NCBI GenBank assembly: GCA_902728285.1
Contig: CACVBU010000570.1
Span: 372,001 to 436,000 of the forward strand
Direction: 5' to 3'
Length of the DNA stretch: 64,000 bases
Source of the DNA: Clytia hemisphaerica
Taxonomy: Eukaryota; Cnidaria; Hydrozoa; Leptothecata; Clytiidae
The translations under genes and the position numbers were made by a program. Positions 1 through 64,000 of the stretch are shown piece after piece (the first letter of the stretch is position 1; each line of letters begins with the position of its first letter). Below the pieces are notes generated by a model that saw only the letters and a program-made list of their open reading frames with translations, was not told where the DNA came from and did not search any database.

Positions 1-310
1 GTTTAAAGCCTTAAAATGTTCTTAACATTCTTCTTATTTTCACCTTTTTTGAGTATTTTTGTTCATTTTCCAAACAAATTGAGTGTTCTAGGGTCTACAA
101 AGCCTTAAAATGTTCTAAACTAACTTGTTCTTAACAATTTAGCCGTCGAAGCCTTATGTTCTTATATACATTAAAAGAAGAAATTTTGGCGGGAAGAAAA
201 TTTGCCGGATTTGACGGATCTGTTCAAAATCCGCCAAATTAAGTTCACGCCAAATTTAATTGTTTCCGTCACCCGCCAAATTAAATTCCCGCCAAATTTA
301 AGTTGCTCTA
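1..310. repeat. AT-rich repeat with TGTTCTTA and GGCGGGAA motifs
   Basis: Positions 1-170 hold several spaced copies of a phrase like CCTTAAAATGTTCTTA, also seen at 58.68-58.87 kb, so this is probably one dispersed family cut by the window edge. From 187 to 305 there are four or five GGCGGGAA/CCCGCCAAATT words in both orientations, which looks like a second small inverted-repeat element. No coding potential was recognised. Confidence 0.4.
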
Positions 311-407
311 TTTATTCCCCCAAATGTGTGCTATTTCAGGCTTTAAAAACAGGTTTTTCCTTTTTTAATGGTGAATTCAATTTTCAAATTCTTAGACTCA
401 GCTATGC

Positions 408-455
408 TGCACGCATCCCTTCTGATATGATTTGATGTAGGGGATGCGTATCATC
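408..455. repeat. Short dispersed hairpin repeat, copy 1
   Basis: GCTGCACGCATCCC, then TCTGATATG, then GGGGATGCG: the two ends can pair as a small hairpin (CGCATCCC with GGGATGCG). The same phrase recurs at about 49.66-49.71 kb, so it is a dispersed repeat. Confidence 0.45.
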
Positions 456-509
456 TACAATATTTCTGTCCCAACTTGCACCCGTCTTTTCTTTTTTCTT
501 TTTTAATTA

Positions 510-1020
510 TGCGTCACAGCAATACTGACTTACTTGACTTAAGTGCATAATCCCACGGGGATCTTTGCACACTTCTTGGAGACAAACTCTTTCCACTTTT
601 CTCTGTCACGGGCACAGCAGTAAGAAGTGGGATCCCTGCGTCTTCTTGGATTAGATCGCTCCATCTTTTAGGGGGACGTCCAAGAGGTTTTTTTTCTTCT
701 TAAAACCATGCTTATAATAAGCCTTGTGCACAGTTGATATTGGGGTCTCTTCTTGCGATGTGACCAAACAAGTTCATTCTCATCCTTTTGATCATATCAA
801 AGATATCCAACTTGACACCAAGAACACGCTTTAATTCTACTATTTTCTTTTTGTCGACTCTGCGTTTCCCAGCCATGATTCTGAGGCAATCGTTTTTGAA
901 GACTGGAAGTTTTGACATACATTTTTTCTTTAAAGACCAAATTTCACAGACACTATTGGTATGGTGAGTGCGTAGAGGAGTCTCAATTTGATTCGTAGCG
1001 ATAAGTCGTTTCTTGACCAT
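510..1020 (-). mobile_element. Decayed LINE (non-LTR retrotransposon) 3' coding end
   Basis: Minus-strand translation gives the stretch that follows the reverse transcriptase in many animal LINEs: CLRIMAGKRRVDKKK, RMNLFGHIARRDP, then in shifted frames GRPPKRWSDLIQEDAG and CCARDREKWKEFVSKKC before a stop. The reading frame is broken at least twice (near 712 and near 630), so this is a dead fragment, lying downstream of the last visible beta-galactosidase exon, probably in an intron. Family placement (RTE/Jockey-like tail) comes from the general motif pattern only. Confidence 0.7.
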
Positions 1021-1033
1021 ACATTTTCCTTAT

Positions 1034-1375
1034 AGGCGTAGTGGTATAGTGGTTATCATCCTTGACTCCCGCCTGGGAGGCCCGAGTTCGATACCCACCG
1101 TGTCACTACGATTCACTTGGCAAGTGAATGTACCTTCGCCCGGGTCAACCCATGCCATGTGAGGGGAATTGGGTACCACTACTCTGATACAAGAGTGTGG
1201 GGAGATATATCAGGCAATGTGGTGTGGTGACGAAATTCATAGGGTCAGACTTGCGAGAACGCATGGTTCTCCCGTCCTGATCGAGTATCGTTGCTATACA
1301 CCATCGGTTCTGTGTGTCGCGAACATAGGATCGGCAGAGTCTGATAAGCGCGATGATTTCCCTATCCTAAGATAG
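1034..1375 (+). mobile_element. tRNA-derived SINE (tRNA-Gly-like head)
   Basis: The first 70 bases resemble a tRNA gene with an A-box-like TGGTATAGTGG and a B-box GAGTTCGATACCC, the internal RNA polymerase III promoter. The acceptor ends do not pair (GGCGTAG against CCGTGTC), and the unit continues into unrelated sequence to about 1375, as SINEs do. The 3' end is approximate. It shares no obvious body with the SINEs at 29.7 kb and 42.4 kb, so it is probably a different family. Confidence 0.6.
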
Positions 1376-1782
1376 TGAATGCTGTCCTGGGGTTGGGCCA
1401 ATTCCCCATGTGGGATGGTACATCTCTCTCTCATTTTCCTTATGAATTTAGCAACGTGTTCAGACGTGTTAAACTTCTTCCCCAGTTTTCTGGGACAAAA
1501 TCCGAGAAAACAAATCGTAGGAGTTCTCTTTTTGATAATGAAAGATACCATTGCATTGATGCGTTAAATGTAACGTCACTTTAGTTGAGCTAGATTGAAT
1601 GCTGAAAATAGCTACGCTCACCGCAGAGAAATTTGCATAAAGATGTCTCAGACACAGAATGTTGCCTAGCCGTAACAAAACAAACTTTGCGTTATCTTTT
1701 CAGTCAGCGAAGAAGAGTTTGATACAGGCTAGGTTCGAATTCCTGTTCAATTTCATCAAAGAAGTCGTAAAATGATAGATAC
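1376..1782. other. Non-coding stretch between SINE and beta-galactosidase exon 6
   Basis: No exon, RNA gene or clear repeat was recognised here. It is most likely part of the intron that follows exon 6 of the beta-galactosidase gene on the minus strand; short open frames on both strands lack splice-site or family support. Confidence 0.4.
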
Positions 1783-4700
1783 CTTATCAACAAAAACACT
1801 GGCACGATCACTGAATGCTCCAAGGTCGAGAATCAAATCATTGCCAGATGCACCAGAGATGTCAACTTCATAAAGAATCCAACCTTGCGCTAAGTCAAGC
1901 CATGCAAAAGGCTGTGGTGTTTTACTCACATTGGCTGGTAATTGCGAGACGACATCGAACAATGATTGCGACTGTTAGAAAAGTTAGAAAAATATCATTG
2001 AAAATTGATGTTGGTATATAGCCTGTAAAACACTAGTCCTAATAACTAATATTTAAAACTACAACCTTTTTTGCAGTCTTCTTTCTCTTAATTTTAAGTA
2101 TGGCAACAATATTTAGGCAAATATTGACGGAGGTGATTAAAAAGGCCATTCTTATCCCAAAGACTTCTTACAAGCAAGACGTATTTTAAAATTCAACAGG
2201 CCAAATTTCCATGAGCGGGTAGAGAGCTTTACAACATTATAACTTTTGGCTTCTTTTTTCTTTATCTACCGCAGTCATATTCAACTTGAAAGGGGAAAAC
2301 AGGCTTTTACACTGAAATTAGAAATATAAAAGTTATAGTCGGAATAAGAGGGGGGGATAGATGGAAAACAAAAGAAACTAAAATGTCGCTTTACGAACTT
2401 ACAGATGCGAGAGGGACTTTCATGTATGGAAGCTTTTCACTGGGCTTTGGTTGTGGTCCTGGTGGCATTGCTGTATATTTGGAAATGACTTTTTGTAATT
2501 TCCAATATTTTTCTGTAGGATCACCAGCTTCTGATATTGGAGCGTCGTAATCATAGCTTGATGTGATTGGTTGGAGACCATCACCTCCCATGTTTGCACC
2601 ACTCATCATGTTGAAGTTTGTACCACCTGTGAAGTTTAAATAGGTAAGTACACCTTAATAGAAAGTTTAAGATTTATGAGGAGGTAAACTAGTACTGAAC
2701 TCTAAAAAAAGCTTAATATCTTATTCCACACCATTCCAATTAGTTGCTTCAATCTAGCCATTTTTTAGATTGATTGATTTGATTGTTTACCTCCTCATTT
2801 CTGAATTTCTAATAAGATTTATTGAGAAGAGTTATAATCGAGTTTCAAAACTAACGTTGGGTTTCCACTGGAAAAAATAATGTCGTGATTCTTTTGTCCC
2901 AAAACATAATGGAATATTCTGATATTACTGATATTTTACCCCTCAATGCCCTGGATAGCCTTATGTCAGCCTAATAATAAACTTTTTAGTAATCTATTTT
3001 CCAACTTAAAAACTGATAGAGAACGAAACAGAAAATTATACAGTGAGTAACATTTCCTTGTATTCAGAAAAGTGGGAATCTGAATTATAATCTAAATTAG
3101 GAGACTGGTCTTGGCGATACAACATTGATTCTTTTATCAGCACGAAATATTAAACTATTATTTACCGATGAACATGTATAGGTTGACAGAAGCATTCAAA
3201 GCCAATATCTTGTCCAGAGATGAAGCTACCAGATCTGCACTAGTTCGGTGATGTTTTTCTCCCCAATGATCCAACCATCCTGTGTAAAACTCTGAATTGA
3301 CCTGGAATGAAAAGATACGTTGAATATTGATGCATTTGGATAAATCACTCGGAACTCAGAACTTAAAACTGCTCTCATGGACGACGGCATTGAGCAAACT
3401 GTTTTGGATTTGTTATGTTAAATTTCAGTACAATAAGTATTAGATATAAATTAAATAATATTCATGTTGTGTTCAAACGAATATGCGATGAGATAAGGAA
3501 ATACAACCATCCTTGTCCAGCCAAGCAAGGTAATCTCAATATAAAACAGCCAGACTATTCCTGATATGCACCATTCCAATGTCTTCCACGGACCCAACAG
3601 CTGATTGGTTGAAAGTGACGTATTGACTGATTTTACGTCACTTACAACCAATCAGCTGTTGGGTCCATGATCTAATGTCAGAAGACATTGCAGTTTCGCA
3701 TATTATGAATAAACCCCCAAATAAAAGCTAAGTTTTCTTACAAGTGGTCCTTTAGGTTGAAATTTTCGTTGGACATCAAAAGAATGTGACGGATCACCAC
3801 CAGGTCCAAAGTCAACAGTTGTGTATGTCCTGTTTGTTGATCCACATTTGACCATTCCATCAGATGCTCCATCAGTTGTGAATAACAATGATGAAGGAAC
3901 ATATTTCTTAAGTAGGTCTACCATGTTGTTCATATATTCGTGATCACATCCATAACTTCCATATTCATTTTCAACCTATTGATATTAGTAAATAGAATTG
4001 GATACAATACAAGGGCTTTGGTGTGTATCCTTTAAGGTTAAAAGGCTCATTGTTTCAATAACATGTTTACATATGCCTTCTTTAACAATTAAAATTTAAA
4101 AATTTGAACTTCTTAATAAAAAATGATGAATTTAATTTCGGCGAGCGACCAAAATAAAATTCTGGTAGGGATTTCGAATAGTAATTTGGCAAGCAAACAA
4201 AGACGCAAAAAAAACTGAAAATTAAAATTATAAAATGGTTAACTTTTCATGAAATGTTTCTTGAATTTGGTCAATGATTAATATTGCAATTTTTGTGGGA
4301 TCAAATACGACATATCTTGCTTTAAATCAACAAATTTGCCAAGTTTAATGCCCAAAAAATCAACTAAAGGTTCAAAAGATTGAAAACAGACCATTTAGTT
4401 TTTAGAAATGCATAATAATTAAGGTCAGATTCAATAAAAACTATCAATTTAACGAGCCTTACTTGAAAAGCTATGACAGGACCTCCATTCTCATAAAGTA
4501 AATGTTCCAATCTTGGAAACAAATTTTTAAACCATCGATCAACAAGTTTCATATAGGTTGCATCTGAAGTTCGAATCTTATCTTTACACATACTGTAAAT
4601 CCAAGCAGGGAAACCACCATAATCCCATTCCGCACAAATATAGGGTCCAGGACGTAAGATGACCAAAAGATCTTGTTGTTGTGCAAGTTCAATGAATTTA

Positions 4701-5326
4701 ACAAGGTCTTTTTGGCCCTCAAAAAAGTAGCGACCGGGTACAGTTTCATGATAATTCCAAGCAATGTATCTGAAAAAAAATTATAATTATAATATAATTA
4801 TAAATATAATTGCAGTATGAAAAATGGAAATTAAAGAAAATTAAATGTAGGGTCCAGGTCAAAAGGGCATCCTAAACTTTACGAGAGAAATAAAATTTCT
4901 GGTAAGTAATATTCACTCAAGAAATTTGGACAGTAGATAAGCATTTATTTATTCCTTATTTGATACTCTTTGACAGTGCCTTAGTCTAAATAGTAGACAA
5001 TAAAAGAAACTACCAGTAGAAGTCATAAGAATTTCCTAAAGAGAAGGAAAAGTATGAGACTATTCTATATAAACTTACGTTTGAATGGTGTTAAGACCCA
5101 TCATTTTAGCTTTGTGTAGTCTATCCTCCCATAGCTGATATGGAATACGAAAATAATGCATCCCACCAGAGATGTAACGAAATGGTTTTCCATCTTTCAA
5201 GAATGTGTTGTGCTCATAATCGATAGTGAAAGATGGATTGTCTTTCAAATATCTATTCTTATCAAAATTTATTTTGAAAGAGCTCACAAGTGTGAAACAA
5301 ACCAAAAGAACCAAATAATCTTTCAT
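1783..5326 (-). CDS. GLB1: Beta-galactosidase, GH35 family (3' part outside window)
   Basis: Glycoside hydrolase family 35 enzyme that removes terminal beta-galactose from glycans, in animals a secreted/lysosomal protein. Six exons join in phase: 5079-5326, 4463-4769, 3742-3975, 3166-3301, 2403-2626, 1783-1971 (446 codons, no stop). It starts at ATG 5326 with a hydrophobic signal peptide ([16 protein letters not shown]). Family blocks in order: [44 protein letters not shown] (acid/base Glu about residue 189), [13 protein letters not shown] (nucleophile Glu about 267), [13 protein letters not shown] and [14 protein letters not shown]. Exon 6 ([16 protein letters not shown]...[10 protein letters not shown]) matches the start of the beta-domains. 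Animal enzymes are about 650 residues, so roughly 200 are missing; exon 6 ends in a good donor (GTATCT), so the rest should lie left of position 1. The gene could be one of several paralogues (GLB1 or GLB1L), so the symbol is at family level. Confidence 0.93.
3578..3690. repeat. Near-perfect hairpin with CCAAT and CRE-like arms
   Basis: Left arm 3590-3622 and right arm 3634-3665 are almost perfect reverse complements around an 11-base loop. Each arm carries GACCCAACAGC, ATTGG/CCAAT and TGACGTA/TACGTCA, and a weaker outer pair CAATGTCTTC/GAAGACATTG flanks them. It lies in the beta-galactosidase intron between exons 4 and 3. It could be a tiny inverted-repeat transposon; a regulatory role is only a possibility. 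Confidence 0.75.
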
Positions 5327-6993
5327 ATTGTTAACTGTTCAATAAAAAAGAGAGAAACGTCAGCATGAAATTCAATATGCAAGTTTTCTCTGATGCTTTA
5401 AAATTGAACTCAAATTTTGCTAGGAGATTTTTGTATTGTAAAAAGGAGACAAGCAAAATGGGCCTTTTCATTTAACTTTTTTTGTGTGTATATACCTACT
5501 GCATCGTTTTGAAATAATGATACATTAAAGCTTGTTTCCCAATGTATGATAAGAAGCAATAAAAAGCAATAGAAAGCGTTAATTTTCGAAATGAAAGTGA
5601 AAAAAAGCAATAAAAAGCGATGATGAAACAGGTCTTAAAATAAAATTTACTTAAGGAAAGTTTATAAGCAGAATAAAATAAACTCAGAGAACATCAAAGG
5701 ATTGGCTGATGATTTTAGAACCTTGATTTAGTTCCTCAAGTTTTACCCTTTATTTCTTTGTTATAAATTTTGTTGCAAGTTTCCTAGTTTTTGCCTGAAA
5801 GTTTAGTTCACAACAGAAGAAAATAGCAAAAACTATGGAGTTGTCTTCAGAAAGTATGTACATTAACAACACAAACTCCTACAATCCCATGAATTTAATA
5901 AAGTCAACTAGCTGTTTCGGCATCGTCCGAGACGACTCTTTTGCAATTTCCTTTCTTGCTTTGCTCGCTTTAATTTTGCCGTCAAACTCTTGATAATTTA
6001 AAAAACTTTGGTGCCAAGATAAAAGGAGTGAAATTAAAAACATGACATTCTTAGGGCAATGGCAACTAATACCATGCGAATAAAATGGAATAGTGTAAAT
6101 CTGTAAATCACATTCAAAAAATAATAAAGACAATTTTAAGTTGCGTTTTTTTAGCCTTAGTCATAACTTTTTGTTTTGTTTTAGATTTGTTCTTTTCTCA
6201 CTTTTCTTTAAAAATATTGTTTTGTTTTGAAAAGAATTCGAATGTCATTAGTTATAAAATAAGGTCATCAATTACATTCGAAAATATATAAAAGAAAAGA
6301 GAAAAAAAGAGAAGGAAAGTCAGGACAGAAATTAAAATTGCTTAATGTAGATGGGTGTTTAGTTTCAAAACAAAGGCCGAACGAAGTCTAAACCAGGCTC
6401 TATCAACAAAAACATTGCGAAAACAAAAGGACAGACAGACAGAAAAACAAACAAACAAAGTGACATACAGACTAAGGCTATTAACATATAGATTAATATT
6501 ACGTACTGTAGTTAGCTTTCAATCATCATTGCTACACCAAAAATTACAGAAGTGAAGCAAAAAGAGAAATTTTAGAAACCGAAAGCATATTTCTTTATAA
6601 GAAAACCCTCTATATGTGGGAATTGTCGTAGGAATACCCTTTTTTTTATTGGACTTGACTTATAAAAATTTTGCTTTGCCTAGTTGTAGTTTCTTCATAA
6701 TTTTATAGATTTCTTAGTCTGTTCAAAACTTAGTTTTCTAGTTTCCTCATTATACTTACAAAGTCGATCATTTGAAAAAAGAAAATTTTGAAATTTTGAA
6801 TTTTTTTTCTTCAAATGATCCACTTTGGCAAGATACATCTTTGTTTTATGAAATTTTGAAAACAATTGGATAGACTATGCTTGAGAAATTCAATTTTGTT
6901 TTTAACGTCATAATCATAATCAGATTTTCCGGTTTTTCGCAAAAAAAAGCGAAAATACAATTACGTTACACATCAGGTTAGAGACTCAATCAT
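5327..6993. other. Intergenic AT-rich stretch upstream of beta-galactosidase
   Basis: Should contain the promoter of the minus-strand beta-galactosidase gene, but no TATA box or other element can be assigned with confidence. A 60-base AT-rich inverted repeat at about 6765-6826 (GATCATTTGAAAAAAG with its complement) and a short CAGA microsatellite near 6432 are the only visible structures. Confidence 0.4.
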
Positions 6994-7034
6994 ATGTTCA
7001 GTCATTTTATCAGGTTATTTTCTATCGACCAATA

Positions 7035-7585
7035 CAATCTGAAGATTATGACAATTATAAGACATAATCATGCATCAATAGTATGGGACCCAGTAGGAAA
7101 TCTAAAACTCAATCGACACATAGAGTCTGTACAACGAAAATCAGCTAAATGGATTTCTAATCAATGGCAACGAGAAGCCTCTCCAACTAGTATGATTAAG
7201 AACCTTGACCTGCAAACATTGGAGCAGAGGCGTACAGTCAAGCGCTTAACATCTCTCTACCAGTTTCACCATGGAATCAAGTTCATGCCTCCTAATACCA
7301 TTAAACCTCAGAGATGCAATGATCTTCGATTTCAGCCAATCCAAGGTGCAATTCAACGGTATACCTACTCCTTCTACCCATGGATACACAATCAAAGAAT
7401 GGAATATGCTTTCAGCTGGTCTGGTTAATGCTGAGTCGTTAGATATATTTAATGATAAATTAGTGGCCTTCCTCAAATAGATTATTTTCTTAAGTTTGCT
7501 TCAAATCTCAGTGTTAATTAATCTTGTCTTGTCTTGTCTTATCAAGTTTTCAAAATTCTTTCAGTGATGCGTGAGGTCATAACTT
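7035..7585 (+). mobile_element. 5'-truncated LINE 3' end, copy 1
   Basis: The translation is typical of the region after the reverse transcriptase in CR1/Jockey-like LINEs: ASIVWDPVGNLKLNRHIE, SVQRKSAKWISNQWQ, LQTLEQRRTVKRL, then, after a 4-base insertion at about 7381 that shifts the frame, TIKEWNMLSAGL and a stop near 7480. It ends in a (TCTTG)n-like tail near 7524. The final 260 bases are repeated nearly identically at 10.82-11.07 kb. Not functional. Confidence 0.75.
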
Positions 7586-8361
7586 CTTCTGTAGTTTTTC
7601 TCCTCAATTCAACCTTGCAATCTAATTTATTTCAATTTATCTTATGTTTTATATATTAGTTAATAAAATGTTTTTACTCAGAATTGTTTTTATCCTTCAC
7701 ATATTTTTATCGTTCACATTTTTAGCCTTTTAGTTTGTTTTCAATGTCAATACAGCCATGTAGCTCTTTTTGGTAACCAATTAAATTCCTCAGTAATCTA
7801 AGTTCTTTTTTCGGCAATATTCAATTACCTCTTAATCCAAAGTGGTTGCCTTTTTATTAAATTCTAGATTTTATTATATTTAGATAGATTTTATTTTATT
7901 ACCATTTTATTTTACATTCAGGAAATTGTACGTATGTACCCTCTGAATTATTGAATAAAAATAGAAATAGAAATCATAACTTACCCGAGTGGCTGTGAAA
8001 TACGCACTATGAGCGCCTTCTGATGGCAGGAGACATGGTAAAAGTGGTCTTTTGACATTTTTTGGAAATTAATTCAAAAAATTTAGGCGATAAAACCTTT
8101 TCAAATTTCCATAGGCATTTGTTTTTGTAAATCACAAACAAATCCGAGAACCTCGCAAAATTCAATTTCCGCAAAAATTAATCCCATTAAAGTAGACAAA
8201 AAATACAAATGGAACGATTCAAGACTATTTTCAAACAGGGCTTCTTTTTTATCGGTTTTGATACTAGTTTGGTTAAATGAAGATCCACCTGATCAGCACA
8301 ACCAAATTTGACTCTCTGCTCAGCTTTTTAACGTAGACCTTTTGCTAGGTGTAATGTCATG
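7586..8361. other. Intergenic stretch with a MITE remnant
   Basis: No gene seen. At 8160-8200 the words CCGCAAAAATTAATCCC and ATTAAAGTA match the right end of the CTTTAATGGG MITE found intact at 25290-25647, so this is probably an old half-copy. Confidence 0.4.
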
Positions 8362-8697
8362 TTGAATAATTAAAGACTCTAGCATCAAAACAATGATAAG
8401 AAAAAATTTAGTGCATACATATAATAACTACCGTGAGAAAGGGTAACTTGCATCAGTGGAGGCTAACATGCATAGCCCTCAAATGAATGACCTGTCTGGT
8501 CATTCAAATACAACTATGCAGCTCCGCTCGAAGCTCTACTCTACCATTTTTGTTTTGATTTAAGTTTGTATTTTAATGACCAGACAAGTCTTTGATTTGA
8601 GGGCGATGCGTGTTAGCCTCCACTGATGCAAGTTACCCTTTCTCACGGTATGCATTGATGTGTCATTGTCATGATGCTGGAGCTTTTAATTATCCAA
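8362..8697. mobile_element. Outer MITE split by a second MITE
   Basis: The left end TTGAATAATTAAAGACTC...AGCATC...AACAATGA pairs with the right end (reverse complement TTGGATAATTAAAAGCTC...AGCATC...GACAATGA), about 85 percent alike over 35 bases. The inner element at 8431-8648 sits between the arms, so this one is older. Related ends occur at 10.36 kb and 36.07-36.54 kb. Confidence 0.65.
8431..8648. mobile_element. MITE with 75-bp inverted repeats and TA target
   Basis: Ends CCGTGAGAAAGGGTAACTTG are mirrored exactly at the right end, and similarity runs about 75 bases inwards (TCAGTGGAGGCTAACA, GCCCTCAAAT). TA flanks both ends (8429-8430, 8649-8650), as expected for Tc1/mariner-type insertion. 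Partial relatives lie at about 8800-8850 and 34.2-34.5 kb. Confidence 0.85.
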
Positions 8698-9020
8698 AAC
8701 GATATCGTCTATAAGTCCTCTAACTATGATATTACAGATTACCCATCTTATATAAGGTTTTCTTTGACACTATTTGTTGCAGTTGTTACCTTGATATCTG
8801 GTAACTTGCATCAGTTGAGGCTAACCTGCATAGCCCTCAATCAAATCCAGACGGTGTCAATTGAACAACTTCAAACGAAAATTGCAATCAAACCAATTGA
8901 ACGTAATCGAACGCGATCAAAGAATTATGATTCGATTGTCAAAGGTAATTGAATCTCAATCGAACGGCTGTTTCCTGGGTAATATTCAATTGTGTTCCAT
9001 TGCATTCAGGTAAGGTTAAA
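8698..9020. repeat. CAATTGA-rich block next to a solo MITE end
   Basis: 8800-8848 is a single diverged copy of the GTAACTTGCATCAGT...GAGGCTAAC end of the neighbouring MITE. From 8850 to 9015 there are about ten CAATTGA/TCAATTG or TCGAAC-type words in both orientations. A similar block lies at 35.29-35.99 kb, suggesting a dispersed element with many short palindromes. Confidence 0.4.
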
Positions 9021-10060
9021 TTGGTTGATTGATTGATTGTCAATTATACATTTCTTTCCCTCAGCCAATAAAAACAGGATAAATTATCTTGTCTCTAGGT
9101 AACTGGCTGTGGAGTAATTAGTTATTCAAAAGACCGTCGCATTTGCCAAAACAACTATATCCACAATAATGTGTGTTTTGCATTTTTTTTTTTCTGAGCG
9201 AAGTACATAACTTTTACATATACCTTAAATTCATTCTTTTACTGTATATATATGTTTTTATAGTTCAATCATGTAATAAAGGTTTTTATAGGACTATCAC
9301 GGACTATCATTGTCTTTTTATACTTTATATTATCGTAGTTAAAGTAATGAAAATTATTTTTTCAATACTGGCAGTTTCATGTTTTTACATAACAATCCTT
9401 TATATTATATGTAGCGAGAATGGGCCTGATGTTACTTAAATATATAGATAGATTGATAGAAAGAAAAGTACATTATAATAAATTGAAAAGAAAATGCAGA
9501 AGGCCAGTGGAGGTACATTTCAAAAGAAAATTAAAAAACAAAAATCAGACAGAGCACGAGAGAAACCTGACATCACCTGACTTCTTTGAGGAAATTCCTT
9601 TTCGCTCTGACATGAACAAACACTTTCGATTTCATCTCACGGCTAGTTTCCAACCCTTTTGATAGTGACCGAGTCAAAATTTGTCTCACTTACACAAACG
9701 AAATAAAGAGACTTTTCTATAGAAAACTTCTCCGCGCCTAAAAACTTTAGCTCGTTTCCAGGAATTCAACTCTAGCCCTGAAGCTGCTCTCTTTTCGTGA
9801 TTTTCCGATTCGGGATTGCCAACATCATCACTTTCTTCACTTTCCTTATTTCAACAGTTCAACTCTTTCAACAACAACAACTTTCTTCCTGGTGCCTAGA
9901 GGTATTATGTTTTATTGTTATCTTTAACATCTTTTTCTGTTTGGGTGTGTCTGGTATATAAGTTGTAAATGGAGGCAAACTGGGGGGGGAAGGGGGTAAA
10001 AGGCAAATGGAGAGGGTGCGGGTATACTGTAACTTGGTCTAATATGTCGACAAATTTTAA
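9021..10060. other. Intergenic, nothing recognised
   Basis: Several short open frames exist on the plus strand, but none has family motifs, plausible splice sites or composition unlike its surroundings. No RNA gene or repeat was recognised. Confidence 0.35.
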
Positions 10061-10067
10061 TATCCAG

Positions 10068-10332
10068 ACGTCCGCGCTCGATAGGATCGAACACGGAACG
10101 GATCGATATGTGATCGATGGATTACTTAACGATCCGGATAGGAGATCGATAGAGGATCGATACTCAAGATTTTTTTAAGCTTATGATTAGTTATCGATTA
10201 TTTATCGATCTATTATCATCGATCTTTTATCGATCTTATCGACCCTATTGACTCATACTCGATTTACGATCGATAACAAATCGATTAACGATCGATGACG
10301 AATCGATTAACGATCGATGACGAATCGGTATA
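10068..10332. repeat. ATCGAT-rich block
   Basis: About 20 overlapping or spaced ATCGAT, GATCGAT or TCGATTA words occur within 265 bases, including two near-identical units of AACGATCGATGACGAATCG. The density far exceeds the surroundings. The CAATTGA-rich blocks at 8.85 and 35.8 kb have a similar design with another palindrome. Confidence 0.7.
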
Positions 10333-10336
10333 CTCT

Positions 10337-10521
10337 ATAGACCTTTTTTCAAAGAGGACGTCCTGTTGAATAATTATGTAGTCCAGCCATAAAAACAATG
10401 ATAGAGCCATGCATAATTACTGTATCATGCATATTGTAATAATTATGCGTGGTTTTATCATTGTTTTTCTGCTGGACTACATAATTATTCAACAGGGTGG
10501 CCTCTTTGAAAAAAGGTCTAT
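10337..10521. mobile_element. MITE with ~90-bp inverted repeats
   Basis: The two halves are near mirror images: ATAGACCTTTTTTCAAAGAG, then CCTGTTGAATAATTATGTAG, then AACAATGATA, each found as the reverse complement at the right. Almost the whole 185-bp element can fold into one hairpin. Its inner part resembles the ends of the outer MITE at 8362-8697. Confidence 0.85.
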
Positions 10522-10817
10522 TCAAATACTAGCTCGATAATGGTAGCGACTCCAGAAGTCATGCAACTTTTCGTTGACGTCAAACCAAATGTTTCATTTT
10601 TCTGTGAACTTTGAACCCTTGGAACTTTTATTCTATGTATGCTAAAGCGTTCCGGTTTTTACTAAATGAAAGCCCGTGATCCTAGCTTTCCAGCGGTATA
10701 TAACACTGTGGACAGGGGCTAGACGGCAAATTGGTAAAATGCCGAACGTTTTGCAACATTTTGAAAATTGTTTGCCGACGTGAGAAAAAAAATTTACAAC
10801 TATCGAAAAACAAATGT

Positions 10818-11067
10818 GTCTCGATTTCAGCCAATCCAAGGTGCAATTCAACGGTATAGCTACTCCTTCTACCCATACACAATCAAAGAATGGAATATGC
10901 TTTCAGCTGGTCTGGTTAATGCTGAGTCGTTAGATATATTTAATGATAAATTAGTGGCCTTCCTCAAATAGATTATTTTCTTAAGTTTGCTTCAAATCTC
11001 AGTATTAATTAATCTTGTCTTGTCTTATCAAGTTTTCAAAATTCTTTCAGTGATGCGTGAGGTCATT
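10818..11067 (+). mobile_element. 5'-truncated LINE 3' end, copy 2
   Basis: Near-identical to the last 260 bases of the LINE end at 7.3-7.58 kb, without the 4-base insertion, so the frame reads through (FQPIQGAIQRYSYSF, TIKEWNMLSAGLVNA) to a stop at 10971. It continues past the TCTTG tail to GATGCGTGAGGTCAT in both copies. The likely origins are 5' truncation on insertion or a small duplication. Confidence 0.75.
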
Positions 11068-12486
11068 TGAGTTTGTTGGTTTTGAACATTAAAAGGTATG
11101 CAACCTTATTGTCTTTCGAAAAAGTAGTTGATGATACGTCGTGGTTTTAATTTTGTGTTTAAAATTTCATTTTCATCTATGATTGAGCGCAAAAATTAGC
11201 ACTACCTTCCGATAAAACCCCTTTCCAAAAAAGATTTGACATTCGAATCGAAGAAGCCCCTACAGTGACTTTTTAACGAAAATAATTCTGACATCAATTA
11301 TTCAAAAATCATGTGACGTAAATTTTCGAATTTTAGAAGGAATGGCACTTTCTACGAAAAAGTTAGTAAAATTAGATTTTTTGAATAGGTAGGTAAAAAA
11401 CAGAGGTCTTCCGCGCGAGAAGTGGATATAAAATGTTGTCCCGTAAGTTTGGATATATCCATGATTGTTTTGAAATCAAAGTATTTATTATTTGGTCTTT
11501 TAAATCGCGTCATTTTGCCCTTAAATTCGTAAATACAGCATTATTTTCTTTTCTATTCTTATGCACTGATGATACATTTGACGCTCTCAATTTGACGTTT
11601 TACTGCTTGATAAGTTCATGTTTTCGATTAAAGTGAAATCGCCTTCAAACTTCCGGAAGAAACTCTCATAATTGACAGTTTACTGTTTATATACTAAGCT
11701 AATTTTATAGTGAAGATTTCAAGTCATATTCTCACATTCAATTTGAAGCATAGAAAGGTATTTACGAGAAATCTTCCAACTACTCGATATACTCCAGTGG
11801 TTGATGAAAACTTATTTGAATTCCCCTTAAAAGTAAAGTTAGAGAGCATTAGCAATACCACCTTTATCATCCTAAGGGCTTTTGATGCGCAAGCTAAACC
11901 GGCGTTTGTGACGACGGGAACCGTCTAGTTACTATAAGACAGTACTTATTTTAACAGATTTTGCCAGATTTTAAGAATATAAACCTGAGAGTTAAAAAGT
12001 TAAAGAACAGCCTAGAGTGAAAATTTACTGGGTTCTTACAAAAAAAGTGATTAATAGTAAAAAGTAAAATCTCACGAAATTACTCAGATTAAACAATTTC
12101 CATGAGGAAGCCTAGAAATCATATGTCAATGGTCTGCTTGGTGTCACTACTAAGCAGCAAGTTGGAACATGCAAAAAAAATATTAAACCAAAATGGAAAA
12201 CATTATATTCAACAAACTTCTAAACGTGTTGATCAAAAAACTCTTGTTTGACAAATTGTTGAAGCGAGATGATTATCGAAAAAAAAACCTCTCATACACC
12301 TTGTTATTATTATACCATGGAAACAATTTAATTTAAAAGTCCTTTTTGTACAAATTTAAAAGACTAAGTAAAAGGGACATTATGGGGACATTATTATATA
12401 GGGAAATATAACAAACATATTTTCTAAATCAACATTAATGATGCTTAAGCTTTTTAAAACATTTAATTTCATATAATATACATCAT
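11068..12486. other. Intergenic, downstream of the receptor gene
   Basis: Nothing identifiable. This stretch lies 3' of the minus-strand receptor gene and may hold part of its 3' UTR and polyadenylation site; AATAAA-type words are common in such AT-rich sequence and none is decisive. Confidence 0.35.
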
Positions 12487-12772
12487 TCCGGGGGTACTAG
12501 GTTCGCAAGCTGGTGGGTATATGCCGCCCGATTTCTGACTATCGGAAAAATATTGGTTTTACAATCCTTTTTGGGACTAATCTCACCAATTTTTTATCTT
12601 TCTAGGGACAAAAAGTTCAAATTTTCCTATTTTCCCTGACCCTTAGTGGGCGGGAATAAAATTTGATTTTCGGATTTTTCCAACCCTTTCCAAAACTTTG
12701 GAAGTTCAAAAAAGGTACCCTTAAGGGCGGCACATACCCGTACCCCCATTTGCCTAAGTACCCCTCCCCGGG
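12487..12772. mobile_element. G-rich-ended MITE (GGGGTACT family), 7-bp TSD
   Basis: Left end CCGGGGGTACTAGG and right end CCTAAGTACCCCTCCCCGGG are inverted repeats, followed inwards by (T)GCCGCCC/GGGCGGCA. The 7-bp direct repeat ACATCAT flanks it exactly (12480-12486, 12773-12779). Relatives are at 24639-24801, 26.14-26.57, 26.81-27.01 and 45637-45958. It lies just past the last exon of the receptor gene. Confidence 0.85.
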
Positions 12773-12858
12773 ACATCATCATGGCATAGTCATAGTCTGG
12801 TTGAACTGGATCGAGTTCCCAGTTAAAGTGAATAATAACTTTTCACAACAAAGGGTTT

Positions 12859-15800
12859 TTACGATGATTTTTTACAAGACCAAGTACCATTATAACCGTC
12901 ATCAGTTAAAGCGCTTTCATCGTCAAAAAATGCGTATCCATCTGACATCAAAGATCGTTGCTCGTTCAGCTCGTTCTCTTCGTCACTTTCAAGCTCTTGG
13001 TTGTCAAGGCTACCATCTGTTGACTTGAATTCAAATATACCCTGAAAATTGAAAATGAATTCTTAATTTACAGATACCTGCATTCGTGTCCTTATGGGGG
13101 ACCTCTAGTCCATCTTAAACGTCTATATGACGTTAGATGAACGCTGAAAGAATCTTTTGTATTACTTGGAAATAAGACAGTAATTCTCACTAATACTTGC
13201 ACAAAAACCTGCTTTTATTTTACAACCACCAACCCAAAAGATATCGCAAAATTATTTTTTTCCACAAATTCTCTGGAGAAATTTCATAACCAAGGGTAGA
13301 TTTAGAAAAAAATCATACATCAGAGGTTAATTCATTCAGCAGCGATTCCATATGAGCGACAAGTTCACTAAAAGACGGTCTTTTTGACGGCTCCTCCATC
13401 CAACATTTACCCATAATTTCATAACTGTAAAAAGATGGAGAACGTATTTTTTGTGGATATTGTGAAAAAGTGTAAAAATATTTTTTATGCTGGGCTTGTA
13501 CCAGGGTGGCCCGAACCAAAGCCCGTATATGGTTTGAATTTGTAAACAGAAATTTAACTACCCATAATTAGATAAAAACAAGGTTGAAGATGTCATGCCC
13601 CTATTCCTCCCCTATCGACTGGACCCATGCCTTCTATGTTAGTAAGGATAAAACCAGAGTTTTTGTTTCACACTTACATTAGAGGAGGGCAACTTTTCGG
13701 TCTTTTCATTCGATAGCCGCCATTTAACACTTTATAAAGATCTTGAACCGGTATTCGTGGGTAGGGTGTTCCACCCAAAGTGAAAATCTCCCATAGCAAC
13801 ACGCCATACGCCCAAATATCTGATTGCGTACTGTATACACGGTCTAAAAGTGCTTCAATAGCAACCCATTTGACTGGAAACCAACCCTAGAACAAAGAAA
13901 ATTTAAAAAATTAACTCAAATCGTATTGAGAAATTTCTTTTTCTAGAGAAATTTTCTTGTTTTGGCTGATTTCCTCGTCATTGCCCCGCAAGGTGTTTGG
14001 TTACTTCGCGGTGTGGGACGTCTCAGAAAAAATAATTCAAGAAGTTCCGATATTTACTTTATTATTATTATTTTTTAACAAACCAAAAAACATGAAGGCT
14101 TCAATGCCTTGGGCTCTTCAGAAAAAAATTGTACATGGGGGTGGATGATATAACAATTTTTAGTGATTTACCCCCCGAACAGGGTGACTTTTGGCCCCCC
14201 GGACAATAGGTTTTACCCCCCGGGCAAGCATCTGCTGACACCCCGGACACCCCAAATTACCCCCGGACAGGAAATTTACCCCCCGAACAAGGCAAATTTT
14301 GATGATTTTTTGCTACCCCCTGGACAAAATATCCTCCACCCCCCATGTACATTTTTTTCTGGAAGAGCCCCTTCAATGAAAAGCGTTTAGGGAACACTCT
14401 CCAGCTATGTGCTTTGGGTGTTTGAATAAAACTATCTGCTGGAATGCAGCCTTACAACGTTCATTCTCATATCAATACGTTCGCGGGCCATTCATAGCGA
14501 CAGGTACTTGCTAGTTAGTGCACATTATTGGAATCAATGATACAGGGGTCTGTTTTACTTACGTTTGTAGTCTTTTGGTAATAGTCTGTATTGTTTAGAC
14601 TTCTAGCCAATCCGAAGTCTGCAATTTTGATGACGTAATCTTCACCTAGTAAAACGTTTCGTGCAGCGAGATCGCGGTGTATACACTAGAAATAAATGGC
14701 AAGGAAATGAATTTATTTTAAAGTTTTTCTACCATCTTTATGTCGATTATTGAGTATAACATGCTATTGAAAGTGAAGAATAAGCATAAAGTACATGAAA
14801 TGCAAATCTTCTGAAATTTGTGTGTTGTCTTTTGATTGACATTTGTTTTGCTTTAGCCAATCACCAAGCTCAAAAGCAAATCCCAAATATTTATTCAAAA
14901 CCGGTCCTCCGACATGGAGAGATTCTTATTTGGAATCATGGCCTTTATAGTGCATACGTCCCAGCGTGGAGTAATCAGAATGTGCTTGGAGATGACATTC
15001 CTTCGCGAAATCTGCGGAATTTTAACGCATTAAAGTATGTAGATACCTTTTTGGAAGAAAGAAACTCCATTCCTTGGGCTACTTGTGACGAGAAAGATAT
15101 CAAGTCTTTGGTCGTTAGAAAAGGTTGCTGGTCCATTGCTAAAGGTCTTTTCGAACGAAGGAACATACGTAAATTGCCGTGAGGTGCGTATTCAACTATG
15201 ATGTTGATAGGGTCTAAAAAAGAAATGAAAATGTTCCTTTATTAGCAGTATTCGGTTCTACAAAGAGTATAAATGCTATCTAAAGCAATGGTGTATAAAA
15301 TAGGACCTAAGCTATTCTAATGTGATATACCAACATAAGCACATACCCTTTTCAGTGCAACATCCAAGAAAATTGATGATATGTTTATGCTGTCCAATAT
15401 GCTTCAACATTGCTAACTCCAAGAGTAAATCTTGTCTTTTAGCATTTCCTGAAGAGAAAATTGTAATACATCTTTGAGTTCGAATGGGCAATTTTAGCCG
15501 TAGAACACAGAAATATTAGGCCCTAAGCATAGTTGTTGACTATCAAACTAAAACGAAAATATGATTTTTTCAAACAACAAAAGGGTGTGTACTGATTTGT
15601 ATTGCTAATATAATTTTTTTTTGCTACCACAATAATAATCTGAATCATCACCTTTGGGAATCTTAACAGCAACAGTTTTCCTTTCTCCATGGACAAGTCC
15701 ACCTGGTAATGTAGCCTTCATAACAATACCAAATGATCCTGAGCCAAGGGTCTGCGAAATGATCAATGATTTTCTGTTCACTTCCCATTTTGGATCAACA

Positions 15801-18278
15801 CTGTTCAATAAAACTAGGAACGCAAATGAAAGTAATCAGAAAGAATAGTATAGTGACTGACCCTTAGTGATTTACTATTTGTCCTGTTCAGAGGCAATTT
15901 TCCAAATTAATATTTCTATTCATCTGTATTTTCAAAGAAAAATATTATTTTGTATTAAATTTAGTTCCTGTATTTTTGAAGGAAAATGGGTTTTTAATAT
16001 AATATACACGTTTTCTTTTTATAAGAAGCTTAACTTAGTCCAAAGGCTAGAGAATTTCAGCCTCGAAATTCCTTTTAAGAAGTTTGTCAGGCAAAAAAAT
16101 TTTCTTAAAATTCGATAGCCTTTTATTCCAAGCAAAAATCCCTTGCCTTAAAGTACACATACAGTACACGTGTCTGCGGATAGATGTATCTCGTAAAGTA
16201 AAAGTTTTTAAGATAATCTAACCATGACAAACGATAGCCCTTGGCCCAATAAACATGAATATGATATAATATCAGAGGTGGTCAAAGCAAATTCTTCAGA
16301 AAATGAGTTGGAATGCTAAGCAACCCCAGCCCTGACCCGACATTAGAGTCGCTTATAAAAAAACGTGTAAAGCACCAATGAATAATACCTTGAGGGTCGT
16401 GGTACAATTCCTCTTTCGTTCTCTTAAGGTTCCTCTTTTTAGCCTGTACAATAGCAGGAGAGGAATCTATTATATAGACATTTTCTTCGTGTTGAACACT
16501 TTGCTGGTCATTTTGATGGATTTCAACCAATCCAATTTCTTCTACTGGAAGAGCTCTCTGCTTATCATCTCTAGGTTGACATTTACATAATTTACATACG
16601 GCTATGATGCTTATCCCAAAGATTAGCCCAACACCTAAAGCGATCAGAACAACTTTCAGAATGTTGATCCTTGGAGATTCAATATCATGTACTGAAAAAT
16701 AGAAAAATTAATCTTTAATTTACACTAGAAAAACACGCAGTGGTTAGATAGATGAGTTTATGGTCCGATAGATTAGTGGGCATGGGATGATTATGGTGGG
16801 AAGGGCGTGTATGGTGTGGATGTTGCAACCGATTATTGAAGCAGTGAGAAGCCGCGGTGAGAGTAATGCAGGGTCTGTGAATATAGGATGTCATTCTTGA
16901 TATACACGACAGGTTTTATTCCTATTAACCTTAAAAGCAATGATATTCTCAAGATGTAATCTTTTACACAGAAACACCTGAAAAAAAAAGGACATTTCCG
17001 TATAAAAGTTACATTATGAATATCATTGCTTTAAAGACAACTAATAAAAAACTATTTTTAATGAAAAACTAATTCACCTTTGTTGACAGCGACATATCTT
17101 GTCAAAAAATCAAAACCAAACGAATTACTCGCTACACATGAGTAATAGCCCTGATCATCCTCCGTAACTTGAGACAAGGTAAGATCGGAGCTGTGAAGTC
17201 TGGCCTTATTATCGTATCGCGTATATATGTTCACTCTGTATCCTGAAATTGGGATCTCCTTAACAAAGGGGAAGTTTGTAAAGTCGAGTTTATTTTTCAC
17301 AATGTCACGCCCAATATTTTGAAGAATCGTTGGGTTAAAGTTCTTTTTCCAACGAATCCAGCGAAATTCGACTTTGTAGCCATAATATGATTGTTTTGAT
17401 GATTGTTCGTGACATTGAAGCCTGACATGATCTCCCACATCGATACTGGTTTGACTGTTAACGTTCGGATTTGGGCCAGCTTGTTTAAATAGGTGTGGAA
17501 TTTTGATTGGATTGTCAAGATGAGTTCGTCTATTTGAATTTTCATAGCGATACGATGATACTAATGCGTAATGGTTAAGATTTAAACAAAATAATGCATA
17601 AATAATCTTTGTAAAATTGACTTTGAAAGTAAAATAAGAAACTTAAATTTTCAAGATAGCTGTCTATACATAAACACAATATCAAGAGGGTCATTAATAG
17701 AGTACGCAAGCAAAGATTTTTCAAATACTTGACACCTTATCTCACTTGTACGCAGAGGACAATAAAAATGACGCCATTCAAATACTAGACCCTTTTCCTC
17801 TTCACAACGTACGTACTATATGGATGACCAAAGTTCGAATTGAACAAACGTTTTGGTCTTACGAGCTAAAGTAAGGTAAGTGCTTACCATTTACAGTGAA
17901 ATTTCGTTGATTTTTTGCTGACTGTGCATTCACAATGCACGTATATTGACCAGAATCGGACGATCGCAAATCCTTCAACGCTAAAATGGATGATGATGAC
18001 AAAAATGTATGCTTTCTGATTTCAGGATTGATTTTAAACCACCAGTGAGTTGCATTCATATTTCCAGAAACCCGACAATCAAGTGTTACGTCATTGCCGT
18101 ATTCAGCGACAATATGTGTCGCATTTTTATTTGCAAATCGAATCTCTCGAATAGGATCTTTTAATCTGTCTTTAGGAGAAATAAAACTTCTTTCTCGCGC
18201 AACACATAAATTTGTCCGAAAACATAAGATGTAAAAAATCACCAATAAGGAGACATAATGATTTTTCTGGTGTTTCAT
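12859..18278 (-). CDS. FGFR: FGF-receptor-like tyrosine kinase, two Ig domains
   Basis: Single-pass receptor tyrosine kinase. Ten exons join in phase to a 742-residue protein: 17888-18278, 17078-17560, 16389-16691, 15652-15813, 15347-15448, 15047-15213, 14563-14685, 13678-13886, 13319-13424, 12859-13041. ATG 18278 opens a signal peptide, then two Ig domains (cores DVTLDCRV...SGQYTC, and VRLQC...[13 protein letters not shown], the latter like FGFR Ig3), a membrane span at about 305-327, and the kinase: GSGSFG (416-421), AVKI Lys443, HRDLAARN (539-546), DFG (559-561), activation-loop NTDYYQKT with the tyrosine pair 571-572. The ending [20 protein letters not shown] and [17 protein letters not shown] favour FGFR over other receptors. 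Oddities: only two Ig domains, no clear acid box, AIE instead of the APE motif (tolerated in some receptor kinases), and an acidic 60-residue tail from its own last exon with two Gly-Tyr sites. Orthology to a specific FGFR is not claimed. Confidence 0.93.
14107..14370. mobile_element. MITE with TGTCCGGGGG-type internal repeats, copy 1
   Basis: Ends GGGCTCTTC(C)AGAAAAAAA and GTACATGGGGGTGGA/TCCACCCCCCATGTAC are inverted repeats. The inside has about six units of the type TTACCCCCCGGACA. CTTCAATG occurs at both sides (14099-14106, 14371-14378), a possible 8-bp target duplication. It lies in the receptor intron between kinase exons 7 and 8. A diverged copy is at 20005-20247. Confidence 0.8.
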
Positions 18279-20004
18279 TGTTGAATTGATCCTACTGGCG
18301 AATCTACTCCTCTTGTAACCAAAATTAACTTTGTAAAGATTACAGCAAACCCAACGAGCACAGCTATCAGATGTTAATCATAAGTAATAAGTGATTGAAC
18401 ATGTTGCTTAATTCAGTAACAAAACTTACTAAAAATCGCCAACTTTTTAATTACGCCATTATAATCGAATAATTATGGACAGGAAGCTAATAATGTATAG
18501 AGTACATGCATTCTTGTTAATGACCTTCAATTTTTTTCTTCTGGATATCTTATTTCTAAGAAAAACTTAAAACAAAACCTTTCTTTGATGGGATGGTAAT
18601 GTATTCTTTAATTCATATTGATCAATTTCCGTACATTTCGGTTCTGATGCAATTCCGCTTCTAGCATGTATTATCTTTTATTACAAGATCTTTCTATGAA
18701 AAAAGGGAGATTTAATTTTTAATAAACAGAACAGGGGAAAATGAAATTGACTCTTTTCGCTAAAATTTTCGAAAAAATACGACCCTATAAATAAGACTAA
18801 ATTGTCAACAAAAAGTTCGCTAAATTGAACTGACTTTTCAATTTTGTGTTTTTTACGATAGTCGATAGTGTGGTTTTACTGGGACTGGCGTAGGTTTATG
18901 TGGTTTAAAGTGGGCATTCCTATACCTCTTTTTGTTTAAGTCCCATCGGGAGAGAGTTGTTTACTTATTTGCTGTAAAACGCAGAAAACATGATGTCATT
19001 TACTCTCCATAAAAAAAGTTCGATTCCCAAGTGATTAAAAGTAGTATAAATGATGTACTTGTTTTGAGAGTTCCCAAAAGTCATTATACAATGCAAGGGT
19101 CTAATTTCAAAGGTCTATTTTTGGGCCGGACATATGATTGTCTATCATTGAGTGCTCCCCCTGGAGCTATGATACTATCCACCAAAAATAGTGTATATAG
19201 TTAGTTGTTTAATGTTGGCAACCCTCACCTCCACTCTTGAATTTTGTCACACTTCTTTTTAGAATGCGGTAGATAGAAAGTGGGATGGTCGGAATCCTTG
19301 ATCACAGAAAAGGAATATAACTAGGTCATAAGCTGTGAAAAATCGAACTTTTGTTGGATGATACCATTTTGAATAGTCGTTTTGAATAAATAATTACTGC
19401 AGCATAAATTTTAATGATTACCTTATCTATTTGATTTCTCTTTTACATCACACCCCTTTGATCTGGCTAAAGGGCAGTAATAATGATGTAGTAATTTGTT
19501 ATTCAATAGACAGTTGCATTATCCTAAACAACTATCCAAAGATTAGAGGCTAAAACATTACGTAATGGCTTCAAAATAGATAGATAAGATATCTTAGCAT
19601 CAGGATAACATCTTTATTGCTTGCTAAACATTTAAAAATGATTACATTAAAACTTACAGGTGTGGAAATTTAAAATTACTGGGAACTAGGGGGAGAGGAG
19701 ATATTTATAATAAACGGGGCATAGGGGAGCTCAATTTCATACAGATCAATGTTATTATTCTAATTTTGGGAAGCTGACAGATGTCAGGAGAGTTGAAGGC
19801 CTTGAGGATATAAACTATTTGGGAAAATACTTTTAAGAATGAAAAAAAGAAATGCAAAATGGGGAGATTTATTTAAAGGTTTATCGACGTCATCTGATGT
19901 TGTGCTCCTTCACCGAAAAGTCGATTGAGTTTTCCTGATGGTTTTGGGGTTGTTTATATTCATTCCAATTCGGTGACAGCGGCCAATTTAATAAACCTTG
20001 AAAT
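18279..20004. other. Divergent intergenic region, receptor and fucose synthase
   Basis: The receptor (minus) and fucose synthase (plus) are transcribed away from each other, about 2.2 kb apart, so both promoters should lie here. No promoter motif can be assigned with confidence and no open frame with family support was seen. Confidence 0.4.
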
Positions 20005-20247
20005 GGGCTTTTCCAGAATAAATTTGAATATGGAGGGGTGGAGGATATAACAATTTTCAGTGATTTACCCCCCGGACGAAGTGACTTTTGGCCCCCGGAC
20101 AACGGGTTTTACCCCCGGACAAGCATCAGTTGACCCTCCGGACAACCCAAATTACCCCCGGGCAAGGCAAATGTTGATGATTTTCGCTACCCCCGGACAA
20201 TGGACAATATATCCTCCCCCATGTACAGACATTTTCTGGAAGAGCCC
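20005..20247. mobile_element. MITE with CCCCCGGACA internal repeats, copy 2
   Basis: Same family as 14107-14370: ends GGGCTTTTCCAGAA and TTCTGGAAGAGCCC, then GGGGTGGAGGATATA, with repeated TACCCCCGGACAA units inside. Outside it, AAATGGGGAGAT near 19857 and ATCTCCCCATTT near 20251 form a further inverted pair, so it may sit inside an older element. Confidence 0.75.
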
Positions 20248-20480
20248 AATGCATCTCCCCATTTCTTTTCTTTTGATTTTCCCAAACGATCTATACTTTT
20301 AGCAGATGAAGTAAAAATCAAAAATAGAATAGGTTTGCCAACTTTTTTTGTCCGACAATATATATAATTGGTTCAAGATTATTTTTTTCTCTCAAAAGAA
20401 CAGAGTTTCACCCTGTAAGATAACTATTATCTCCTTTTCAATGCATCTTCTGTTTTTATTTCATCATATTAGACATCAAA

Positions 20481-28875
<8,395 letters not shown>

Positions 28876-29687
28876 GTTAGAATAGTTTTCAAAATCAGGT
28901 ATCGTTCTCGTTTAAACACCACTGTTTCACAGACCTGGTGGGACTCCTGCCCCACTGGAAAATCTCGCCAACATTTCGTCCCCGGTTGAAAAGATACACT
29001 ACATACTGTTTCAGCATCACTGGGAAATTGACTTTGATTTCATCCTTATTTGAAATTTAATGGAAAGAATTATACTCGAAACCATCAAAATGGATTTTCT
29101 GAGCTTAGAACAATAGAGCTTTTATTCCCTTTTTGGGATTTCGGTAGAAATTTTCATTCCCACTGTAGGAAGAAGTTTCACCGGGCTGTGAGACGGGGGT
29201 GTTATTAATTTCTCCTCAATATGAAATTCGGCCAGTCAAACGATCCTTCACATTTTCTTAAAATAAGTTTTCGTGTAAAGGGGTAAAAAAGAAGAGATCT
29301 TAACAAGTCTTCTTTAACTTTTGGCGTGTGTGTAAAATACATTTCCGGTATTTTTCATCACGTGCTTGAAACGATTTTATTTGTCTTTTTTTTCTGAAAA
29401 ACAAGTCTTTTGCAATGATGACCCTTAAGGTTTTTTAGGAATTTTGTATACTATTTATTGTATTTATAAATGTTTATTTTTATAGTACTTTTTATATTTA
29501 TTTAGAAAGATTTATCATTGTGATTTGAATACAGGTTTAGGTTTTATTTTATTGAATATTTTGATTAGGATATTTTTTCTAATTTTTTTCAAGGTAATAG
29601 TGACTGTGAAAAGGAAATATTGTGTTATTCGTTCATCGTCCCTTTAAGTTTTGCTATGAAAAATCTTCACTTATTGATAAGTAAGTC
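28876..29687. other. 3' flank of fucose synthase
   Basis: Probably includes the 3' UTR of the fucose synthase gene. AT-rich with poly-T runs; no clear polyadenylation signal, gene or repeat is identified. Confidence 0.35.
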
Positions 29688-30108
29688 TGCGACCGCAGTC
29701 GGAGGCGACTCGAAGGCTCCTCTTTCGATAGCTATCTACCCGAAGGTAGGAGGGCCACTCTTTCTCCCTGGCTTTCTCCACTTATCCTAGACTATGCTAT
29801 AGTCTAAGACGAGTTTCATTTAAGAGGAACAAACGTGAAGACGGGAGTTTTTTTCGGGGGTAGCTGTTGTCGTAAACACAGACTCTATCCGCCGCGAAAC
29901 ATATTACGTTTTATAATATACAAACTATGTTATATCATAATAATATATTATACGGACAATAGCATCGTCTACACTTATCCTTGATCCTTTAATTGCTGAT
30001 AGCATCAAGCAGAGAGACATCTTTGGTATGACTCGGCTGAAGATTGAACTCACAACCCTGCGTACCGGAGCCGGATGCTCTACCACTGCACTACGGCCAC
30101 TTAGTAAT
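29688..30108 (-). mobile_element. tRNA-derived SINE, minus copy
   Basis: Read on the minus strand it starts with a tRNA-like head (GTAGTGCAGTGGTAGAGCAT, B-box GTGAGTTCAATC) and ends with CCAGGGAGAAAGAGTGGC, then CCTCCGACTGCGGTCGCAGAC. Both parts match the plus-strand copy at 42.40-42.67 kb, which defines one SINE family. The body between differs, with an AT-rich insertion here. Confidence 0.75.
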
Positions 30109-31009
30109 AATCTGCTACTGGTTTCAAAAATGAACCATATAGAATGTCGAGATAAATTAAAACATCTCAGGCTTCGTTTTTCCGTTTTTAAATAAAAGTA
30201 ATTACTTTATCTAACAGGCACACATTTAACTTTCCAAAAAAGAACGTTGCCAAACAGAAAGTCCCCCTAATTGAAACGGTTTTCCACCAAAAAACAGTAA
30301 AAACTTTACCTGTATCTTCAATTTTTTTGAGAACGCGAGACGAGTTCACAAAAAAACGACAAGGTTTGCTGCTGGGCTAAGGTTTGGAAATTTATCATTT
30401 GAGAGCTTGGGGCATAATCTGACTCTGAGGACTAAAAAACGTCCCAAAAATACTTTCCCCCCATTTTACAAGACTACTAGGCCGTACTAGGGTTTGTTTT
30501 CCATTTTGGTTTTGGGTCACCCTTTTTGCCCTCTCTGGTGGGCGTCCGCCAAAATCCGGAATAGAGTCTTGGCGCCAAGATTTGCTTCTGTTTGTCTGTC
30601 TGTCTGTAAACATACAGTCGGGTTAAGCTTGGGTATAATTTATCATTTGTATTGTACATTTTTGGAGGGGGAAACGGGCTTCGATACGATTTACGAAGTA
30701 TATGAGTGTTGGAGTCGACTGCACGGATCTGGGGCACTACGTTTCGGTCAAGCAGAGTCGGGTCGAGAATTTTCCGGTGCCGTGGTCAGCGCTAAATCGC
30801 GTTTTCACCTTGACGTTGAAAAACATGAATATCTTTGGAAAGAAAATAGATACCTGGATGCAGTTTTTTTTAATTGTTTCCCTGATAATTCCTGATTGAT
30901 TTAAAAAAAAAGAATGAACAGATTTGGATGATTTAAAGGTAAGTACTAATGCATTGAAGTTCATTTTTGTAACTTCTTCCTCGTTCAGCGCAAACAATCC
31001 CAACGAGTG
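30109..31009. other. Gene-free stretch
   Basis: No gene recognised. A CTGT microsatellite lies at about 30588-30608. Open frames on both strands have no family motifs and no supporting splice sites. Confidence 0.35.
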
Positions 31010-31592
31010 TCGAAAGCATCCAGCGAGGACCATCTGTTTCCCAGGCATAGCCTTCCTGGAAAATTTGATCTGTTGGCCAAAAGTTTCAAAAATCTTATTC
31101 CTAGAAATGAAGATCTGTTTCTCCTCAAAACCTACATTTTTAATCTCAAAGTTTCTTCCCTAGAAAATTTGGTCTGTTTCCACAATTTTCAGAATTAAAA
31201 TTTTGATCTGTTCTCCCAAGCTTATAAGGAAAAAGATATCTGTTTCCTTCTCCTGGAAATTTTCATCTGTTTCCCTTGCTTTTTGTGATTGATATCTGTT
31301 CCCCCCAGAAAGTTCAATCTGTTTCCAATGCAATATCATTATTTTAGAAACAGATATCTGTTTCCCAATTTATTATGTCATCTCCTAGAAATATTGATCT
31401 GTTTCTCTCTGATGACGCCATCAGCTGGAGCGGGGAAACAGATAGTTTTAAGGAAATGGTCTTTCCTAGAAAATCGGATCTGTTTCCCCATTTTTCAAAA
31501 ATAGCTCTCTCCTGGTGCTTGGAAAAGGGAAACAGATATTTCGGAAAAATGGGCTCGTTGGCTGCTTCTGGAGTGTGCACCCTACTTTGGCT
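31010..31592. repeat. Degenerate CTGGAAAATTT-ATCTGTTTC array
   Basis: About 13 units of a degenerate phrase (TTCCTGGAAAATTT, then GATCTGTTTCC) spaced 25-45 bases, with two units near the right in opposite orientation (GGAAACAGATA). It starts with TCGAAAGCATCCAGCGAGG and ends with TTGGCTGCTTCTGGA, matching the start (CGAAAGCATCCACTGAAG) and end (GGTGGCTGCTTCTGGA) of the array at 22.19-22.91 kb. So the two are copies of one element with different unit variants. Confidence 0.7.
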
Positions 31593-32429
31593 GGTCGATC
31601 CGATAGAACTTCTTCCCAGCTATATTTTTTAGCTAGCTAAAAACGCAGCACAAAAGGCTGCAAATTTTTATTGCTGCGATGTCATATGGTTGTCAATTTC
31701 ATGTCCAGGTTGTTTACCCCTCTTCCTAGAAAATTAAGCATCAAGTGTGGCAACCAAAGATTTATCTCAAAAACTTTTTAAATTCAAGCCTTCATTTCAT
31801 CCACCATCTTTAATGTTAACTTTCACTATCAATCACATTTCTTTTGCCCTTGGAAATCCTGTGTCTGTGTCTTCCCCCCTTGTTACAGACAAATTCTGGA
31901 ATGGCCTAATGTGTTTTACGTATATCTAAAAAGACAATAATTTCAATATAATACACCTTTCTTCTAATTCGCAAAACAGTGCGTTTGGTCTCTTGAGAGA
32001 GAAATAAGTAAGCTCATTTTGGCTTTGGCCTGCCCTCCTATGTCCTAGTGTCTAGTAAAGGGAAAATTGTTTTGTTTTTTTTACTTTTCTTATTAAGTTC
32101 TCTGTCGAAGAGAATATACCTTTTTGCCAGATTTCGCTTATTGCACAGCCAGCATAGACTTAAACTCTTATATCAAGATTACGGGATTTCGAGTACAGGC
32201 CAATTTTACTTTCGTTTTGAGTGATTTTATTTTCGATTTCAAGCCAACATCTTAGCAACGGGGTGCTAGCTCACTTACAGGGATTTGTGCAAAAAACTAA
32301 ACATAGAAAATTTTCCTAATCCCCCATTTCGATTAATGCGATGAAAAATGAAACTTTTATGTTTCACTTTTTTGCACCTATTCTTCAAAATGAAAATATT
32401 TAAAATTTTAAGTTCTCTCTTTATTCAAT
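31593..32429. other. Gene-free stretch
   Basis: Nothing recognised: AT-rich, no framed motif, no inverted repeat found by eye. Confidence 0.35.
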
Positions 32430-32438
32430 GATTTTTTA

Positions 32439-33230
32439 GGGTTGGTCTAAAAAGCAGGGTAGCCAATTGGGGTAGCCAATTGGGCTAGGTTGTGGGGTAC
32501 CTAAATATTTTACAGACCAGAATAGAAATACCGAAAATGAATGCATAGAACCACATTTTACTGACCAGGGAGCATGAATCTGATTGATAATTAGATTGAT
32601 CATGTATGATTACAAAGATAAACAAAGATATAAATTACCACGTGTTAATGCACGAGGAGTAAGAAATGGAGCTTCATTATAATAGAGCTATTTCAAAAGA
32701 CTTTTTGTACCTATTATAAGCTGCCATATTTAAAATTTTTGAAAGGAATTTTAATTGTTTGAAACATTTAAACATGATTTAAATTAAACAATAGATTCAT
32801 TAACAAAGGATTGTTAAGATATGACAAGATTAGAGATCATATGGCCCAAAGGCGATTCTCATCAAATTACAGCTTCACAGAAATAACAATTAAAAACATA
32901 AATAAAATCTAAATCTAAAATATTAAAAACTGTTTTGTATATATTTTTTATTCGGGTCTGTAAATTTTCAAACAAAGCCAAGAAGGAAGACAAAATGGCG
33001 CCAGGTCTCTTGAGAAGTAACAAAGTTCAGTACCTTTGGAAAAAAGGCTATTGTGGCTGAAGTTCGAAAGGAATCTTAAATTTTATTACATGGAATCATT
33101 AACAAGATGTTGTAATAGTATTTCCACATGAAAACAGGTTTCAGATTTCAAAAGTTTAGGCAAAAAGAGGTACCCCAAAACCTAGCCCAATTGGCTACCC
33201 CATTGGCTACCCTGCTTTTTAGACCAACCC
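32439..33230. mobile_element. Mutator-like MITE, 9-bp TSD
   Basis: 792-bp element. Ends GGGTTGGTCTAAAAAGC, AGGGTAGCCAAT and TTGGGCTAGGTT are mirrored at the right over about 65 bases. GATTTTTTA is duplicated at both sides (32430-32438, 33231-33239). Long terminal repeats and a 9-bp duplication are hallmarks of the Mutator superfamily. No transposase frame inside, so non-autonomous. Confidence 0.9.
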
Positions 33231-34205
33231 GATTTTTTATGGCACTTTGTTGACAATTCAACTCTCGCATCAAATTCCCGCTTTCTTCAGTAAATTGAAG
33301 ATGAGAAAAAACCAAAGCCATGCACGTATCATGGATTGAAACAAATATATGAAGGGTGGGATTTTACAGCCACCCGTCTTGCAAGACACTGAAAGGCCAC
33401 TGGCCCGTTTGAAATGCGGAAACCTCATTGGTGGAAATTTGATAGACAGCTGCGAAGGAGCGCTGGGAAGCAATCAGTAGAAGAGACCACTTTTGTTTTT
33501 GTTGCAGATTCTATAAAAACTTCTCTCAGGGATTACTTGTCAATGTACATGTACACATGTGTTGTGTCAACTTGTCAGCATTGTATTGTAGTAAAGGAAA
33601 ATATAAAAGAGGCAAGACTAGCCTAGTTTCTAATCCTGATATAGGAGTTTAAGTTTAAACTGACAGAGCAAGTAAGAGGACCCTAACTGTTCATATAAAA
33701 GTTACATGGGAAATGTATATTTGGCCATTCCAGAATTTGTCTGCAACAGGGGGCGGACGGCACAGGATTTCCAAGGGAAAAAGTTTTCACCAAAATTCCA
33801 AATTTCCAAATCAATAAAAGAAAATGTATGAATTTCCAAGGCAATTGAATTAAAAAAGGCAAAAAAGAGTGGAATTTCCAATGCATTTTGCACAAGTACA
33901 TGGATTTTCATCGGAATTTACGACCCACCACTGGAAAAAAAAATTTATTTCCGAAGGCTAGAAAAAATTCAAAAACGCACATCGTCCGACAGGGGTAGCA
34001 AAAATTTTCTGGAATTCCCATTTGGACTTTGTACGATGGCCAGTGCTGCACAGAAGCACTTAAGCTAAAGTCCTGCAAGAGCGAATGGAAAATTACGTGA
34101 TCTGGAAAATACTTTTTTCCCTGGGGTGAGGATCTTATCGCAATTCTCAGATTTATGGAAAACACCAGCTTTTTGCTGATTTTTGCCTCGATTGCCCAAA
34201 ACCGC
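33231..34205. other. Gene-free stretch
   Basis: No convincing gene. 33690-33960 repeats the words GGAATTTCCA/TTCCAAATTTCC several times. Open frames here lack motifs and splice support. Confidence 0.35.
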
Positions 34206-34521
34206 ACTGTGAAGTCACGTAACTTGCATCAGTGGAGGATCCCTCACAGCAGCCATCGAAAAATGTCTGAATTCAGCTGCCATCTAGATATTTATGATCT
34301 TGCATGATTTTTTACTATCCAACTACGCTGTTTCATTTACCCGCTATTCTGTTGGCGAGTAACTTGCCAAAATTACTCTCAGGGCAAATATGAGATTCTA
34401 AAAAGCTGCGAGCGGAGCTGCGTAGTTAATTTGTTTTGAAATTTTGCTGCTTTGATTGGTCAGTCATTTGATGGATATGCAAGTTTCCCTCCACTGATGC
34501 AAGTTACCCAACTTCACTGTA
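34206..34521. mobile_element. MITE related to the 8431-8648 element
   Basis: Ends ACTGTGAAGT...GTAACTTGCATCAGTGGAGG and the mirrored CCTCCACTGATGCAAGTTAC...ACTTCACTGT. The inner 20 bases are shared with the ends of the MITE at 8431-8648, but the outermost bases differ. Confidence 0.75.
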
Positions 34522-34841
34522 ATCTTATTTATTGGCTTGAGAGAAAAACAAAATTAGATTTTATGGGCTTGCACAACATGAGGCTGTTCTGGGCTGTTAA
34601 AACCTAACTATCATTGAATAAAATAAGAATTTAAAATCTTGAATATTTTCATTTTAAAGAATTGGTCCAAAAAATTTGGAAAAAAACATGGAAAAGTTTC
34701 ATTTTTTATTGGTCTAATGGAAATGGGGGATTTGGAGAATTTTTTCACAAACCCCTGTAACTATGGGTGAGCACTCTGTTGCTAATCAATTAGCCAACAA
34801 TTGATATCGATGAGCAATCGATTATTTTTGATGAGATGTTG

Positions 34842-35138
34842 AGTCTCAGTCCTGGCAATTGGCGTCGGCATATGGCAAATGCCGAGGCAAAAGCTGACGT
34901 AAATTGGATTATAGTGTGTTTGCGTCGGCAAAAAAAATGCCGAGGCAAATTTTTCAAAAGACTTTTACTCTTTGCGCAGGAGTGTAACGTCCCCGACCTC
35001 CCTTTAAATTGGGAAAAATGCGAGGCAGAATCCTATTCTGCCGAGGCAAACAGCAAATTTAGCCATTTACCTCGGCAAAAAAATGCCGAGGCAAAAAAAT
35101 GCTGAGGCAAAAAAAATTGAATTGCCAGGGCTGGGACT
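34842..35138. mobile_element. MITE with TGCCGAGGCAAA internal repeats
   Basis: Inverted ends AGTCTCAGTCCTGGCAATTG and the right-end mirror of AGTCCCAGCCCTGGCAATTC. Inside are six or seven copies of GGCAAAAAAATGCCGAGGCA-type words, themselves partly palindromic (TGCCGAGGCA). 297 bp, non-coding. Confidence 0.8.
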
Positions 35139-35289
35139 TTTGAAGAAAAAATTTTCCGGCTGTAAATGCCAGAAATAATCCAGAAATCATGGTTGTGGCA
35201 GATTTTTATTGGGCTTTTTTCCTTATATTTATATTTATATTATGTTTCATTTTTATTTTTCACACAAAAATATTACTGATAACAATGCC

Positions 35290-35990
35290 CATCATCATGA
35301 TTCAATTGTCAATAAAACTGAATATTACTGCGATTACGCTCGATTGTTTTTTGATCGTGCAATTTTGTTCCAGTATTGTTGATCAACTGTATAGAAAATT
35401 GCTTGTATACTACTGTCCTCAGTTGATCAGGATCTAGACAAATCATAAGCTAGATAAATCAGGAGCTAACTGTCTCCTGCAGAAAACTCACATAGGAGAC
35501 TGTTCATCTAACCTTTCCAGACCATCTAAAAAGAACGACAAGTAACTATTAAAAAGCCACAAAAAGAAGGATAAACCCTAACCTTAACTATCATAGATGA
35601 CATACTTCACCGTCCCAAACCCCAACCTTGGTCAGTTACTATCACCCCTACATATTCATTGCTTTTTGTATTTTACACTATTTAACAACTAGCGGTTTAA
35701 GGAACGATAAATTACGCATGCGTATAAGTCTCTATTTGGTTTAACTGGAAACATTAGATGAACTAACTCCATACAACCCTATGAAAATGCAAGAATTTGC
35801 CTGAATGATATACAATCAAGGGAACACAGTTGAACGGCAATCAAATCAATTGATTATTACCCAGAATTTTGATGTTTCATTGAGATCAATTGCATAATGG
35901 CAAATTGAATCTCAATCATTCAATTGCGCTCAATCTGGTTCGATTGGTTAGATCGTCAATTAAATTCAATTGAGATCGTCTTTACAAAAA
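35290..35990. repeat. CAATTGA/GATCAA-rich block
   Basis: Repeated TCAATTG, GATCAACTG, AATCAATTGATT and TTGAGATCAATTG words in both orientations, densest at 35830-35980. Same style as the block at 8.85-9.02 kb. Boundaries uncertain; no gene seen. Confidence 0.4.
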
Positions 35991-36071
35991 AAAACAAAAA
36001 AACCCTTGTAGGCAAAAAACAGACTATTTTATACACACCAGTGGAGTGCACGTGCCCTTTCATGATGTCAT

Positions 36072-36537
36072 GTTGAATACTTTAATCGTAGAAATTTTAG
36101 CGAGACTAATTTTAGCGTTTTAGCGAGTTTTCCCTATTTTTGCTAAAATAAATCTTGCTAAAACACCCCAAATCGACAGATCGCTAAAATTTATCCGCGC
36201 GTAATTTCTGGTTATTATTGCTGTGATACATTTTTATCAATAGGAAAAGTTTCAGTGCAAAGAAATGCTAAAAAACGAAGTCAATAATATAATACGAGTA
36301 TTTGCTAAAATTTATCCACGCAAAATTTTTTGAAATCGTGACTCGCTAAAATAACTCCAAAAAAAATCAAGATTTTCCTGACTTGCTAATATACGCTAAA
36401 ATTAGTCTCGCTAAAATTTCTACGATTAAAGTAATAATATGAAAAAACTCCAGCATGAAAAAAATGATAAAACATTTAGTGCATGCGTTTATGCTTTGTT
36501 TCAATCATCTTGTGATGCTGGAGCGCATAACTAATTA
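36072..36537. mobile_element. Outer MITE split by a CTTTA MITE
   Basis: TTGAATA before the inner element continues after it as AATAATATG...CTCCAGCATGAAAAAAATGATAA...TTTAGTGCATGC, and the right half (GATGCTGGAG...AACTAATTA) is its rough mirror. The same words (TTGAATAATTA, AGCATC, TTTAGTGCAT) occur in the outer MITE at 8362-8697, itself split by another insertion. Confidence 0.6.
36080..36431. mobile_element. CTTTA MITE, family b (TTTTAGCGAG ends), TA TSD
   Basis: TA flanks CTTTAATCGTAGAAATTTTA...GCGAGACTAATTTTAGCG and its exact mirror at the right. The inside is full of GCTAAAATTTATCC and GCGAGT words. 352 bp, non-coding. It shares the CTTTAAT start, TA target and design with 25290-25647 and 61023-61454. 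Confidence 0.88.
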
Positions 36538-36726
36538 CTACAGCATTTAAGCTGTAGTTAAGATACCTCTTGACTTCAGTGGTTGTAAGCAAAACCAACA
36601 AGAAATTAGATAGTACCTATAAATATAATAAGTTTTGTTCAATTTGGCTTGCAAACATTCTCCAAAATTAGCATGTGATAACACTTGGACTCTTCTGGGT
36701 CTGCTATAAAGTATTAGGGGTTTATT

Positions 36727-37687
36727 CAGGGGGGGGGGTCAACATTTATAATACCAACCCATAGCCCAAAAACCTGACTTTTGACCTTTTGAGCTAAGTT
36801 AACACCACCACCCCAAAATTGGTATCGATACCAACTTGAAAATCATAATTTTCAGAAAAAGGGGGGACCCACCCCCTTATTTTGGTATCGATACCAACAT
36901 GACTTTTTGAATTTGACAAAATATCATGGGACCCACCCCCTAATTTAGTACCAATACCAATCTGACAAATTTGAGTTTAAAGCTGTTTAAAGGGAACCCA
37001 CCCCCTCCCACACAAACAGGGTACTAAGAGAAACTCTTTCTTCAACACAACACAAAAAATGTCATATGCTAAAATAGAAAATGACTAAAAACTGACAATA
37101 TAATAAAAACAAACCCAATGAAGCTAGCAAAATCAATCTGAATCAATATTATCTGAATATAATTGATGTGCAAAAACTAGGAGAAGCTATTATTAGTACA
37201 TAATTTTAGAACAGAATAGATTCACTCATTACCAAATGCTATCACAGAAAAAATGCTTTTGCTTCAGGCTTGATCAAAAATAAAACTTGAAAATATCGAA
37301 AAAGTCCAAAGTAAACAAACTTCAAAGTCATTTAAACTTATTACTCATTTACAGTCATTGACATTATACTCAAAAGCTAAAACAAATCCAATTGAAACCT
37401 GTTTAGACTGATATGTACCCCGGGGTATTTTCTAGCTATAAGGGCAAAAATTAGGAAAGTTTTGCCGTCATTTTGATATGGATACCAACTTTCTGAATCA
37501 TATTATTTAAAAAAAGGGGTACCCACCCCCTATTTTGGTATCAATACCAACTGAGGATAACTCTTTTTTCTAAAAAAAGGGGGACCCACCCCCATCAATA
37601 CCAACTTGACTTTTCAGACTTTTAAAGGAAAAAAAGACACCACCACCCGGCTATGGGTCTGGTATCTGGATGTTGACCCCCCCCCTG
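36727..37687. mobile_element. CAGGGGGGGTCAAC element, copy 2, 7-bp TSD
   Basis: Nearly identical to 27746-28789 but 83 bp shorter, mostly through one missing subterminal repeat unit and a short gap near 37035. GTTTATT is duplicated at both flanks (36720-36726, 37688-37694). The high identity of the two copies suggests recent activity. Confidence 0.92.
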
Positions 37688-37694
37688 GTTTATT

Positions 37695-39700
37695 TCTGTA
37701 ATACTGAGCAATAATTTCCTTCCCCAGTTAATTGCTGGTGTAATTAAATATGTGGAACTGAGTCAATAGGTCATCACGTTCTCCCAAAAGACTTTTTTTT
37801 TTAGCAAATTTTCCAAGAATTTTGAATGTTTTCTTTTTTGAGATTTGGTTTCTGTTTAATTGAAATTTTCTGGACATCAATTAACTTAATGGCTCTATGT
37901 CCATTCCCTTATTTTCTGCCCTCCACCTTTGATATTTGGTGAGATATGAAAATCATTACGTCAAAAGTTACAGCCTGCAGAAGTAGATGTTTAGTGAAAA
38001 AAATAGCAAAGAACAGGCTCCAATTAGCTACCTTCTAGAGGCTGTAACTTTTGATGCTAACACTTGATAGCTGACATCAGGAGGCTTTCGAGTACCTCCA
38101 TACCAAAAAATAAAGTTTCTAGCATTAAAAGATGAAAAGTTTATTCCTTCCTTTATTATTTTTCATCCCTGTCGCATCTTCATTTTCAAAAACTTTGAAA
38201 TTATTTTCTCAAAGATTATAGTGCTTTGAATTACCTTTTCAACACAACAATTGACTCTCTCTAATTCGATCTTCAAGGGACCAAGAATTATATTCCAATA
38301 AGAGAAAGATTCAGAATACAGCTTTTATAAGAGTCTGAACCTCAGCAATAATCTTCTGTATAATATTTTTCACTCACTGCTTTCATTAATTTTTCCCAGC
38401 CAATTCAATTGACTTCAAATTATCACAATTTTGCCCTGGTTGCCATTTATTTTGCATTCGATTGTCAGAAAATTTGCATTAGGCATAATTTTTGAAACTT
38501 ATTTGCCAAATAAAGAAGATGGAGTGAATCTTTTATTCTTGAAAATTACCTTAATACAAAACACTGTTCCCAAGAGACCTGTCAAACCTGTGTTCTTTTC
38601 AGTTTTAGAACGCCATTCTTTGGCACTTTTGGCAAAGATTTTGGAAAATAGAAGAACTTCAAATGTTTAAAACAACACAATGCTGAAGGAGCATCACAAA
38701 ACTAAAATTCCTAAAATTCTATCTTTTCCTATCTTTCTGATCTACGTTTTTAATGTGCCAATTGACCTGTTCTTTGTATGAAAGTCCAAGCCCTTGATTG
38801 TATATTCTGTATCTAAAATTGCACAATCTGACAGTATTAAAAATCAGGCGATTTGTCAGTTTTTATACCTTTTTCAAATAGGTAGAGTTAGGATTTCAAA
38901 ATTGACCTTGGGAATGGCTCTGGCACACTCTGAAAGCTGGTTGATATAGAGCTATATGATAGTATATGAGAGGGAGGATCGAGACAAAAATACCATTAGA
39001 TGCTAGAAATTTCCAACATTTTTTGGCCAGGGCCGTTTTCAAGGTTTATTTCTAGCTAAAAAAAATCAGTTTTTTAAACAAAAAAAATTTTTTTTTTGAC
39101 GTCAAAAAAACTTTTTTTCTCTGACGTGTATTTATGATATGAGCCGTCTGTAAGTGATCTGGGAAAAATTGACATGTAAACACAGACTTAAGCTGAGCTA
39201 TATATGATAGTAAAATTTCAGGAATTTAAGCTTTTGCAAGCATTTTTCATCACCGTTAGACATTGGCATTTGACTCAATTTACTCAATTTATGGTTTTAA
39301 ACTCATCAAATTTTTCATTTCTAAGTATAAAAACGAGAAAGAACATCACTAAGAACAAATTTAGTTAGGTTTTCAGTATTAAATTCTAAATAACAAAATA
39401 GGTACAGAGAATATTCTAATTCTGGATGTTTTAGCTTGATAAGAATAAAAAATCTATGAAAAGCACAAAAAGAAAAAATAACACCGCCTATTTTAGGAGG
39501 TCTGTCTTCTTTGCGCTTTGGCTGCAGAAGGTAAGAGCTCCTCTCTTTCGGATCAAAGCTACTTGGCAAAACAGCTAAAAGTTTAATACTGCATAATCCC
39601 TTAGCCAAAGTCTGTCTTTTAAAAATTGTTAGTTTCATTTGATCAATGGTCAGTAATTGGGATCACTTTTTTGCTAGAAAATCACATTGTTCTCAACTTC
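37695..39700. other. Gene-free stretch with shared repeat fragments
   Basis: No gene recognised. 38250-38300 (CTCTCTAATTCGATCTTCAA) matches the MITE at 60551-60700, and 38930-39012 is the reverse complement of 60401-60450 (GTTGGAAATTTCTAGCATCT), so parts of this stretch are dispersed repeats also present in the coiled-coil gene. Confidence 0.45.
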
Positions 39701-39719
39701 AGTTGAGCTACAATCTGAC

Positions 39720-40060
39720 AATGTCTGTCTGTGTGTGTGTCTGTCTGTCTGTCACAAATACTTTAGGGCAGCCTGGAGACTTCAAAAATGCTTGGATTTG
39801 GCTGAAATTTGGCACACTTGTTCCTTGGGTGAATATCTGAGGGTGTTTCTTTCATTTTTCAAAAATTTTTATTTTTGGGGCCTAGGAACAAGTTTTTCGC
39901 CAAAACGAGGCTAAAACTTTGGGGGCAGCCTGGAGACTTCAAAAATTGTTTGATTTGGCTGAAATTTTGCACACTTGTTCCTTGGGTGAATATCTGGGGC
40001 TCTACAATTGGGCCTATGAATAGTTTGAAGGCACTGAAGTTGAGCCCAGTGCGTTGCGCA
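39720..40060. repeat. CTGT microsatellite and 75-bp direct duplication
   Basis: A (CTGT)n/(GT)n run at 39723-39753 is followed by two copies of GCAGCCTGGAGACTTCAAAA...GCACACTTGTTCCTTGGGTG at about 39769-39840 and 39925-40000. After the second copy comes TTGAGCCCAGTGCGTTGCGCACGT. A similar microsatellite-led repeat lies at 54.59-55.17 kb. Confidence 0.6.
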
Positions 40061-40175
40061 CGTTCGACTATTTAGATAAGATAGAGCATTCAACTTCAAT
40101 CTGTAACACTGCACTGCATATTAAAAAGTAAAAGGCTAGACCACCATGTAGTTACTGATATAGTGTTTCATAAAT

Positions 40176-42077
40176 ATGTCCATGTATACTTTAGAATTGA
40201 ATTATCAAATGTTGATTTCAACTCTTATAAAAACTTTGGTAATATTATCAACATGTCAGCTTTGTTTTTCTTTGAAAAACATTCTCATACTTGGTGGTGA
40301 TGGTATGATGGGGAGTGCAACAACAAAACTTCTGATGAAGCAAAAAACAAAATTCAATTTGACGTTGGTCAACCGTGGTAATTGGTATTGGGATTCAGAG
40401 GAGACCATCAAGCCATTTGTTCACCATTATGAATGTACAAGAGGAGATGGATTTCGTGATTTGTGTACAAGGCTCAATGATGGTCTTTTCTATGATGCTA
40501 TTGTAGACTTTAGCTGTTATCATCCCCTAGATATGGAGGTATTTCCTTTCAAATATTTTGTGAAATTTTAGAGGAATTCAGAAAGCTATAACCAGAATGT
40601 ATATTTTTACTTTATATATACAGAGTGTGTTGGTGTATCTCTTTTTATAGAATCAAACCTCTTTTATCAGCTTCCATTGGAAGAGAAAAGATCAACTTAA
40701 ATTTTGAAAGGTTATTTGTTGAATTTATTCATTAAGTCAAAAGTTTGAAATTAAAATGATTGTAAAAGGATTGTTGAGTTGGTAATGTAAAATATTGTTT
40801 ATCGACATTTAATAAAACAACATGTTTAAGCATGCTTGTTAAACCTGAAGGTTGTGATTACCCTCATTGTAATTCAATCTGTCTAGCTGTGATATTGTAT
40901 CTCAATAAAAAAGAGGGAGATGGAATCTTTATTCAAAGCATTTATTGAATGACTGTTGAATACATTGATTCATAATAACATGAACAGATTCTTAGAAAAA
41001 ATAGGGAATGCTAGAGTGAGACAGATATTATGGATGAACTTTGTTTACGATATTTTTTTCAATAATTTATGTTTTTTATCTTTCTAGGATATTTTGATTG
41101 TGTTTCGTGGAAGGTTTGGGAAATACATTTATATCAGTTCTGATTCTGTTTATGAAGTGTGTCAAGGGAAAAACCATGTGGGATATTCTAAAGAAACTGA
41201 TGCACTGAGACCACATGATAAAGCTTTGCAGTAAGATGTATTTTACTATCCTTTTTCACGTTTTTTATTGAGGACAAAGTTGTTTCATTCAATATCATTA
41301 TTAAGAGGACATTGCTTAGGTGTTGTTCCAAAAGTATTGTTTATTATAATAAAATTATGGAAAAAACAGTCACCTCTTTTAACAGATTTTTTATTTTATT
41401 TCAGAGAACAGTTAAATAAGAGAGACTCTTATGGCCATCAGAAGTTGCAAGGAGAAGAAACCCTTCAAAAGTTCTACAAAAGATTGAAATTTGACTACAT
41501 TGCTCTACGTCTACCGGACGTAATTGGTCCTAGGGACAACACTAACAGATTTTGGAAGTGTTTTCTGTGGACTAAATTCACTGATATTATTGGGCCTGTA
41601 ACCATACCAAAAGAAGTCCAAGATCTTCCTCTCAGTTTTGTGTATAGTCATGATGTTGCCCAATTAATCTACTCTTTGGCAGATGAAGTTTACAGCCCTG
41701 ATGTTTATAATCAAGCTTACAATCTAGGTTTTAAAAAGTTATACACCCTTAGGAATATATTTCAAGATATGTCATCATTTATCGGGAGAGGTTCGGTGAA
41801 TATTACTGAGGGAGATTTCAGAATTGGTTTCCCGTCTGTGACAAGAGGCCCTGTGGATATATCAAAAGCAGAAAAGATGCTAGCCTGGAAGCCAACTCCT
41901 ATAGAGAAAGCATTGGTTGAAACAATGGAGTTTTATGATGATGCTCAGTTCAATGGTGATTATAAATACATAATGGATCGTGTTTTGGAATTTCATGGTG
42001 TGTCACGTGACAAATATCGTGAGTTTGTTATCCAGCACCATAAGGAGATGGAGAGTAGACAGAAACAGGAATTATGA
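40176..42077 (+). CDS. NAD-dependent epimerase/dehydratase-like protein (extended SDR)
   Basis: Three exons join in phase: 40176-40538, 41088-41230, 41405-42077; 392 residues. The Rossmann loop is GGDGMMG (about 40-46), a variant of the GGxGxxG of extended short-chain dehydrogenases; SSDSVYE (138-144) supplies the catalytic Ser region and YGHQK the Tyr178/Lys182 pair. DYIALRLPDVIGPRD and LPLSFVYSHDVAQLIY are further epimerase landmarks. These residues suggest an NAD(P)-dependent sugar-nucleotide enzyme, but the substrate cannot be read. It resembles the plant/bacterial epimerase-like (CSP41-type) branch more than the fucose synthase nearby. A hydrophobic segment before the loop (about 12-32) could be a signal peptide if translation starts at Met12, hinting at a secretory location; Met1 versus Met12 is undecided. 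Exon 1 may be preceded by an untranslated exon. Confidence 0.88.
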
Positions 42078-42401
42078 AATTTGGAATTTTAAAAGGAATG
42101 ATATTTATTTTTTTGTACAACCAAAAAGTGTTATTTAGAATTTCTTCATAGATTTTTATAGATTTTATACTGAATTTTATTTACTCAAAGTATTTTATAT
42201 CATATTTTTATAGAAAAATTTATCTTTATTAGAATCTAATTTTATCATACCCATATATTTTAATATAAATAACATTTATCAGATGTTTTAAAACATAATA
42301 TATTTTTTATGATAGTCCTTGAATAGTAATTAGTTCAAATTGCCTGAAGACTTTGATACTATGGTTTTTCAGAAAAGATTTTAATTTAAATCATAACAAA
42401 G

Positions 42402-42668
42402 TGACTGTAGTGCCAAGGTAGAGCATACAGCTACGGTCTGTAAGATCGTGGTTCAATCCCTGCTTGGGTCATACCAAACACTTTGTACTTAGATGCTGTT
42501 CTGCTTTTCTGCTTAATGCTCACTAATTAATGGAAAGATGATGGGGTTAAATGGAGCAATCCAGGGAGAAAGAGTGGCGCCATCCTATTGCTTTGGTTTG
42601 ATTTCTTTTGAATGAGTAGTCATAGGTTTGCCTCCAACTGCAGTTATAGACTTACTTCTTACTTACAA
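42402..42668 (+). mobile_element. tRNA-derived SINE, plus copy
   Basis: tRNA-like head with A-box-like TAGTGCCAAGGTAGAGCA and B-box GTGGTTCAATCCC, then CTTGGGTCATACCAAA, and a tail CCAGGGAGAAAGAGTGGC...CCTCCAACTGCAGTTATAGA. Head and tail match the minus copy at 29688-30108. Lies between the epimerase-like gene and the next gene. Confidence 0.75.
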
Positions 42669-42994
42669 CACATAAATGATGCTGTTTAACCATAGTGTTA
42701 TGTTAATATGATTGTATTCGTTGTCTTAGTGAGGGATATCAAAGGATGGGCAGAAAAGGGGATTTTTGTATCTTGATTTATTGTTTCACTTAGAACATCC
42801 ATCAAGACTTTCAGATCCCTCGTTTACAGGAGGATAGTTTAATCAAAAAGGCTTTTTACACTTCTCCTCAAGCTTGTTGTCCCTAAAAATTTCACAAATG
42901 TCATTTTTCTTTTTCTTTTTTCAGGGAAAATGTAGAAATAAATTGTAACAAAATAATAAAATAAAAAACATACTTACGTACAAACTAAACAAAA

Positions 42995-45900
42995 ATGCAG
43001 TGTCAGCATTGTGATGCAATATTTGGTTCAATGGAGGAATTACAAACACATCAGATTGTATCTTGTCCTGGGATATTGTCCGATGAAGATAGTGTGATAG
43101 TTCAAGAGCAAAGAAAAGGTACTATAATTTATAATAAAATACATGCATTCTATATTACATTTCACTAATGGCTGCACCCTGAAAAAAATACAATAAAGAC
43201 TATAAAAACAGCTTCGTACATTTCTACGACAAAGCCTCTCAAAAAAATCTTTTAAAATCCTATCTTTTTTCGAACCAATCACATTTGGCTGCGTCCCACG
43301 GAAGACAACTTCTAAGGTTTAGCCCTCTACTATTGAGAAAAATACTGTTTTTCCATTCGCATGATATAGCTTAGTTGAATCACGGTTTAAATTTTCATAC
43401 TGACAATGTATTTTCTTGACCACTGAAGCCCTAATGCTTAATGCGTTGATGTCTTTACCTTATAGGTGTACAAGTGATTTTCAAATGGCTTGAAGATCGG
43501 AACCTTCCAGACCAAACCAAATCCATACATCTTCTCATCACAGGATCAGTAGGTGTTTTCTCGAATTTTTATAATTCTTTTTTTTTAATTTTAGCTAACG
43601 TTTTTTTCCACTACTAAGGCCAATCTACCTTTCTGCTCCTAAACAATTAATATGTCAAGTCGATATTTCTAACTAGAACTTTTGTAATAGGCAGGAATAT
43701 AAATAATAGATTTTGCTTGATATTGTAGTAACAGGATCAAGGACCTAATCAGCTGGATCAAGTGTCCAGGGCTTGAAAAAGCGGTCGGACATCGGACATT
43801 GTCTGACCCAAATATCTTCTTGTCCGACCAGAAAATCATAATTTTCAAGCTAAAGCAACCTGGAAATCGTTATTTCAAGCCTTGAGTGTCAGCTACCATC
43901 AAAAATATTTTGATTTCTTAACGAACCTAAAACTTCTCCTGCACATAATGGAGATCTAGACCGCAGTTTTAGTTTGAAAAAAGTGATAATTCCTTTACAC
44001 CAGCAGTATACCCTTATTTATGATTTATAAAGTCAGTTGCCAACTGTCTTGTGAAGCCCCCCCCCCCCCCTACGGTCACTAGGATTACACAGCCATGAAA
44101 AATGATGTATTTAATTTTAAAGTCTAGTAGATTTCTACCTAATTTTTTTTCTCCATTTTTTCAGGATTCGAATATTGAATTAAAGAAAGGGAATGGTAAT
44201 TTCAAGTCTGAATGGAAGCAAATGCCACTTGGTACATTCTGTGGTCAATTGGTGATCGGAGATGAGATATTTGCAATCAATGAAATAAGAATCGAAAAAG
44301 CCACTGAGACAGTCTTCATTATAATAGATCAAGGTACCTGTTTGTTATTACCTTATAACACGACAATAAGTTAACACAAGCTAAAAAACGTAAAACCAGC
44401 CGTAATGTCTTTATTTTGAAAAGCTTAAAAATTTGTATTTAAGTTAGTTGCGCAGGGGGGGGGGGTTACATGTTCAGTGTAGTGACCCATGGCCGGTGGG
44501 GTGGTGGTTTTTCGAAGTTATTTCCATTTAGTACATGGTAGTAAAAAGGGTGGTCTCCTAAAAAAATCCCAGAAAAAATTACTACCATGTACTAAATTGG
44601 GTGGTACCAAAGTAAACTTTAATTTTAAAGGATAGTATAATGTAGTATATATATTCAGCTAGATTTGATCAAACCAAATCGAAAAACTGCCAGTTGTATT
44701 ATCGTACTGCACTGTACTGCATGTACCATAACTAAAATCCTTCTTTCTTCTTTCTTTCTTTCTTTGTTTATTTTTCTCTTTCTTTCTTTTTGTTATGTTT
44801 AGAAATTTCAATTTCGAATGTTTGAAATATTCGAATTTCAAATGTTTACATAAATCAGTGCTGATTTCGCCGTGACGTTTAATATTATTGAAGGACTTAC
44901 TTATTCAAAACGTAAAATAGTTATTAACTCAAGAAATGATTTTCAATAGGTTTACCGTATTACTTCGAATAAACGCCCCTCCTAAAAGAAAAATTATTTA
45001 ATAAACGCCCCCTCAAATAAACGCCCTCTCTAGTGGAGGGGCGTTTATTAGAAACTTGTGACTTTGATACAGATTTTAGTCATTTCTTGTAACCAGAGCA
45101 GTTTTCGATGCAATTTTAAATCGTTGAACCAAAGAAGTTTTGCACTAAAATCCTGGTAAAGAACTAAAACAAAGGGCATAGTTGCTCTAAATATTTACTA
45201 ATATTAGACTTTAGACTAAATAATTAAAAAAACGCCCCCTTCTTTTAAACGCCCCCCCCCCCTCGAATAAACGCCCCTCTTAAAATCGAAAAAATTTAAT
45301 ATTAAATAAACGCCTCGGGCGTTTATTCGAAGTAATACGGTAAGTAGGTTTAAGGAGCCAGCGAAAGCTTTTCTATCCCAAAATTTTAGAAAAAAAATCA
45401 TGGTTAGTATCAAAAGAACCAGAAAGAATGGTTAATTGTATTAAAATAAAGACAAAGTAAATGGTACAGGTGTGGGTAGTTTCCTGCAGCGTATTAAAAG
45501 GGTGTTGTAAAGATTCGAAATAGGTGATGGTAGCCACTACAGGGTATCAAAAGGGTGGTATGAGGATTGAAATGGGTGGTGATAGCTACTACAGGTTACT
45601 AAAAGGGTGGTATAGGGATTTATATGGGCGGTGATATCCCGGGGGGTACTTAGGCAAATGGAGGGTACGGTATGTGCCGCCCTTAAGGGTACCTTTTTTG
45701 GACTTCCAAAGTCCCGCTAAGGGTCGGAAAAATCAGAAAATCAAATTTCAGTCCCACTAAGGGTCGGAAAAATAGGAAAATTTCAACTTTTTACCCCCTG
45801 AAAGATCGAAATTTGGTCAAAATTGGTCAAATTTGTCGGGTCATAAAATTCCCAAAATTTTCCTTTGTTTTCTCCTTTTTAGTCCCGGTAAGGGTCCAAA

Positions 45901-48900
45901 GTTTGAAAGTCGGGCGGCACCCCCCTGTCAGCTCGCAACCCTAGTACCCCCCCCGGGGGTGATATCTACTACATAATTCGAATTGGTGGTAATAGCTACT
46001 ACATGGTAGTAAAAGGGGTGGTCCCTTAAAAAAAATCCCAGAAAAAACTAGTACCATGTACTAAAAAAGGGTGGTGGTCCCAGATTTTTTAAAAATTACC
46101 GAAAATCAGGTTATTACCCCATGGGTTACTACACTGAACATGTACCCCCCCCCCCCTGGGTTGCGTGTTAAAGTCCACATGTTTTAAGTGTGCACCCTTT
46201 TTTTTGGTACCATGTGGAAAGCATACCAGCATAAATAGACTATAATTCCCCAGAGAATTGTTTCCACATGAGAACAAAAACCTTATTTTCAAGGCGGTTG
46301 AATACTACTTACATTCATGTATAAAGTTATGTGAAAATCATTACATTTTTGTTGAATCTGACCTGTTCTTAGCTTTTTAAGCAATTTAAGCCTCAAATTT
46401 TTCTTACCCTGCTCTTATCTTAGAATTAGAGTCAAGTTGCACTGTTACTGACACCATTTTCTTACCCCTTTGGTCGGATGCTCTTGAATTCTCAAATTGG
46501 AAAAATCCCAATCCAAGGTTTAATAAATTTAAATATTCCATGGAGTATTTATGCCAATTAATTTCTTAATTAGACGAGACGTATGATACAACTCTAACAC
46601 GTGATCGACTCACTACTGAACCAGGAGATTCCCAACAACAAGGTATGGTTATGAATTATGATCGAGTACTGATGCCACGAAATTTATATTGTCTTTGTAA
46701 ACTACAGTGATCAAAGTTCTTCTGTCTCAGACAGATTTCCGTCTCACAGAAATTTTTGTCAAAGTTTTCCGCCTCATTTAGAAATGGTTATTTAGCAAGA
46801 AATTTTTATTCTCTTTGTAAACTACAGTGATCAAAGTTCTTCCGTTTCAGACGGATTTCCGTCTCACAGAAATGTTTGTCAAAGTTTTCCGCCTCAGTTA
46901 GAAATGGTTATTTAGCAAGAAATAGTGGTTTTTGATAGATATTTATTTTCGCTGTATGATAGGCATTCTAAGAACATTCTAAGTTGTTTTAATAAACAAA
47001 TTTTAGTGCCCTTCTAGCCAATCTAGGGGGTAAAAAATCTGAAAATTTTATGGCCCTGGGCCAGTCACTGTATACCAAAATATCTCTATTCAGAGATTTT
47101 CCGTCTAACAGAAAAAAACTGCAACTAAACCCGTTGACAAATTGCAAGTTCGTGGCAGGGACGGTTACTCTCTGCTAAGTAATTTCAGATTCTGACTGAC
47201 TAAGGACGACGGTAAACAGCGTATTTCAGTCTTCAATTGTATGGGTCGAACCTAAGGGTTTATTAAAAATCATTTTAGTCACTCTTCCATTGTCTTTGCA
47301 AAATCAGCAAACAGCTCCATATAGATTGGGCTTTGCTTTCTGATGGCGCTGAGTCCAGTAAAGTAAAGCTAGAGGACATTGCCATCTTGAATTTTTTCAC
47401 ATTTTGTTTTCGAAAATTGTAAGAAAACATCAAGACAATTGAATGTATTCTAAAACCCCATCAAAATTTATGAAACTTTAATAAAAACATAAAAATGCCT
47501 CTAACATTTGAGAAAAAATGGTCCATTGGTCGTGGTTTTCTGTTTGTTTTTCTCCAAAAAGGAGAATGGATTTGCTACCACCTCAAGCAAAGCTAAATAA
47601 TGGAGTCTGCCAAATTACGCTGGGCTACTTATCAGCGCCATCCAGTCTATCAAAAAGTTTTAAGTGACATCCGGGCTACATATAGATCAGCTAAGTTTGT
47701 CTTTCCTCTTTGCAATGAAAAACGATATTTTTGAATTTGAATTCGCATTGTAATATGCTCTGTTAGCAATAGATCTTATCGGAGTTTTAGATTTTCTAAA
47801 AAAGCGATTTTTGGATTATCCGGTAAGCGAAAGAAGTAGAATTGTTAAGCATTGTTCTTGTTTCTTTTACAGGTGATTCTCAAGCTGGCAATGCTTTGGT
47901 TAGTTCTTCATTTTAGTTTAAACTTACCTTGGTTTTAAAGATCACTTACTCTCGTGCGGCGAATAATCGGGTCTTTATGTTTGTTAAATATTTTTATAAT
48001 TCCTGTCTCCATCGGACCTTTTAGAAGGCTCTCCCTTTTGTTGACCTTCAAAAAATACATTAATTCTTTTGCATTAAAGGGACATAACAGTACTGGCGAA
48101 ATTTGTAAACAAACTGTATGCAGCGGATACAAAATCAAAACAAATGTCACATGTCAAAATAAAAAATCAAACCAAATATGGCTAATTTTGATTGTTCAAT
48201 TGTTTTACAAGTTTGTTTTGGACACGTGATTTTCATTGTTCTCTTTAATGAGACGTGTTTGGCGCAATGTTTACATTTTACTACTGTAATGTCCCTTTAA
48301 CATTAACATGTGCCGCTGGTCAGAGTACCTTTTTCACCTCCAGTCCCAGGTAGGGAGAGGCGTAATTACCCTTATTTCACCTCTCTAAACGGTATATATA
48401 ATATTTTTTTAAGTAAAAAAAAATTGCTTTGCAAAATATTGGGGGCCATGCCCCCCCTGATTTAAAATCCAGGGTGGTCTAAAAAATAAGAAAAAGATCC
48501 AAGGAGGCTCTCTAAAATAGCAAAAAAAATCCAGGGGGTCAACTTTTCTAGAATAGCACAATGCAGGGGATTTGCTTTTTTTAATAGCTGGTGGACAAAA
48601 ACATTAACTTCAGTGAATTCTAGCCTTCTAATCCCATCCCGTTTATTATGCACATGAGCTTAACTCTAAACCCTCAAACAATACTTAAGATTGCTTAAAA
48701 ATACATAGTTATACTTTTAGTTATATTTATTTAGACTTTGTACTTCTATTGTGAACGAGTCTTTTTGAAAACTTATTTATTCTTGATTTACACAGGGATT
48801 GTTGAATTCAGGCATAGGTGGCTTGTTAAGTGAAGAACAATTCGGAAGTGCTGCCATACAAACAACCGGTCACAAACACGATGAACGACCTGCCATTTCC

Positions 48901-49886
48901 CCCGACCTACATACTTTACAAAATGTGGATAACCTAACAACAGACAACTCTCCAAGACGTGATTTTCAACAAACCAACGAGCTTGAACACGACTTGATTG
49001 CAGGTAAGACAATATCTAATTTTGAGGTATTTTCTTAGTTTGATAAGATCGGTCGGTATATTCAAAATGTTTTTGATTTATCATACTCAACTAATTATGA
49101 CTATAGCTCGCGGGGTAAATTGCCTGTTAAAAAAAGTTCTTCGACAGACACATTTATTCCAATTAGCTGCAGTTGTACCTCTCTAATTGGACTTTCTGGG
49201 CTTTCTATTAATCGAGGAGTTCCCCTTTTCGATCAAGCTTAAAAGTCGCCCAAGAAGATATTCTCGAGAATCTCTCCGTAAATCGACTATTCTGACTAGA
49301 ATCACTTGCATAGGCAAGAATTCAGAATTAAGTATTATCAGGTAATCTTTATCTTCTACGAGGGATGAGGTCTCTTTTTATTGCATTAAAACCTTTTGAT
49401 ATCTTTTGGATTACGACAAGTATGATTATAAAGGTTGACTGAATTACAGGACTTCCCCTGTGCAATATGATCTGACCACGTGTTGACATTTTGATGTAAA
49501 AATTCCACGAAGTTTTTTATTGCGAAACTGTACGAATGTGTTTTTTGAAACCACTTATTTCAAATACCCTCTCTCAAGTTATGTTTACTTTTTAAATCGT
49601 GAAAGAATTAGTCAGACTGTTTCCAGTTTTCTATAAGGACTGTTATTAAAGTTTGTTAAAGGCTGCACGCATCCCCTCTGATATGTTTTGTATAGGGAAT
49701 GCGAAACGTGTATGAAATTACTGAAGAGTCTATGTAGATTTATTGTGAAACCTAGTTCGTGTAGTATATCAATTCAAATTACTCACATCAAAGTAATTTT
49801 GACTTTCTTTTTCTTTTTCAGTTCTTATAGGAAAGACTAGCCAACATCTCATAAATAAAAACAAACACTTCATTATTGATGTTTAA
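42995..49886 (+). CDS. Unrecognised protein with N-terminal C2H2/C2HC-like finger
   Basis: Exons in phase: 42995-43118, 43466-43548, 44165-44333, 46574-46642, 47873-47898, 48796-49003, and either 49822-49886 (ending in a stop) or, skipping it, the coiled-coil exon at 56745; both acceptors fit the phase. Met42995 starts CQHCDAIFGSMEELQTHQ, with Cys-x2-Cys, a His and a further Cys spaced like a small zinc finger. Exons 2-3 give a compact, probably beta-rich segment (GVQVIFKWLEDRNLPD; FKSEWKQMPLGTFCGQLVIG) that matches no family I recognise. Exons 4-6 are polar and likely disordered (TEPGDSQQQ, HKHDERPAISPDLHT). The short ending gives about 248 residues. Every internal junction is consistent, but none has known family support, so the gene is inferred from splice logic. 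If joined to the 56.7-kb exons it would be the N-terminus of a protein of at least 800 residues. Confidence 0.6.
44955..45340. mobile_element. Nested MITE, TA TSD, CCGTATTAC ends
   Basis: TA, then CCGTATTACTTCGAATAAAC, and its perfect mirror before TA at 45341-45342. Several AAACGCCCCC words run inwards from both ends. 386 bp, non-coding. Mariner-like by its TA target and perfect ends. Confidence 0.88.
45637..45958. mobile_element. Nested GGGGTACT-family MITE
   Basis: CCCGGGGGGTACTTAGG...GTGCCGCCCTTAAGGGTACC at the left; GGGCGGCACCCCCC...CTAGTACCCCCCCCGGG at the right. GTGATAT (possibly GGTGATAT) is repeated at both sides, splitting a repeat unit of the host element. Same family as 12487-12772, inverted. 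Confidence 0.85.
46681..46920. repeat. 120-bp tandem duplication
   Basis: 46681-46800 and 46801-46920 are two head-to-tail copies about 92 percent alike (for example TGATCAAAGTTCTTC, TTTCCGTCTCACAGAAAT, GAAATGGTTATTTAGCAAGA). In an intron of the finger-protein gene; no coding sense. Confidence 0.85.
46921..47872. other. Intron sequence, no gene recognised
   Basis: Intron between exons 4 and 5 of the finger-protein gene. No element with clear ends; words GGTAAACAGCG and TTCCGTCT resemble the neighbouring duplication and the 56.0-kb MITE. Confidence 0.35.
49660..49712. repeat. Short dispersed hairpin repeat, copy 2
   Basis: GCTGCACGCATCCCCTCTGA, TATGTTTTG, TAGGGAATGCG: the same phrase as 408-455 with a few changes. 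Confidence 0.45.
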
Positions 49887-49924
49887 CTGGTGATAGTATA
49901 TAGATGGTAACAAGATACTAATCT

Positions 49925-50185
49925 ACACGTTTTTTTTATATAAGGAACACGCGTTTATAAGGAACTCGAGGCTGAAAATGGTCAAAAAAATAAGGAATTG
50001 TTTAGGAACTGCTCAGACTGAGAATAAGAAAACAAGTTTTAAGGAACAGTAAGAGATGGTTATCCAAACTTAGCAGCTATGTAAATAAGGAACTCGATAA
50101 GGAACTTTGAGACTGAAATTCTCTGTAAAAATAAGGAACTCCAGGCTCAGAGCAAAGTTAAGGTTCCTTATAAAAAAAAACGTGT
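49925..50185. mobile_element. MITE with TAAGGAACTC internal repeats
   Basis: Ends ACACGTTTTTTTTATATAAG and the right mirror CTTATAAAAAAAAACGTGT. Inside are eight or so AAGGAAC(T) words, mostly one orientation. 261 bp. It lies directly upstream of the large membrane-protein gene, so it could sit in or near its promoter. Confidence 0.85.
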
Positions 50186-50327
50186 ATCAGCATTTTTGGA
50201 AAACCCTTTGTGTTTTCAATGAAAGCTTTCAAGAGATATAAGTATTTGTTAGAAATTTTGAGACTGGGTAGTTATTTCTACAGTGCAACTTCAACAAATA
50301 GTCCAAGAAAACATCCTTTCATAGAAG

Positions 50328-53300
50328 ATGACATTGCGTGTTTTACTTTTGATGATATTTTACTACTTTCAAGGTAATATACTTATTTTCTGTCATATTT
50401 TGTCATTTCTTCGTTCACTACTGCTGGGTTTCCTTTTGAAGCGTGGGGGGAGGCAAATCTTTATTTTACAGACAGAAATCCAAGCACGAAAGATTTATCG
50501 GATAAACTCCCCTCTATTACTACTTTATTTTTTTAACGACTTGAAATTTTTCTTCTTTTAGTTTGTTCTCCTGTTGAAAAAGCCAACTTTTGAGCGTTGA
50601 CTGAACATTGTGTCCTATGCACCTCCTCTCTCCACGTTGTTGTTTTTGTTTTTTGTTTGCTAAACTTTCCCTTGTATTAGACTTGACTAATTAACTTGGT
50701 CCTCAAATTGTTGTCCCGCAAAAACAAATTAAATTGGCATCACCGCTCAAGTTTATATTTATTTTCATAGGATTATCATCTCGAGAGATTTACGTTTCAC
50801 AGAACGAAGCAAGTGAAGATATCAAAACGTGTGGCATACAAACACATCCCTGTCGCACCATTTCTTACGCTATCTCAATATCCAAACATAACGATACCAT
50901 CCTTTTAGATGCTCAATACACCTATATTCAAAATAAATCTCTGGTTGTTGACAAAACCCTATCGTTTACCTCATTTCCAGCATTAGATAACAAAAAAGCC
51001 GTTGTAAAGTTCTCCGAATCTCTTCGTGATGATTTCCTCTTCGATATTGTTTGCAATATCACCTTAAACAATCTCTCCATCGTCTATGATGCCAAGTATT
51101 GGACACCGGTTCAAATCTTCCAGTTTAACAATGAATCTATGATGAAAGTGAATGGCTGTACTCTAAATCTTAAAACTGAATATCGTTTCACGGAATTGTT
51201 AAACGTTTTCGATTTTTTCACGTCCGTTATTTTTTATAAGACAACATTTTTGAATTGCGGTCGGATTTCGAAGTTAGGTCTTATAGACGTGACTCGAAAC
51301 GTGTCAACAACTTCTTCAAAGATTTTTAAAGCAGCGAACGCTCATGGAAACACTTTCAAAGCTTCCAACGTTCAGAAATCAATCACATTCATTGAATGCC
51401 TCTTTGAAAACAGTATTCTTGATTTTGGATATCTTGACCACCGTGATACAGTTCATTTAAAATTGGTCGCGATTAGGTCGACTTTCATAAACTCTGACAT
51501 TAAAGTCGATTCTTTCTATGATGTAATATTGAAGTTTAATTATCTGCTTCACTCGTCTGTACATATAACAGGTGTTGATCGTCCCTCATTGAAACCCTTG
51601 AAATATCAAAGCAATATCGAGGATTGTTATTTTCACGGATCGAATAGCGGAAACTTTAGTCGTGACAACGTCCCGTTGATGTTACAAATCGAACATAGTA
51701 ATGTTTACATCATAAACTGCACGTTTGAAAGAGCGATATACGGTGCAGTACAAATCATAAGCCCATCCGTAATCATTCGAGATTCGAAATTTATGGGCAG
51801 TTCAGACGATGGTAGAAATGCACCAACTGAACGTTCCGCAGCTTTAACAATGACAAGCCATAGAGAGATAACGTATATGCTATCAAATTGCATTTTTAGA
51901 AATAACTCGGCACTTCCTGGTCAAATTGGCTCAGTCAAAGTCAAAATGACCGGTGGGGTGCTATTGTCTGGCTCTAAATTCCGTATAGAGAACACTTCCA
52001 TTGTGTCTGGCGCTCACCCTATGTCAATGTTCGATACAAGTGTCTTGTTTCAGACTGATGACTACACAAGTGGCCTTTCATGGGTTTACTTTGATGAACA
52101 TACTAAGCTGGTATGCCCACATGGAAAACAGTTTAAGCATTATTATATAAAAAGACAATTCCTAAGATTCGATTGTGTCAGCTGTAATAGTTCATCTTAT
52201 AACGCTAACGACGTGGCCTTTATAAGAATCAATGATACAGCTTCACCATCGCTTGAACAGCATAATATTGTTTGTTACCTTTGCCCCTATCAAGCCTCTT
52301 GCAAAGACGGCATTATTCGAAGTAAAGGCAACTTCTGGGGATTAGCTGACAGCTCTGGTAAAGTGACATTCTATTCATGTCCTCCTTTATATTGCTGCTC
52401 GTCTTTGGAAACGTGCGAGTCATACAACACTTGTGCTGGGAATCGGGAAGGGAGACTTTGCGGTGATTGCCAAAAAGGACATGTTTTATCTTTGTTCGGT
52501 CACAACGAATGTATGGATAAATCGTGTTGTGAATATTCATGGACCGTGTGGTTGGGATATATATTGATGGCTGCTTTGATTTGTCTGTTTTTCTTGTTCA
52601 ACAAAGACGTTTGGAACTACATGATAAATAAACATAAAAATGTTGTCAATAAAGAATTGTTTGAGACCGAGGAATTACTTCTGGACAACAATGATAATAA
52701 CAAACTATTGATTGCGAGTTCTCCGTTTAGGAAAACCCTCTCACCATCCTACCAACTGCCTGGCATAATAAAAATCACATTCTTTTTTTACCAAACAGCT
52801 TCCATCATTCGAGTTGTCGCTTCAGCGAAAACTTATTACAACATGCCAAACTTCGTCAGCTTTTTGTTTACATTCTTCAATATCAAATTGGATTTCACTT
52901 CTAGTTTCATCAAAATTTGTCCTTTATGTACAAATAGCATGGTTGTTATGGATGCATTGAAATCTAGTTTATCGTTAGCATGTTTGGCAATCCTTTCACT
53001 GGCAATGATTATCTGTGTTGCAGTCAATTTCATTATAAAGAAGAGGCCCAAGGATGGAAATACCGCTCAAGTTTGTGAGCCATTCTTACGTCGTTTGAAA
53101 GGAGCATATGTCAATGTTTTGCTACTCAGTTATACCAATATCTCAGTTTTTTGTTTACGAAATATTCATTGTGTAGAGGTTGCTGGCGAATCATATCTTC
53201 GCGTTCAAGCTTCCATCAAATGTTATACTGATTGGCAATATTTTATCATGGTTGTGATTGGTTTATGGGTGATACCTTTCCCGTTGGTCTTGTACACTGG

Positions 53301-53895
53301 CTGCCGCGCCCTTCGATCATATCGTATCTCGCCCAACGAGTTTCTTCTCATCCTTACTTTACCGCCCCTATCACTTTACTTCATGGTCATCCGCCCTCTG
53401 GCGTTTACCCAATACCATTTTGTTTTCGACCAAACCACTCTCGATGAAAAAGATCAAATATTGGGTGTGTTAAACGGACCTTTCAAGTTGAATTTGAAAA
53501 ACCAAGAATCTCATCTCATCTGGGAACCTGTTTTGATTTTACGCCGTTTGTTATTGATCGTCATGACAACATTTATTTCGTCACCGATCGTCAAATTGTA
53601 TCCAGTGGGTTTGCTTTTCTTTATTTTTGCTGTTCATGATTTTGTGCAAAAGCCGTTTAGGGAGGAGAAATTGAATTTTATTCAAATCGTGTCAATTTTA
53701 GTTTTGCTATTATTGACATTTTTCAACATGTTTTGGGCAGTAACTAACAATGCGGATTTGCTTCAAGACAAACTCTATTACAACCTTGGTGAAATCTTGT
53801 TGATTTGTGAAGCTCTTGTGTTATGCTTGCCCGTCATTTTTATGATATCTTATTTGATTTATAAGTTTATTTTAATTTGTTGCTGTAGAAGTTAA
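50328..53895 (+). CDS. Large membrane protein: beta-helix ectodomain, Cys-rich module, ~10 TM
   Basis: Two exons join in phase: 50328-50373, a signal-peptide exon (MTLRVLLLMIFYYFQ), and 50771-53895, one huge exon; 1056 residues. The large frame has no in-frame ATG near its start, so the small exon supplies it. After the signal peptide, CGIQTHPCRTISYAI and repeated short hydrophobic strands separated by Asn/Ser turns (to about 440) look like a right-handed beta-helix of the pectin-lyase type. About 460-600 is Cys-rich (CVSC, CYLCPYQASC, CPPLYCC, GRLCGDCQKGH). From about 604 there are roughly ten hydrophobic spans (near 604, 678, 746, 793, 837, 873, 938, 955, 984, 1022). Similar large proteins are predicted in other invertebrates, to my recollection without known function; a receptor, adhesion or transport role is inference. 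The gene would lie inside an intron if the flanking exon sets belong together. Confidence 0.88.
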
Positions 53896-54036
53896 ATTTT
53901 CCTTATTTGACTCGATTGAATATAGTGAATCAGTTTCTTAGCATTTGAGGTCGTATTATATCGTTAAACCTTTTTCTTTTGTTATGCGCCGTATTAAGTA
54001 ATTTGCAATTAATGCTCGAACTTGACTGATAAATAG
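53896..54036. other. 3' flank of the membrane-protein gene
   Basis: Short AT-rich sequence after the stop codon, probably 3' UTR. No defined polyadenylation site. Confidence 0.35.
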
Positions 54037-54233
54037 ACCTTTTCATAAATTACGTTACGAACATCACTTGCCTTGTTTTGAAATTATTGCCATGGTGATT
54101 AACTCCCAGTGGACTTTATTAAAACTACTTCCTATTCATAAAAAAATCATTTAATGTCCCAAGAGAAGTAATCACCATGGTAATTATTTGAATACGAGGC
54201 AAGTGATGTTCGTGATGTAATTTATGAAAAGGT
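54037..54233. mobile_element. MITE with ~65-bp inverted repeats
   Basis: ACCTTTTCATAAATTACGTT, ACGAACATCACTTGCCT and ATTGCCATGGTGATTA at the left are mirrored at the right with few mismatches. 197 bp, non-coding. Confidence 0.85.
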
Positions 54234-54584
54234 TTATTGTGCATAATTCGATTGAATAATCGACGATTTTACAAATTTTTGGATGATTTTTTTTTTTTTT
54301 TTTTTCACATCATACTTTAATCAATCTGCTTGAATCGATCGAAAAGGACCAGGTTCGAAATGGATTTTTTATACCGGCCCTTTTTAACGGCGTCCATAAA
54401 TCCGCAGCAGGATTAACAAAGGCCAGTTAAGCCAGATAAGATAGTTCAGATAGTTTTAAAATATTATGTATTTTTATTTTAGTTTTGTTGTACAAGTAGA
54501 AATAATAATAAATAACTCATCGAGTATAATCTGCAATTCATTTTTGGACCTACCCCGGTGGAGGTCCTATAAATTAACCTGTGT

Positions 54585-55172
54585 TTGTTCGTTCGTCCGT
54601 TCGTTCGTCTGTTCGTCTGTTACCAACTTTTCTCAGGATTGAATCATAGGAATCTTTTGATTTTTGGTACAAAGTTGCAAAATGGTGGTGGCCAAAATGT
54701 GACGGAGCCCTATTTTCGAAAAAAAAAATTTTTTGGTCAAATTTGGGCCAAAAAACGGTTTTTTTGGACTTTGTGAAAAATTGGATCATTAATTTTTTCT
54801 GATTTTTTGCATGAAAGTAGGGTTTTTTGCTCATGAGGGCTTACTTTTAAAGAATATGTGTGTTTAGACATAAAATTTTGGTTGCTTGGCGTGTTTTTAT
54901 AGAAAAACTGGCCAAATTCGATATTTTTTTATAAGCACATTATCAATTACTTAGGTATTAGCTTTTCTCGAGATTGGCTCTCTCATTCTTTATGATTTTT
55001 TGCACAAAGATGCATAACTATAAACCCTCAAATGTGACGGAGCCCAATTTTCGAAGAAAAAAAATTGGGGGCAAATTTGGGCCAAAAACGGCTAAAAAAG
55101 GGTTTTTTGGACTTTGTGAAAAATTGGATCATTAATTTTTTCTGATTTTTTGCATGAAAGTAGGGTACCATC
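54585..55172. repeat. GTTC microsatellite and ~125-bp duplication
   Basis: A (GTTCGTC)n-type run at 54588-54620, then two copies of TGTGACGGAGCCC...TTTGGACTTTGTGAAAAATT...GATTTTTTGCATGAAAGTAG at about 54709-54830 and 55033-55168. The arrangement resembles the microsatellite-led repeat at 39.7-40.06 kb. No gene. Confidence 0.6.
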
Positions 55173-56010
55173 ATATGTAAAAGATGGCTCAAGCAGATTT
55201 TTGCAAAAAAAATTTGTTGGCTCAAAAAACGCATGTTTATCTATAAGAATCACTATTAATAAGCATACATCAATATTCTTAGTCAAATTACTAAATTTTT
55301 TTATGAGATAGATGTTTTTTTTTGTTAACGAAGTCTTGAATATGAAAGAATATTATTTCAAGAGCATGAAATTTATGTTTCTAAACGTTTTTTTATAAGA
55401 AACAAACGACTAATTTTAATTGATCGTCACTATTTGTGTTCTGAATGACTGTTTAATGGTCACGTCACGTAGATATCAATTATAAATATGTTAAATGCAT
55501 AACCAGGTAGGTCCATAAAAGTATCACTTGTTCTGGTTAAACTCTTAGAGGTCTTCGATTCAGAATAGGAATTGACCAATTTGTCATCACGTCAGAAAAA
55601 GATATCATTCAAAAATCATCAGCTAATAACTATTAATGATTACCAAGCAAGAACAAGACATTAAATTGTCAGATTAATGTCCGCTTTTCCTTCGCCTCAT
55701 TTTTCAATGAAATTCGATGAATTAGTTCCAATCTACCATTGGAATATTATTATGAATGGTAGTAACTTTTAAAACCAGTATATAACTCTTTATAGATTTT
55801 TAACCGCCCTTCCGTCTGTTCCTACGATCAAACCCGTTTAAAAATTCTGATTCAGCTCTCTTACTTTTATATTAAAGTAGTCTAGGCTAATGGCTCTAAC
55901 TCTTCGAGCATATTCGAATAACCCAGTTACGAATGGCAACCTAGCCCAAGGAAAATGTTCTTTCTGCTCTGGATGTTTCTTCACCTGAAAGCCATTACCG
56001 ATTATGTATT
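55173..56010. other. Gene-free AT-rich stretch
   Basis: No exon or repeat recognised. If the 43-49 kb and 56.7-64 kb exons form separate genes, the 5' end of the coiled-coil gene should be here or inside the next element, but no start exon could be named. Confidence 0.35.
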
Positions 56011-56656
56011 ATGTATGTGTTTTTCTGCGACGGAGACGGTAAGGTTCTAATTTGACTAGATCTTGGGCAGCTGATGACGACGGTAAATCGGCACTTTTAC
56101 CGTCCTCGATTTTGCGGGTCAAAACTGCGGGTTATTCAAAATCGCTTAAGTTACTCTACCGTCTTCCAAAGTGCGAATTTGTATTCTAAAGACATTAGAA
56201 ACTCCTGCAAAAAGGAGTTCCTTAACTGTTAAATGTTAGATTATTTTGACATATTCTATAGGATGGTCAAACTAAGCAAACTTTGTAATAAAAACTGTTT
56301 TTATAGCGAGTTTATGTGTCTACCGTTTTGAGGATGGAATGAAATGACCGAAAAGTTTTGACGAAATCCGCATTTTTTATCCGAAAATTGAGGTTGTCAA
56401 AAGTGCTTATATACCGTCGTTCTCATTCACTTAAGATGGGGCAAATGAAAACTAACCGTATCCGCAACAGAGAAACGCATTTTATATAAACTCAATGATG
56501 TGTTCAAATTTAGATGAAACTGTACCAAAAAATCAGTGGCTTAGCTTTAGGGGCCCGAGATATTTTCGATTTTATGTATTTGTACTTTTGATAACGGTGG
56601 TCAGGATCTAGTCAAATTAGAACCTTAACGTGTCCGTCGCAGAAAAACACACATGC
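56011..56656. mobile_element. MITE with ~50-bp inverted repeats upstream of coiled-coil exon
   Basis: Left ATGTGTTTTTCTGCGACGGA, AAGGTTCTAATTTGACTAGA; right mirror TCTAGTCAAATTAGAACCTT, TCCGTCGCAGAAAAACACAC. 646 bp, no transposase frame. Its right end is under 90 bases from the acceptor of the first visible coiled-coil exon. Confidence 0.85.
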
Positions 56657-56744
56657 ATTAACTCAGTATTATTTTGGATGGACAACAATTTTTCCAATGT
56701 TTCTAAAACCATGAACATGCTAAAGCTGTTTTTCCTTTTAATAG

Positions 56745-59700
56745 GTGGCGGTCATGGCTTTTCACAAGTATCTGGAGACGGATCCACTGACGAAGACGAA
56801 GATCTCCAAAGACAACAACCGCAAGCATCTAAAAACGTTAGAACCAAACAAAACATTGATCAAATGTTACACGAACTGTCTCTCAGTCCTGAATCACCAA
56901 CGCACGATCACCATCAACAACCTGCGGGTAGATCAAACGCTCCTTTATCCTTAGGGTCACGACAAGATGACCGCTCTCAACATGCGCATCGCGAGCATAG
57001 GAGGAGAAGCTCTGATGGGAATATTGTCCAACGTAAAACGAGAATTGGTAGACAGAACAGTGCAGAGGTAATCTTGCCGGACATTTGTATAAAGATTAAA
57101 AGTTTTCTACGGGAATAAAAGGAGCTTATTTTAGGCAGTGTCTTCATGCTGAGTCAGATGAATTTTTTTACGCAACGATATCCTGCAAACAAGCGAAAGA
57201 TCGAAAGTTGTTTCGAGATGTGACCTCACATTCTGTTGCTTTTGTAAACAAAAAAATGCAAAGTTGATTTCGAGCAAATTTACAATCGAATGTTTTGATT
57301 ATAAGATAGAAAACGTTCTATTTATTATAAACATAAAAACATTCGTAATGATATCAATAAAAGTCCCTTTGTTTGAGGAATGTTTTTTTATTCAATGTTT
57401 TTTCGATTTTTCAAAACCTTTTTCTAAACTTATCGCACTTGTTTTACTACATCAGCATCATCAGACTTTTAAATCAAAACAAAACCTTTAATTGTTTTTG
57501 TTTCCTGCTCTCACTTCTTTATTTCTTTACCATTTTCCCTTCTAGTTTTTGAAATCCGTGACAGATTATTTAGCAGAGGTTTTTCATGTTTTATTAAGTT
57601 ATGTTATTTCCGCCATTGTGGAAACAAACGTTCGATTTGCGATTTGTATCCCCTGCTACAGATTCGAAATTGCGGCGGAAATTACGTAACCTAGCCTAAA
57701 CGTGAAATCGTTATCAGCAAAATTTGATTGACAGGCAAGCAACAGGTACACTTTTCAATATTTTGATTATCTTCACAGGTGCTACCTAGTCAAAATCGTT
57801 CATATGGCTCACCCAACACTGATGAAGTCAACAAAATGAAAGAGGTATGGTTTTTACTTTTCCTTTAATACCCGATTAAGAAATCAGTTCTAATGCGATT
57901 ATGTCAAACTGACTTGGTTCTGTGAAGTTCGATTCAAATGTGTTTCAAGCCTTTTCAAGTAAAAAAGGACCAATTTTCCCTACGATTCGCAAAAATTACT
58001 CGTAAAAATAAGTCACTTCATGTCAATGTTTTGAAATTTGCTAATGAATAAAAACCGTGTTTTTGTACTCTGTTCTCGTAGGAGATGAAACGTTTGAAGG
58101 ATTTGACGGATAATTACAAAGAGGTAAAACAGGAATTGGAAGTGCGCTGTTCCTCTTATGATGAAGAAATTACCAGACTGGAGGAAGAATGTAAAAAGCT
58201 TAAAGAACAATACAAAAAGGTGTGTACCAGTCCAGTCTAAGACCATGTTCAGACGTTCCGGTTCCGTCCCGTTCCGTTCCGAACCGGTTCCGAAACAAGC
58301 GTGAACGTCAAAATTCGAAACGTCAAAAAAGAAGACGTTACAAAGCAAAACAGATCGAAACGGTTTCGCTCCACTTTTTTCATCGGAACGGAACTGCTCT
58401 GTTTTCTTGCTCCGAAACGTTCCGAAACCAATATAAACACACTCGATCCGTAACGAAAATCATACCGGAACGAAATGGAACAATAACGTGTGAACATGGT
58501 CTTGACCTCAGTTGAGTCAGAATCTCTGAATGTCTTTCGGCCCGAATGATCATCCATTCTGCGCATACCACATTCTGCTCTAAAGGGATATGTTCTGGTT
58601 GTTCAGCCATTCAAAACTGCGTTGTAATTTGCTTGGTTATAAGAACCAGTAAATTTTTAATGGCGCTCGGGTGTTTTTATTTATTTTGGCATTTTGAGCC
58701 TTAAACTGTTCTTATCCTGTTCTTATTTATAGAGTGAACTTTTTTAAGCTTTATGCCCAATTATTACTACTTTGACCCCTTAATTGCTTGAAGTTGAGTA
58801 ATTCTAGACTCAGCATTATCTTAAATTGTTCTTATTTTTTGGTGATTTTGGGCCTCGCTGCTCTTATAAAATTGCTGTTTTAAAAATAAAAGAGTGTAGA
58901 TGAAAAGTTAAGGACTGGTACAGGAAAAGCCCTAGTTCTGAACCGCCCCCAAAAGCCTAGTATTAATCCCAAATCTGGATGAAAAAGATCAAACCGCGGT
59001 TCGCCGACCTGAGCAGATTCGCTTACGGAGCCTTCAGAGTGGAGATTATGATTTCTTTGTGTTTCTATTGTCCAATCTGCGTTTCCCTAAATTTTTATAT
59101 TACACAAAGCTAAAGACAACTTGAAATCTCTTGAGTCAAAAAAGTTGTAACTTGAATACCTCAACTATAGGGTGACCGTCTAAGCCAAACATCTCCAACT
59201 ATAGTTATGCCTTTCAAAAAATGATATAATAAATAGTATGCATTTTTCGTATCAGTCAAAGGAAGAAAACGAAGCGAGCGTTCACGCTTTGATGGATGAG
59301 AACGAAGATTTGAAGAAGCAATGTGGCGGATTGAATAAAGAACTGGAAGGAATGAAGGTTTGTAAATTCTTTGAAAGAAATCCTCATCCGTTTACAGCAA
59401 GCAACCATTTTTCCTTGTCGTTTGTGATTTTGAATTGGTTTTGAATGCATATTGTGAAGTGTTTTGTCGACAAGCCAAGTAGTAAGACCCAAATCCAAAT
59501 ATTTTGATTTTAAAGTGGTCGTTACACCCCGTTATAGATAGTGCCAACATTTGATATTGAATAGGTATACAGACCGTAATTTATTTCTGGTCTTAATTCC
59601 TAATTTAAGTTTCGTTGTAAAAAGGCTTTAGATATTGAATTGGGATAAGTTCTTTAACCCTTTAAGTACCACGGTCCTTTTTTTCTAAGTTTCCTTATTA

Positions 59701-62700
59701 AGAAAATCGCTAGTTCAAACTTTTCAAATCTCCGGATCTAGCTGTGCGGACCTGCCTGAATAACGGAAAGGTGCCCAGTAGTAAAACTTCAAATTAATTC
59801 GCTAAAGGGCAGAATCAAGTACAGCAGGGCCAAATTTGGAGGTTCTTGGATCACTCGTTGACCAAAAATGGTCAAAATCTCAAAAAAGTGGATTTTTGTC
59901 AAATTTTTGCATTTTTTGACTTTTTGGCTTAAAATCTCGCTGATAAGACTCACTTCTGCTTGACCATGAAGCTCAATCCAATTCCAAAGTTGGACCAAAA
60001 ATGACGATTTCTTAACTCAAACTGGGTATTACAGGATCATATTCCCTGTCTGATATACACGACATTGGCACTTAAAGGGTTAAAGCATTACCTTGTAATA
60101 ACGGCCAACATTGGTAAATATGTTTGGGTAACGATGTTTCCGTTTGTTTGTAGGAAAGTAAACAAGTGGTGGACCTTCCATCAGAGAAACAGAGTAATGA
60201 GGATATTGAAGAAAAGAGACGAAAGATGGAAGAGTTATTGAACACGTGGAAAGCCAAAGCTGAATCTTACGAAGATCAAGTCGACAATTTGAAATGTCAA
60301 GTTGAACAACTCGAAAGTGAACGGAAACAGGTAATCATGATGTAATCTTTTTTTTGATTGACACATCGATTCAATGCATTATAGGTGGCATAAAACATGT
60401 TGGAAATTTCTAGCATCTAATGGTATTATTGTCTCGATCCTCCGTCCGATACATTATAGGTGGCATTTAATAAATGTTTCTCAGGCAAAGGAAAGACTCC
60501 TTGGAAAAATATCAAAAGACATATCTTCCCTGGTGATTGGGATACTACAGTTGCCTCTCTTTAATTCGATCTTCAAGGGGCCAAGGATTTTCTTCGAATT
60601 AGAGAAAGTATTTTATACTAATTTCTAGCCAAGGGGACAAATATTTTAGTTCAAATTATAGAAATATTCGAATAGTAGAGGTTCGAATTAGAGAGAGTTG
60701 ATCGTATTTTTAAACTTCTTTCAATGTTAGTTGAAGATTATGTATCAAAACGACGAGCGTGTGAGCAAAATGAAACAAGTTGATGACTTGACCAAACAAT
60801 GCCAAGATTACGAAGAACAGATTGAACAGTTGAAAGCGCGTTGTGATCATTTAGATGATGCTGCGAAGCAGGTAAGAGACATTTCTTGTGAAACAGTGTG
60901 AAAGAAATAAACTTCATGTTGAAAGTTGAAAAGTATTCCTAAACAATACATAGAAAAAAAGGCTAGGAAAGAAAATCTAGTGTCGTTTCCAAAGGGATCA
61001 CTACCTATTTAGTGTGGAAGTACTTTAGGCGTAGAAACTTTCGCGAGCAGAAACTTTCGCGATTTTCGCGAATTTTGGCCCTTTTCGCGAAAGTAAATGT
61101 ATTTAAAAATTCTAGGAAGGGCCATTCGCGAAAGTTTATGCTCGCGAAAAATTCTTGACAAAATAGAAAATCTGTAAAACTTCAAACTTTGAATAAAATG
61201 TAACTTTTATGGCACTTTTTAGCCTGCTAAAAGACTAATAAGTCAAAGGACAAATGTTTCAAGTCAACCCAAGAAGTATTTGTGTCTCTAAGCCATTTTT
61301 TCATGTGAAAATTCTTAATTTTACGTCTTGATTCGCGAAAGTTTATGCTCGCGAAAAATATTTTTCCGTTAAATTCGCGAAAGTAAATGTCGTGAATTTC
61401 GCGATTTTTCGTCCTCGCGAAAGTTTCTGCTCGCGAAAGTTTGTACGCCTAAAGTAATTCTTAAAGAATATAAATCCTTAAAAGTAGAAGCTACTGTACT
61501 ACAATCATGGACAAAAATGTTTGAGAAAACACAGGAATTTGCAGTAAAAATGTAGAAAAAAGCCTCCCCTTCCCCCAGCTGCAATGTTCAGTCCGCAAGG
61601 CCGTCACACCAAGCATTGAACATAGCAAATGGGGGGAAAGGGAGGAAGCAGCTTAGAATTAGCTTTTGTCTCAACATTTTTGTCCATGATTGTACTAGAG
61701 GCTACACGGCTATCAGTGATTCGAACCTACCTTGGCTGAATCAGAAGGGATCGACATTAGGCAATCTTACGGTATAGAAGTCAAAACCCTAAGAGACTAC
61801 TATAACGATAACATCACATAATCGGTAGTTCTTTCTTTCTGGTGTTATAATCTAGTCAATCCTTTTGTGGGAGGTTAGGAACCTTTAGTGTTGTAATATT
61901 ACTTCGTGTTGCCTATACTTTTAAAACTTTTAAAAGTTTTTCTTTGGTGCATTTTCAGCGGGAAGTTGTTGTGCCAGACGAACGACCAGCGAATGACCAT
62001 CGCCACCAACAACATTCAGAAATAGAAAGCCAACTTCAAAAAAGGATAAAAGCATATGAAGATGAGTTGACAAAGAAAGAAATTAAAATACAACAATTTA
62101 AAGATATCTATGCACGGGTTGGTATATTATCGCAACAAATTCTGTTTAAGTGTTTTCAGTTTGTGCTTCCATTGCTTTAATGGGACAAAATTTCGTGGCT
62201 GACCTTATTATATTTGGAGATAATTATATTAAGGAATTTGTGCCTTATTATTGTCCTTATTTCTTGATAAAATCTGATGATTTCTTGACCCAAGAGAGTT
62301 GGTTAATCGCCGAAATTCCTCAAAAGAGACACGCAAACCACATCCCTGTAAAATATAATTTCCCTGAAAATTATAGGGTATTTTTTCCAACGGGAGGGGG
62401 TTGGGCAAATTTTCAAGTGGAGCCGGGCCCCAGTGGGTCTGTGACACAAAACAAAAAGTATGAGGTTGGAAATTAATCATATGATAAATCTTTGTTTTCC
62501 ATTATAGAAAGATGAGGAGAGCAAGGAAAAAGAAAACCAATGGCTAGAAGAGAAGAATACACTGGAAGATCGTGTCCACGCCTTCAATGATGAACTAGAA
62601 AAAGTCACACGATTAAATCAAGATCTACGAGCTAGAGTGAGTGTGCTCTAATGGAAACCTTCTTTTTTTGGTTTACCAGTATTTGAATTCTGACTTTTGG

Positions 62701-64000
62701 ACTCTCTATGCTGTATTCAACGACAGGTTTAACATAATACTCAGAATGGGCTCATTTAAGGGTAAATGTTCACTCTTACATTTGGAACGCGCTGTTCTAG
62801 TTAAAATCTGGGAAAACATGAGCAGCTAGGTTGCCAAGGTAATCTTCAATTCTATCTTTGGAACGCCCTGTTTGAGGTACACTCTGGGAAACATTATTGA
62901 AACAACTTTTTATGATCAGCTACGTTGCCATAGAATGTTAATTTAGACCTGCAAGAAAAAGTATGAAAAGTATGTGTAACTAAAGGGTGTCTTTGATATA
63001 TTGTTCTCCATCAGAATGTAGAAGACCGCCAGCACAACCATCACCAGGATACTAAGGAGACTGACATGTTGATTGCACAGTTAGAAGCGCGATGTCAAAG
63101 TTTTGATGATGAAGCTAAAGCGTTAAGTGAAGAAACTGAAAAATACAAAGATGAAAATAACATGATCAAAAGCAAGGTATGCCTTACTGTCCCTTGCCTT
63201 CAGCTCTGGATTATAACTTTTAATAAAAAATGAAATTCAGGCCAAAGATTTCTTTCTTCTATGATTCAAAAAAAAAATTCTAAATTTTCCGTGCTATATA
63301 TATTTTTCAAAGTCAAAAGGTTTTTTAATTTCAAATTCCTTTCTAAATGCTAATATAAAAGATCTCCTCTGTTTCTGGCTCCAAAATAAGGAATTGAAAT
63401 AGTAATTTTTCTACTTTAAAATCCATATAGTACACTAAACTAAAACAAATGGCGGTGAACTTGAAAAACCAATGTCAAACCTACGAAGAAGACTTCAAGA
63501 AATTGCAAGATGAAAATCAAAGTTTGGAAACTGTTCGAAAAATCAAAGAAAAAGATGCCGAAAATGAAAAAGCAGTCCTCGAAGCAGTTGTAAGTCTCAC
63601 GAGTCGTTTTGCGCGTTTTACTGTTCAATGGTTTTCTTTTATTTATGAAAATAAACTGCTAAAGGTAAAGCAGATCTGGTTTTATTTGTACAGATTTATT
63701 TAGGCTCTAAATTTAAAGAGACTTGCCTACGTGAATTCTCTTTAGATTTATTACTGAAATTGTAATGTAAATATGCTAGCAAAAACAATTTTTACTATCT
63801 TTTATTTTCAGATCAAAAAACTTCGTGAACAAAATCAACAATTAACTACAGAGGCTCGAAATATTCCAAAATATACGGACAGCGATATTACGAATAATTT
63901 GAAGCGTTTGCGAGAAGATAATAAAGAATTACGAGAGAGACTGGGACACGTAAAAAAGTACTCGTATGATGACGATAATAGCGATGTAGAACGGCATCAA
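56745..64000 (+). CDS. Long coiled-coil protein, 5' and 3' ends open
   Basis: Eleven exons in phase: 56745-57067, 57779-57844, 58082-58219, 59256-59357, 60154-60330, 60731-60871, 61959-62117, 62508-62636, 63015-63176, 63431-63589, 63812 to the edge. The first has a phase-1 acceptor; all later junctions are phase 0. The first exon is polar and disordered (TDEDEDLQRQQPQ, MLHELSLSPESPT, HREHRRRSSDG, with basic serine sites). The rest are rich in Glu/Lys/Leu heptads. Many exons carry a related phrase: RCSSYDEEITRLEEE, KAESYEDQVDNLK, QCQDYEEQIEQLKARC, KAYEDELTKKE, RCQSFDDEAKALSEE, QCQTYEEDFKKLQ. This suggests growth by exon duplication. No motor, GTPase or other catalytic domain is visible; a scaffold, centrosomal or cytoskeletal role is only a guess. 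The N-terminus may be the finger-protein exons at 43-49 kb. Confidence 0.82.
58241..58503. mobile_element. MITE with AAGACCATGTTCA ends
   Basis: AAGACCATGTTCAGACGTT at the left, mirrored by AACGTGTGAACATGGTCTT at the right. Inside are many GTTCCG/CGGAAC words. 263 bp, in a coiled-coil gene intron. Confidence 0.85.
58680..58870. repeat. TGTTCTTA-rich repeat
   Basis: GAGCCTTAAACTGTTCTTAT, CTGTTCTTATTTATAG and TAAATTGTTCTTATTT recall the phrases at 1-170. In a coiled-coil gene intron. Ends not defined. Confidence 0.4.
59658..60079. mobile_element. piggyBac-like MITE, TTAA target
   Basis: TTAA, then CCCTTTAAGTACCA at the left; TGGCACTTAAAGGG then TTAA at the right. A TTAA target and CCC-starting ends are typical of piggyBac elements. 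422 bp without transposase. Coiled-coil gene intron. Confidence 0.8.
60551..60700. mobile_element. Small MITE, CTCTCTTTAATTCGA ends
   Basis: TTGCCTCTCTTTAATTCGA at the left, TCGAATTAGAGAGAGTTG at the right as mirror. A left-end relative is at 38250-38300. Sits about 30 bases before an exon of the coiled-coil gene. Confidence 0.65.
61023..61454. mobile_element. CTTTA MITE, family c (CTTTCGCGAG ends), TA TSD
   Basis: TA, CTTTAGGCGTAGAAACTTTC, GCGAGCAGAAACTTTCGCG and the mirror (CGCGAAAGTTTCTGCTCGC...CGCCTAAAG), TA. Subterminal TTTCGCGA words are numerous. 432 bp. Coiled-coil gene intron. Confidence 0.88.
61455..61958. other. Intron sequence with an inverted pair
   Basis: Coiled-coil gene intron. 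AATCATGGACAAAAATGTT near 61502 and AACATTTTTGTCCATGATT near 61673, with AGCCTCCCC/GGGAGGAAGC inside, form an inverted repeat of about 190 bp, possibly another MITE. Confidence 0.45.
62150..62480. other. Intron sequence with a half-MITE
   Basis: Coiled-coil gene intron. CTTTAATGGGACAAAATTTC at 62175 matches the left end of the CTTTAATGGG family, without a right partner, so likely a decayed copy. Confidence 0.4.

Follow-up and report, generated by a model that had tools for sequence, protein, structure and literature searches.

Extracellular parallel beta-helix repeats are known from the animal proteins fibrocystin and TMEM2/CEMIP, which possess one membrane span or none. Large ectodomains mounted on a polytopic core are found in polycystin-1 and the adhesion GPCRs; the ectodomains of these proteins are of other types, and the proteins have a GAIN module and 11 or 7 spans. 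The Pmps are described as surface adhesion proteins of the Chlamydiales (PMC6701047); the chlamydial Pmps carry a beta-helix, and Pmps are also present in trichomonads (PMC11166332, PMC10715098, PMC6701047). The gene described here lies at 50328-53895 of a 64-kb stretch of DNA, called the window here. Its predicted product consists of a signal peptide, a probable beta-helix of ~435 amino acids, a stalk with 16 cysteines, and a multi-span membrane core.

Most of the gene is an intact stop-to-stop frame of 1,066 codons at 50695-53895 (+), the chance of which is ~1e-28 by a crude estimate from the stop frequency of the window. As the sequence-only reading had noted, this frame lacks a start ATG; within exon 2, Met does not occur until residue 139 of the joined protein. 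The same reading had proposed a hidden signal-peptide exon joined in phase to the long frame, and this proposal is strengthened here. Specifically, the predicted exon 1 (50328..50373, +; 46 nt) would provide the start codon and signal peptide, MTLRVLLLMIFYYFQ, together with the first base of Gly16. A predicted GT-AG intron of 397 nt in phase 1 (50374..50770, +) would separate it from exon 2 (50771..53895, +; 3,125 nt), which encodes residues 16-1056 and the stop. The splice signals are AAG/GTAATA at the donor and TTTATTTTCATAG/G at the acceptor, with the slash marking the predicted junction. The two exons join in phase to a protein of 1,056 amino acids with the N-terminus MTLRVLLLMIFYYFQG, and cleavage of the signal peptide is likely after residue 18 or 19 according to a simple small-residue rule.

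Both strands of the window were scanned for mini-exons of 28-120 nt that possess an ATG, a signal-peptide-like hydrophobic stretch, and a G/GTRA donor. Phase-1 mini-exons of this type begin at four ATGs, but because two of them (40182/40209) lie in one gene, only three distinct places are represented. Of the four, the ATG at 50328 begins the most hydrophobic stretch, 2.94 versus 2.50-2.51 for the others. Ten further mini-exons end in phases 0 or 2 and are unfit for exon 2. None of the listed repeats between 49500 and 57000 falls inside the coding exons of the gene. There is also no paralogue of the protein inside the window, where the best other tblastn match has E=2.3. The neighboring genes are animal-like and include a GH35 exon (4364-4780, -), Ig-domain exons and a tyrosine-kinase exon (14978-18377, -), and epimerase exons (23696-24067 and 40164-42077, +). 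Overall, the predicted two-exon model for 50328-53895 is well supported.

Searches of Pfam, PHROGs, and PDB sequences with the window protein or its parts, and of NCBIfam with the window protein only, returned nothing above chance. Matches to WBP-1 (0.2; 0.066) and DUF5123 (0.12) were treated as chance. In the open-access literature searched, no description of this architecture appears among the listed titles and openings of abstracts, and PMC12716839 contains no pectin or beta-helix terms. The earlier statement that the protein matches no nameable class holds in that no named family was found in these searches. However, the protein is not a one-off, since a relative built alike was identified, with the parts in the same order and with significant, collinear similarity.

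Uncharacterized proteins of this build are probably present in sponges and some protists, and this guided the choice of search pattern. The degenerate pattern N-R-x-G-x-L-C-G-x-C-x-x-G was scanned against genome contigs, with one genome per bacterial or archaeal species. Sixteen loci were recovered, including one clear relative (L015), one weak candidate (L018), and 14 that were not taken. Pattern scans of viral contigs yielded 8, 6, and 0 loci; when these 14 viral-contig loci were searched by tblastn with the window or L015 protein, the best E was 5.3. Scans for close relatives in viral contigs and genome contigs found none, and no match was obtained in plasmids with the window protein or in phages with the L015 core. 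L015 is encoded on contig JAIYDP010000288.1, which carries the label of a pond Verrucomicrobiaceae MAG but is eukaryote-like. Because the gene model stays open only if six GT-AG introns of 32-39 nt are removed, and because a neighbor resembles a xyloglucan fucosyltransferase, this contig is probably a eukaryotic contaminant.

The similarity between L015 and the window protein is significant even before splicing. In unspliced tblastn, the L015 core, which lies outside the search motif, matched the window protein with E=2.5e-7 among 16 loci and 5e-7 among 30 loci. The Cys motif, which was itself selected by the search, matched with E=3e-5 and 6e-5, respectively. The splice model of L015 was built by a script that imposed GT-AG borders and an intron length of 25-60 nt. 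For the last intron, the automatic choice removed a conserved Cys motif and was replaced by 5241-5210, a manual choice guided by the fit of the joined product to the window protein and the motif; this choice may inflate the score of the stalk, but not that of the core. In local alignments, spliced L015 scored 64.7 bits against window residues 385-608, which comprise the last coils, the stalk, and the start of the first span. It scored 51.6 bits against residues 790-1006 of the core, collinear with the stalk match; shuffling L015 200 times gave at most 26.9 bits. In a global alignment, which places the window protein's N-terminal part incorrectly, 15 of the 16 stalk cysteines are aligned with cysteines of L015, as are Cys732, 816, 833, and 1034. 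Identity in the aligned parts is 22-26%. The proposed order of beta-helix, Cys-rich region, and multi-span core is thus kept collinearly in L015, where it is also preceded by a signal-peptide exon and a phase-1 intron. L015 differs in that its helix is longer and carries PMP motifs, the hydrophobic segment at 871-889 is absent together with most of the first cytoplasmic loop, and its model has six introns versus one in the window gene. The equal order of parts and the signal exon suggest that the window protein belongs to an unnamed eukaryotic family.

The best evidence for the putative signal-peptide exon of the window gene is its counterpart in L015. The long frame of L015 has no usable Met at its start, and the next Met is residue 169 of the model. 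A first exon of 61 nt (7733-7673), noticed by eye in the sequence, codes for MPMNIASLAVVLLTLIKLSEG and is followed by a 38-nt phase-1 intron that interrupts a Gly codon. The split Gly and the first CG are 20 residues apart in the window protein and 19 apart in L015. Phase-1 introns are generally over-represented around signal-peptide cleavage sites, according to PMC1626468. The shared phase is therefore weaker evidence than it appears, and convergence of the intron phase in the two genes is possible.

The ectodomain of the window protein is probably a right-handed beta-helix (50782..52089, +; ~residues 20-455). Short hydrophobic strands in this region end in motifs such as NCTF, NCIFRNN, and STFINS. 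A coil-like pattern, [CSTN].F.[NGSA], picked after inspection of the sequence, occurs 8 times versus a shuffle mean of 2.2 and was reached by 1 of 2000 shuffles. N-glycosylation sequons are enriched, with 12 in residues 19-600 versus a shuffle mean of 6.9 (reached by 55 of 2000 shuffles), and 12 of the 13 in the protein lie before the first span. The helix is followed by the Cys-rich stalk (52114..52530, +; residues 464-602, with 16 Cys), which includes NREGRLCGDCQKG. The last coils of the helix align locally with the helix of L015. Of four pieces of the L015 helix, one scored above the Pfam cut-off for Chlam_PMP (29.9 versus 20.6 bits) and three matched Beta_helix below the cut-off, with E from 2e-4 to 0.045. 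In L015 residues 21-690, FxxN occurs 9 times (shuffle mean 2.97, reached by 4 of 2000 shuffles) and GGA[ILV] 3 times (shuffle mean 0.11, reached by none of 2000). For the window helix itself, neither Chlam_PMP nor Beta_helix was listed by Pfam up to E=10, a search in which weak matches were possibly filtered. Residues 20-455 contain FxxN 2 times versus a shuffle mean of 2.07, and no GGA[ILV]. On these grounds, the window helix is a probable beta-helix by homology and not a PMP. The earlier description of this domain as pectin-lyase-like is hence retained by way of homology to L015 and its Chlam_PMP score, not from a significant Pfam or PDB match of the window helix.

L018 is a weak candidate for a third member of the family. 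This fragment occupies bases 3-1427 of JACONB010000032.1, which is labeled Ca. Paraprochloron terpiosi; we take this to be a sponge symbiont, and an origin of L018 from the sponge host would be a guess. Inspection by eye indicated a helix-like sequence, followed by the stalk motifs GYW...QCP, HCC, and NRTGTLCGKC and then by hydrophobic stretches. The gene is cut off at the contig start and has an in-frame stop at 681-683, and Pfam gave no helix match. Because bacterial receiver and GGDEF genes begin at about 1414, the contig looks chimeric. When L018 was compared singly, E was 0.001-0.004 against the window protein, and 2e-7 to 2e-5 against L015. Its match to L015 among 30 loci (6e-4) was just tenfold better than that of the locus L029 over the same searched motif (E=0.006), and L018 was lowered to a weak candidate for this reason. 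L029 is a chance match: its frame is interrupted by a stop and lies opposite a large bacterial frame, in antisense orientation. A match of L018 1552-1752 to the window protein (E=0.003; 0.006) was likewise rejected as chance, as it reflects a KPFREE-like stretch in a bacterial receiver domain.

The membrane core (52534..53859, +; ~residues 604-1045) was delimited from hydropathy, the helices of a low-confidence model, and the L015 alignment. Spans are argued for residues 606-625, 680-703 (weak), about 739-771, 791-811, 837-856, 936-957, 957-975 (weak), 985-1007, and 1023-1045. The additional hydrophobic segment at 871-889 has no counterpart in L015, and for this reason nine shared spans are argued. 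A free-energy estimate called 8 segments in the core of each protein. In the window core it counted 871-889 and missed both 680-703 (about 4.4) and 957-975 (which overlaps a chosen segment and scores 2.24 at best). This estimate is crude, since two segments were also called inside the L015 ectodomain. The single-sequence structure model of the core has a pLDDT of 40.7, and only helix borders were taken from it. Charge balance, conservation, and the model helix at 680-703 speak for the proposed span around FFYFYQ. The charges of the L015 loops agree with nine spans, the N-terminus being outside and the C-terminus inside: the inside loops 938-967 and 1136-1144 have KR4/DE0 and KR2/DE0, and the outside loops 990-1018 and 1164-1187 have KR1/DE6 and KR1/DE3. 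Thus, a shared core of nine spans with this orientation can be argued. The description of the protein as ten-TM was correct as to a multi-span core, but with nine argued spans and one extra hydrophobic stretch the count of ten is possible and uncertain. A predicted extracellular loop (53170..53223, +) contains Cys816 and Cys833, both aligned with cysteines in L015; this loop would lie outside the cell, and the two residues may form a disulfide.

From the computed gene model, order of parts, and distant relative, we infer a surface location, ligand binding, transmission, and signaling, and a surface recognition receptor appears to be the most likely function. Our preferred reading, which we hold to be rather probable, is that this is a genuine animal-type gene of at least two exons encoding an N-out, multi-pass plasma-membrane protein, in which the helix recognizes, the stalk transmits, and the nine-span core signals. 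The signal peptide would send the N-terminal beta-helix and the disulfide-rich stalk outside the cell. There the beta-helix would present the surface for recognition, and its ligand would most likely be an extended one, for example a polysaccharide or the surface of another cell. The rigid stalk may pass binding or pull to the nine-span core, with its N-terminus outside and C-terminus inside, and the core would relay a signal inward, the ...CCCRS tail being inside. As the core has no solved or named relative, it is the architecture only that suggests signaling. More tentatively, and with a good deal less confidence, the two proteins may represent an ancient and undescribed class of receptors or receptor-channels, in which a beta-helix head, a disulfide stalk, and a nine-span core of new fold extend, together with the signal exon, from a pond eukaryote to animals.

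The same parts could also form a channel or mechanosensor, in which the core conducts ions while the helix and stalk tether it to the matrix or a neighboring cell. Polycystin-type channels with large ectodomains are thought to tether in this way. The large ectodomain on a polytopic core and the Cys pair conserved in the predicted extracellular loop between spans would suit such a role. However, neither TRP/polycystin nor other solved channels gave a significant sequence or profile match. With a two-sequence profile of the stalk end and core, no solved chain was retrieved at E values up to 10, and an HCN2 chain, the sole match of the single-sequence core search (E=0.98), is at chance level. No pore motif was recognized by eye, and this explanation is rather unlikely.

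Somewhat further down in probability, and unlikely, is a protein that functions in adhesion only, with the core as an elaborate anchor that does not signal and the helix binding cells or microbes, as proposed for the Pmps. The PMP-type repeats in the L015 helix (FxxN and GGA[ILV]) are consistent with this role, as is the description of Pmps as surface adhesion proteins of the Chlamydiales in PMC6701047. However, one span would be enough for anchoring, and the significant alignment with L015 covers the stalk as well as the second half of the core. Moreover, the window helix lacks the PMP tetrapeptides.

A membrane enzyme or transporter, whose beta-helix would handle polysaccharide at the cell surface, is very unlikely. 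Beta-helices are common among proteins that act on polysaccharides, and the WE...RR and GPF motifs shared by the window protein and L015 adjoin one span, which would be in keeping with such a function. In contrast, no catalytic family was found for the window protein or the pieces of L015 (NCBIfam being searched with the window protein only), and no active-site set was recognized by eye. Pfam and PDB sequence searches gave no alignment of the window protein to a polysaccharide lyase.

The possibility that the gene model is an artefact and that the true first exon or start lies elsewhere is also slight: the exon 1 donor has no G at +5 and the upstream exon-by-exon listing covered 1.8 kb only, but between 49001 and the acceptor there is no other hydrophobic start with an in-phase G/GTRA donor except the internal ATG at 50352 of the same exon, and the L015 gene is likewise arranged with a short signal-peptide exon and a phase-1 intron.

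If the core of the surface receptor favored here signals or conducts, one class of recognition receptors would be common to animals and some other eukaryotes. Annotation may have overlooked such a class, since nothing named matches its membrane part. The family can now be searched for and tested by means of the two-sequence alignment, the conserved cysteines, and the WE...RR and CYT.WQ motifs.

Compared with known systems, the window protein resembles several in part. Like polycystin-1 and the adhesion GPCRs, it would carry a large ectodomain on a polytopic core, but Pfam found no match to either of these families. The 7tm family also had no Pfam match, and the 8 segments estimated or nine spans argued differ from the seven of GPCRs. 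To our knowledge, fibrocystin and TMEM2/CEMIP do not possess such a Cys stalk. The Pmps end in an autotransporter or transmembrane domain, and a Cys stalk with nine spans is not described for them in the cited passages on these proteins; moreover, the window helix differs from Pmps in lacking the FxxN/GGA repeats. Overall, adhesins and polysaccharide enzymes are known to have beta-helix heads, and heads of other kinds are known on polytopic receptors. The combination of a beta-helix and a polytopic core by means of a stalk with 15 conserved cysteines falls outside every family model matched in these searches.

The 17 bases directly upstream of the exon-1 ATG (50311-50327), ACATCCTTTCATAG followed by AAG, resemble a further splice acceptor. 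Therefore, judging from the sequence, a non-coding exon may lie ahead of exon 1, or exon 1 may itself be a trans-splice site. Shortly before exon 1, degenerate ATAAGGAACTC-type repeats occupy positions 49968-50165.

A short way downstream of the gene is a foldback-like inverted repeat (54032-54238) with arms of 87 nt and 83% complementarity. Farther 3', two inverted arms of 50 nt each, 94% complementary and spaced 536 nt apart (56016-56651), may mark the two termini of some small mobile element. Elsewhere in the window, a 63-bp tandem repeat at 27836-28040 contains the palindrome TTGGTATCGATACCAA. On the minus strand, 14978-18377 holds Ig-domain exons, a tyrosine-kinase exon and a hydrophobic stretch, the last spotted by eye, and together these perhaps constitute a single receptor tyrosine kinase gene.

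JAIYDP010000288.1, a pond MAG contig filed as Verrucomicrobiaceae that carries the one clear relative, is probably eukaryotic contamination, because its gene (3868-7733) reads through with six GT-AG introns of 32-39 nt. JACONB010000032.1, filed as cyanobacterial (Ca. Paraprochloron terpiosi) and holding a weak, cut-off candidate relative, is probably a chimera, since it opens with eukaryote-like coding sequence (1-1427) that is followed by receiver and GGDEF domains (1414-3132).
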